Part shown: piece after piece, positions 1-43,148 of the stretch
Layout of the letters: each line of letters opens with the position of its first letter
How positions within the stretch are numbered: position 1 is the first letter of the stretch
Assembly (NCBI GenBank): GCA_947624505.1
Contig: CANQKO010000008.1
Location: 1-43,148, forward strand
Direction of reading: 5' to 3'
Source of the DNA: an uncultured Bacilli bacterium
GTDB lineage: Bacteria > Bacillota_I > Bacilli_A > RF39 > UBA660
Length of the DNA: 43,148 nucleotides
Notes under the pieces: model-generated
The model's database searches: none
The model's input: the letters and a program-made list of their open reading frames with translations, nothing else
What the model was told of the DNA's origin: nothing
Position numbers and translations under genes: made by a program

Positions 1-77
1 TAAAAAACTCTCAATTCAGCATAAACACTGGGTTTGAGAGTTCATTACTTCTTACAACTGTCAAATGTAAGATTATA
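1..77 (-). repeat. Left arm of a 77-bp window-terminal inverted repeat
   Basis: The reverse complement of 1-77 matches 43061-43137 at 76 of 77 positions; the single difference is position 67 against 43071. Inside each arm is a hairpin, AACTCTCAA pairing with TTGAGAGTT, followed on the outward side by a T run. Each arm therefore looks like a rho-independent terminator pointing out of the window. The window begins inside this repeat, which suggests a multicopy element that broke an assembly. The alternative is a real inverted pair bounding the segment. Confidence 0.9.
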
Positions 78-100
78 CTAAAAAAAACTATTGTAGTCAA

Positions 101-148
101 TTATCTTGTATGTTATCTTGTATGTTTTCTTGTATGTTATCTTGTATT
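101..148. repeat. Four tandem copies of a 12-bp unit
   Basis: Units at 101-112, 113-124, 125-136 and 137-148 read TTATCTTGTATG with one or two changes in the third and fourth units. The array sits between the terminal inverted repeat and the first gene. It has no spacer structure, so it is not CRISPR. Slippage of copy number is possible. Confidence 0.85.
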
Positions 149-292
149 ATATAGAGTTATTTTTAAAAACATTTAATAAAAAATTTTTCCAGTCTAACCA
201 AAAAAATGCAAAAAAATAAAGTTTTTCCAATTAAACAAAAAAATTTATTTTTTGAAATTTTGTTATACAATATTAAAGAGAGGTGAAATAAT
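149..292 (+). promoter_or_regulatory. AT-rich upstream region of the first ATPase gene
   Basis: A -10-like TACAAT lies at 266-271, with only a weak -35 (TTTATT, 244-249). A clear ribosome binding site AGAGGTGA at 279-286 is six bases before the ATG at 293. Two imperfect copies of TTTTTCCA followed by an A run lie near 184-207 and 222-245. Nothing else is recognisable. Confidence 0.45.
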
Positions 293-1495
293 ATGTTAAA
301 AAGAGAACATTATCTAAGTAAAATTAGAGATTTTTATTATGTAAATTCTTTAATTAAGGTTTTATATGGTTTAAGAAGAAGTGGAAAATCTGTAATCTTA
401 ATGCAAATAATTGACGAAATTAAAGAAAGTGGCATAGATGATGATCATATTATTTATATTAACTTTGAATCACTGGATTATGTTAATATAACAAATGCTA
501 TAGAACTTAATAACTATATTAAAAGTTTAGTAAAAGATAAAAAAACTTATTATATATTTTTAGATGAAGTTCAAAAAGTTCAAGATTTTGAAAAAGCAAT
601 TAATTCTTTAAGAGTAACTAATCAATTTAGTATCTTCATCACTGGTTCAAATAGTAAAATGACCTTTTTAGAATTATCTACAGATTTATCTGGAAGATAT
701 GTTAGCTTTAGAATTAACCCTTTATCTTTTAAAGAAGTTGTAGAATTAACTAATACCCAAAAAGAAGATTATTTTAATTTATTATTAGATATTTTTGAAT
801 GGGGATCTTTACCACAAAGATTTATTTTCCAAAATAATGATTCAAAAGAAAATTATATTAGAGATGTTTATGACTCAATCCTTCTTAAAGATGTTGTGGA
901 TAGACTTGGAATAACAGATATAACATCCTTTAATAAAATTTTACAATATATTTTAGAAACTGAAACAAGAAAATTTTCTACTACTAATGTATTAAATTAC
1001 TTGCAAAATAACGATAGTAAAGTAGCAACTGATACTCTTTATAAGTATTTAGAAGCTCTTTGTTCAACTTTTATCATTAATAGAGTATATAGATATGATT
1101 TAAAAGGTAAAGCAGTTCTAAAATCTTTAAATAAATTTTATGCTACAGATTTAGGAGTAAAAAAAATTAAGACTAATAACAAAGAAATTAACTATTCCCA
1201 AGCTTTTGAAAATATTATTTATAATGAATTAATAAAAAAGGGATATACTGTATATATAGGAAAAACGAAAGATGGAGAAATAGACTTTATAGCATCTAAA
1301 GATAGAAATATTAAATATATTCAAGCTTGTTATGACTTATCAAATGAAGAAACAAGAACGAGAGAATTTAATGCTTTTGATACTATTACGGATAATTTTC
1401 CCAAATATGTCATTTCAATAAATAAAGAAGATTATTCTCAAAATGGCATTAAACATATTAACATTTTTGACTTTTTAATGAATGATGATTTTTAA
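293..1495 (+). CDS. AAA_14 / DUF4143 family ATPase, copy 1
   Basis: A 400-residue protein with the full AAA_14 plus DUF4143 layout. The N-terminal P-loop is GLRRSGKS (residues 26-33), the Walker B is IFLDE (88-92), a sensor-like TGSNS follows near 117-121, and an arginine-finger-like SGRY lies near 133-136. The C-terminal part carries GEIDF about residues 328-332, the signature of the PD-(D/E)XK-like fold in DUF4143. These proteins are common in anaerobic bacteria and archaea; their role is not established, and they resemble orphan mobile ATPases. It has its own ribosome binding site and stands alone between the terminal repeat and miaB. A same-length paralogue lies at 19846-21048, sharing the motifs and most of the framework. 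Confidence 0.88.
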   Translation: MLKREHYLSKIRDFYYVNSLIKVLYGLRRSGKSVILMQIIDEIKESGIDDDHIIYINFESLDYVNITNAIELNNYIKSLVKDKKTYYIFLDEVQKVQDFEKAINSLRVTNQFSIFITGSNSKMTFLELSTDLSGRYVSFRINPLSFKEVVELTNTQKEDYFNLLLDIFEWGSLPQRFIFQNNDSKENYIRDVYDSILLKDVVDRLGITDITSFNKILQYILETETRKFSTTNVLNYLQNNDSKVATDTLYKYLEALCSTFIINRVYRYDLKGKAVLKSLNKFYATDLGVKKIKTNNKEINYSQAFENIIYNELIKKGYTVYIGKTKDGEIDFIASKDRNIKYIQACYDLSNEETRTREFNAFDTITDNFPKYVISINKEDYSQNGIKHINIFDFLMNDDF

Positions 1496-1541
1496 TTTTT
1501 TCTTTTGCTAATTTTGTCGTAATTTGTCGAATTATAAGAAG

Positions 1542-1594
1542 TTTTGACAACGTTTGTCGAAAGCCTTGTAAAAATTTTAAAATAAGTATATTAT
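1542..1594 (+). promoter_or_regulatory. miaB-side promoter with a GACAA/TTGTC inverted repeat
   Basis: A promoter TTGTAA (1566-1571), 17-bp spacer, TATTAT (1589-1594) lies 180 bp before miaB. Just upstream is an imperfect palindrome, TTGACAA-cg-TTTGTCGAA (1544-1560). Two more TTTGTCG copies lie at 1513-1519 and 1523-1529. The cluster looks like an operator; the regulator is unknown. Confidence 0.5.
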
Positions 1595-1600
1595 CTTCAC

Positions 1601-1732
1601 TTGAAAGCGGGTTTTGATTGATTGAATTAATAAAAAAATTTAAATGTTAAAAAAACTTATACCCCTAATTTATATATCCAAATATCTTACTAACTAATCT
1701 ACTCATTGTTCAATCACAAAACTGGCTTTCAA
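1601..1732 (+). repeat. Long-range inverted repeat in the miaB leader
   Basis: TTGAAAGCGGGTTTTGATTG (1601-1620) pairs with the sequence at 1711-1732. There is an 8-bp perfect outer stem (TTGAAAGC/GCTTTCAA), a two-base mismatch, GTTTTG paired, a two-base bulge, then ATTG paired. The loop is about 90 nt. It starts just after the -10 at 1589-1594, so it would fold in the leader RNA. It could also be a small inverted-repeat element. Confidence 0.6.
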
Positions 1733-1774
1733 AATTTATTTAATTATGGTAGAATAATGCACGGGTGGTTAATT

Positions 1775-3187
1775 ATGCATTTACCAGATTTAGACATAGC
1801 AAGAAAAAGAGAGAAAAGAGAAAACAAATATATTGAATTAAAAGAGGATTATTCAAAAATCTTCAAAGGGAAAAAATATTTTTTAAGAACTTATGGTTGT
1901 CAAATGAATACGCACGATAGTGAGGCCATTAGAAGTTATCTAGAAACTTTAGGTTTTACTAAAACCGAAAATTTAGAAGAAGCTAATTTGGTTGTTTTAA
2001 ATACTTGTGCCATTAGGGAAAATGCAAAAGATAAAGTCATTGGTTTTTTAGGAAAATGTCATTATTTAAAGAAGAATAATCCAGATTTTAAAATTGCTTT
2101 AACTGGATGCTTATGTGAACAACCAGATGTAATTGAGGAAATAAGAAACAAACATAAATATATTGATATAATTATTGGTACTCATAATTTATATGATTTA
2201 CCGAAACTATTATTAGAAAATTCGAAAAAGCAAGAGATAGAAGTGTATTCTGAATCAGATGAAATAATTGAGGGAATGCATTATGAAAGAGATTCTAAAA
2301 TTACGGCTTGGGTTAATATTATGTATGGTTGTGATAAGTTCTGTACTTATTGTATTGTTCCTTATACAAGAGGAAGAGAAAGAAGTAGAAAATTAGATAG
2401 TATTATAGAAGAAGTTACTGATTTAAAAAATAAAGGTTATAAAGAAGTTACTCTTTTAGGTCAAAATGTTAATGCTTATGGCCAAGACATCGGGGAAAAT
2501 TTTGCTCACCTTTTAGAAGAAGTAGCTAAAACAGGAATAGAGAGAGTTCGTTTTGTTACCAGCCATCCTTGGAATTTTACTGATGCAATGCTTGATGTGA
2601 TAAGTAAATATGAAAATATAATGCCTTATATTCATTTGCCTATTCAATCTGGAAGTAATAATATTTTAAAAAGAATGAATAGAAGATATACTAGAGAAGA
2701 GTATTATGACTTATATACTAAAATGAAAGAGAAAATCCCTAATGTTTCGATTACCACTGATATTATAGTCGGGTTTCCTTATGAGAGTGAAGAAGATTTT
2801 TTAGATACTTTAGAAATGGTCAAAAAATGTGCTTTTGATGGCGCTTATACATTTATTTACTCTAAAAGAGAAGGAACGCCAGCAGCGTTAATGAAAGATG
2901 ATACCCCTCAAAGTGTTAAAGAAGAAAGATTACAAAGATTAAATGAACTTGTTAATTATTATTCTAATTTAAGTAATCAAAAATTATTAAATAAAGTAGT
3001 TCCTGTTTTAATATTAGGAGATTCGGAAAAAGATAGCAATAAAGTTTATGGCTATACTGATACAATGAAATTAGTTAATGTAGATGGCCCTAAAGATATT
3101 ATTGGTGAAATAGTAAATGTTAAAATAACAGAAGCTAAAAGCTTTAGCTTAGATGGAACATATGTTGATGAAAAAGTTCACAGTTAA
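1775..3187 (+). CDS. miaB: tRNA-2-methylthio-N6-dimethylallyladenosine synthase MiaB
   Basis: This radical-SAM methylthiotransferase adds the methylthio group to i6A37 of tRNAs reading UNN codons. All three domains are present in 470 residues. The N-terminal MTTase domain has cluster cysteines C42 (YGCQMN), C78 (NTCAIREN) and C112. The radical SAM domain has CxxxCxxC at C186, C190 and C193 (GCDKFCTYC). A C-terminal TRAM domain covers about the last 65 residues. I chose the ATG at 1775 because GGGTGG lies just upstream at a normal distance. A TTG at 1706 and an ATG at 1757 are in frame but have no binding site. The short N-terminal extension before the MTTase domain is usual in Firmicute MiaB. 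It is monocistronic, with a second possible -10 (TAGAAT, 1750-1755) close to the start. Confidence 0.95.
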   Translation: MHLPDLDIARKREKRENKYIELKEDYSKIFKGKKYFLRTYGCQMNTHDSEAIRSYLETLGFTKTENLEEANLVVLNTCAIRENAKDKVIGFLGKCHYLKKNNPDFKIALTGCLCEQPDVIEEIRNKHKYIDIIIGTHNLYDLPKLLLENSKKQEIEVYSESDEIIEGMHYERDSKITAWVNIMYGCDKFCTYCIVPYTRGRERSRKLDSIIEEVTDLKNKGYKEVTLLGQNVNAYGQDIGENFAHLLEEVAKTGIERVRFVTSHPWNFTDAMLDVISKYENIMPYIHLPIQSGSNNILKRMNRRYTREEYYDLYTKMKEKIPNVSITTDIIVGFPYESEEDFLDTLEMVKKCAFDGAYTFIYSKREGTPAALMKDDTPQSVKEERLQRLNELVNYYSNLSNQKLLNKVVPVLILGDSEKDSNKVYGYTDTMKLVNVDGPKDIIGEIVNVKITEAKSFSLDGTYVDEKVHS

Positions 3188-3191
3188 GCAC

Positions 3192-3249
3192 TTTGACACA
3201 ATTTGACAATAGGTTACAGTTTGCTATGAAACGTATAATATAGTATAAT
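3192..3249 (+). promoter_or_regulatory. Promoter of the membrane operon with direct TTTGACA repeats
   Basis: The promoter TTGCTA (3221-3226), 17-bp spacer, TATAAT (3244-3249) is clear; another TATAAT lies at 3234-3239. Upstream, TTTGACA occurs at 3192-3198 and 3202-3208. The copies are exactly 10 bp apart, one helical turn, as in response-regulator boxes. The same motif recurs upstream of nrdD and murC. Confidence 0.55.
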
Positions 3250-3273
3250 ATTATTACTTGGAGAGTGAAGATA

Positions 3274-3765
3274 TTGAATAAAATAAAAAAAATATGGAAT
3301 GAAAATAAAGTTTTATTTTTCTTAGGAATAATTCTTATAATTTGTTTAATAGTTATTGGGGTTATTGCCCTTAAGTCTTTTTATTCTTCTTGTGATGATG
3401 CTTACTGCAATAGAAAAGTAGCTGATTTAAGAAGTGAATTACCTAAACAAATAGAAGACAAATTAAAAGAAAATGAGAATATCGTTAAAACATCAGTTTT
3501 AGTTAAAAATGCCATTATTTATGTCAGTGCTACTTTTACAAGTGATGTTAAAATGGATAGTGCCAAAAAAGCAATGGATGAAATAATACCATTATTTAAT
3601 GAAGATGAGTTGTTAATTTATGATTTAGATTTAACTATTAAAACGGAAAATTTTAATAGTGATACTAAAGAAGGTTTTATCATAAAGGGAGCTAGAAATA
3701 CTAATGGTGATGGTAAGATAGTTTGGAGTAATTATAATATAGATTCCAAAGAGGATAGTGAATAA
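3274..3765 (+). CDS. Small membrane-anchored protein of unknown function
   Basis: No family recognised. The 163-residue product has a charged N-terminus, one transmembrane segment (about residues 11-33), then CDDAYC just outside the membrane and a soluble domain of about 125 residues with alternating beta and helical character. It is probably N-in with the domain outside. I chose the TTG at 3274 because GGAGAG at 3260-3265 sits 8 bases before it; the GTG at 3265 overlaps that site. It is the first gene of a tight operon. Only two bases separate its stop from the GGDEF-like gene, which in turn overlaps the YihY gene. It may be a partner or sensor subunit for these, but that is inference from position. 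Confidence 0.7.
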   Translation: MNKIKKIWNENKVLFFLGIILIICLIVIGVIALKSFYSSCDDAYCNRKVADLRSELPKQIEDKLKENENIVKTSVLVKNAIIYVSATFTSDVKMDSAKKAMDEIIPLFNEDELLIYDLDLTIKTENFNSDTKEGFIIKGARNTNGDGKIVWSNYNIDSKEDSE

Positions 3766-3767
3766 AA

Positions 3768-5795
3768 ATGAAAAAGAAAAAAATTTATATAACAATAATA
3801 TTTATTGTTATATTACTAGTTATTGGTGGTTTATTTATTTACCGCGTTGTTAGTGATCAAAATAAATTAACTAGTGAAGAAAGAACTTGGATTAATGAAA
3901 ATATAAATAATGTCCAAAATGTTTATTTGGTTAAAGATGAAAATATTTTTAGTAAAGATGGTACAGGGGTTTTTAATACTTTTTTACAAGATTTTACTAA
4001 TGAATATAAAATTAATATTAATCCCATTAATTTTGAAGGAGAAATTAATAATAATACCATTAAATTTAATTATACGAAGAGTTTAAATGATAATGAAGAT
4101 GTTTTTTATAAAGATCATTATGTATTAGTAAGTAAAAAATTTGAATTTATTAATAGTAATGACGATCTTAATAATAAAATTATTGGTATTTTAAATAGTG
4201 ATATAGATTATGTAAAAGGTTATTTAAAAGATGTTAATATTAATTATAATGGTTATGATGATGTTACGGAATTATTTAAATCATTAGATAATAATATTAA
4301 TTATATATTAATTCCGCGAATGAAATATATTGATCAAATATTAGCAAGTAATTTAGAAATAGTATATCATTTTAGTGATATAAATGTTTATTATACTTAT
4401 ACTGATAATAATAGTGTATTTGGTAATATTTTACGTAAATATTATCATAAATGGCAAGATAATCTTAATGAAATAATTAAAAAAGAAGAGTTTAAAATAT
4501 TTACTAATTCTTTAAAGATAAGTGATCCAGATATTGATAAATTACTCAGTGTTGATTATCGTTATGGTTTTACCAATAATTCACCATATGAAGTTATTAT
4601 GAGTGGTAATTATGGGGGAATTGTGGCTACTTATTTACAAGAATTTAGTACATTTTCTGGGGTATATTTTGACATAACAAAATATAACAATAAAGATAAA
4701 TTAATAAATGCCATTAATAATGATAAAATTGATTTATATTTTAATTTTGATAATAGTATAACATCCAACTATCAAGAAACGAGTACAGGAATAACTAGTA
4801 GTTTATCTATTATTACCAATAAAAAAAATAATAAAGTCTTTAATTCTATCTATAGTCTGCAAGGAGAAGAAGTATATGTTTTAAAAGATAGCAATTTAAT
4901 GAAATATTTAAGTGATATTGGTAATATCGAAATTCATACTTATGAGAATAATAAAGAATTATTTAAACTTAATAAAGATGATAAAATAATTGTAATGGAT
5001 ACATATATTTTTAATTATTATAAAAATAGTAAATTAAATAATTATATTAGTAAATTTAATACTTTAATTGATAATAATTATAAATTTAAAATTAATAGTA
5101 AATATGATGTATTAAATACCTTGTTAAGTAAGTATATTAGTTATTTAGATCCATCCGTAATGATTATAGATGGTATTAATAATCATAATGAAACAGTGAC
5201 AAGTGGAAGTATCTTAAATACAATTGCTAAATACTTTATTTTAACGATTATTGGTATTTTTGTTATCGGTTTTATAGTTTATAAAAGAAGTAAGAAAATA
5301 AGAATTGCAAGACGTCTTAAAAAAGATGAAAAGATTCGCTTTATTGATGAACTTACTTTACTAAAAAATAGAGCTTATTTAAGTGATTTTATGAAAACTT
5401 GGAGTAATAATAATATTTATCCACAAGGAATTATTGTTGTTGATTTAAATCATTTACAAGAAATAAATGATAAATATGGGGTTAGTGAAGGTGATAAGCA
5501 AATCCAAAGTGCTGCGAATGCCTTAATTAAAACACAACTAGATAATAGTGAACTTATTCGTAGTGATGGTAATGAATTTGTAATTTATACTATTGGTTAT
5601 AATCAAAAACAAATAATTAATTATATTCATAAGTTAAATAAAGAACTTAAGAAATTACCTTATGATTATGGAGCAGAATTTGGTTTTAGTCTTATTTTAA
5701 ATAATTTAAAGACGATTGAAGATGCTTTAACTGAGGCAATTGAAGATATGAAGAGTAAAAAGATAAATGATAATAAAGAGGAGAAGTTTGAGTGA
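3768..5795 (+). CDS. Membrane sensor with extracytoplasmic domain and degenerate GGDEF domain
   Basis: This 675-residue protein has an N-terminal membrane segment (about 6-28), a large outer region of about 450 residues, a second membrane segment (about 485-507) and a cytoplasmic C-terminal domain. The outer region is consistent with tandem solute-binding-protein-like lobes. The C-terminal domain keeps diguanylate cyclase landmarks: DELTLLKNR near 525, VVDLNHLQEINDKYG near 560 and the GD after it. The signature loop, however, reads R-S-D-G-N-E-F at about 598-604 instead of RxGGDEF. The first glycine and the metal/substrate aspartate are changed, and no RxxD inhibitory site precedes it. Cyclase activity is unlikely; nucleotide binding or signal relay is more plausible. 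The GTG start of the YihY gene overlaps its TGA stop, implying translational coupling. Confidence 0.8.
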   Translation: MKKKKIYITIIFIVILLVIGGLFIYRVVSDQNKLTSEERTWINENINNVQNVYLVKDENIFSKDGTGVFNTFLQDFTNEYKININPINFEGEINNNTIKFNYTKSLNDNEDVFYKDHYVLVSKKFEFINSNDDLNNKIIGILNSDIDYVKGYLKDVNINYNGYDDVTELFKSLDNNINYILIPRMKYIDQILASNLEIVYHFSDINVYYTYTDNNSVFGNILRKYYHKWQDNLNEIIKKEEFKIFTNSLKISDPDIDKLLSVDYRYGFTNNSPYEVIMSGNYGGIVATYLQEFSTFSGVYFDITKYNNKDKLINAINNDKIDLYFNFDNSITSNYQETSTGITSSLSIITNKKNNKVFNSIYSLQGEEVYVLKDSNLMKYLSDIGNIEIHTYENNKELFKLNKDDKIIVMDTYIFNYYKNSKLNNYISKFNTLIDNNYKFKINSKYDVLNTLLSKYISYLDPSVMIIDGINNHNETVTSGSILNTIAKYFILTIIGIFVIGFIVYKRSKKIRIARRLKKDEKIRFIDELTLLKNRAYLSDFMKTWSNNNIYPQGIIVVDLNHLQEINDKYGVSEGDKQIQSAANALIKTQLDNSELIRSDGNEFVIYTIGYNQKQIINYIHKLNKELKKLPYDYGAEFGFSLILNNLKTIEDALTEAIEDMKSKKINDNKEEKFE

Positions 5796-6649
5796 GAAAA
5801 AGATTAAATAATGCTAAGTTAACAGTTAAAGACTTTTTTAAAAATATTATTAAGGTTTTAAGAAGACCAGATATGGTTATTCTTCCTGGTAATCTTTCTT
5901 TTTTCTTTGTTTTAGCTATTATTCCTTCTTTATCTTTAATAAGTTATGGAGCATCCATTTTAAATTTATCGGTTGATTATTTATATAATTTTATTGCTAA
6001 TTCTTTTTCAGCCGAAATAGCTAATCTAATCTTAGGAGTAAATCTTAGTTATGAAGCAGGAATACACTTCTTTATTACCGTTATAGTTGGGTTTTATATT
6101 GCCTCAAATGGGGCTGATTCCATTATTACAACGAGTAATGCTATTTATGGAATAGAAAATAAATCTTGGCTTAAAAGAAGAATAAAAGCCTTAGGTATGT
6201 CTTTATTAATTGTTATATTATTTATCTTTATGTTAATTGTTCCGGTCTTTGGTAATACGATTATTTCTTTAATTGAAGAAGTTAATTTAAATAGTGGGGT
6301 ATCAAGGCAAATAATTGCGATTTTTAACTTACTTGAAGGACCAATTACTTGGTTAATTATCTTTGTTATTATTAAGGTAATTTATAAGATCGCCCCCGAT
6401 AAAAAACCAAAGGGAAGAGTTATTAATTATGGGGCTTTATTTACAACCGTTGGGTTTATTGTGGGTACCAAAGTATTTTCTTTATATGTTAACAATTATG
6501 CTAATTATAGTCATTTATATGGTGGCCTTGCAAGTATTGTGGTCTTAATGATCTGGATTTATTATCTATCTTATATTTTTGTGGTAGGAATGTCTTTAAA
6601 TAGTCAAAAAGATGATGAAAAATTGTTAAAAAATGGAACTATAAAATAA
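5792..6649 (+). CDS. YihY/BrkB family inner membrane protein
   Basis: A 285-residue polytopic protein with about six membrane segments and the family pattern: N-terminal RRPDMVILPGNLSFFFVLAI, a central IASNGADSII segment, and the closing GGLASIVVLMIWIYYLSYIF segment. The family (once misnamed ribonuclease BN) is widespread in bacterial cytoplasmic membranes. Its transport or envelope function is not established. The GTG start overlaps the stop of the GGDEF-like gene by four bases, and a strong terminator follows. It is therefore the last gene of the three-gene operon, and a shared envelope role is likely. Confidence 0.85.
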   Translation: MRKRLNNAKLTVKDFFKNIIKVLRRPDMVILPGNLSFFFVLAIIPSLSLISYGASILNLSVDYLYNFIANSFSAEIANLILGVNLSYEAGIHFFITVIVGFYIASNGADSIITTSNAIYGIENKSWLKRRIKALGMSLLIVILFIFMLIVPVFGNTIISLIEEVNLNSGVSRQIIAIFNLLEGPITWLIIFVIIKVIYKIAPDKKPKGRVINYGALFTTVGFIVGTKVFSLYVNNYANYSHLYGGLASIVVLMIWIYYLSYIFVVGMSLNSQKDDEKLLKNGTIK

Positions 6650-6661
6650 ACTATAATGCTT

Positions 6662-6709
6662 AAAATACTAATATGTACACAAGTATTACTTAGTACATAT
6701 TAGTATTTT
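6662..6709 (+). terminator. Bidirectional hairpin after the YihY gene
   Basis: A perfect 17-bp stem, AAAATACTAATATGTAC (6662-6678) with its complement at 6693-6709, and a 14-nt loop. T and A runs on the two sides make it usable in both directions. Confidence 0.75.
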
Positions 6710-6759
6710 TGATATCAATCTAGTATTTTTTACTAACGATATTGAAAAGTAATACTTAA

Positions 6760-6800
6760 AAGAGTTTGTAATGTTCATTATTTTACAAATTCTTTTTTTA
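6760..6800 (+). terminator. Second terminator hairpin
   Basis: The stem AAGAGTTTGTAA (6760-6771) pairs with TTACAAATTCTT (6783-6794) through one G-U pair and is followed by a T run. It lies 50 bp after the previous hairpin and before the LtaS-like gene. Confidence 0.65.
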
Positions 6801-6835
6801 TATTTACAAAAACTAGTGAAATATCTTAATATTTT

Positions 6836-6844
6836 TGCTATACT
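6836..6844 (+). promoter_or_regulatory. Extended -10 promoter of the LtaS-like gene
   Basis: TG-C-TATACT (6836-6844) is an extended -10 that needs no good -35. A second candidate is TTTACA (6803-6808) with TAATAT (6827-6832) at 18 bp. Confidence 0.4.
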
Positions 6845-6868
6845 TATGGTGTTAGAAAGTGTGAAGAT

Positions 6869-8815
6869 ATGAAAAAGATAAATGTTTTTTTAGTTTACTT
6901 TGTTAGTTTAATTTTTATGGAGTTTTTATTTAAATTTTTAACTATTGAACATATTTTTAGATTAAGTAATATTAATTTAATTTTGTTTTTAATTCCTTTT
7001 AGTTTATTATTAAGTATGCTTACTAATATAACTAAAAATCCCAAAACAAATCGGGTTATTTTCATTGTTATTTTAAGCATTTTAAGTGTTTGGTTTAGTG
7101 CCCAATATGTTGTTAAGAGTTATTTTGGTTGTTATATTTCCTTAGGGGCTTTTGGAGTTGCTGATCAAGTGGTGGAATTTGCCAGTAAAGGGATTATTGA
7201 AACTTTAAGAAGACTTCCAGGAATTATTTGTTTATTTATTCCCTTTATTTTAACAATGATTTTTCATAAATATATTAATTTTCATAAATTTAGATGGCAA
7301 AAGAATTTAGTTATTTTCGGTATTATTGTGATAACTTATATAATATATCTACTGTCTTTAAATATTGGTAAAAATAATAGTTATTCACCATATATATTAT
7401 ATAATGAAATAAATGATGTTAATTTAAATATGGAAAATTTTGGAATTGTTAATTCTTTCTTTATTGATATTAAAAGAACTATCTTTGGTTTTGAAGATAA
7501 AATAAATAATGATGTTGATAATATTTTAAGTGGGGATAAAGATGATGATACTCCAAAAGAATATGGCTATAATATCTTAGATATTGATTTTAATAGTTTA
7601 ATTGCTAGTGAAAGCAATAAGACTATTAAAGAAATGCACGAGTATTTTAAAAATGATCCTGGTACTAAACAAAATGAATATACCGGAATGTTTAAAGATA
7701 AAAATTTAATCTTATTTATGGCAGAATCCTTTAATGAAGTGGCGGTATCACCTGAGCTTACGCCAACATTATATAAGCTTGCTAATTCCGGATTTGTTTT
7801 TGAAGAATTTTATACCCCAACGATATTTAGTACTATTGGGGGAGAATTTCAAGAACTTACTGGTCTTTATGCTGAAAGTTTAGGTGTATTATCGGAATTT
7901 AGAAAGGGTAAGACAACATTCCCTCAAGGTATTGCTACTAAATTTAAAAATGAAGGATATAATACTTATGCTTATCATAATAATTCTTATACTTTCCAAG
8001 ATCGTAATTTGTATTTACCTAGTTTAGGTTTTGATAATTTTAAAGCTTGTCGTAATGGCCTTGAAAAAGTTATTAATTGTAATATTTGGCCAAGAAGTGA
8101 TGTTGAGTTAATTGATGCCACTGTTGATGAATATGTTAATAATGATAAATTTATGGTGTTCTATGCTACGAACTCTGGACACTCATCATATGATAATTTT
8201 AATTCTAATCAAATGGCTAAAAAACATCAAGATGAGTATTTAGCTTTTAATCTTCCTTATTCTAATAGAATTGCTACTTATTTAGCAGCGCAAATGGAAC
8301 TAGATAGAGCGCTAGAGTCTTTAATTGAAAAGTTAGATGCCGCAGGTAAGTTAGAAGATACCGTTATTGCTTTAGTTGGTGATCATTGGCCATATGAATT
8401 AGAGGTATCGGAAGTAAATGAAGCAGCCTCTTATGAAAAAGATGCCGCCGTTGAAATTAACCATAGTAAATTTATTTTATGGAATAGTGAAATGGATACC
8501 GTTAAAGTATCAAAAGTCGGTAGTCAAATTGATGTAATGCCAACTATTTATAATGTTTTTGGTATTCCTTATGATTCAAGACTATTTATTGGTAAAGATA
8601 TTTTAAGTACAGAAGGTGGTTTAGCTATCTTTGCTAATAAAGAATGGGTAACAGATAAAGGAACATATTTCCCATCAAATGGTAAATTTATTCCGAAAGA
8701 TGGGGTTTCAGTTAGTGATGATTATATTAAATCAATTATTCAAATAGTTAATAATAAAACCAGTATGAGTAAAAAAATAATAATGAATAATTATTATAGT
8801 AAATTAGGTTTATAA
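6869..8815 (+). CDS. LtaS-like phosphoglycerol transferase (sulfatase family membrane protein)
   Basis: A 648-residue protein with about five N-terminal membrane segments (to residue 165) and a large outer sulfatase/alkaline-phosphatase-fold domain. Motifs fit the lipoteichoic acid synthase family. LILFMAESFNE carries the first metal-binding acid, and FSTIGGEFQE near residue 320 contains the threonine expected to take up phosphoglycerol. GHSSY near 435 and VGDHWPYE near 503 supply further metal ligands. The likely reaction is transfer of glycerol phosphate from phosphatidylglycerol to a glycolipid or polymer on the outer face. Length matches LtaS (about 650). It is monocistronic, with terminators on both sides. 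Which LtaS paralogue it is, or whether it acts on another polymer, cannot be told here. Confidence 0.85.
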   Translation: MKKINVFLVYFVSLIFMEFLFKFLTIEHIFRLSNINLILFLIPFSLLLSMLTNITKNPKTNRVIFIVILSILSVWFSAQYVVKSYFGCYISLGAFGVADQVVEFASKGIIETLRRLPGIICLFIPFILTMIFHKYINFHKFRWQKNLVIFGIIVITYIIYLLSLNIGKNNSYSPYILYNEINDVNLNMENFGIVNSFFIDIKRTIFGFEDKINNDVDNILSGDKDDDTPKEYGYNILDIDFNSLIASESNKTIKEMHEYFKNDPGTKQNEYTGMFKDKNLILFMAESFNEVAVSPELTPTLYKLANSGFVFEEFYTPTIFSTIGGEFQELTGLYAESLGVLSEFRKGKTTFPQGIATKFKNEGYNTYAYHNNSYTFQDRNLYLPSLGFDNFKACRNGLEKVINCNIWPRSDVELIDATVDEYVNNDKFMVFYATNSGHSSYDNFNSNQMAKKHQDEYLAFNLPYSNRIATYLAAQMELDRALESLIEKLDAAGKLEDTVIALVGDHWPYELEVSEVNEAASYEKDAAVEINHSKFILWNSEMDTVKVSKVGSQIDVMPTIYNVFGIPYDSRLFIGKDILSTEGGLAIFANKEWVTDKGTYFPSNGKFIPKDGVSVSDDYIKSIIQIVNNKTSMSKKIIMNNYYSKLGL

Positions 8816-8819
8816 AAAG

Positions 8820-8850
8820 GAAAAGTTTGCTATTTTACAAACTTTTCTTT
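8820..8850 (+). terminator. Terminator after the LtaS-like gene
   Basis: A perfect 10-bp stem, GAAAAGTTTG (8820-8829) with CAAACTTTTC (8838-8847), an 8-nt loop, then T residues. Its 3' half overlaps the -35 of the next promoter. Confidence 0.8.
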
Positions 8851-8862
8851 TAAAGATAAAAT
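8834..8862 (+). promoter_or_regulatory. rmuC promoter overlapping the upstream terminator
   Basis: TTTACA (8834-8839), 17-bp spacer, TAAAAT (8857-8862), 18 bp before the rmuC start. Confidence 0.5.
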
Positions 8863-8880
8863 ATATTTAGGAGTGATCAT

Positions 8881-10014
8881 ATGTTAGAGTATATTATAAT
8901 TGGTCTTTTAGCTTTAGTTATTATTTTACTAATTATTATTTTAGTTAAAAATAATGGTAGTAAAGATATGATTGAAAGAATGGGAAGATTAGAAGTTAAT
9001 ATAAATAAAGAAATTGCTGATTTTAAAATAAATTTTAGTAAAGATTTACGAGGAGATTTTGAAGGATTAGTTCAAAAAATTGATTATAAATTAAATTTAA
9101 TTAATGAAAAAGTTAATAGTAGGTTAGATGAAAATTTTGAAAAAAGTAATAAAACTTTTATTAATGTTTTAGAAAGATTAAATAAAATAGATGAAGCGCA
9201 AAAGAAAATTGATGGTTTAAGTAGTGAAATAGTATCTCTTCAAAGTGTTCTAACTGATAAAAAAACGAGAGGTACTTTTGGGGAAGTAAACTTAGAATAT
9301 ATTTTAAATAATGCTTTTGGACCAGCATCCACTAATGGACGAAATAATATTTATAGTATTCAACATAAACTTAGTAATGGTTATATTGCGGATTGTTTGC
9401 TTTATGCTCCAGCCCCTTTAGGAACGATTGCAATTGATAGTAAATTTCCTTTAGAGAATTATCAAAGAATGGTTGATAAAAATAGAAGTAGAGAAGAAAG
9501 ATTATTGTTTGAGAAAAATTTTGTGAGTGATGTTAAAAAACATATTAATGCTATAAGCGAAAAATATATTATTCCCGGTGAAACAAGTGATGAAGCCATT
9601 ATGTTTTTACCAGCTGAAGCTTTATTTGCGGAGATTAATGCTTATCACCCTGAACTTATTAATTATGCTTATGAAAGAAAGGTATGGATAACGGGCCCAA
9701 CAACTTTAATAAGTACTTTATCAATTATTAGTATGATTTTAAAAAATATGGAAAGAGATAAATATGCTTTAGTTATTCATACGGAACTTGATAAATTAGG
9801 AGTAGAATTTAATCGTTATAAAGAACGTTGGGATAAATTATCTAAGAGTGTTAAAAGTGTTAATCAAAGTTTAGATGAACTACATACTACAACGGAAAAA
9901 ATAACCAAAAGATTTCAAAGTATTAAGAATGTTGATGTTGATAAATTACATACAAATGAAAATACCTCTTATATAGAAGAAGGAGAAGGGGAAGATGAAA
10001 CTATATTTAATTAG
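8881..10014 (+). CDS. rmuC: DNA recombination protein RmuC
   Basis: A 377-residue protein with the family arrangement: an N-terminal membrane anchor (about 4-24), a coiled coil (about 30-125), and the RmuC nuclease-like domain. Recognisable stretches include KKTRGTFGEVNLEYIL, IADCLLYAP, AIDSKFPLENYQRM and EAIMFLPAEALFAEI. RmuC limits sequence inversions and is thought to act at recombination intermediates; its biochemical activity is poorly defined. The ATG at 8881 follows AGGAGTGATC. The next gene starts inside its 3' end (20-bp overlap in another frame), so the two are co-translated. Confidence 0.93.
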   Translation: MLEYIIIGLLALVIILLIIILVKNNGSKDMIERMGRLEVNINKEIADFKINFSKDLRGDFEGLVQKIDYKLNLINEKVNSRLDENFEKSNKTFINVLERLNKIDEAQKKIDGLSSEIVSLQSVLTDKKTRGTFGEVNLEYILNNAFGPASTNGRNNIYSIQHKLSNGYIADCLLYAPAPLGTIAIDSKFPLENYQRMVDKNRSREERLLFEKNFVSDVKKHINAISEKYIIPGETSDEAIMFLPAEALFAEINAYHPELINYAYERKVWITGPTTLISTLSIISMILKNMERDKYALVIHTELDKLGVEFNRYKERWDKLSKSVKSVNQSLDELHTTTEKITKRFQSIKNVDVDKLHTNENTSYIEEGEGEDETIFN

Positions 10015-10597
10015 TAATAATTCTTTAATTAGTCATCTAGATTATGCAAGTATTGATTTAGATGTGGTAAGAGTTATTAGACCTCTTAGTATTGAAGGGG
10101 AAAATAACGCAAAAATAATATGTAATTTTAAAGAATTTACTAATATTAAAAAAATATATTCTAGTCTTTATAGTAGTGCTATTGAAAGTGCTAAATATTT
10201 ATCAAATAAATTAGAAATACCAATTATTTTAGCAGAAGAATTACAAGATTGTAAAGTTGGTATTTTAGGTAGTAAGAATATGAAAATGGTTAAAGGCCTT
10301 CAAGATCACGAATTTACTTATAAACTGCCAAATGGTGAATCACTTATTGATGTAGGAAACAGACTTAATAATTATATTGATAAAATAAAAGAAGATAATA
10401 TATGTTTATTTACTCATAAAAGAGCTATATTAGGTTATTTACTAAAGTATGCTAAAGTTGGTTATAATTTAGATGAAAATTTAATATTAGAGTTTAATGA
10501 TAAAATTATTTATGATGATACAGATACTTTATTTGATATATATGAAATAACTTATGATAATAATAAAGTTATTAATATAGAAAAAATAAGTAACTAG
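9995..10597 (+). CDS. Histidine-phosphatase-fold protein lacking the RHG motif (probable pseudo-enzyme)
   Basis: The 200-residue product aligns by pattern with the phosphoglycerate-mutase-like histidine phosphatases. YSSLYSSAIESAKYL (55-69) matches the family YSSxxxRAxxTA motif, PNGES (112-116) and the downstream NR are kept, and FTHKRAIL (139-146) holds the second catalytic histidine, H141. The start should read LxRHGE, but it is LISNNS (5-10). The phosphorylated histidine and its arginine are both missing, and the second arginine in YSS...R is also serine. Classical phosphatase activity is therefore unlikely. AGGAGAAGGGG inside rmuC gives a strong binding site for the ATG at 9995. The gene is intact, so a retained non-catalytic role is more likely than decay. 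Confidence 0.75.
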   Translation: MKLYLISNNSLISHLDYASIDLDVVRVIRPLSIEGENNAKIICNFKEFTNIKKIYSSLYSSAIESAKYLSNKLEIPIILAEELQDCKVGILGSKNMKMVKGLQDHEFTYKLPNGESLIDVGNRLNNYIDKIKEDNICLFTHKRAILGYLLKYAKVGYNLDENLILEFNDKIIYDDTDTLFDIYEITYDNNKVINIEKISN

Positions 10598-10613
10598 ATA
10601 TTTTAATCTAAAA

Positions 10614-10640
10614 AAGCATCCTTATTGGGTGCTTATTTTT
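10614..10640. terminator. Bidirectional terminator between convergent genes
   Basis: AAGCATCC (10614-10621) pairs with GGGTGCTT (10627-10634) through one G-U pair, with a 5-nt loop. A and T runs flank it. It overlaps the stop of the minus-strand zinc-ribbon gene. Confidence 0.75.
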
Positions 10641-10836
10641 CATCTTCACAAGTATCAATGGTAATCCATTCGGTTGTGCCACATTCTGTACATATTTGGG
10701 GAACCAATACTTTTTTACCTTTAGGAAGTTCAATTTTCTTAGTAAGTTCGACACATAAAAGACCTGTATCTTCATCAATATAACATCTTCCTTGGGTTTG
10801 TGCTTCATTACATTTACTACATCCAGGTTTTTTCAT
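10633..10836 (-). CDS. Small zinc-ribbon-like protein
   Basis: No named family recognised. The 67-residue protein has two cysteine pairs, CSKC (6-9) and CTEC (50-53), plus C18, C28 and C63. The two CxxC knuckles are enough for one structural zinc ribbon. The start has GGTGAT a few bases upstream on the minus strand. It is a single gene, divergent from the PduL gene, and ends in a terminator shared with the phosphatase-like gene. An overlapping ORF in another frame of the same strand (10608-10808) lacks a binding site and any motif, and I take it as a shadow. Function is unknown; small proteins of this type often bind nucleic acid or partner enzymes. Confidence 0.65.
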   Translation of the reverse strand: MKKPGCSKCNEAQTQGRCYIDEDTGLLCVELTKKIELPKGKKVLVPQICTECGTTEWITIDTCEDEK

Positions 10837-10882
10837 TTTTTATCACCATTATTATTATGTTTAATTTAAAATTTTTTATACG

Positions 10883-10899
10883 TGTCAACTATCTTGACA
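10883..10899. promoter_or_regulatory. TGTCAA/TTGACA inverted repeat between divergent genes
   Basis: TGTCAA (10883-10888) and TTGACA (10894-10899) form a 6-bp inverted repeat with a 5-bp centre. Each half is also a consensus -35, one for each strand. Good -10 boxes at the right spacing are not clear. Confidence 0.4.
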
Positions 10900-10964
10900 T
10901 ATGATAGATATAATTAATTTAATAATAAATAAAAATAATATATAATAATAGTAAGGTGATTATT

Positions 10965-11525
10965 ATGGAAATACCAATAAAGGCAAGAGTTAGTAATAGA
11001 CACGTTCATTTAACTAAAGAAGTTTATGATAAATTATTTGATGGTCTTTTAGAAAAAAGAAATGATTTATCTCAAATTGGTGAATATGCCACAACAAAAA
11101 CAATGACCATTAGAAATGGGGAAAAAAGTATTTCTAATGTTCGTTTAGTAGGACCATTAAGAAATTATAATCAAATTGAAATATCCAAAAAAGATGCACG
11201 ATTATTAGATTTAAATCCACCCGTTAGAAGAAGTGGGGATCTATCTGATAGTTTAAATATTACTTTAGAAACAGATAAAGGAAAAGTTGAAGTAAAAGGT
11301 TTAGTTATTGCTAATCGCCATATTCATATGAATGAAACTGATGCTAAAAGGCTTGGTGTTAAAGATAAAGATATTTTAAAAGTAAGGATTGATGGCGTGA
11401 AAAGTGGGGTTATTGATGCCGAAGTTAAAGTAACTTCTAATGGAGTATTAGAACTACATATTGATACAGATGATGCCAATGCTTTTTTAATTGAAGATTA
11501 TGATGAAGTAACATTAAAAATATAG
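10965..11525 (+). CDS. pduL: PduL-type phosphate acyltransferase (phosphotransacylase)
   Basis: It interconverts acyl-CoA and acyl phosphate, probably acetyl-CoA with acetyl phosphate in fermentation. The 186-residue protein has the two PduL zinc-site motifs: RHVHL (H13, H15) and NRHIHM (H119, H121). It also has the two half-domain repeats (VRLVGPLRNYNQIE and PPVRRSGDL in the first). There is no N-terminal microcompartment targeting extension, and no shell genes are nearby, so a cytosolic housekeeping Pta replacement is more likely. I chose the ATG at 10965, six bases after AAGGTG; the in-frame GTG at 10956 lies inside that site. It is monocistronic, with a terminator overlapping the stop. 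Confidence 0.92.
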   Translation: MEIPIKARVSNRHVHLTKEVYDKLFDGLLEKRNDLSQIGEYATTKTMTIRNGEKSISNVRLVGPLRNYNQIEISKKDARLLDLNPPVRRSGDLSDSLNITLETDKGKVEVKGLVIANRHIHMNETDAKRLGVKDKDILKVRIDGVKSGVIDAEVKVTSNGVLELHIDTDDANAFLIEDYDEVTLKI

Positions 11526-11555
11526 TTAATACTTGGAGTACTAACTATATTTTTC
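11520..11555. terminator. Bidirectional terminator after pduL
   Basis: ATATAGTTA (11520-11528) pairs with TAACTATAT (11542-11550). An inner 4-bp stem (TACT/AGTA) and 3-nt loop extend it past one mismatch, and a T run follows. It overlaps the stop codons of both convergent genes. Confidence 0.85.
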
Positions 11556-12336
11556 TTTCAAGTGTCTCTTCTTCTTTAATTGTAGAATTTAAAAAGGCAA
11601 GTTGTCTAGAGGCATAGCTTATTTCTGAATCAAAATTTTCTGCTAAAGGTTGACTTTGAATTTCATTTTTTAATTTCTCTATGTATTGCCCAGCAGGAAT
11701 ATCTGCGTTATGTAATGTAAGTAAAGTGTAAACAGTTTTAGAAAGGTAAGAATTAATCATAGATGATATATTGAGTGTTGCTGATAGATCACGAGTATTA
11801 AGATTCTCATATTTTACTTGAATGTGTGCATAGTTTTGAGAAAGATAATAATTTAAGACACTAGCTATTAAATATCTATAAATATCATCACTTGATACAG
11901 GAATAGATATAGATACTCCATTTAAAAATGCAAAGCCGTTTTGTGTTAAATCTAATTCAATAGTTCTTGATGCAATTTCTCCATTTTGTATAAAGTTTTT
12001 ACTAAAGCTTAAATACATAGAGATTTCTGGCTTTTGGGTAATTAATTTTTTAAATTTATCGTGTATATCTTCAAATAATTTTAAAAAATCGTCACATTTT
12101 TTTATAATTTCTTCTTTAGATGTAACTGGTGGAAGATAAACTTTTTCTAACATTCCATTTCCTTTAATTGAGTTAATAATTTCTGAGTTACCAGAAATAT
12201 TTAATGCGCCATTTTGGCAAGTAACATTTATATTCATAGATGTAATATAGGTGCCTGTTTTTTTTGTCGTTATACGTATCTTATCGTTTTCGTCTAAAAT
12301 AATATATTGTTCGCCATTTTCTACTTTAAATTTCAT
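11545..12336 (-). CDS. Hypothetical cytoplasmic protein
   Basis: I do not recognise this 263-residue protein. It has no signal peptide or membrane segment. The first 55 residues are beta-rich (KFKVENGEQYIILDENDKI and following), the middle has a charged helix around 75-100, and residues 120-190 again look beta-rich. The last 50 residues are helical and polar. The ATG at 12336 has AAGGAAGG a little far upstream. It lies alone, convergent with pduL through a shared terminator, and next to a gene remnant and a toxin-antitoxin pair. It may be accessory, though its composition does not differ from the neighbours. Confidence 0.6.
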   Translation of the reverse strand: MKFKVENGEQYIILDENDKIRITTKKTGTYITSMNINVTCQNGALNISGNSEIINSIKGNGMLEKVYLPPVTSKEEIIKKCDDFLKLFEDIHDKFKKLITQKPEISMYLSFSKNFIQNGEIASRTIELDLTQNGFAFLNGVSISIPVSSDDIYRYLIASVLNYYLSQNYAHIQVKYENLNTRDLSATLNISSMINSYLSKTVYTLLTLHNADIPAGQYIEKLKNEIQSQPLAENFDSEISYASRQLAFLNSTIKEEETLERKI

Positions 12337-12398
12337 AAAAATTTTTCCTTCCTTTAATGAATATTATTTTAACATTGTTTTCTTTCATTGTAAATTAA

Positions 12399-12524
12399 AA
12401 ATATTTATGGTCTTGCAAAAGAAATGCAATTGAAGGAAAGAACTCTATTCATACTGTTTTTGAAGATGAAAAATTAGGTTTGGAAACAACAGAATATAAA
12501 ATAGTTGATTTAGATTTAAGATAA
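12399..12524 (+). pseudogene. 3' remnant of an unidentified gene
   Basis: An open frame with no start codon, following an in-frame TAA at 12396, ends at TAA 12522-12524. The second half reads like real protein (HTVFEDEKLGLETTEYKIVD), with low-complexity, codon-like usage matching the neighbours. The upstream part is missing. No family recognised. It lies immediately before the toxin-antitoxin pair, the kind of place where accessory genes come and go. Confidence 0.4.
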
Positions 12525-12564
12525 AGGAGTTTATAAAATCTTTTTATTGATTTTTAAAATAATG

Positions 12565-12611
12565 ACATTGTAATGACAATGTATTGCATATTATTTAAAA
12601 AGATGTATAAT
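12565..12611 (+). promoter_or_regulatory. Toxin-antitoxin promoter with palindromic operator
   Basis: TTGCAT (12584-12589), 16-bp spacer, TATAAT (12606-12611). Abutting the -35 is a perfect palindrome, ACATTGT-aatg-ACAATGT (12565-12582). This is the position expected for binding by the ribbon-helix-helix antitoxin or its complex, giving autorepression. Confidence 0.7.
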
Positions 12612-12640
12612 ATAAGTAGTGAAAGCGAGGGATGGATAAT

Positions 12641-12928
12641 ATGGAAACTATTTCAAATTCAACTAATTTAAATATTCGAATTGACAGTAATTTAAAAAAA
12701 GAGGCTGAAGATTTATTTAAAAGATTGGGAATGAATATGACCAGTGCAATTAATGTTTTTTTAACTCAAAGCGTAAAAGAACAAGCTATACCTTTTGCAA
12801 TCAAAGAAAATAAACCAAATAAAAAATTACTTAAAGCTTTAAAAGAAGCTGATAAAATGACAAAACATCCTGAAAAGTATAAATGGTATGACAATGTTGA
12901 TGATTTAATGAAAGATTTAGAAAAGTAG
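12641..12928 (+). CDS. RelB/DinJ family antitoxin
   Basis: A 95-residue antitoxin. The N-terminal ribbon-helix-helix has the DNA-binding strand TNLNIRID (about 8-15) and two helices through GMNMTSAINVFLTQSVKEQ, typical of DinJ. The acidic, flexible C-terminal half should wrap the toxin. I chose the ATG at 12641, with GAGGG at 12627-12631 nine bases upstream. The ATG at 12632 touches that site. The toxin starts six bases after the stop. A palindrome at the promoter fits autoregulation by the DinJ-YafQ complex. Confidence 0.9.
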   Translation: METISNSTNLNIRIDSNLKKEAEDLFKRLGMNMTSAINVFLTQSVKEQAIPFAIKENKPNKKLLKALKEADKMTKHPEKYKWYDNVDDLMKDLEK

Positions 12929-12934
12929 GCTATT

Positions 12935-13216
12935 ATGAAATATCATTTAAGTTATACAGCAAAATATAAAAAACAATACAAAAAAATAATAAAACAAGGA
13001 AAGAATACTCAAAAATTAGGCCTTGTTATTGATAAATTACTTAATAACGAACCATTAGATGTAAAATACCATAATCATTCTTTAGAAGATAGTAAAGAAT
13101 TTAAAAATTGCTATGAATGTCATATAGAACCTGATTGGATATTAATTTACCAATATTTTGATGATAAACTAATTTTATTATTAGTAGAAACAGGTAGTCA
13201 TTCAGATTTATTTTAA
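12935..13216 (+). CDS. YafQ family ribosome-dependent mRNA interferase toxin
   Basis: This 93-residue RelE/YafQ-fold toxin cleaves mRNA in the ribosomal A site when freed from its antitoxin. The YafQ active-site set is complete: H48, H63, D67, W68, H89 and the C-terminal F93 (ending GSHSDLF). This matches E. coli YafQ H50/H63/D67/W68/H87/F91 in order and spacing. It therefore looks functional. Translation is probably coupled to the antitoxin, six bases upstream; the binding site of its own is weak. A terminator follows immediately. Confidence 0.92.
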   Translation: MKYHLSYTAKYKKQYKKIIKQGKNTQKLGLVIDKLLNNEPLDVKYHNHSLEDSKEFKNCYECHIEPDWILIYQYFDDKLILLLVETGSHSDLF

Positions 13217-13218
13217 GT

Positions 13219-13260
13219 GGGCTAGAAGTTAACTAATTAATTTCTTTTAGCTCATTTTTT
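13219..13260 (+). terminator. Terminator of the toxin-antitoxin operon
   Basis: GGGCTAGAAG (13219-13228) pairs with CTTTTAGCTC (13244-13253) over 10 positions with two G-U pairs, followed by a T run. Confidence 0.75.
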
Positions 13261-13314
13261 GAATCAACCGCAGTTTTTTTAATTTGAAATAAGTAAAAAT
13301 TACCATTGTTTTGC

Positions 13315-13343
13315 TTGTTTAGAAATGGGTAAAATAGTATAAT
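13315..13343 (+). promoter_or_regulatory. Promoter of the dusB-addBA operon
   Basis: TTGTTT (13315-13320), 17-bp spacer, TATAAT (13338-13343), 31 bp before dusB. Confidence 0.65.
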
Positions 13344-13373
13344 AAATCTAGATGTATATTAACAGGTGATTTT

Positions 13374-14342
13374 ATGTGGAAAATAGGTAATGTTGAAATA
13401 AAAAATAGAGTTGTTCTTGCTCCAATGGCGGGTTTTACAAGTAGTACATATCGTTTACTTTGTAAAAAAATGGGAGTTGGTTTAGTGGTATCGGAAATGG
13501 TTTCTGATAAAGCTTTAATATATGATTCTAAAAAAACATTTGAACTATTAAAATTTAAGGAAGAAGAAAGACCAATTGCTATTCAATTATTTGGTGGTGA
13601 TCCAGATTCAATGGGTAAAGCTGCTAAAATTGTGGAAGATGCTGTTCATCCTGATATTATTGATATCAATATGGGGTGTCCTGTTCCTAAAATTGCTATT
13701 AAAAGTAAAGCTGGTAGTAGCTTACTTAAAAATCCTGAATTAATTAGAGAAATAGTGGCAAGTGTTGTAAAAAGCGTTTCTGTTCCGGTTACTGTTAAAA
13801 TAAGAAGTGGCTGGGATGAAGAACATATTAATGCGCCTTTAGTGGCTAAAATATGTGAAGAAGCTGGAGCTAGTGCAATATTTATTCACGGACGTACTAG
13901 AAAACAAGGATATTCGGGGATTGCTGATTTAAAAATAATTAAAGAAGTAAAAGATAGTGTTAAAATTCCTGTTATTGGCAATGGGGATATCAAAAGTTGT
14001 TATGATGCTAAGAAAATGATCCTTGAATGTGGAGTTGATGCAGTGATGATTGGAAGAGCGACCCTCGGTAATCCTTGGCTAATTAAAGAGTGTGTTAACT
14101 ATTTAGAAGAAGGTATACCTCCGAAAGAAGTAACAATGGCGGAAAGAATTTCTTTAATGAAAGAACATACTTTAAATAATATAAATGAAAAAGGGGATGT
14201 GGTTGGAGTTCTTGAAATGCGTTCTATTTTAATGCATTATCTAAAAGGTATACCTAATACTAAAAATTTAAAACTAGAAATATGTAAATGTCAAACAAAA
14301 GATGATTTATTAAAAGTAATTGATGAAATAAAAAATAGATGA
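13374..14342 (+). CDS. dusB: tRNA-dihydrouridine synthase (DusB type)
   Basis: An FMN-dependent enzyme that reduces uridine to dihydrouridine in tRNA. The 322-residue protein starts with the family N-terminus NRVVLAPMAGFTSSTYR. It carries INMGCPVPKI with the catalytic cysteine C102, VKIRSGWDE, FIHGRTRKQGYSG, and the flavin phosphate-binding IGNGDI and DAVMIGRATLGNPW. The short helical C-terminal domain is complete. It has its own promoter and an AGGTGAT site. addB starts 7 bp after its TGA stop, so the genes are one operon; this pairing looks positional rather than functional. Confidence 0.93.
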   Translation: MWKIGNVEIKNRVVLAPMAGFTSSTYRLLCKKMGVGLVVSEMVSDKALIYDSKKTFELLKFKEEERPIAIQLFGGDPDSMGKAAKIVEDAVHPDIIDINMGCPVPKIAIKSKAGSSLLKNPELIREIVASVVKSVSVPVTVKIRSGWDEEHINAPLVAKICEEAGASAIFIHGRTRKQGYSGIADLKIIKEVKDSVKIPVIGNGDIKSCYDAKKMILECGVDAVMIGRATLGNPWLIKECVNYLEEGIPPKEVTMAERISLMKEHTLNNINEKGDVVGVLEMRSILMHYLKGIPNTKNLKLEICKCQTKDDLLKVIDEIKNR

Positions 14343-14349
14343 GGTTATA

Positions 14350-16698
14350 ATGGAGTTAGAAGAAATACTTAAAGATAAAACAATCATTATTTGTGAAAAT
14401 AGTTATAAAAAATATTTTTTAAAAGCAATTAGTGAAAGACATTTACTATTAGATATTAAAATATTTACTAAAGATGAATTTCTAAAAGAATATCTTTTCA
14501 GTTATAAAGAAGAAGCTTTATACTATTTAACTAGTAAATATCATTATAAAATTGAAGTAGCGTTAATGTATTTAAATAATTTAATTTATATTGAAGATAA
14601 AGATTATCATCATCCTAAATTAAAATTTTTAAAAGATTTAAAGAAGGAATTAGAGGCTAATAATTTATTAAAATATAATCCTGATTTTAAAGAATATATT
14701 AAAAATTATCATTTAGTTGTTGTGGGTTATCCACCCCTTATGAGTAATGAATTAAAAATCTTTAATAATTTGAATGCCAATTTAATTAATAATAAACCTC
14801 TTTATGAAGTAATAAATGTTTATGAATATAAAACAAGTGAAGAAGAAGTAAATGGGGTATTAAAACAAATATGTCATTTAATTAATAAAGGTATAGATAT
14901 TAATAAGATAAAGTTAGTAAATGTTTCTAAAGATTATTATAATATTTTAGAGCGTTTTTCTTTCCTTTATCATTTACCTATTAAAAGATTAAATAAAGTT
15001 GCTTTAATTAATTCTTTGGTAACTAAAAAATTTTTAGATCATTTAGATGAAGGAATGGATAAAGCTTTAAGTTATATTGAAAATGAGAATGAAGATATTT
15101 TAGATAAAATAATTACTATCTGTAATAAATACTTATTTGTTAAAGAATTAGCTATCTTAAAAAATTTATTAATTTATGAATTTAAGAATACTTATCTTAA
15201 AAGTGATGAATTAAAAAATTATATTGATATTATTGAGATAGATGATTATATAGATGCAAATGATTATGTTTTCTTAATTAATTTTAATACAAGTAGTATT
15301 CCGAAAGTAATGAAAGATGAAGATTATCTTGATGAAGAAGTAAAAGAGGAAATTAATTTAACTAAAAGTTATGAATATAATCTTTTATATAAAAATTATT
15401 TAATTGAAAGACTTAAAAGTATTAAAAATTTATTTATTAGTTATAAATTACAAGATTTACAGAATAGTTATTTTCCCTCTATATTAATTAATGAAATACA
15501 TTTACAAGTTATTAAATATAATGATAATCTATTAGAGAGTTATTCAATTTTAAATGATAAAATAAATTATGCTAAGTCTTTATATAATTATGAAACATAT
15601 AATATTAATAATAATTTAGATCTTTATCAAAATACTTTAGGTAATATTAATTATAATTCTTATGATAATACTTTTAAGGGGATTAATGAATTTGATTTAA
15701 AAGAATATTTACATAATGAATTAAATTTATCTTATAGTAGTTTAAATAATTATCATAAGTGTGCTTTTCGCTATTATTTAACTAATATTTTAAAAATAGA
15801 TAAATATGAAGATACTTTTGAAGGTTTTATTGGGTCTTTATTTCACGATGTTTTAGCTAAATGCTTATATAGTAATTTAGAAGTTGATGAAGAAATAAAT
15901 AATTATTTAAAATTAACTAATAAAGAATTATCAAGTAAAGAAGCATTCTTTATAAATAAGATTAAAGATGATATAGCATTTGTTAAAAAGACTATTATAA
16001 GTCAAAGTAAAGATATTAGTTTAGATCAAACTTATTTAGAAAAATTAATTACGATTGATAAAAGTAGAGAAGATATTAAAATTATTTTTAAAGGTTATAT
16101 TGATAAAATATTATATAAAGAAGATAAAGATCAAACATATTTAGCTATTATTGATTATAAAACAGGGTCTGTTTCTTCATCTTTAAAATATGTTCCCTAT
16201 GGTTTTGATATGCAATTACCCATTTATTTATATTTAGTTAAAAGATCAAGTATCTTTACTAATCCCTCTGTTATTGGTTTTTATCTCCAATTTATTTTAA
16301 ATAATAATATCTTAAGAGATAATAATAAATGTTTAGAAGAAATAAAGAGAGATAACTTAAAATTAGTTGGTTATTCAACTGATAAAATAGCGTCTTTAAT
16401 TTTATTTGATAAAAGCTATCAAAATAGTAATTTAATAAGTGGCTTAAAAGTAAAAAATGATGGATCATTTTATAAAAATGCTAAAGTATTAAGTGAAGAT
16501 AAGATAGATGATTTAGTTAATTTAACAGAAGAGATTATTGATCGGGATATTACTAATATTTTAAAGGGTAATTTTACTATTAATCCTAAAAAGATTGGTT
16601 ATGATAAAGAAGTTGGTTGTACTTATTGTCATTTTAAAGATATTTGTTATAAGAAGAGTCAAGATGAAGTAATCTTAGAAGAAATTGGGGGTGAATAG
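14350..16698 (+). CDS. addB: AddB/RexB-like subunit of the helicase-nuclease
   Basis: This is the second nuclease subunit of the AddAB (RexAB) complex, which resects double-strand breaks for RecA. The 782-residue protein has a C-terminal PD-(D/E)XK nuclease: YSSLNNYHKCAFRYYL with the first cluster cysteine (about 470), FIGSLFHDVLAKCL, IIDYKTGS (about 601-608) with the catalytic D and K, and CTYCHFKDIC (about 758-767). The four cysteines match the AddB iron-sulfur staple. The N-terminus lacks a Walker A motif, as in streptococcal RexB, and the protein is far shorter than Bacillus AddB (about 1166). addA follows with no gap. Confidence 0.85.
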   Translation: MELEEILKDKTIIICENSYKKYFLKAISERHLLLDIKIFTKDEFLKEYLFSYKEEALYYLTSKYHYKIEVALMYLNNLIYIEDKDYHHPKLKFLKDLKKELEANNLLKYNPDFKEYIKNYHLVVVGYPPLMSNELKIFNNLNANLINNKPLYEVINVYEYKTSEEEVNGVLKQICHLINKGIDINKIKLVNVSKDYYNILERFSFLYHLPIKRLNKVALINSLVTKKFLDHLDEGMDKALSYIENENEDILDKIITICNKYLFVKELAILKNLLIYEFKNTYLKSDELKNYIDIIEIDDYIDANDYVFLINFNTSSIPKVMKDEDYLDEEVKEEINLTKSYEYNLLYKNYLIERLKSIKNLFISYKLQDLQNSYFPSILINEIHLQVIKYNDNLLESYSILNDKINYAKSLYNYETYNINNNLDLYQNTLGNINYNSYDNTFKGINEFDLKEYLHNELNLSYSSLNNYHKCAFRYYLTNILKIDKYEDTFEGFIGSLFHDVLAKCLYSNLEVDEEINNYLKLTNKELSSKEAFFINKIKDDIAFVKKTIISQSKDISLDQTYLEKLITIDKSREDIKIIFKGYIDKILYKEDKDQTYLAIIDYKTGSVSSSLKYVPYGFDMQLPIYLYLVKRSSIFTNPSVIGFYLQFILNNNILRDNNKCLEEIKRDNLKLVGYSTDKIASLILFDKSYQNSNLISGLKVKNDGSFYKNAKVLSEDKIDDLVNLTEEIIDRDITNILKGNFTINPKKIGYDKEVGCTYCHFKDICYKKSQDEVILEEIGGE

Positions 16699-19600
16699 AT
16701 GAAAAAGTTTACTAAAGAACAAACTAAAGCCATTATTACGGAGGGCAGTAATATAATTGTTTCTGCTGGTGCTGGTTCTGGTAAAACCACCGTTTTAACC
16801 GAAAGAGTGATAACTAAATTAAAAAAAGGTATTAAAATAAATGAATTGTTGATTTTAACATTTACTAACTTGGCGGCGCAAGAAATGAAAGAGCGAATTA
16901 GAAAAGAGATATATAGTTATGATGATTTAAAAGATAATTTAAATTATTTAGAGAATGCTTATATAACAACCTTTGATTCTTATACTTTATCTTTAATTAA
17001 AAAATATCATTATTTACTTAATATCTCACCAAATGTCAGTATCATCTCAAGTAGTGTCATAAATATTATTAAAAATGATTATTTAGATGAAGTATTCTTA
17101 GAATTATATAATGAAAATAATTCGTTATTTCAAAAATTAATTAATGATTTAACTAATAAAAATGATACTAATTTAAAAGATGCCATTAAAGATATTATTT
17201 TGAAAATTGATTTAAAAAGTAATAAAGAAGCATTTTTAGATAATTATTTAGAAGAATATTTAAGTGATGAAAAAATAAATTATTATATAGAAGAATATAA
17301 TAAATTAATTCAAAGAGAAATAAATAGTATTGAAACTAATTTAATGAGTATTGCAGATTCTAGTTATTATGAATATTATGAAGCTTTAGTAAATTCTCTT
17401 GATAAATTAATTAAATCAAAAAGTTATGATGAAGTAAGAAGAAATATTTATGTTAATCTACCAAAACGACCTAAATCATCAGATGATATTAAAATCTATA
17501 AAGATAATATAAGTGATGCAATAGAAAATATTAATGATTATTTAAGATTTACAGATGAAAAAGAAATTAAAGAAATATTTACTATTTTAAAAGATTATAG
17601 CAAAATAATTATCGAAATAATTAAAAGATATTATCATAAATTAAATAATTATAAAAGAATAAATGATTTATATGAATTTAATGATATTGAAATAATGGCA
17701 ATAAATTTATTAAAAGAACATCAAAGTGTTTGTGATGAATTAAAAAATTATTATAATGAAATATTAGTTGATGAATATCAAGACACCAATGATTTACAAG
17801 AAGAATTTATTAATTTAATAAGTAATAATAATGTTTATATGGTGGGGGATATTAAACAGTCTATTTATGGATTTAGAAATGCCAATCCTGATATATTTCG
17901 TCATAAATATAATAAGTATAGCCAAAATGATGGTGGTATTAAGATTGATTTACTAGCTAACTTTCGTTCAAGAAGTGAGGTAATCGATGTCATCAATGAA
18001 ATATTTACAAGAATTATGGATGAAGATATTGGTAATGCTAATTATAGAGTAGATCATTTAATGCAATTTGGTAACCAAGATTATGTTGAAAATAAAGCAG
18101 AGCAAAATTATGATTTAGAAATATTAAATTATCAAAATGAAGATAAAAAATATAAAAATGCCGAGATTGAAGCTTTTATTATTGGAAAAGATATCTTAGC
18201 TAAAATTAATAATCATTATCAAGTATATGATAGTAATATTAAGAGTTTAAGAAATATTACTTATAGTGATATTTGTATAATTATGGATAGAGGTAAAAAC
18301 TTTAATTTATATCAAATAATATTTGAATATTTAGGAATACCTTTAGTTATTTATGAAGATAAAACTTTAACAAATGAAACAGATATTATGCTTATAAGTA
18401 ATATTATTGATTTTATTATTCATATTAAAAATAATAATTTTGATGCAGATGCGATATATGATTATCTAAGTATTGCCCGTTCTTTTTTAGTAACTCTTAG
18501 TGATGAAGAAATATTTAAAACAATTAAAGATAAAAGTTATGTAAATACCTCTATTTATGAAAGATGTTTAGATATAAGTAAAGTGTTAGATACCCTTGAT
18601 AGTGAAGAATTAATTAAAATAATTATTGATAAATTTAATTTCTATGAAAAATTAATAACTTTAAGTAATATTGAAGAAGTATTAATAAGAATGGATAATT
18701 TATTAAATATTGCCAGGGATACGAGTAAAATGAATTATACTATTGAAGATTTTTCTCTTTATTTAAAGAAAATGATTAAAGGTAATGATGAGATAAAGTA
18801 TAGTGCTAAGATTGGTAATGATGGTGTTAAAATAATGAATATTCATAAATCGAAGGGGTTAGAATTTCCTCTTTGTTATTATGCTTCCTTAAGAGAAGAA
18901 TTTAATACTGATGATTTAAAGAAAAGATATTTATTTGATAATACTTATGGTATTATTACCCCCTTTTTTAAAGATGGGTTAGGTATAAGTATTTTAAAAG
19001 ATTTATATAAAGATAAATATTTAAAAAATGATATTTCTGAAAAGATTAGACTTTTTTATGTTGCTTTAACAAGAGCTAAAGAAAAAATAATAATAGTAAC
19101 AAGTCTTAATAATGTTGATGATGTTAATAAAGATATAGTTGATAATAATATTAGAATGCATTATAATTCTTTAAATAGTATTTTGGGTAGTATCTATTAT
19201 AATTTATCTAAATATATTCATAATATTAATTTAAATAATATAAATATTACCAAAGATTATTTATATAAGAAAAATAAAACTTATTTAAGTAATAATACTA
19301 ATAAAGATAGTATTAGTTATAGAGAAGTAATAATAGATAATGAAGTAAAAAATACTTTAAAAGCATCATCAGAAGTATCTAAAATTATGAATATAAAAGA
19401 AAAAGAAAATATAGATTTAGGCTTGAAAGTTCATAAATTTTTTGAACAAACTGACTTCTTTAATATAAAAAATGATAATCCTTATAAAGATAAAATTAAT
19501 AATTTTGTTAAATTATTAAATATTAAACCAACCGATAAATTATATAAAGAGACAGAGTTTATCTTTGAAGAAGATGGTAATACTTATAATGGCATAATTG

Positions 19601-19788
19601 ATTTAATTATTGTATCTGATGATAATATAAAAATAGTTGATTATAAACTAAAAAATATTGATAATCCTAAATATATTAAACAATTAAATGTCTATTATAA
19701 ATACTTAAAAAGTATTTGTAATAAAGAAATTGAAATGTATTTATATAGTATCATAAATGATGAATTAAAGAAAGTTAGTACGATGTAG
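16699..19788 (+). CDS. addA: ATP-dependent helicase-nuclease subunit AddA
   Basis: The UvrD-type 3'-5' helicase with a RecB-family nuclease domain, partner of AddB in break resection. The 1029-residue protein has Walker A SAGAGSGKTT (22-31), LILTFTNLAAQEMKERI (motif Ia), ILVDEYQDTND (Walker B), VGDIKQSIYGFRNA (motif III), NIHKSKGLEF (motif V) and FYVALTRAKEKI (motif VI). The C-terminal nuclease has GIIDLII and IVDYKLK at about 965-985. It is shorter than Bacillus AddA (about 1230), mainly in insertions. Its ATG directly follows the addB TAG. A terminator overlaps its stop. Confidence 0.95.
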   Translation: MKKFTKEQTKAIITEGSNIIVSAGAGSGKTTVLTERVITKLKKGIKINELLILTFTNLAAQEMKERIRKEIYSYDDLKDNLNYLENAYITTFDSYTLSLIKKYHYLLNISPNVSIISSSVINIIKNDYLDEVFLELYNENNSLFQKLINDLTNKNDTNLKDAIKDIILKIDLKSNKEAFLDNYLEEYLSDEKINYYIEEYNKLIQREINSIETNLMSIADSSYYEYYEALVNSLDKLIKSKSYDEVRRNIYVNLPKRPKSSDDIKIYKDNISDAIENINDYLRFTDEKEIKEIFTILKDYSKIIIEIIKRYYHKLNNYKRINDLYEFNDIEIMAINLLKEHQSVCDELKNYYNEILVDEYQDTNDLQEEFINLISNNNVYMVGDIKQSIYGFRNANPDIFRHKYNKYSQNDGGIKIDLLANFRSRSEVIDVINEIFTRIMDEDIGNANYRVDHLMQFGNQDYVENKAEQNYDLEILNYQNEDKKYKNAEIEAFIIGKDILAKINNHYQVYDSNIKSLRNITYSDICIIMDRGKNFNLYQIIFEYLGIPLVIYEDKTLTNETDIMLISNIIDFIIHIKNNNFDADAIYDYLSIARSFLVTLSDEEIFKTIKDKSYVNTSIYERCLDISKVLDTLDSEELIKIIIDKFNFYEKLITLSNIEEVLIRMDNLLNIARDTSKMNYTIEDFSLYLKKMIKGNDEIKYSAKIGNDGVKIMNIHKSKGLEFPLCYYASLREEFNTDDLKKRYLFDNTYGIITPFFKDGLGISILKDLYKDKYLKNDISEKIRLFYVALTRAKEKIIIVTSLNNVDDVNKDIVDNNIRMHYNSLNSILGSIYYNLSKYIHNINLNNINITKDYLYKKNKTYLSNNTNKDSISYREVIIDNEVKNTLKASSEVSKIMNIKEKENIDLGLKVHKFFEQTDFFNIKNDNPYKDKINNFVKLLNIKPTDKLYKETEFIFEEDGNTYNGIIDLIIVSDDNIKIVDYKLKNIDNPKYIKQLNVYYKYLKSICNKEIEMYLYSIINDELKKVSTM

Positions 19789-19800
19789 CGTACTAACTTT
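19771..19800 (+). terminator. Hairpin overlapping the addA stop codon
   Basis: A perfect 12-bp stem, AAAGTTAGTACG (19771-19782) with CGTACTAACTTT (19789-19800), and a 6-nt loop containing the stop. The T run after it is short, so termination may be partial. Confidence 0.65.
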
Positions 19801-19826
19801 ACAAATAAAGAAAAATATTATATAAT
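19798..19826 (+). promoter_or_regulatory. Promoter of the second AAA_14 gene
   Basis: TTTACA (19798-19803), 17-bp spacer, TATAAT (19821-19826). The -35 overlaps the end of the addA terminator. Confidence 0.65.
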
Positions 19827-19845
19827 TATTAAGAGGTGACTAACT

Positions 19846-21048
19846 ATGTTAAAAAGAGAACTTTATTTAGCCAAAATAAGAGGGTTTTATCATTCTAATT
19901 TAATTAAAGTTTTAGTAGGTATTAGAAGATGTGGTAAATCCGTAATTCTTGAGCAAATAGAAAATGAACTTAGAGAAAAAGAAAAAGTTGATGCAGAACA
20001 TATTATATTTATTAATTTTGAATACATTGAATATGAAGAATTATTAGATTATAAAAAACTTAATAATTATATTAAAGAAAGAATAAAAGATAATAAAACT
20101 TATTATATATTTTTAGATGAAATTCAAAATGTTGATAATTTTGAAAAGACAGTTAATTCTTTAAGAGCGTCCCTTAAAAATGTTAGTATCTTTTTAACGG
20201 GATCTAATAGTAAATTATTATCAGATGAATTATCAACCGTTTTATCGGGAAGATATGTTTTAATTAATATTAATCCTTTATCATATAAAGAATATATCTC
20301 TTTAACTAATAAAGATGGTTATGATTTAAATAATTTTTGGGATTATGCTAAATGGGGAGGACTTCCTAATAGATGTGAATTTACAAATGAAATAGATATT
20401 AAAAATTATTTAATTAGTGTTTATGATTCAATTGTTTTAAGAGATGTTGTTAAAAGACTTAATTTAAAAGATACCATCCTTTTTGATAAAATATTACAAT
20501 ATTTAATTGAAACGACAGGAAGAGAGTTTTCTAGTAAAAATATAATTGATTATTTAGCAAACAAAAATAAAAACGTTTCTAAAGAAACTTTATATACATA
20601 CATTGATGCTTTATGTAAAGCTTTAATTATAAAAAAAGTTTATCGTTATGATATTACAGGTAAAAATATCTTAAAAACATTAAATAAGTATTATGCAACC
20701 GATTTAGGAATTGCTCAAATAAAGAATAATAAACCTGAATTAGAAAAATATATTATCTTAGAAAATGTTGTTTATAATGAATTAATAAATCGGGAATATG
20801 AAGTATTTATTGGTAAAACAAGAAATGGCGAAGTTGACTTTATTGCTAAAAAAGATAGAGAAGTTAAATATATTCAAGTAACTTATGAAATGAATAATGA
20901 ACAAACAATGGAAAGAGAATTTGGGGCATTCAAAAGTATCTCTGATGATAATCCTAAATATATTATTTCTTTAGATAAAACCAATTTAACCAAAGATGGG
21001 ATAATCCATTTAAATCTGATAGATTTTTTATTAAAAGAAGACTTCTAA
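19846..21048 (+). CDS. AAA_14 / DUF4143 family ATPase, copy 2
   Basis: Same length (400 residues) and plan as the protein at 293-1495. P-loop GIRRCGKS lies near 25-32, Walker B IFLDE near 88-92, TGSNSK near 117-122, SGRY near 134-137, and the C-terminal GEVDFIAKKD of the nuclease-like DUF4143 fold. The two proteins share long stretches, such as YATDLG and the YNELI...GKT...GE-DF block, but differ at many positions. They are old paralogues rather than a recent duplication. It is monocistronic, with its own promoter, AGAGGTGAC site and strong terminator. The function of the family is not established; a defence or selfish-element role is often suspected because copies are scattered and variable. 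Confidence 0.88.
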   Translation: MLKRELYLAKIRGFYHSNLIKVLVGIRRCGKSVILEQIENELREKEKVDAEHIIFINFEYIEYEELLDYKKLNNYIKERIKDNKTYYIFLDEIQNVDNFEKTVNSLRASLKNVSIFLTGSNSKLLSDELSTVLSGRYVLININPLSYKEYISLTNKDGYDLNNFWDYAKWGGLPNRCEFTNEIDIKNYLISVYDSIVLRDVVKRLNLKDTILFDKILQYLIETTGREFSSKNIIDYLANKNKNVSKETLYTYIDALCKALIIKKVYRYDITGKNILKTLNKYYATDLGIAQIKNNKPELEKYIILENVVYNELINREYEVFIGKTRNGEVDFIAKKDREVKYIQVTYEMNNEQTMEREFGAFKSISDDNPKYIISLDKTNLTKDGIIHLNLIDFLLKEDF

Positions 21049-21066
21049 AGTCTTCTTTGTTTTTTT
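21034..21066 (+). terminator. Terminator after the second AAA_14 gene
   Basis: An 11-bp perfect stem, AAAGAAGACTT (21034-21044) with AAGTCTTCTTT (21048-21058), a 3-nt loop, then a T run. It overlaps the stop codon. Confidence 0.9.
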
Positions 21067-21105
21067 GTTAATATTGAGGTCCTTATACTTGGTAGACAGA
21101 ATTAA

Positions 21106-21120
21106 CCACCGTAATGGTGG
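21106..21120 (-). terminator. Possible murC terminator
   Basis: CCACC-gtaat-GGTGG (21106-21120) is a short GC-rich hairpin just past the murC stop on the minus strand. The following T tract is poor, so this is a weak call. Confidence 0.35.
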
Positions 21121-21123
21121 AAT

Positions 21124-22482
21124 TTATTTAAGTAATTTCATACCTACTTCATTAACGGGACCAGCCCCGATAGTGATAACTAGATCATTATCGGTAACTT
21201 TCTCTTTTAAGAAATCTACTATTTTATCGAAAGAATCAATATACCAAACATTAGGGTTATCTTTTTTAATTAAATCAACTAAATCACTTTCTTTAACATT
21301 ATAGATATTAATTTCTCTAGCTGGATATATTGGGGCAATAATAACATTATCAAAGTTTTTTAAAACTTCCGCAAATTCTTCTAAATGTTCTTTCGTTCTT
21401 GAATAAGTATGGGATTGAAAGATAGCATAATTTTGATGACATTTAATATTTTTAACTGAGTTTAATGTAGCTTTTATTTCAGTTGGATGATGAGCATAAT
21501 CATCATATATTAAAATATTATCTTTATATTTGCCAAGAAATTCAAATCTTCTTTTAACACCAGTATAACTTTCTAAAGCTTTTTTTATAGCTTCTTTACT
21601 TATATTATATAATATACATATTAGGGTAGATGCTAAAGCATTATAAATATTATGATCACCAATAATATTTAGTCTAATATTAAGAAATAAATTATCATTA
21701 TAATAAATATCAAATATTGGATGACCAAATTCATCATAAGTAATATTTTTAGCAACTAAATTAGCTTCTTTTTTGATACCATAAGTATAAATTTTTGCCT
21801 TTTGATTAACTTTTAAACTTTGGGTATTTTCATCATCAGCATTTAAAATAAGATAGCCATTAAAAGGGAGAAGATAAGTAAATTTTTGAAAAGATTCTTT
21901 AATATTATCAATGTTTTTAAAGTAATCTAAGTGATCATCATCAACATTTAAAATAACTTCACTAGTGGGAAAAAATGATAAAAAACTATTTTTATATTCA
22001 CAAGATTCCATTATAAAATACTTGTTATCACCAACTCTATAATTAGCATTTAACAAAGGGTGAATGGCTCCGATTTGAATAGTGGGATTTTGATTATCTA
22101 AAATAAAAGCACTAGATATCATTCCCGTTGTTGTACTTTTGCCATGAGTTCCCGATATACATATCACATTTTCATATTCTTTAGTTAATAGACCTAAAAA
22201 TTTTGCTCTTTCATAGATCTTTTTGTTTAACTTTCTAGCCATTACTAGTTCTTCATTTTCACTACTAATCGCAGTTGTGTAGACAACTATATCAACATCT
22301 TTAACTAAACTAGCATTTTCCCCAATAAATACAGGGATTTCTTCTTTTTCTAACATTTCCGTATTGTATGATGCTTGACTATCACTGCCACTTATTTTTG
22401 CACCCATTTTTTTTAGTATTAAAGCAATCCCACTCATTGAGATTCCCCCAATACCTATAAAGTGTATTTTTTTATTTTTCAT
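21124..22482 (-). CDS. murC: UDP-N-acetylmuramate--L-alanine ligase
   Basis: Adds L-alanine to UDP-MurNAc, the first peptide step of peptidoglycan synthesis. The 452-residue protein has the N-terminal Rossmann motif HFIGIGGISMSGIA (7-20), the ATP loop ISGTHGKSTTTG (109-120), the substrate-contact ECDEYDxS-equivalent MESCEYKNSF, NVDDDHLDYF, and C-terminal IYDDYAHHPTEI. All three Mur ligase domains are complete. The ATG has AGGAAG eight bases upstream. It stands alone, divergent from nrdD, rather than in a dcw cluster; murD lies about 6 kb away on the other strand. Confidence 0.96.
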   Translation of the reverse strand: MKNKKIHFIGIGGISMSGIALILKKMGAKISGSDSQASYNTEMLEKEEIPVFIGENASLVKDVDIVVYTTAISSENEELVMARKLNKKIYERAKFLGLLTKEYENVICISGTHGKSTTTGMISSAFILDNQNPTIQIGAIHPLLNANYRVGDNKYFIMESCEYKNSFLSFFPTSEVILNVDDDHLDYFKNIDNIKESFQKFTYLLPFNGYLILNADDENTQSLKVNQKAKIYTYGIKKEANLVAKNITYDEFGHPIFDIYYNDNLFLNIRLNIIGDHNIYNALASTLICILYNISKEAIKKALESYTGVKRRFEFLGKYKDNILIYDDYAHHPTEIKATLNSVKNIKCHQNYAIFQSHTYSRTKEHLEEFAEVLKNFDNVIIAPIYPAREINIYNVKESDLVDLIKKDNPNVWYIDSFDKIVDFLKEKVTDNDLVITIGAGPVNEVGMKLLK

Positions 22483-22502
22483 AAATCTACTTCCTTTCCT
22501 AT

Positions 22503-22531
22503 ATTATAATATTCTTTAAAATTTATAGCAA
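22503..22531 (-). promoter_or_regulatory. murC promoter
   Basis: On the minus strand, TTGCTA (22531-22526), 17-bp spacer, TATAAT (22508-22503). The TTTGACAATG element at 22551 lies about 20 bp upstream of this -35. Confidence 0.7.
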
Positions 22532-22550
22532 TACAAATTTAGATAATAAG

Positions 22551-22695
22551 TTTGACAATGTTTAACAAAATTTGCATTGTCAAACGAACAAAAAATTTTT
22601 TAAAAAAATTAAAAAATAAGTTTCAGCATAAAATCTTAATAGAAATGTTTTTTTTATAAAAAATATCAAAATTTTTAAAATGCTCGTTTGACAAT
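22551..22695. promoter_or_regulatory. TTTGACAAT operator-like repeats between murC and nrdD
   Basis: TTTGACAATG (22551-22560) and CATTGTCAAA (22575-22584) form a perfect 10-bp inverted repeat with a 14-bp centre. The second also pairs with TCGTTTGACAAT (22684-22695) through ATTGTCAAACGA (22576-22587), 12 bp perfect. There are thus three copies of one site, two in one orientation and one inverted, ahead of both promoters. They do not resemble the NrdR box consensus. The rest of the gap is A/T runs. Confidence 0.6.
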
Positions 22696-22720
22696 TTTAA
22701 AAATTTTTTCAAAAAAAACA

Positions 22721-22749
22721 TTGCTTATATATGTATTTAATTTTATAAT
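22721..22749 (+). promoter_or_regulatory. nrdD promoter
   Basis: TTGCTT (22721-22726), 17-bp spacer, TATAAT (22744-22749), followed by GGAGGAGG at 22763-22770. Confidence 0.7.
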
Positions 22750-22775
22750 GAATTTGTAATTTGGAGGAGGTAAAA

Positions 22776-25067
22776 ATGATAAAGGAAGATGTGCTTAACG
22801 ATATAATAGTTGTTAAGAGAAGTGGCCAAAGAGTACCGTTTAATGGCACTAAGGTAGCTTTGGCAATTAAAAAAGGTTTTGATAGTGTATATGATAACTA
22901 TGATGAAAAAATAGTTAATAAAGTATATGAAAAAGTTTTAAAGAAAATTGAGAAAGATTATCAAGATCGAAAAACAATAGGAATTGAAGAAATTCAAGAT
23001 ATTATTGAAAAAGTTCTAGAGAAAGATGATGAAGAAGTATATAAATCATTTTCGGGATATAGAGAAAGAAGAGCGGCATCTCGGGATGCTTTCGTAGTAA
23101 AACAACAACATAAATTTGTTAAAGCCATTGAATCTCTTGGCCTTAAAAGTGCCAAAGAAGAAAACTCTAAAAGAGAGAATGCTAATGTTGATGGCGATGG
23201 ACCAATGGGTACAATGTTACATTTTGGCTCAACTGTATCTAAAGAATTTGCTAAAGCTTATTTAATGGATGCTAAATATGCAAGAGCACATGATGATGGC
23301 ACAATTCATATTCACGATTTGGATTTCTGGGCAATGGGTACAACTACTTGTAACCAAATTGATTTAGATAAATTATTTAAAAATGGTTTTTCAACAGGAC
23401 ACGGATACTTAAGATGTCCAAATGATATTATGAGTTATACCGCTTTAGCTGCTATATGTATTCAAGCTAATCAAAATGATCAACACGGAGGTCAAAGTAT
23501 TCCAATGTTTGATTATTATATGGCTCCAGGAGTACTTAAAACATTTAAAAAACAATTAAAACAAATGCTTTATGATTATTTAGATTTAGAAGGTTTTTTA
23601 GGCGAAGTTAATTTTGATGAAATAGCAGATATTATAATGAATTTAAATACTGTTCAAATTGATGCAAAAGAAGTATTTAAGGATTTTATAACTAGCGAAA
23701 GGTTAGAAGAAATATTTACAAAAGGATATAATAAAGCATTAGCTAAAACAGATCGAATTACTTATCAAGCAATGGAAGCATTTATTCATAATTTAAATAC
23801 AATGCATTCAAGAGCTGGTGCCCAAGTTCCATTCTCATCAGTTAACTTTGGAACTGATACTTCTCCTGAGGGTAGAATGGTTATTAAAAATTTCTTACTA
23901 GCTACTGATGCGGGTCTTGGTAATGGTGAAACACCGATTTTCCCAATTTCCATCTTTAAGTTAAAAGAAGGTGTTAGTTATAATAAAAAAGATCCAAACT
24001 ATGATTTATTCCATTTAGCTTGTAAAGTATCTGCCAAAAGATTATTCCCTAACTTCTCATTTTTGGATTCTTCATTTAATAAACCATATTTAAAAGCGGG
24101 AGATCCTAAAACAGAAGTTGGTTATATGGGCTGCCGAACAAGAGTTATTGGTAATATTTGCTATCCAGATAAAGAAGTTACACCGGGAAGAGGAAATTTA
24201 TCATTTACAACAATTAACTTACCAAGATTAGGTATTAAATATGGAATTGCGCTTGGAGAAAGAGATAAAGCTGATATGAAAGGATTCTACCAAGAACTTG
24301 ATGAAGTACTTGATTTATGTAAAGGTCAATTATTGCAAAGATTTGATGTTCAATGTAGTAAGAGTGTTAATAATTTTAAATTCTTATTAGGATCACACGT
24401 ATGGCTTGATTCAGAAAAACTAGAACCAGGAGCTAAAATTAGAAAAGTATTAAAACACGGTACTTTATCAATTGGCTTTATTGGTCTTGCTGAGTGTTTA
24501 AAAGCCCTTATTGGCGAACATCAAGGCGAATCAGAAAAGGCCCAAAAATTAGGTTTAGAAATTATTAAACATATCCGTAGTAAATGTGATGAATATTCAG
24601 AAGAAATGAAATTAAACTTTACTTGTCTTGCAACGCCAGCTGAAGGATTAAGTGGTCGTTTTGTTGGAATTGATCGTTCAATTTATGGCAAGATTAAAGG
24701 AGTTACTGATCGTGAATATTATACTAATTCATTCCACGTTCCAGTTTATTATCATACTACTATTCAACATAAATTAGAGGTTGAAGGAAAATATCATAAA
24801 CTTACTAATGCTGGTCATATTTCTTATATTGAAATTGATGGTGATACAGCCAATAATGTTGAAGCATTTGAAAAAATTGTCCGTATTATGCACGATAATG
24901 ATATAGGTTATGGGGCAGTTAACCATCCAGTTGATAGAGATCCAGTTTGTGGATATGTTGGGGTTATTGGTGATGTTTGTCCAAGATGTGGCAGACGTAA
25001 TTTCGAAGGGGTTCCAATTGAAACAATTAATCATTTAGAATGTGGAACAACCGGAGATTGTAAATAA
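22776..25067 (+). CDS. nrdD: Anaerobic ribonucleotide reductase large chain lacking the glycyl-radical loop
   Basis: Class III reductase making deoxyribonucleotides without oxygen. The 763-residue protein has an N-terminal ATP-cone (about 10-105, VVKRSGQRVPFNGTKV), the barrel with HIHDLDFWAMGTT and PFSSVNFGTD, and the candidate thiyl cysteine C453 in YMGCRTRV. The zinc region follows at the end: VCGYVGVIGDVCPRCG (C725, C735, C738) and C756/C762. Standard NrdD continues past the zinc site into RRxTGYLxG, which bears the radical glycine. Here the chain stops, and that segment is encoded by the next small ORF. The ATG at 22776 is used because the in-frame TTG at 22761 is part of the Shine-Dalgarno region. 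Confidence 0.93.
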   Translation: MIKEDVLNDIIVVKRSGQRVPFNGTKVALAIKKGFDSVYDNYDEKIVNKVYEKVLKKIEKDYQDRKTIGIEEIQDIIEKVLEKDDEEVYKSFSGYRERRAASRDAFVVKQQHKFVKAIESLGLKSAKEENSKRENANVDGDGPMGTMLHFGSTVSKEFAKAYLMDAKYARAHDDGTIHIHDLDFWAMGTTTCNQIDLDKLFKNGFSTGHGYLRCPNDIMSYTALAAICIQANQNDQHGGQSIPMFDYYMAPGVLKTFKKQLKQMLYDYLDLEGFLGEVNFDEIADIIMNLNTVQIDAKEVFKDFITSERLEEIFTKGYNKALAKTDRITYQAMEAFIHNLNTMHSRAGAQVPFSSVNFGTDTSPEGRMVIKNFLLATDAGLGNGETPIFPISIFKLKEGVSYNKKDPNYDLFHLACKVSAKRLFPNFSFLDSSFNKPYLKAGDPKTEVGYMGCRTRVIGNICYPDKEVTPGRGNLSFTTINLPRLGIKYGIALGERDKADMKGFYQELDEVLDLCKGQLLQRFDVQCSKSVNNFKFLLGSHVWLDSEKLEPGAKIRKVLKHGTLSIGFIGLAECLKALIGEHQGESEKAQKLGLEIIKHIRSKCDEYSEEMKLNFTCLATPAEGLSGRFVGIDRSIYGKIKGVTDREYYTNSFHVPVYYHTTIQHKLEVEGKYHKLTNAGHISYIEIDGDTANNVEAFEKIVRIMHDNDIGYGAVNHPVDRDPVCGYVGVIGDVCPRCGRRNFEGVPIETINHLECGTTGDCK

Positions 25068-25107
25068 GTTATTGCTAAAATAAGATATATAAGGAGGAGG
25101 AAATATT

Positions 25108-25281
25108 ATGGAGGCAGTTAAAAAAAGTAAAACTATTGGAGAAGGAGTTGGATTTGAAAGAATCCGTCGTATTACAGGTTATCTTGTAGGGACAACTGAT
25201 CGTTTCAATAATGCTAAAAAAGCTGAAGAACAAGATAGAGTAAAACATACCTTTTTAAAAACAAACGAAAAAGCAGCCTAG
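25108..25281 (+). CDS. 57-residue stand-alone glycyl-radical domain of NrdD
   Basis: This ORF encodes 57 residues containing FERIRRITGYLVGTTDRF, then NNAKKAEEQDRVKH. That is the C-terminal radical loop normally fused to NrdD, with the candidate radical glycine at G24 in RITGYL. It begins 40 bp after the nrdD stop with its own very strong AAGGAGGAGG (25091-25100), seven bases from the ATG. This is therefore a real separate gene, not a frameshift: several stops and a ribosome binding site separate them. NrdG starts 12 bp later. It should dock onto NrdD and be activated by NrdG, much as GrcA/YfiD supplies a radical domain to pyruvate formate-lyase. Confidence 0.88.
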   Translation: MEAVKKSKTIGEGVGFERIRRITGYLVGTTDRFNNAKKAEEQDRVKHTFLKTNEKAA

Positions 25282-25293
25282 GGAGTAAATAAA

Positions 25294-25851
25294 ATGACAA
25301 TTAGACTAGCAGCACCACTACAAAGCGATAGTGTTGTTGATGGTTTTGGTGTAAGGACAGTTATTTGGACGCAAGGATGCTCCCATAATTGTCCTTTTTG
25401 TCAAAATCCCCAAACACACGATTTTCAAGGTGGATGCTCATATGATGTAGAAGAAATAAAAAAAGAATTAAAAGATTTAAAGAATCAAGATGGTATAACT
25501 TTAAGTGGAGGAGATCCATTATACCAAATTGATGCTGTATTAGAAATAGCTAAATATGCTAAAAGTATTAATTTAAATGTTTGGTGCTATACAGGCTTTA
25601 CTTATGAAGAAATAATTAACTTAGGCAAAAAAAATCCTAAATATTTAGAATTATTAAATTATTTAGATGTTTTAGTTGATGGCTTATTTATTAATGAATT
25701 AAAAGATTTAAATCTTCTTTTTAGAGGGTCATCTAATCAAAGACTTATTGATGTACCTAAAACTTTAAAATATAAAAAAATCGTATTAATACCAGAAACT
25801 GATGGTATTATGGAAAAATATATGGAAAAGAAAGAAAAAGTGTTTATTTGA
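25294..25851 (+). CDS. nrdG: Anaerobic ribonucleotide reductase activating protein
   Basis: The radical-SAM activase that installs the glycyl radical on the class III reductase. The 185-residue protein has FGVRTVIWTQGCSHNCPFCQ with the cluster cysteines C29, C33 and C36 (CxxxCxxC), the SAM-binding SGGDPL (71-76) and LDVLVDGLF late in the chain. Size and motifs are typical for NrdG. GGGAG precedes the ATG. It is the third gene of the operon after nrdD and the small radical-domain gene, and ends at TGA inside a terminator. Confidence 0.94.
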   Translation: MTIRLAAPLQSDSVVDGFGVRTVIWTQGCSHNCPFCQNPQTHDFQGGCSYDVEEIKKELKDLKNQDGITLSGGDPLYQIDAVLEIAKYAKSINLNVWCYTGFTYEEIINLGKKNPKYLELLNYLDVLVDGLFINELKDLNLLFRGSSNQRLIDVPKTLKYKKIVLIPETDGIMEKYMEKKEKVFI

Positions 25852-25865
25852 ACGCTTTTTCTTTT
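25831..25865 (+). terminator. Terminator of the nrdD operon
   Basis: A 14-bp stem with one G-U pair (25831-25844 against 25851-25864) and a 6-nt loop. The T-rich 3' arm itself supplies the U tract. Confidence 0.8.
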
Positions 25866-25880
25866 GAGAAAATATTTTTA

Positions 25881-26072
25881 TTATTTATTTTTTATGTAAT
25901 CTAAAATATCTTTATCTTTAATTTCTAATGCTTTAACTAATTTTCTAAATGTATCAATTGATGGCTTTTTTTCTTCATTCTCAATTCTTTGAATGGTTCT
26001 CGTATCTAAATTAGTTAATTCTGCTAAATATTCTTGGGTATATTTCTTTAGTTTTCGGTATTCTTTAAACAT
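25881..26072 (-). CDS. Small Xre-family HTH regulator
   Basis: A 63-residue protein made up of a single Cro/CI-type helix-turn-helix domain: LKKYTQEYLAELTNLDTRTI followed by QRIENEEKKPS. I chose the ATG at 26072, with AGGTGA five bases upstream; an in-frame GTG at 26081 overlaps that site. It is divergent from a large surface protein gene, and the 140 bp between them holds four copies of one 15-bp operator. Two of these overlap its own promoter (TTGGAA 26117-26112, 17 bp, CATAAT 26094-26089). Self-repression plus control of the surface gene is the likely role; no ligand or cofactor domain is present. Confidence 0.85.
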   Translation of the reverse strand: MFKEYRKLKKYTQEYLAELTNLDTRTIQRIENEEKKPSIDTFRKLVKALEIKDKDILDYIKNK

Positions 26073-26083
26073 TATTCTCACCT

Positions 26084-26193
26084 ACGGCAATTATGTCATA
26101 ATTGTATTTTCTTTCCAACGGCATTAAAGTCGTGTTTTTATCTTGACATTTATGCCGTGTTATGATAATTTATAAATATGACAATTGTGCCGT
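26084..26193. promoter_or_regulatory. Four-copy 15-bp operator between Xre gene and surface-protein gene
   Basis: Sites, written in one orientation: TGACATAATTGCCGT (26098-26084, minus), CGACTTTAATGCCGT (26132-26118, minus), TGACATTTATGCCGT (26144-26158, plus), TGACAATTGTGCCGT (26179-26193, plus). The consensus is YGAC, five A/T-rich bases, TGCCGT. The third contains the -35 TTGACA (26143-26148) of the surface gene, whose -10 is near 26166. The first overlaps the -10 and start region of the regulator promoter. The GC-rich TGCCGT half stands out in this genome. Confidence 0.85.
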
Positions 26194-26212
26194 AAGGCTA
26201 GGAGATAAGAAT

Positions 26213-28321
26213 ATGAAAAAGAAATTAATAATTATTATATCAATAGTAATATTAACAATAATAAATGTATTTATAGTATTTAAAAAAGATGCTAGTATAG
26301 TAGAAAAGAATAAAGTAAATAAAATAGAAAGAAAAGAATTTAGTATATATAAAGAACAAACTTTAGGAGGAAAGGATTGGGAATTATCTACTGATACAAC
26401 ATTTCCTACAAGTGGTTATCTATTAAATAATGAACAAAGTAAATGTTATGGGTATAATAAAGAACCAATAACACCAATACCTGTGAAACAAGAATTAACA
26501 AAAGGAAGTATAGATGGAAGAGTAACAATAGAAAGTAGTAAAACAATTTATTGTGAATTATATTTTGATATAGATAACAAAGAACCAGAAGTAAATAAAT
26601 TTAGTATAACCGGAAAGACCAGTAGTGGTACTTCATTAAATAATGGATTTACCTATCAAACAGATAATATACCATATACATTAGAATATGTTGATACAGA
26701 TGTAACTCAATATTGTATAAGTGATACAAGTGAATGTACAGAATGGAAAGAAATAAGTGAAAAAACAGATACATTAACCATAGATAATTCTGATGGAGAA
26801 AAAACAATGTATATATATTTAAAAGATAAAGCGAATAATGTATCAGTAACAACAAATAAATCAACAGCAAAGATAACAGTAGATCAAACAAAACCAGTAG
26901 TAAAAACTTTTAAATTAACAGGAAAAGCAGATGAAGGGCAACAATTAAGTGATAGTTCACAATATACCCATAAAGCAGGAATAACATATGATGCAACAAT
27001 AACAGAAAGTAATATAGATAGTTATTGTGTATATGAAGATAGTTGTAATTATCAAACAACAAGTAGTACAACATTAAATACAAGTTATACATTAAAAGAT
27101 ACAGAAGGAAGTCATAGTGTAAAAATAAGAGTAAAAGATAAAGCAGGGAATGAATCAGAAATAACAACTCAAAGTATAAAGTTAGATAAAACAAATCCGA
27201 CAGCAACAATAAAATCTAATAGTCAAGATACAAGTAGCATAACAGTAACAGTAGGATATGAAGGACAAGATTCAATAATAAAGAGACAATGTAGATTAGA
27301 TACTGATAGTACTTGGACAGATTCAAAACCAGATGGAAGTTGTACGATAAGTGATTTAAAAGATGGAAAAGAGTATACAATAAAAGGAAGAGTAAGAGAT
27401 GCATCAGGAAGATGGAATACAACTTATCCAAATGTTAGTGTAACAACGCAAAGTGCAAACTTTCAAGGTACAGGAAAGCAATTATTAGAAAGCAAACCAA
27501 AGGGGTTAAGTGGTGAACCGGACTGTCAAGGAATGTATAGATTTGTAGGAACAAAAGATGATGTAAATAATTATGTATGCTTTGGCTATACAAATATATC
27601 ACAGTGTAGCAGTGGAGCGAAAGATAATGAATACATATACCGAATTATTGGAATTAATTCAAATGGTGAAATAAAATTAATCAAAAATAAAACTTTATCG
27701 ACACCCCTCTTTTGGTACAGTACAAAAGAGACTGATTTCGAGGTTTACGAGATGTGGAACCATAGTACGGTATATGTTAAGATAAATGGTAGTGAATTTC
27801 TGACGGGCTTACCAGAAAGCTGGCAGAAGCAAGTTATAAGTTCTAGTTGGTCATCTGGCGCTTTAACTTTAGAGAATGTTAACGTTGTTGCCAGTGAGGT
27901 TTGTATGGCTGAAAGAAACTTGACGTCGATAGATGCAAAGGTAGGCTTGATGACGTTGAGCGATTACTATTATGCTAATGGTAACAAAAATTCAAATTGT
28001 TTTGGAAGTGGGGGATCACCTGCTTGTTCGGCGAACTGGATGTTTTTTCGGAACAATGGATGTTTGGAGACGGAAACTTATGAGTCTACTATGATTCAGG
28101 TTGAAGGTGTGGGGTCTTTGTATTTTATTTATGCAATTTCTTCGAACGGAGGTGTAGTTGAGGGACCACATTCGATGAATAAGGAGATGTCTGTTCGACC
28201 TGTTTTCTACCTTTCTCCGTCAACTTCGATTTCCTCTGGGAGGGGTACTTCTACGGATCCGTTTATTGTGGATTCTGGTGGTGGATGTAGTGGTTCTGGT
28301 CTTGAGCAGTGTGTTGAATAG
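26213..28321 (+). CDS. Composite surface protein: signal anchor, Ig-like repeats, DUF6273-like C-terminus
   Basis: A 702-residue exported protein. An N-terminal membrane segment (about 4-24) is followed by a linker, then three bacterial-Ig-like repeats starting near 125, 225 and 325. Each contains KDKAGN- or DQTKP-type turns and a cysteine pair. Residues 420-702 form a different domain: EPDCQGMYRFVGTKDD, WMFFRNNGCLE, then VRPVFYLSPS and TDPFIVD, the pattern of the DUF6273/C-lectin-like group. No LPXTG is present. From about 27695 (residue 494) the DNA changes from roughly 23% to 37-48% GC with different codon choice, so the C-terminal part looks like an imported or exchangeable cassette. The ATG at 26213 has AGGAG upstream. 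Four operators and the divergent Xre gene imply tight control. Confidence 0.75.
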   Translation: MKKKLIIIISIVILTIINVFIVFKKDASIVEKNKVNKIERKEFSIYKEQTLGGKDWELSTDTTFPTSGYLLNNEQSKCYGYNKEPITPIPVKQELTKGSIDGRVTIESSKTIYCELYFDIDNKEPEVNKFSITGKTSSGTSLNNGFTYQTDNIPYTLEYVDTDVTQYCISDTSECTEWKEISEKTDTLTIDNSDGEKTMYIYLKDKANNVSVTTNKSTAKITVDQTKPVVKTFKLTGKADEGQQLSDSSQYTHKAGITYDATITESNIDSYCVYEDSCNYQTTSSTTLNTSYTLKDTEGSHSVKIRVKDKAGNESEITTQSIKLDKTNPTATIKSNSQDTSSITVTVGYEGQDSIIKRQCRLDTDSTWTDSKPDGSCTISDLKDGKEYTIKGRVRDASGRWNTTYPNVSVTTQSANFQGTGKQLLESKPKGLSGEPDCQGMYRFVGTKDDVNNYVCFGYTNISQCSSGAKDNEYIYRIIGINSNGEIKLIKNKTLSTPLFWYSTKETDFEVYEMWNHSTVYVKINGSEFLTGLPESWQKQVISSSWSSGALTLENVNVVASEVCMAERNLTSIDAKVGLMTLSDYYYANGNKNSNCFGSGGSPACSANWMFFRNNGCLETETYESTMIQVEGVGSLYFIYAISSNGGVVEGPHSMNKEMSVRPVFYLSPSTSISSGRGTSTDPFIVDSGGGCSGSGLEQCVE

Positions 28322-28508
28322 GAGATTTCCGTTCTCTTTTATTTGATAAATAATGAGTGTATAGAATTTTTCGGAGCATTGTATGAATTAAATGTATGAA
28401 ATTATAGTGTAAAGAATGCATCGAGAAGGAAAACTCGTAAAAACCTCATAGACTTAACTCTTATGAGAGGGAATATTTCTCTCTCGTTTTATTTTGACTA
28501 ATAAAGAA
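28322..28508 (+). other. Non-coding downstream flank with several hairpins
   Basis: No gene here. CGAG/CTCG (28422-28437), CTCATA/TATGAG (28445-28467) and GAGAG/CTCTC (28465-28483, followed by a T-rich run) can each fold. The last two share bases and exclude each other, as in an attenuator. The last is a plausible terminator for the surface gene. Confidence 0.45.
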
Positions 28509-28538
28509 TTGCTTTTTTTTCATAAATAAGTATATAAT
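28509..28538 (+). promoter_or_regulatory. murD promoter
   Basis: TTGCTT (28509-28514), 18-bp spacer, TATAAT (28533-28538). It places the transcript start after the in-frame GTG at 28543, supporting the ATG at 28561 as the real start. Confidence 0.65.
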
Positions 28539-28560
28539 TTAAGTGAAAGAAAGTGATTAT

Positions 28561-29883
28561 ATGTTAGAAAATAAAAAAATACTAGTATTAGGATTAGGCA
28601 AAAGTGGGCTGGCAGTAATTAAATTACTTGCAGGTAAGAATAGTATTATCGCCAGTGATAAAAAGATGCCTACTGAAGAAATATTAGATGAATTTAAAAA
28701 ATTACAAGTTGAATTTATTTTAAGTGAAGATGCTACCGATATAATTGATAATAATATTGATTTAATAATTAAATCCCCGGGTATTGAACCATTTCATTTA
28801 GGTATTAAAAAGGCAAGAGAATTAAATATTAAAATAGTTAATGAAATGGAAGTTGCTTATCATTATTTACCGAAGAATGTTAAAATAATTGGTATTACTG
28901 GTTCCAATGGTAAAACTACTACTACAACAATGTTATTTGATTTATTAAAATTACATAATATAAGTGTTGTTTTAGGGGGTAATATTGGTTATCCTTTATG
29001 TGAAGTATTAAAAAGTATTAAAGAAGGTGATACTTTAGTTTTAGAAATATCTGATCATCAATTATATGATTTAATTGATTTTAAAACAGATATATCTATT
29101 CTTACTAATTTATGTCCAACACATCTAGATTATCATGGTAATTATGAAAATTATAAACAAGTTAAGAAAAAGATTTTTAATCATCATACTAAAAATGATA
29201 TAGCTATTATTAATGAAGAAAATATTGATTCCTTAGCTTTGACTAAAGATATTTTATCTAAAAAGGAATATTTTAATAGTAAAGATAATTATTATAATGA
29301 TGAAGGTATATATCTAGATAATGAATTAGTAATTAAATTAGATGATATAAAAATTAAAGGTAATCATAATTATGAAAATATTTTAGCTTGTTTACTTGCT
29401 TTAAAAGAATTTGCCTTTGATAAAGAAATAATTAAAAATTATTTAAGTAATTTTAAGGGAGTAGAACATCGTATTGAAATAGTAGATAGTAAAAGTAATA
29501 TTAATTTCTTTAATGATTCAAAAGCTACTAACCCAACTAGTACTTTAATTGCTTTAAAGACAATGAAAAAGAAAACGCATTTGATTTTAGGAGGTAAAGA
29601 AAGGAAACAAGACTTTAACGAATTAAATAAAGAAATGAGTATTGTTAAATGTATTTATGCAATTGGTGAAGTTACTGATCGTATTATGGATTATGCTAAT
29701 CAGAATAAGTTAAAATGTGTCAAGTGTTATACATTAAATAAAGCAATGGAAGAAATAAAGAAAAATGCTTTAGATGGGGAAAATGTCTTACTTTCTCCAG
29801 CATCTGCTTCTTGGGATCAATATGATAGATTTGAAACTAGAGGAGAAGAGTTTAAAAAATTAGTTGAAAAATTATATAATTAA
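28561..29883 (+). CDS. murD: UDP-N-acetylmuramoylalanine--D-glutamate ligase
   Basis: Adds D-glutamate to UDP-MurNAc-L-Ala in peptidoglycan synthesis. The 440-residue protein has the N-terminal LVLGLGKSGLA Rossmann loop, VKSPGI-like IIKSPGIEPF, the ATP loop ITGSNGKTTTTTM near 112-124, the Mur motifs CPTHLDYHGNYENY and FNDSKATNPTSTL, and C-terminal LLSPASASWDQYDRFETRG. All three domains are present and length is normal. The longer reading from GTG 28543 would start inside the leader. It stands alone with its own promoter. Confidence 0.96.
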   Translation: MLENKKILVLGLGKSGLAVIKLLAGKNSIIASDKKMPTEEILDEFKKLQVEFILSEDATDIIDNNIDLIIKSPGIEPFHLGIKKARELNIKIVNEMEVAYHYLPKNVKIIGITGSNGKTTTTTMLFDLLKLHNISVVLGGNIGYPLCEVLKSIKEGDTLVLEISDHQLYDLIDFKTDISILTNLCPTHLDYHGNYENYKQVKKKIFNHHTKNDIAIINEENIDSLALTKDILSKKEYFNSKDNYYNDEGIYLDNELVIKLDDIKIKGNHNYENILACLLALKEFAFDKEIIKNYLSNFKGVEHRIEIVDSKSNINFFNDSKATNPTSTLIALKTMKKKTHLILGGKERKQDFNELNKEMSIVKCIYAIGEVTDRIMDYANQNKLKCVKCYTLNKAMEEIKKNALDGENVLLSPASASWDQYDRFETRGEEFKKLVEKLYN

Positions 29884-29921
29884 GGGTATAATTTTAATAT
29901 AGTAGTAAAAGGGGCAAAGAT

Positions 29922-31247
29922 ATGAATAATGAAAATAATAATTTGAATGGTACAGTATTAGGTAGTACTACAACAAGTCCAGATATGATACCCAATAATA
30001 ATCCCATTAATAATGAATTAAATAGTGTTGATAATACAATTGATACTTTGGAAAGTACACCAGTTAATAATGAAGTACCTAGTTATAATGCTAATCCAAG
30101 TGAATTAAATAATAATAGTAATATGGGAAATGGTCAATTTTTTACAGCAAGTAATAATTTTAGTAATATTCCTACGAATGATAATTTAACTCAACCATCT
30201 CCAATGGATAATAATGTAAATAATTTTTCTATACCTAATAATCAAAATAATCCTAATGATTTAAATATTAATCCACCAATAATGGATGATAATTCAAATA
30301 ATGAATTTGTCAATAAACCTAAGAAGAAAAATAAATTACTATTTATACTAATAATTGTTCTTGTTTTAGGAGTTATTGGTTTTGGAACATATTATATATT
30401 AAAATATACTAATATATTAAATAATGGTAATAAAGTAAATATTGAAATTCATAATTTAGAAATAGGTTTGAATGAAGAAATACCTGATGATAGTGTTCTA
30501 GCAACTATAACTGGAGCAAATAATTGTACTTTTGATAAATCAAAAGTAGATAATACAAAAGCGGGAACATATGAATTTTCAGTTAAATGTGGAAATATTA
30601 CTAAAAATGGAACAATAACAGTTGTTGAAGGTATTACGGATGTTAATACATTAAAAGTTAAAGAAGTTTATAAAGCCGTTGGTGATACACTAGAAGTTAA
30701 TGAATTTATTATTGATCCAAGTTATACTTATGAATTTGCTAATAGTGATGAAGTAAATGGTTATTTAGGAGCAACGGGAGAATATGATGTAAAAATAAAA
30801 GCTGTTGATGCAAGTAATAAAGAAATTGAAACAATTGGTAAGTTATATGTAACAGAAAATCCTATTAGAGGATACTTAAAATGTAAAACTAACGAACAAA
30901 ATGTAGCTGATTCTTCTGCTACAATGGTAGCATCTTATGAATTTGGTATATCTATGCATCCAGAGAATGGTAATGTTTATGGTGGTTTAGGTTTTGAAAA
31001 ATATAGTTTTACATTTAGTGATGAAACAGAATATAATACTTATTTTGATAGTTATAAAAAAGGCGAAGATATTACTATAAATAATATAACGAGTAATGAT
31101 ATAGAATTCAATGATATTGAAAAGACGATTACTATTAATAAAAAGATGGATAATGATGCAGTTAAAAATCAATTTGGAGATAGTAAATATAGTGATATAA
31201 AAGCATATTATATGGATAACTTAAAATATAATTGTATTTATGAATAA
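29922..31247 (+). CDS. Asn-rich membrane-anchored protein with outer beta domain
   Basis: I do not recognise a named family. The first 135 of 441 residues are Asn/Pro/Ser-rich and look disordered (many NN and PNNN stretches), ending in a basic KKKNK. A membrane segment (about 138-159) follows, then an outer beta-rich region. That part has a possible Ig/cadherin-like module (NIEIHNLEIGLNEEIPDD to GTITVVEG) with two cysteines, a second similar module ending IGKLYVTENP, and a C-terminal domain with CKTNEQN and a final C. The positive-inside rule puts the Asn-rich tail in the cytoplasm. GGGGCAAAG precedes the ATG. It is monocistronic, with a clear terminator; probably a surface or sensing protein. 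Confidence 0.65.
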   Translation: MNNENNNLNGTVLGSTTTSPDMIPNNNPINNELNSVDNTIDTLESTPVNNEVPSYNANPSELNNNSNMGNGQFFTASNNFSNIPTNDNLTQPSPMDNNVNNFSIPNNQNNPNDLNINPPIMDDNSNNEFVNKPKKKNKLLFILIIVLVLGVIGFGTYYILKYTNILNNGNKVNIEIHNLEIGLNEEIPDDSVLATITGANNCTFDKSKVDNTKAGTYEFSVKCGNITKNGTITVVEGITDVNTLKVKEVYKAVGDTLEVNEFIIDPSYTYEFANSDEVNGYLGATGEYDVKIKAVDASNKEIETIGKLYVTENPIRGYLKCKTNEQNVADSSATMVASYEFGISMHPENGNVYGGLGFEKYSFTFSDETEYNTYFDSYKKGEDITINNITSNDIEFNDIEKTITINKKMDNDAVKNQFGDSKYSDIKAYYMDNLKYNCIYE

Positions 31248-31249
31248 TT

Positions 31250-31284
31250 AAAAGGATTCAGATAATAACTGAGTCCTTTTCTTG
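31250..31284 (+). terminator. Terminator after the Asn-rich protein gene
   Basis: AAAAGGATTCAG (31250-31261) pairs with CTGAGTCCTTTT (31269-31280) over 12 bp with one G-U pair. The loop is 7 nt and the 3' arm ends in a T run. Confidence 0.9.
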
Positions 31285-31310
31285 CATATTTAAATATTCG
31301 TTGCTATAAT
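31282..31310 (+). promoter_or_regulatory. Promoter of the cysteine desulfurase gene
   Basis: TTGCAT (31282-31287), 17-bp spacer, TATAAT (31305-31310), with TGC just before it (extended -10). Confidence 0.75.
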
Positions 31311-31332
31311 TACTTTTGAAAAGAGGTTTACA

Positions 31333-32457
31333 ATGATATATTTAGATTATAGTGCAACAACACCAGTCAAAAGGGAAGTGTTAGATAGTTTTAACAAAGC
31401 TAGCCTTCTTTATATTGGTAATGCTAATAGCTTACATAAATTAGGTCAAAATATTAATAAATTAATTAATGCTTGTAATGAACAAATAGCGAGTTTATTA
31501 AATATTAAACCATCAGAAATAATTTATACAAGTAGTGCATCAGAATCAAATAATTTAGCTATTAAAGGTATTGCTTTTAAATATCAAAATAGAGGTAAAC
31601 ATATTATTACAACTAAATTTGAACATTCATCCGTTATGGAAACGGTTAAATATTTAGAAAAGTTAGGTTATGAAATATCTTATGTAAAAACTACTAGTGA
31701 GGGAATAGTAGATTTAGAAGATTTAAAAAAAATAATTAGAAAAGATACTATTTTAGTAGCTATTACTGCCGTTAATAGTGAAATTGGTATTTTAAATCCA
31801 ATTGAAGAAATAGCTAATCTTTTAAAAAATTACCAATGTTTTTTTTGTGTTGATTTAACCCAAAGTATTACAAAAGTTAATATTAATTTAGAAAATGTTG
31901 ATTTAGCCATATTCTCAGCTCATAAGTTTTATGGTTTGAAAGGTATAAGTGTTTTAATTAAAAAAGAAAAAATAGAGTTAGAACCTTTAATTAATGGCGG
32001 TAAATCAACAACTATTTATAGAAGTGGAACACCTGCCCACCCTTTAATTGTTTCCATTGCAAAAGCTCTTCGCCTAGAAATGATTGATATAGAAAAAAAA
32101 TATCAATATGTTAAAGAGTTAAATGAATATTTAAAAGAAAATTTAAAAAAATATTCTGATGTTATTATTAATAGTAATGATTATTCTATCCCACATATTT
32201 TAAATATTAGCGTTTTAGGGGTTAAAGCTGAAACAATGATGCACGCTTTAGAAGAAGATGACATTTATATTTCTACTAAAACGGCATGTAGTGATGATGA
32301 TAGTTACTCTTTAAGTGTTTATGAACTTACAAAAGATATGGAAAGAAGTAAGAGTAGTATTAGAATAAGTTTATCTTATTTAACAACTAAAGAAGAATTA
32401 GATAAATTTTTAAAAAGTTTTGAAAAATGTTATCAAAATTTAAAAAAATTAATATAA
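31333..32457 (+). CDS. Cysteine desulfurase (NifS/IscS family)
   Basis: A PLP enzyme that takes sulfur from cysteine for iron-sulfur clusters or tRNA thiolation. The 374-residue protein has the family N-terminus YLDYSATTPVKREVLDSF, SASESNNLAIKG, the histidine in TKFEHSS, the PLP lysine K198 in SAHKFYGLKG, and the persulfide cysteine C319 in TKTACSDDD. The sequence after C319 is acidic rather than the usual SS. It is single, with its own promoter and no neighbouring iscU or thiI, so its acceptor cannot be named from context. Confidence 0.92.
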   Translation: MIYLDYSATTPVKREVLDSFNKASLLYIGNANSLHKLGQNINKLINACNEQIASLLNIKPSEIIYTSSASESNNLAIKGIAFKYQNRGKHIITTKFEHSSVMETVKYLEKLGYEISYVKTTSEGIVDLEDLKKIIRKDTILVAITAVNSEIGILNPIEEIANLLKNYQCFFCVDLTQSITKVNINLENVDLAIFSAHKFYGLKGISVLIKKEKIELEPLINGGKSTTIYRSGTPAHPLIVSIAKALRLEMIDIEKKYQYVKELNEYLKENLKKYSDVIINSNDYSIPHILNISVLGVKAETMMHALEEDDIYISTKTACSDDDSYSLSVYELTKDMERSKSSIRISLSYLTTKEELDKFLKSFEKCYQNLKKLI

Positions 32458-32520
32458 TATAGTTATTTGAACTTTGCACATAGAAAATTCTCTCATACTT
32501 TATAGTAGAGGGAGGGAAAA

Positions 32521-33288
32521 ATGAATAACGTTGAAAGAGCGAGATGCATAATTGCCAACTATAATAAAAATTGTCGTCCTGTGGCGTGTTGCTGTCCAGC
32601 TCAAAGAAATGTTGTTCCAGGTAACGTGACATTTACAATAGGTACAGTAACGACAGGATTACCAGGTAGTATGGCTGCTGCTAGTATAACTGGTACATAT
32701 CCTAATTTTATTTTAAATTTAACAATTCCTCAAGGCCCAACTGGCCCAACCGGTCCTATAGGTCCAATAGGAGCTACAGGTCCAACCGGTCCAACAGGCC
32801 CACAAGGAATTGAAGGAATACAAGGTCCAATCGGGCCAACAGGGGCAACTGGCGAAGTAGGTCCAACGGGTCCTGAAGTTTCCACAGCTTTTGGTGGCTT
32901 ATCTAGTGAAGGCCAACAAGTTGTTAATGTGGCAACGCAAAATGAATATTATGAAGTACCAATGACTGAGCAAACTGATAGTGCCGGAGTAACTTATACG
33001 CCAGCAAATAATATCACAATTGATGTTCCAGGAACATATTTAATTACTTATACTGGTGATGTTTCAGCAGGATCAACCTTTACTGCAACCATTGCACTTA
33101 GAAATAATGAAACTAATATAGAATCTAATAATGGTACAGCAAGTGACACAGCAACATTGTCACTAAATGGTACAACGATTCAAGCTTTAAATACTGGTGA
33201 TGTATTAGATATTGCTGTTACAGCCACAACTCAAGGTAACTTGAATGTTAATAATGCTAGTCTAGTTGTCGCAAGAATTAGTGATTAA
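32521..33288 (+). CDS. Collagen-like surface protein with BclA-like C-terminal domain
   Basis: A 255-residue protein in three parts. A Cys-containing N-terminal region (C9, C18, C23-C25) precedes a short beta segment ending LNLTIPQ. Sixteen uninterrupted G-X-Y triplets follow (72-119, mostly GPT, GPI and GAT). The C-terminal domain of about 135 residues is Thr/Asn-rich and beta, resembling the trimeric jelly-roll tip of Bacillus BclA. Such proteins form trimeric stalks on spores or cells. No signal peptide or sorting motif is seen, as in exosporium BclA-type proteins. GGAGGG precedes the ATG, and a small hairpin (32492-32511) sits just before it. The DNA is more GC-rich than the neighbours, largely because of the Gly/Pro codons. 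Confidence 0.82.
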
Positions 33289-33294
33289 GTTCAT

Positions 33295-33323
33295 AAATCC
33301 ATACAGAAATGTGTGGATTTTTT
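33295..33323 (+). terminator. Terminator after the collagen-like gene
   Basis: AAATCCATACA (33295-33305) pairs with TGTGTGGATTT (33310-33320), 11 bp with one G-U pair and a GAAA loop, then T residues. Confidence 0.92.
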
Positions 33324-33382
33324 AGTTAATTAACCCAAATTAGAAGTGTAGCATAAAATATTTTAGAAAGGTTGGAAATAAT

Positions 33383-34471
33383 TTGCAAGATTATAAAATA
33401 TGTGTTTATGCTATAACTAAAAATGAAGAAAAATTTGTTAAAAGATGGGTAGAATCAATGAGTGAAGCTGATAAAATTATTGTGCTTGATACTGGCTCCT
33501 CTGATAATACCGTATCTTTATTACAAGATTTGGGAGTAGAAGTTCATATTCAAGAATTTAACCCTTGGCGTTTTGATGAAGCTCGTAATGCTTCCTTAAA
33601 ATTGGTCCCAGAGGAGTATGAAATATGTGTTTGTACCGATTTAGATGAAGTTTTTGATAAAGGGTGGGCAAAAGAATTAAAAAAAGTATGGAATGAAAGC
33701 GTTACCAGAGTTAGATACAATTATAATTGGTCATTTGATGAATATGGTAATCCTGCGACTTCTTTTATGATTAATAAAATCCACCGGTTAGGCTATTATA
33801 AATGGACGCATCCAGTTCACGAAGTATTAACTCCTTTAAAGGAAGAAAAAGAAGTTATTTGTCCTAATATTATCTTAAATCATTATCCCGATAAAACTAA
33901 ATCAAGAAAAAGTTATCTACCCCTTTTAGAATTAAGTGTTAAAGAAGATCCTGAAGATGACCGAAATATGCATTATCTAGGAAGAGAGTATATGTATTAT
34001 CAGAAGTGGGATGATTGCATTGAAACCTTAAAAAAACATTTAAATTTAAAAAGTGCTAAATGGAAAGATGAAAGATGTGCTTCAATGCGTTTTATTGCTA
34101 GGTGTTATACTGCTAAAGGTATGAATGATGTTGCTAAAGAGTGGTATTTAAAAGCCATCGATGAAGCTCCATACTTAAGAGAAAGTTATATTGAACTCTC
34201 TTATTTATATTATGAAGAAAAAGATTATTTAGATGCTTATATCAATTTAAGAAGAGCCTTAGAAATCAAAGAAAAAAGTAATTCATATATTAATGAAGAA
34301 TTTGCTTGGAATAGTTTTGTATATGATTTAATTAGTGTTTGTGCTTTCAATTTAGGCTACTTTGAAGAAGCTCTATATTATGTTAGTAAAGGAATTGTAA
34401 TGGATCCTCATAATTTAAGATTACAAACTAATTTAGAATTAATGGAAGAATATATGAAAAAAAGCGATTAA
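33383..34471 (+). CDS. Family 2 glycosyltransferase with TPR-like C-terminus
   Basis: A 362-residue protein. The N-terminal GT-A domain has AITKNEEKFVKRWVESM, the nucleotide-binding VLDTGSSDNTVSLL and the acidic CTDLDEVFDKGW near 84-95 as the metal/sugar site. A later HPVHEVL motif is typical of this group. From about 190 the chain is made of helical repeats that read as tetratricopeptide units (YLGREYMYYQKWDDCIETL and following). The donor and acceptor are unknown; the group modifies proteins, teichoic acids or glycolipids. The start is TTG at 33383. It converges on the sortase gene, overlapping by four bases at the stops. Confidence 0.85.
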   Translation: MQDYKICVYAITKNEEKFVKRWVESMSEADKIIVLDTGSSDNTVSLLQDLGVEVHIQEFNPWRFDEARNASLKLVPEEYEICVCTDLDEVFDKGWAKELKKVWNESVTRVRYNYNWSFDEYGNPATSFMINKIHRLGYYKWTHPVHEVLTPLKEEKEVICPNIILNHYPDKTKSRKSYLPLLELSVKEDPEDDRNMHYLGREYMYYQKWDDCIETLKKHLNLKSAKWKDERCASMRFIARCYTAKGMNDVAKEWYLKAIDEAPYLRESYIELSYLYYEEKDYLDAYINLRRALEIKEKSNSYINEEFAWNSFVYDLISVCAFNLGYFEEALYYVSKGIVMDPHNLRLQTNLELMEEYMKKSD

Positions 34472-34481
34472 TTCGCTTTTT
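34459..34481. terminator. Bidirectional terminator of convergent glycosyltransferase and sortase genes
   Basis: AAAAAGCGA (34459-34467), 5-nt loop, TCGCTTTTT (34473-34481). It lies across both stop codons and carries a T run on either strand. Confidence 0.88.
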
Positions 34482-36078
34482 CGTCTTCAATTAAAACAGC
34501 GTGAATAACAAGCCTATCTGTTGCTTTATTACCAGAACATGTAGAAAGAGTTAAAATATGATCATCTAATGAAACAGGAATATTAAAGTCATATTTACTT
34601 CTTTTAGTAATCATTTCTAAATATTCTTGAAATTTTTCATCGCTACTAAAGTTAGCGATTAAATAATCATTGGTATTAGGTACTACATAAATAGAGAATA
34701 TTTGCCATTTCATTTTATCATATAAAGTATTAAACTCAATTATTTGATTTTCTGGTTTAGTATACCAACTAGCTCTTTTAGCTTTATATAATGTTCCAAA
34801 CATAACGCCACTATAATACATATTATGGCCAAAAATAATAGTATTTTTACTTAAAGTAATTGGATTAGCTCGATAATCCATAAAGATCCAGCCATTAGCG
34901 TCCTTTTCACCTTTAAAATTTCTCTTTAAATAATAATCGTTGTCTTTAGCTTGAACGACCGGATAATCAACATAAGTATCATTTACTTTTAACCAACCAA
35001 CTGTATCTTTATTGATATCTAATAAAGCTTTGTATTCAGGTATTATATCTTTATCTAAAGTTTCATCTAAAATACTATCTATATCATCACTATTTTCATT
35101 ATCATTTATGTTAATGTCTTCATCTTTTCTTTTCGCAATAGCTTTACTGATATCATCTTGAATAGCTTCTACTTTTTGCATTGAAGAATAGTTTAAGTAA
35201 AAAACATATAAAACAATAGAACTTACTAAAAATAAAGAAACAAATATACACATTTTTATTGTATTAATATGAATTTGATTCATTAAATTATTTTCTAAAT
35301 AATCATCACTATAATCTATTTTAAACTTAATACCATTAGTTTTCGCATTCTTTTTATTTAATCTTTTTAAATAATCAATTAATTCTAAATCACTAATATT
35401 TTGTTCAATTAAGATTTTAATATTTTTAATTTTTAAACTATCTAGTATATCTAAAACATTTTCTAAATCATTTTTATTAAGCTTATTAATATAGATGGCT
35501 TTTAAATATTTATTAATATTTAAGAAAGTTATAAAATCTTCTTCATCTTTTTTAGATAAGGGAAATGTTAAAGATATACTTACTTTATAATATAAAGAAG
35601 AAAAATTTTCTAACATATTATCTTTCATAAAATTACTTTCAAATAATATTTCGTTTCTTGAATCAACTTTAATTTTTTCACGATCTAACATTTCCATTAA
35701 AAATGTTGGTATATTATATAAAGATACATATTTAATAGTATTAGTAGCAATGATCATTTGACAAATATGATAATTAATTATTTCTTCTTCTAATAAATAT
35801 AATTTTTTAATATTACTGATATTTTTTATTATATCTAATATTAATGGGGTAGTTTTAAGTTCTTTAATAATTAAGGTATCTATATTATAACTAATAACTA
35901 TTTCTTTAATAAAATTTTTTATAAGTATTTTATTTTCATTAATATATTCTTCACTAAATAATAATTCATCACGACTTATGATATTGGTATTTATAAGTAG
36001 TTTTTCTTCGTTTCGAACTCTTCTTTTTTCTTCAACTAATAAAGCATTATTTTTTATTTGAAAAAGAATTTTGCTCAT
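34468..36078 (-). CDS. Class B sortase fused to a large N-terminal cytoplasmic domain
   Basis: The 536-residue protein ends in a complete sortase B domain (about 340-536). H418 lies in IIFGHNM, the catalytic C514 in LTLSTC, and R522 in DRLVIHA, with GWLKVNDTYVDYPVVQ at the domain start. The usual membrane anchor is at 274-296. Ahead of it are about 270 extra residues, predicted cytoplasmic, of alternating Leu/Ile-rich strands and helices (for example IIKELKTTPLILDIIKNISN). I cannot name this part. Ordinary SrtB proteins are about 220-250 residues with no such domain. Its substrate is probably the divergently encoded NKDTG protein at 36209-36751. Start ATG 36078 has GGAGTCG upstream. Confidence 0.85.
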   Translation of the reverse strand: MSKILFQIKNNALLVEEKRRVRNEEKLLINTNIISRDELLFSEEYINENKILIKNFIKEIVISYNIDTLIIKELKTTPLILDIIKNISNIKKLYLLEEEIINYHICQMIIATNTIKYVSLYNIPTFLMEMLDREKIKVDSRNEILFESNFMKDNMLENFSSLYYKVSISLTFPLSKKDEEDFITFLNINKYLKAIYINKLNKNDLENVLDILDSLKIKNIKILIEQNISDLELIDYLKRLNKKNAKTNGIKFKIDYSDDYLENNLMNQIHINTIKMCIFVSLFLVSSIVLYVFYLNYSSMQKVEAIQDDISKAIAKRKDEDININDNENSDDIDSILDETLDKDIIPEYKALLDINKDTVGWLKVNDTYVDYPVVQAKDNDYYLKRNFKGEKDANGWIFMDYRANPITLSKNTIIFGHNMYYSGVMFGTLYKAKRASWYTKPENQIIEFNTLYDKMKWQIFSIYVVPNTNDYLIANFSSDEKFQEYLEMITKRSKYDFNIPVSLDDHILTLSTCSGNKATDRLVIHAVLIEDEKAN

Positions 36079-36116
36079 AAATATCGACTCCTACTATATA
36101 TATAATAACACAATTT

Positions 36117-36176
36117 TACATAAAATAATTAAAAAATTTAAATTTTATGTAGATTTTTGTATTTTTATGATATAAT
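36117..36176. promoter_or_regulatory. Divergent sortase/substrate control region
   Basis: TACATAAAAT (36117-36126) and ATTTTATGTA (36142-36151) form a perfect 10-bp inverted repeat in the 130-bp gap. The plus-strand promoter has an extended -10, TG-A-TATAAT (36168-36176). The palindrome is placed to act on both genes. Confidence 0.55.
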
Positions 36177-36208
36177 ATTGACATAATAGAGAGTAGGAGA
36201 GGATAAGA

Positions 36209-36751
36209 ATGAAAAAGTTTTTAAGTTTAATGGTTGTGACTTTAGTTGGTTTACTTCCTTTTGTAGTTAATGCTGCTAGTAGTATTAGCCCAGGAAGTGA
36301 CTGCGGTCAACTTGATTCTGAAGGTAATAGTAGATGTACAGTTCATTATAAGATTGATGATCAAGATGGACTTACTTCAATGATTATTACTTTAACAGAA
36401 AAAGGTGGCGCAACTGTTACTAATGTTGATAACATTGCTGGTAGTGAATGGACTATTTCTGATCAAAAACATGAAGGAAATGTTTATACTATTACTTTAA
36501 CTTCTCCAGGAGTAAAAGGTGAGGGCGATTTATTCTACTTCACTTACAAGGGTTCTGGTGAGGAAGACTGTACTGTTGCAATTGGTTACAATGGCCAAGT
36601 ACAAAGTACACCAACCCCAACCCCAAATACACCTGAAGATAATAAAGATACCGGTTCTGCATTACCATATGTAGCTCTTGGAACAATTGCTTTAGTAGCA
36701 GTTGGAGCATATTTAGCAACTAGAAATAAAACTAAATTATATAAAATATAG
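36209..36751 (+). CDS. Sortase-anchored surface protein with NKDTG signal
   Basis: A 180-residue secreted protein with a classical signal peptide (1-22, cleavage after VNA) and a beta-rich domain (about 25-130) with cysteines C32, C43 and C121, slightly cohesin-like in pattern. A TPTPTPNTP spacer and a C-terminal sorting signal follow: NKDTG (145-149), a hydrophobic stretch (about 153-170) and a basic tail RNKTKLYK. The pentapeptide has the TG of LPXTG but not its LP. The gene is divergent from the sortase B gene. It is the only sortase substrate visible in the window and probably the cognate one. AGGAGAGG precedes the ATG. Confidence 0.82.
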   Translation: MKKFLSLMVVTLVGLLPFVVNAASSISPGSDCGQLDSEGNSRCTVHYKIDDQDGLTSMIITLTEKGGATVTNVDNIAGSEWTISDQKHEGNVYTITLTSPGVKGEGDLFYFTYKGSGEEDCTVAIGYNGQVQSTPTPTPNTPEDNKDTGSALPYVALGTIALVAVGAYLATRNKTKLYKI

Positions 36752-36764
36752 TAGTGATTAGTTT

Positions 36765-36792
36765 AAAACAACCTTTTAATGGTTGTTTTTTT
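36765..36792 (+). terminator. Terminator after the NKDTG surface protein gene
   Basis: AAAACAACC (36765-36773) pairs with GGTTGTTTT (36781-36789), loop 7 nt, then T residues. A -10 (TATAAT, 36797-36802) for lysS follows directly. Confidence 0.88.
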
Positions 36793-36821
36793 GTGTTATA
36801 ATTCCCTTAGGTGATTTATTT

Positions 36822-38306
36822 ATGCGTGAGTTTAGTGAACAAGAACTTGTAAGAAGAGACAAAGCTTTAGAATTAAGAAAACTAGGAATGGATCCTTTTG
36901 GTCATAGTTTTAAAGTTACTAGTAATTCTAAAGAAATCAAAGAAAATTATGATAAATATAGCAAAGAAGAATTGGAAGAAGAAAAATTTGCTGTCGTTGT
37001 TGCTGGCCGAATAATGAATAAAAGAAGAAGTGGTAAAGCCGGTTTTATGGATATTCAAGATAAATATGGTAATATGCAAATATATATTAGTATTAATGAT
37101 GTTGGTGAGAGTGAATATGAATTATATAAATCTTGTGATATCGGTGATATTATTGGTATTGATGGTTGGGTTTGTAAAACTAATACGGGAGCTTTAACAA
37201 TCCATGCGACTAAATATACCCATTTAGTTAAATCTTTGCGTCCTTTACCAGAAAAATTCCACGGTCTTACAGATATAGAAGAACGTTATAGAAGACGTTA
37301 TGTTGATTTAATTATGAATGATAGATCGAAAGAAATAGCCTTTATTCGTCCAAAGATTATTCGTTGTATTCAAAATTTTATGGATAGTCTTGGATTTGTA
37401 GAAGTTGAAACACCAATTTTAACAACTCTTTTAACGGGAGCATCAGCAAGACCTTTTGTTACGCATCATAATACTCAAGATTTAGATATGTATTTAAGAA
37501 TTGCTTTAGAGCTACCCCTAAAAAGATTATTAGTTGGTGGTATGGAAGCCGTTTATGAAATAGGAAGGACTTTTAGAAATGAAGGAATGGATCCAAAACA
37601 TAATCCGGAATTTACTTTAATGGAAGCATATCTTGCTTATTCTGATTTAGAGGGAATGATGGAACTTACTGAGAAGATGTTTCAAACTATTGCTAAAGAA
37701 GTATTTCATAAAATGACTTATAATTGGTGTGGCAATGAAATTAATCTAGAAGGCCCTTGGAAAAGAATAAGTATGACGGATGCTATTAAAGAAGTAACTG
37801 GTATTGATTTTACTAAAGAAATGAGTTTAGATGAATTATTAAAATTATGTGAAGAACATCATATTCCAGTGGAAGAGCATCAAAAATCTTTAGGACATAT
37901 AATTAACTTATTCTTTGAAAAATATGTGGAAGAAACCTTAATTGATCCAACTTTTCTTTATGGTCACCCAATAGAGATTAGCCCTCTTACCAAGAAAAAT
38001 CCTAAAGATCCTCGTTTTGTTGATCGCTTTGAATTATTTATTGGTGGCAAAGAATTTGCTAATGCTTATACCGAGTTAAATGACCCAATTGACCAACTGG
38101 AAAGATTTGAAAGTCAACTTAAAGAAAGAGATTTAGGTAATGATGAAGCCAATGATATTGATATGGACTTTATTGAAGCCTTAGAATATGGAATGCCTCC
38201 AGCTGGTGGTATTGGTTATGGTATTGATAGACTTGTAATGTTATTTACAGAAAGCGATTCAATTAGAGATGTTATTTTATTTCCAACAATGAAACCAAGA
38301 GATTAA
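36822..38306 (+). CDS. lysS: Lysyl-tRNA synthetase, class II
   Basis: Charges tRNA-Lys. The 494-residue protein has an N-terminal OB-fold anticodon-binding domain (about 55-165, VVVAGRIMNKRRSGKAGFMD) and the class II catalytic core. The core has motif 1 (FMDSLGFVEVETPIL), motif 2 (YEIGRTFRNEGMDPKHNPEFT) and motif 3 (GGIGYGIDRLVMLFT). The ATG at 36822 is preceded by AGGTGAT; the longer reading from 36783 would start inside the upstream terminator. It is single, with no T-box leader in the short gap. Confidence 0.97.
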   Translation: MREFSEQELVRRDKALELRKLGMDPFGHSFKVTSNSKEIKENYDKYSKEELEEEKFAVVVAGRIMNKRRSGKAGFMDIQDKYGNMQIYISINDVGESEYELYKSCDIGDIIGIDGWVCKTNTGALTIHATKYTHLVKSLRPLPEKFHGLTDIEERYRRRYVDLIMNDRSKEIAFIRPKIIRCIQNFMDSLGFVEVETPILTTLLTGASARPFVTHHNTQDLDMYLRIALELPLKRLLVGGMEAVYEIGRTFRNEGMDPKHNPEFTLMEAYLAYSDLEGMMELTEKMFQTIAKEVFHKMTYNWCGNEINLEGPWKRISMTDAIKEVTGIDFTKEMSLDELLKLCEEHHIPVEEHQKSLGHIINLFFEKYVEETLIDPTFLYGHPIEISPLTKKNPKDPRFVDRFELFIGGKEFANAYTELNDPIDQLERFESQLKERDLGNDEANDIDMDFIEALEYGMPPAGGIGYGIDRLVMLFTESDSIRDVILFPTMKPRD

Positions 38307-38314
38307 GACGAAAG

Positions 38315-38338
38315 AAAAGCAGAAAATGCTTTTTTTTT
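38315..38338 (+). terminator. lysS terminator
   Basis: AAAAGCA (38315-38321), GAAAA loop, TGCTTTT (38327-38333), then a T run. Confidence 0.85.
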
Positions 38339-38349
38339 AATTTTAATAG

Positions 38350-38358
38350 TGATATAAT
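38350..38358 (+). promoter_or_regulatory. Extended -10 promoter of the carrier gene
   Basis: TG-A-TATAAT (38350-38358), 21 bp before the ATG, with GGAGGG between. No clear -35. Confidence 0.5.
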
Positions 38359-38379
38359 TTTTTATAGGAGGGATAATAT

Positions 38380-39942
38380 ATGGAGACGACTTTGGGAATT
38401 GCCCAAATTATTGGTCTTGTAATTGTTGTTGCATTAACAATATTTGGTGGTATTATGATAGTTTTAAAATCCAAAAAAAATAATCTAATAAAATGGATTG
38501 GCTTATTTGTTTTATTAGCTCTTGGACTTACTTGGGTTTTTGGCTATGGATACTACAATGGTTCAACTTATCAATCAGGAGGTATGAGCCAACAAGGTAT
38601 TTCAGATTTAGCTAACTATGTCTATTATACTTTTAACTTTGCAGCTGATAAGATTGTATTCTTGTTAGTTTTAGGAGCATTTTATGCTGTACTTTTAAGA
38701 AGTAAAGGTTATAAGAAATTAGTTAATACTTTATCTGAAAATTTAAAAGGAAAGGAATTAATTTTTGTCTTAATCTGTTCATTATTTATAACAGTTATGA
38801 CATCTGTATACATTCAATCTTTTATTCCACTTATCTTTGTACCATTTATTATATCAGTTTTACTTTCATTAAAACTTGATAAGTTAACAGCCTTTAGTGC
38901 TACTTTTGGTTCAATGATGATTGGTTTATTAGGTCAAACTTATGGTGGTGAAGGTATAAGTGTTTTCGATTATTATACAGGAATTGATTTAAAAGCTGGT
39001 CTTTTATATCGTTTAATTGTTTTAGTAGTTGGCTTTATTTTATTTAATTTCTTTACTATTTTACATGCTAAGAAAGTATTAAAAGAAAAGGATGAAAAAG
39101 CAGAAGTTAAAGATCCATTTAAAGTGGAAAAGCTAAGTGGAGCAGAAGAAAAAGCTCACGCTTGGCCAATTGTTCTATTATTTGTTTTAATTTTTGTTAT
39201 AACAGTTTTAGGATATGTTGATTGGAATACTAATTTTGGTATTACTTTCTTCAGAGATATTCACGATAAGATCTTATCATTTGCCTTAAAAGATATACCT
39301 TTAATAGGTAAATTATTTAGTGAAAAATTAGGAGCAATGACACCAGTAAGTGCTATAATGGGTACTTTATTTAAAACTGGTTATAGTGTAAGTGGCTATT
39401 TTGGCGCTTGGAATTTAATGCACGGTTCAATGTTATTAATCATTGCGACAATTATTATAGCTATTGCTAATAAAATTAAATTTAATGATTTTATTTCATC
39501 TTATGCTGAAGGGACGAAAAAAATTATTGTTCCTGTTGCAGCTTTAATGGGAGCATATTTAATTATGTCAGCTGCATATGTAACTCCTTTTGTCACAACA
39601 ATTACAAATACCATCTTCAACGGTGTAACTAAATTTAATCCATATCTAGTATCACTTGGAGCATTTATTACTAATGCTTTCCATCCAGATTTTGGATTCT
39701 CAGGATATTTAGTAGGTTCATTCTATGCCGCTACTTTTGCATCTAATATTGATTTAGTTCATACAATCTTTATTACAATGTATGGCTTTGTATCATTATT
39801 TGTTCCATCTAGTGCCCTACTTTTAGTTGGACTTACATACTTAGATATTGATTACAAAGATTGGATTAAATATATTTGGTTATTCCTTTTAGGAATACTT
39901 GTAATACTAATCGTTTTATTTACAGTAGTTACATATATTTAA
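38380..39942 (+). CDS. YfcC/DcuC-like transporter of the ion transporter superfamily
   Basis: A 520-residue polytopic protein with about 12 membrane segments and the re-entrant Gly/Pro-rich stretches of this superfamily: FGSMMIGLLGQTYGGEG in the first half and FGFSGYLVGSFYAATFASN in the second. The family includes C4-dicarboxylate (DcuC) and basic amino acid or putative arginine (YfcC) carriers. The substrate cannot be read from the sequence. The cytoplasmic loop near 235-265 is rich in Lys/Glu. It is monocistronic between terminators. Confidence 0.75.
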   Translation: METTLGIAQIIGLVIVVALTIFGGIMIVLKSKKNNLIKWIGLFVLLALGLTWVFGYGYYNGSTYQSGGMSQQGISDLANYVYYTFNFAADKIVFLLVLGAFYAVLLRSKGYKKLVNTLSENLKGKELIFVLICSLFITVMTSVYIQSFIPLIFVPFIISVLLSLKLDKLTAFSATFGSMMIGLLGQTYGGEGISVFDYYTGIDLKAGLLYRLIVLVVGFILFNFFTILHAKKVLKEKDEKAEVKDPFKVEKLSGAEEKAHAWPIVLLFVLIFVITVLGYVDWNTNFGITFFRDIHDKILSFALKDIPLIGKLFSEKLGAMTPVSAIMGTLFKTGYSVSGYFGAWNLMHGSMLLIIATIIIAIANKIKFNDFISSYAEGTKKIIVPVAALMGAYLIMSAAYVTPFVTTITNTIFNGVTKFNPYLVSLGAFITNAFHPDFGFSGYLVGSFYAATFASNIDLVHTIFITMYGFVSLFVPSSALLLVGLTYLDIDYKDWIKYIWLFLLGILVILIVLFTVVTYI

Positions 39943-39951
39943 TAGAATTTT

Positions 39952-39978
39952 AAGGTTTAGCTTCGGTTAGACCTTTTT
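39952..39978. terminator. UUCG-loop terminator between convergent genes
   Basis: AAGGTTTAGC (39952-39961), TTCG loop, GTTAGACCTT (39966-39975), 10 pairs with two G-U, closed by the stable C(UUCG)G turn, then T residues. It serves the carrier gene and ends at the rodA/ftsW stop. Confidence 0.92.
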
Positions 39979-41116
39979 ATTTGGCATATTTTTTACTATT
40001 AATAAATTTTATAATTAAACCGATAAAAATAAAATTGATTATAGTATTGGTTCCTCCATAAGATAGAAAGGGAAGCGGTATACCCATTATAGGTAGTAAT
40101 CCTAAATTCATTGCAATATTATATACTTGATGAAAGATAAAGATAGAGACGTAAGTAAAACTAAATATTTTTATTTTATTATTTTGCAAATGACTTAGTT
40201 TATATAAAAGATAAATATCAATAATAAAAAAACAAAGTAAAATAAGAAGACCAGAAAATAAACCAAAATTACCAATAGAAAAAGCAAAGAAAAAATCAGT
40301 TGGAGCCTCAGGAATATACAAAAGAATTTTATTTAAACCTACCCCTAAAAGAGAAGATGACCCAATGGTAATTAAGGCTTGGGTTAATTGATAACTATTG
40401 CCAGTAGCAAAATTTATTAATCTATCCATTCGATAGAAAAATGAGGTACCAATTAATTTTATTAAAATAGGTTGATAGAAAAAATAAAGAATAAAGAAAC
40501 TACCTAATAAAAAAAATAGAATTGTAAAGAATGTTATATACCACCATTTATTAAGTTTTAATGATAATATTACCACTAATAAAATTATTAAATAATTGAT
40601 GATGGCACCTGTATCTGGTTCTAAGAAAACTAACAAGGAAGGAATAATTGTTATCATAAATAATTTAATAAGTAAAATAAATTCATCTTTTAAAGAATTT
40701 AATCTAGCATTTTTGCTAATATTAACTAAAAAAAGAGCCAAAGATAATTTCATTAATTCTGAGGGTTGCAAGGAAATACCTTTAAAACTAAGCCAACAGC
40801 GGGCACCATTAGTACTATCACCAATAAATAAAACTAAAATAAGCAAGATAAGAGAAATAAGATATAAATATTTAGAATATTTAAAGATATTATGTAATTT
40901 TAATTTTTGAATTATAAAGAAAATTAAGTAACCAAAAATAAACCAAATAATTTGTTTAAAAAAAACATTTACATAAATATTACTAATAAGTTTAGCATTA
41001 TACATATTTAAAAGACTTATTAAAGTTAAAATAAGTAAGGGAATGAATAAAAATAAATTGTCTTTTTTTAATGTCTTCATATTACTATTATGGTTCAAAA
41101 AATAGTTATTTATCAT
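39977..41116 (-). CDS. RodA/FtsW/SpoVE family peptidoglycan polymerase
   Basis: A SEDS-family glycosyltransferase that polymerises lipid II, working with a class B penicillin-binding protein. The 379-residue protein has ten membrane segments and the family landmarks: LQPSELMKLSLALFLVNISK (around 117-136), FLEPDTGA, PEAPTDFFFAFSIGNFG and the closing MGIPLPFLSYGGT. The size and lack of long tails fit RodA slightly better than FtsW, but I cannot decide. No PBP gene is adjacent. The ATG at 41116 has no good binding site; M13 (41080) is an alternative start. Confidence 0.88.
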   Translation of the reverse strand: MINNYFLNHNSNMKTLKKDNLFLFIPLLILTLISLLNMYNAKLISNIYVNVFFKQIIWFIFGYLIFFIIQKLKLHNIFKYSKYLYLISLILLILVLFIGDSTNGARCWLSFKGISLQPSELMKLSLALFLVNISKNARLNSLKDEFILLIKLFMITIIPSLLVFLEPDTGAIINYLIILLVVILSLKLNKWWYITFFTILFFLLGSFFILYFFYQPILIKLIGTSFFYRMDRLINFATGNSYQLTQALITIGSSSLLGVGLNKILLYIPEAPTDFFFAFSIGNFGLFSGLLILLCFFIIDIYLLYKLSHLQNNKIKIFSFTYVSIFIFHQVYNIAMNLGLLPIMGIPLPFLSYGGTNTIINFIFIGLIIKFINSKKYAK

Positions 41117-41138
41117 AAAATATAATTAAGGTGATAGA

Positions 41139-41435
41139 ATGAAAGATTTACCAAAAGTATTTGAAGGAAAAATTGATAATATTATGAAAAATACGCAAGA
41201 TATTTTTTATGGTAATGAAAGAAGTGAAGAGAAAAAAAGAGATAGTTTAAGTATTATTAAAAAAATAAATAATATTTTTGCATCTCCTAATTATGTCTAT
41301 AAAAGTAAAGTAAGAATTACTTTAGCTAATAGTGTTGTTGAAAAAGTAATTGTCGGTAAAACCAGTACTAGTCTTTTAACTATAACAGGTGAACAAATTA
41401 AAATAATGGATATTATGGATATTGAAAAGATTTAA
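41139..41435 (+). CDS. Small hypothetical protein
   Basis: Not recognised. The 98-residue protein is charged and cytoplasmic by composition: a helical, Lys/Glu-rich first half (to about 50), then a beta-rich part (SKVRITLANSVVEKVIVGKT, TSLLTITGEQIKIMDI) that could be a small barrel. AAGGTGAT lies just before the ATG. It is divergent from the rodA/ftsW gene with only 22 bp between starts, so regulatory sites must overlap. Confidence 0.65.
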   Translation: MKDLPKVFEGKIDNIMKNTQDIFYGNERSEEKKRDSLSIIKKINNIFASPNYVYKSKVRITLANSVVEKVIVGKTSTSLLTITGEQIKIMDIMDIEKI

Positions 41436-41490
41436 TCAAGAACATCGTTATGAAAATAATTCTAAAATAATTTATAAAAACAAATAAAAA

Positions 41491-41525
41491 AAAATATATT
41501 AGACTATTTCGTCAATATATTTTTT
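41491..41525. terminator. Bidirectional AT-rich hairpin
   Basis: AAAATATATT (41491-41500) pairs with AATATATTTT (41514-41523), 13-nt loop, with A and T runs outside. It overlaps the end of the minus-strand EIIB-like gene. Confidence 0.55.
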
Positions 41526-41816
41526 TAATTGCTTAGCATTTTTATCAAAAATAATTTTTAATTGATTATCAATTTCAACTATTCCTTTAGCGCCTAGATG
41601 TTGAATTGCATCTTTTTGAACAAGACTAACATCTCTAAGTATTACTTTAAAACGACTCATATTACATTCAGCATTAATAATATTATCTTTACCACCTAAA
41701 TATTCAATTAATTTATTTTCTTTAATGGCAAAATCTTTTCTTGTTAGTTTTAAAGCCACTGCTAAAATAATAAGAATAACTATGGCAATAATTACATATT
41801 GTAATATTGGACTCAA
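41499..41816 (-). CDS. Membrane-tethered EIIB(glucose-type)-like protein
   Basis: A 105-residue protein with one N-terminal membrane segment (about 5-23) followed by a domain that follows the glucose-family PTS EIIB pattern. EYLGGKDNIINAECNMSRFKV has cysteine C51 at the phosphorylation position, then the hydrophobic strand, HLGAKGIVEIDNQLKIIF, and a final helix. In true EIIB the site is usually followed by TRLR; here it is MSRFKV, so phosphotransfer is uncertain. No EIIC or EIIA gene is near. The TTG start at 41816 has GGGTGAT at good spacing. A regulatory or scaffold role for the fold is possible. Confidence 0.65.
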   Translation of the reverse strand: MSPILQYVIIAIVILIILAVALKLTRKDFAIKENKLIEYLGGKDNIINAECNMSRFKVILRDVSLVQKDAIQHLGAKGIVEIDNQLKIIFDKNAKQLKKYIDEIV

Positions 41817-41936
41817 AATTAATCACCCATAGTAATTATACTATAAATGATGAAGATTTAAAAGAAGTAATTAATGATACTCACTTTTTTATAAATTAAA
41901 CATAAATTAATAATGAGAATATGAAAGGGTGAAATG

Positions 41937-42392
41937 ATGAATAATAATAATTCAGGAAATTCAAATAGTTCTGGTAACTGTATTAATGAAATATTAAGTA
42001 TTATTTTAGTATTACAAGAAAATGCTTGTCCAGATAACTGCTTAGATACTTGTGATAGACCAATGCTTGGTGGAGGTAGTAACTGCTTAGTTTGTAATAC
42101 AAGACCAGTAATGCTTTATACTTGCTCAGGAAATGGTACACCTTGGAGTATGCCAATAAGTAAAGATGTTACAACTAATTGTAGTGAACAACCTATTGGT
42201 GGTAATTGTTCAACAGTATTTAGAGTAGAAAAAATCGAAGGAAATTGTTGTACTTTTAGAGTACTTGCTGAAAATACTGATCCAACAAGTTTGTATCCAT
42301 ATGTAACAACAAACTCATTCTTCACTATGGATTGTGGTTGCCTATGTGCAATTAGATGCTTATCAGATACATATGTAGATTGTGTTTGCTAA
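41937..42392 (+). CDS. CotY/CotZ-like cysteine-rich spore coat protein
   Basis: The 151-residue protein has 17 cysteines and the plan of the Bacillus CotY/CotZ/ExsY group: a polar N-terminus, a helix (CINEILSIILVLQENACPDNC), then TRPVMLYTCSGNGTPWSMPI. FRVEKIEGNCCTFRVL and a Cys-rich end (TMDCGCLCAIRCL, VDCVC) complete it. These proteins cross-link by disulfides into the outer coat or exosporium. I chose the ATG at 41937, six bases after AAGGGTG; the ATG at 41934 is also possible. With the collagen-like BclA-type protein at 32521, it suggests a spore-former or a lineage that kept coat-type surface proteins. Confidence 0.78.
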   Translation: MNNNNSGNSNSSGNCINEILSIILVLQENACPDNCLDTCDRPMLGGGSNCLVCNTRPVMLYTCSGNGTPWSMPISKDVTTNCSEQPIGGNCSTVFRVEKIEGNCCTFRVLAENTDPTSLYPYVTTNSFFTMDCGCLCAIRCLSDTYVDCVC

Positions 42393-42409
42393 ATTGCAAA
42401 GTGTAAATG

Positions 42410-42435
42410 AAACCATAAGCAATTATGGTTTTTTT
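42410..42435. terminator. Terminator after the CotY/CotZ-like gene
   Basis: AAACCATAA (42410-42418), GCAA loop, TTATGGTTT (42423-42431), then a T run. It also lies at the end of the convergent Xre gene. Confidence 0.92.
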
Positions 42436-42724
42436 AAGTCTCAAAATTTTGGTTATATTGTCTTGTATTATTAATTTTTTCAATAATATTTTGATCTCTT
42501 GAAGGATTTTGAAATAAAATGTATGGTTCTATTTCTAAAACCTTGGCAATTAATTCAATTTTATTAATAGTAGGGCAGTGTTTGCCTCTTTCAATATCTG
42601 TAATATAGCGAGAACTTAAAGAGCAAGATTCGGCTAATTCTTCTTGTGAAATATTTTTTACATACCTATAATATTTAATATTAAAAACAAGTAAATCTTT
42701 TAAATTATTAAATTCTAATTTCAT
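42434..42724 (-). CDS. Xre-family HTH regulator
   Basis: A 96-residue protein with a Cro/CI-type helix-turn-helix in the first 70 residues: NIKYYRYVKNISQEELAESC, then SLSSRYITDIERGKHCPTIN and a final helix KIELIAKVLEIEP. A short polar tail rich in Asn and Gln follows (NIIEKINNTRQYNQNF), with no effector domain. GGTAGTGAT precedes the ATG. It is single, convergent with the coat-like gene and next to a gene remnant. Its target is unknown. Confidence 0.88.
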   Translation of the reverse strand: MKLEFNNLKDLLVFNIKYYRYVKNISQEELAESCSLSSRYITDIERGKHCPTINKIELIAKVLEIEPYILFQNPSRDQNIIEKINNTRQYNQNFET

Positions 42725-42773
42725 TTAATCACTACCTTATGTAAAGTATTTTAACACAAAGTATTCACAATAA

Positions 42774-42995
42774 CTATGTTTAGCATTATATGAAAGTAAT
42801 GAAGAAGATCTTGGCTATAATTATATCTATGATATTATTACCGGTTCAATTAAGTATATTGGTAATTTTAAGATAGATAGTTATGAAAGTGTTATCGAAG
42901 AAGAACTTGATAATAGTGAAAAAAAGAGTATTTTAGAATTAGAACAAGAATTATCTTTAGATAATTCACAAGAAAGAAAAATATCAAGAAAATAA
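42774..42995 (+). pseudogene. 3' remnant of an unidentified gene
   Basis: An open frame of 73 codons with no start, beginning right after an in-frame TAA (42771) and ending at TAA 42993-42995. It reads as true protein (NYIYDIITGSIKYIGNFKID, then an acidic Lys/Glu/Asp-rich tail). A terminator overlaps its stop, as with the intact genes here. The 5' part is gone. No family recognised. The other bases between the Xre gene and the terminal repeat (42725-43060) hold nothing else I can identify. Confidence 0.55.
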
Positions 42996-43020
42996 TCATA
43001 GTGTTTACTATGGTTTTTTT
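42994..43020 (+). terminator. Terminator after the 3' gene remnant
   Basis: AATCATAGT (42994-43002) pairs with ACTATGGTT (43007-43015) with one G-U pair, 4-nt loop, then a T run. Confidence 0.8.
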
Positions 43021-43060
43021 GAATATTAAAAAATAAATTGTACTTAAACCTAATTTATTT

Positions 43061-43137
43061 TATAATCTTATATTTGACAGTTGTAAGAAGTAATGAACTC
43101 TCAAACCCAGTGTTTATGCTGAATTGAGAGTTTTTTA
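43061..43137 (+). repeat. Right arm of the 77-bp window-terminal inverted repeat
   Basis: Matches the reverse complement of 1-77 at 76 of 77 positions. It contains TTTGACAG, the hairpin AACTCTCAA/TTGAGAGTT with inner CAG/CTG pairing, and an outward T run. Only 11 bases follow it before the window ends. Confidence 0.9.
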
Positions 43138-43148
43138 AATTCTTAAAA

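Follow-up and report, generated by a model that had tools for sequence, protein, structure and literature searches.

A minimal Xre regulator with repeated palindromic operator-like sites as one of about twenty regulator–surface protein modules in an uncultured Bacilli genome

Introduction

What do four copies of one short motif do between a very small regulator gene and a divergently transcribed surface-protein gene? In the 43,148-nucleotide stretch of DNA analysed here (the window), the motif YGAC-N5-TGCCGT is repeated within a 110-bp intergenic stretch. The initial annotation read the copies as four 15-bp operators, two on each strand, arranged symmetrically and overlapping the −35 of the surface gene and the start region of the regulator, and it asked whether the motif also lies at other surface genes. 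Large variable surface-protein families occur in Mycoplasma, Neisseria, Borrelia and Bacteroides, and the only control mechanisms we know of for such families are DNA rearrangement, repeat tracts, methylation and shared regulators.

Results

A palindromic motif confined to one locus

The four exact copies lie at 26084–26098 (−), 26118–26132 (−), 26144–26158 (+) and 26179–26193 (+). With up to one mismatch, the window (25.6% G+C) holds five matches, compared with 0.37 expected from shuffles. Genome-wide tests were pattern and protein searches of a draft assembly of 1,230,647 bases, in which the only exact matches are the four in the window; the reversed control pattern has no exact match in the same 1.23 Mb. 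Allowing one mismatch adds 15 genomic places, compared with 34 for the reversed control; outside this locus the motif thus shows no enrichment. The four copies claimed at the outset are thus exact and unique to this locus, and the whole-genome search shows that the motif is not frequent at random sites.

The near-symmetric layout also stands, with centre-to-centre distances of 34, 25 and 35 bp. The repeated unit itself is genuine, but it is better described as a 16-bp imperfect palindrome than as a 15-bp operator: each copy fits ACGGCA-N4-TGCCGT (also written ACGGC-N6-GCCGT) with 2 or 3 mismatches, a form typical of an Xre dimer, and the palindrome is perfect in some relatives, where O2 reads ACGGCAGATATGCCGT (G003) or ACGGCTAAAAAGCCGT (G020). 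Two sites do read on each strand, but strand here only marks the stronger half-site of a degenerate palindrome, and the strand pattern was seen because the palindrome was read through a one-sided consensus. The features of the intergenic region and its flanking genes are as follows.

25881..26072, minus strand: xre, a 63-aa single-domain HTH_3 regulator, ATG at 26072 (a GTG at 26081 would give 66 aa)
26084..26099, minus strand: putative operator O1, just upstream of the xre Shine-Dalgarno sequence; TGACATAATTGCCGT in 9/10 orthologous loci
26090..26118, minus strand: candidate xre promoter TTGGAA-N17-CATAAT; its −10 falls within O1 and its −35 touches O2
26118..26133, minus strand: putative operator O2, a perfect palindrome in some orthologues
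26143..26158, plus strand: putative operator O3, left half on the −35 TTGACA, remainder in the promoter spacer
26143..26171, plus strand: surface-gene promoter TTGACA-N17-TAATTT, predicted from sequence
26178..26193, plus strand: putative operator O4, spanning the predicted +1 to +16 of the surface-gene transcript and conserved among orthologues
26213..28321, plus strand: surface protein of 702 aa with an N-terminal membrane anchor, tandem Ig-like domains (Pfam Big_13) and a variable C-terminal domain

The overlap with the surface-gene −35 and the regulator start region is as described: the TGAC of O3 forms part of the −35 TTGACA. For xre, an alternative −10 (TACAAT) is present at 26101–26106. 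In an alignment of orthologous regions from ten genomes, O1, O2 and O4 are conserved next to the regulator, lying at about +11, +45 and +104 from the xre start codon; a complete O3 is limited to the window genome and G034, its closest relative. Three of the four proposed sites are therefore conserved in orthologues and the fourth is lineage-specific. The TTGAC of the surface promoter is kept in 10/10 orthologous loci.

The regulator and its genomic setting

The regulator matches PF01381 (HTH_3) with E=2.7e-14 and 53.3 bits (cut-off 23), which identifies a Cro/C1-type helix-turn-helix domain and bears out its description as a single HTH domain of 63 aa; its orthologues begin at the same ATG. 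Clade-1 Xre proteins, 69–98% identical, are encoded in 10 of 38 genus genomes, and the motif is present at the xre promoter in all ten. Across the 38 genomes the exact motif has 24 matches, 19 beside a clade-1 Xre and five elsewhere. Because the sites are unique to this locus in the window genome, stand beside every clade-1 orthologue and overlap both promoters, the proposal that they behave as operators of the adjacent Xre is well supported at the sequence level; it is the use of the same motif by other surface genes that was not borne out. The closest solved chains to the 63-aa protein are restriction–modification (R-M) controller (C) proteins, which match weakly (E 0.003–0.008). A duplicate clade-1 regulator in one genome (L075, G020:C11:32854-33039) represents a decayed module: its reading frame has two internal stops, and no operators can be recognised.

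The module sits in a chromosomal position between nrdG and murD, with no phage genes nearby. The neighbours of xre are nrdG, the surface gene and murD, and no R-M genes (endonuclease or methyltransferase) lie beside it. In G031 and G060, nrdG and murD are adjacent without the module (interval 25851–28561), which would have been either inserted here or lost in those two genomes. Together with the G034 orthologue, which is found at another location, this indicates that modules change location. The structure model of residues 1–415 of the surface protein resembles adhesin Ig-like domains such as those of SiiE; over the C-terminal domain the model is poor (mean pLDDT 50.7) and of low confidence. 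The organism is probably from the rabbit gut, judged by named relatives from samples labelled Lapin.

Elsewhere in the window, a gene pair at 12632–13216 resembles a RelB/DinJ antitoxin with a YafQ-type toxin, and 293–1495 and 19846–21048 encode paralogous 400-aa proteins with an AAA ATPase-like part and a nuclease-like C-terminus, all judged by eye. In several genus members (L072–L075, L080–L082, L084–L086) the regulated unit is an operon whose first product is a small exported protein; by eye, the N-terminus of this protein (THAYYNYE, TYAYF) looks similar to SipW-type signal peptides.

A family of about twenty modules

The surface-protein family has 37 matches in the window genome, corresponding to about 30 paralogues. 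Twenty of these, all with the 5′ end assembled, each have a private small DNA-binding regulator, encoded divergently 93–166 bp upstream. These regulators comprise single HTH_3 proteins, tandem-HTH proteins (148–154 aa), three ribbon-helix-helix proteins and further Xre types; of the ribbon-helix-helix proteins, two are supported by Pfam and the third (C10) was judged by eye. In 15 of the 20 intergenic regions a repeated operator exceeds every one of 60 dinucleotide shuffles; C12a, C2a, C2b, C2c and C1c are the five without a significant one in this test. Palindromes beat all 40 shuffles in ten modules. The operators differ between modules (for example ATAACC-N4-GGTTAT, TACTCAT-N3-ATGAGTA and AGACA-N5-TGTCT). 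The motif of the window is thus absent from other surface genes, which carry different operators, and a single motif common to all of them is ruled out. With one exception, C1c, each operator profile gives a far higher score on its home module than on the others; the profiles were built from, and evaluated on, one and the same set of G000 regions.

The geometry of the modules recurs. The first and second sites are 25 bp apart in nine modules; surface promoters have the form TTGAC[A/T]-N17-TATAAT-like, with a 17-bp spacer in 16 of the genome's own 20 and 43 of 44 other surface promoters, and several modules hold an operator inside that spacer. None of the 20 intergenic regions contains GATC, which rules out a Dam-type methylation switch there.

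Comparison across the genus

The same module layout is found in G034, G003, G006, G031 and G029. When window-genome profiles were scanned over 41 regions of other genomes, the cognate profile ranked first of 20 in 32/32 cases with a regulator at least 60% identical and in 1/9 below 60%. Part of the former result reflects shared ancestry, since the orthologous intergenic regions are conserved overall (83.8% identity at operator positions, 75.5% at others). For more distant genus members, an automatic palindrome search of the clade-2 and clade-3 modules gave mostly non-significant results. In a nearest-neighbour sample that left out clade-1 relatives, the nearest regulator was in another genome for 45 of 51 regulators, whereas the nearest surface N-terminus was in the same genome for 47 of 52. 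This opposition suggests that the surface genes evolve in concert, under regulator–operator pairs that would themselves be stable.

Poly-G members and the 3′ element

Four family members without a regulator (C12b, C13, C33 and C53; loci L176, L180, L191 and L196) carry a G9–10 tract just after the start. All four are out of frame as assembled, although for C33, where a contig end hides the start codon, the frame was deduced from the matching tract length. G034 contains two more poly-G members; in G031 one member carries an in-frame tract, and in G013 the promoter spacer of one member holds G9. Such tracts are classic slipped-strand sites and lend support to the idea of variable expression in the family. 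Nowhere in the window does a G or C run reach six nucleotides, so that a poly-G contingency tract in its own surface gene is ruled out.

Two further features follow the surface gene.

28422..28457, plus strand: invariant 36-nt 3′ element CGAGAAGGAAAACTCGTAAAAACCTCATAGACTTAA, at 24 genome loci without mismatch
28463..28487, plus strand: terminator-like hairpin, after the 36-nt element

The element stands after the surface genes examined and before terminator-like hairpins, and is also present in G034, G060, G029 and G003. An Rfam search with the stretch holding the window's copy gave no match. Its core consists of a hairpin with the loop AAGGNAAA and, after the hairpin, TNAAAACC. This core is found again in phages (IMG/VR loci L327, L339, L329 and others), often between promoter-like sequence and a start codon. 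The stems vary yet stay paired: 37 of 83 matches are fully paired over three flanking pairs, against a chance of about 1/64. The hairpin core looks like an undescribed RNA element.

Discussion

The reading that probably accounts best for these data is that the four sites are operators for an Xre dimer, and that the locus is one of about twenty private regulator–surface protein modules whose operators are mostly module-specific. The sites, their symmetry, uniqueness and conservation, the repertoire, the promoter geometry and the poly-G alternative are read from sequence, and from these we infer binding, repression and autoregulation. On the simplest reading, an Xre dimer bound at O3 (−35 and spacer) and O4 (transcript start) would block the strong divergent surface promoter. 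Xre would also control its own weak promoter, with O1 over the candidate −10 and O2 next to the candidate −35. As the operators differ from module to module, the silencing or release of one surface gene could proceed independently of the rest. A regulator and its operator may together form a stable address, at the same time as the coding sequences of the surface proteins become homogenised within a species.

How such modules would be released is a separate matter. If the regulators were conventional signal-responsive repressors, the modules would be environmentally controlled rather than stochastic, and private regulators would equally suit independent induction by different cues. We consider this unlikely, since the regulators consist of either one domain of 61–95 aa or two HTH domains fused together and show no sign of a ligand domain, and the members without a regulator carry poly-G tracts, a mark of random switching. 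A mainly activating or dual role of the regulators at the surface genes seems quite improbable: O2 is centred at about −52 from the predicted surface start, and controller proteins, the closest solved relatives of Xre, both activate and repress (PMC3115060), but the surface promoters already come close to consensus, their spacers being 17 bp long, and the operators within the spacer and at the beginning of the transcript occupy polymerase-blocking positions.

Bacteria commonly carry small, divergently transcribed Xre genes that have palindromic operators. The locus could on that account be an ordinary autoregulated Xre with a co-regulated neighbour, the other modules being unrelated copies of a common layout that serve no coordinated purpose; this is improbable, as the same surface family stands opposite several unrelated regulator types with conserved geometry in several species. 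An origin as a remnant of a phage immunity region would explain lambda-like repeated operators around divergent promoters, but the nrdG/murD setting is chromosomal, phage genes are absent nearby and no relative of Xre was found among viral contigs, which makes such an origin extremely improbable. In layout, the locus is closer to lambda or R-M controller circuits than to a leftover of a phage.

For the reading as private repressor modules, phase switching or bistability appears plausible from the operator geometry and the poly-G paralogues. Lambda CI activates its own promoter from about −42. The candidate xre promoter would likewise place O2 at about −42, so that positive and negative feedback could combine to support two states; this idea depends on the candidate promoter, which has an alternative −10 nearby. 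A purely repressing regulator, acting on itself and its target, would give graded control and not two states. The most speculative step is that release is stochastic, in which case cells of one clone would display different sets of surface proteins. We hold only tentatively, and at less than even confidence, the wider proposal of about twenty mutually orthogonal one-regulator-one-antigen switches, built on unrelated folds, that would produce independent surface combinations without DNA rearrangement and keep fixed addresses across species while the antigens are overwritten.

In the literature searched, mostly without subscription papers, we found no description of a family with one private repressor per surface gene. 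Nevertheless, known systems share parts of this arrangement. Lambda operators are repeated palindromes of about 16 bp over divergent promoters, and the lambda CI/Cro operator regions are similar to the locus in this respect; in contrast, the arrangement here is chromosomal, is repeated around the genome and has a single regulator opposite the surface gene, with no opposing second repressor gene of the phage CI/Cro type. Poly-G contingency loci are represented by those family members with G9–10 in the coding start or the spacer, whereas the window's surface gene has a regulator instead of a tract. R-M controller proteins such as C.Esp1396I are also small single-domain HTH proteins, and they control themselves and a neighbour through several operators, as is proposed here for Xre; C.Esp1396I binds three (PMC3758141), and controller proteins are described as a cooperative switch with activation and repression (PMC3115060). 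Here, however, the target is a surface protein, R-M genes are lacking beside the regulator, and about twenty modules with different operators run in parallel. Mycoplasma gallisepticum vlhA is likewise a large surface-antigen family in a small AT-rich genome, but its promoters carry GAA repeats and are thought to be active with 12 repeats (PMC6258824), whereas each module gene here has its own regulator. In the Bacteroides UpxY/UpxZ capsule system each locus likewise supplies a regulator for the operon it belongs to (PMC7315117). UpxY works by antitermination and the targets of UpxZ are other loci, in contrast to the DNA-binding regulators with promoter operators seen here. Compared with these systems, a minimal gut genome appears to give surface genes a repressor and an operator each, which makes combinatorial surface variation run by transcription factors alone a testable idea and, if true, would provide a natural library of orthogonal repressors useful to synthetic biology.
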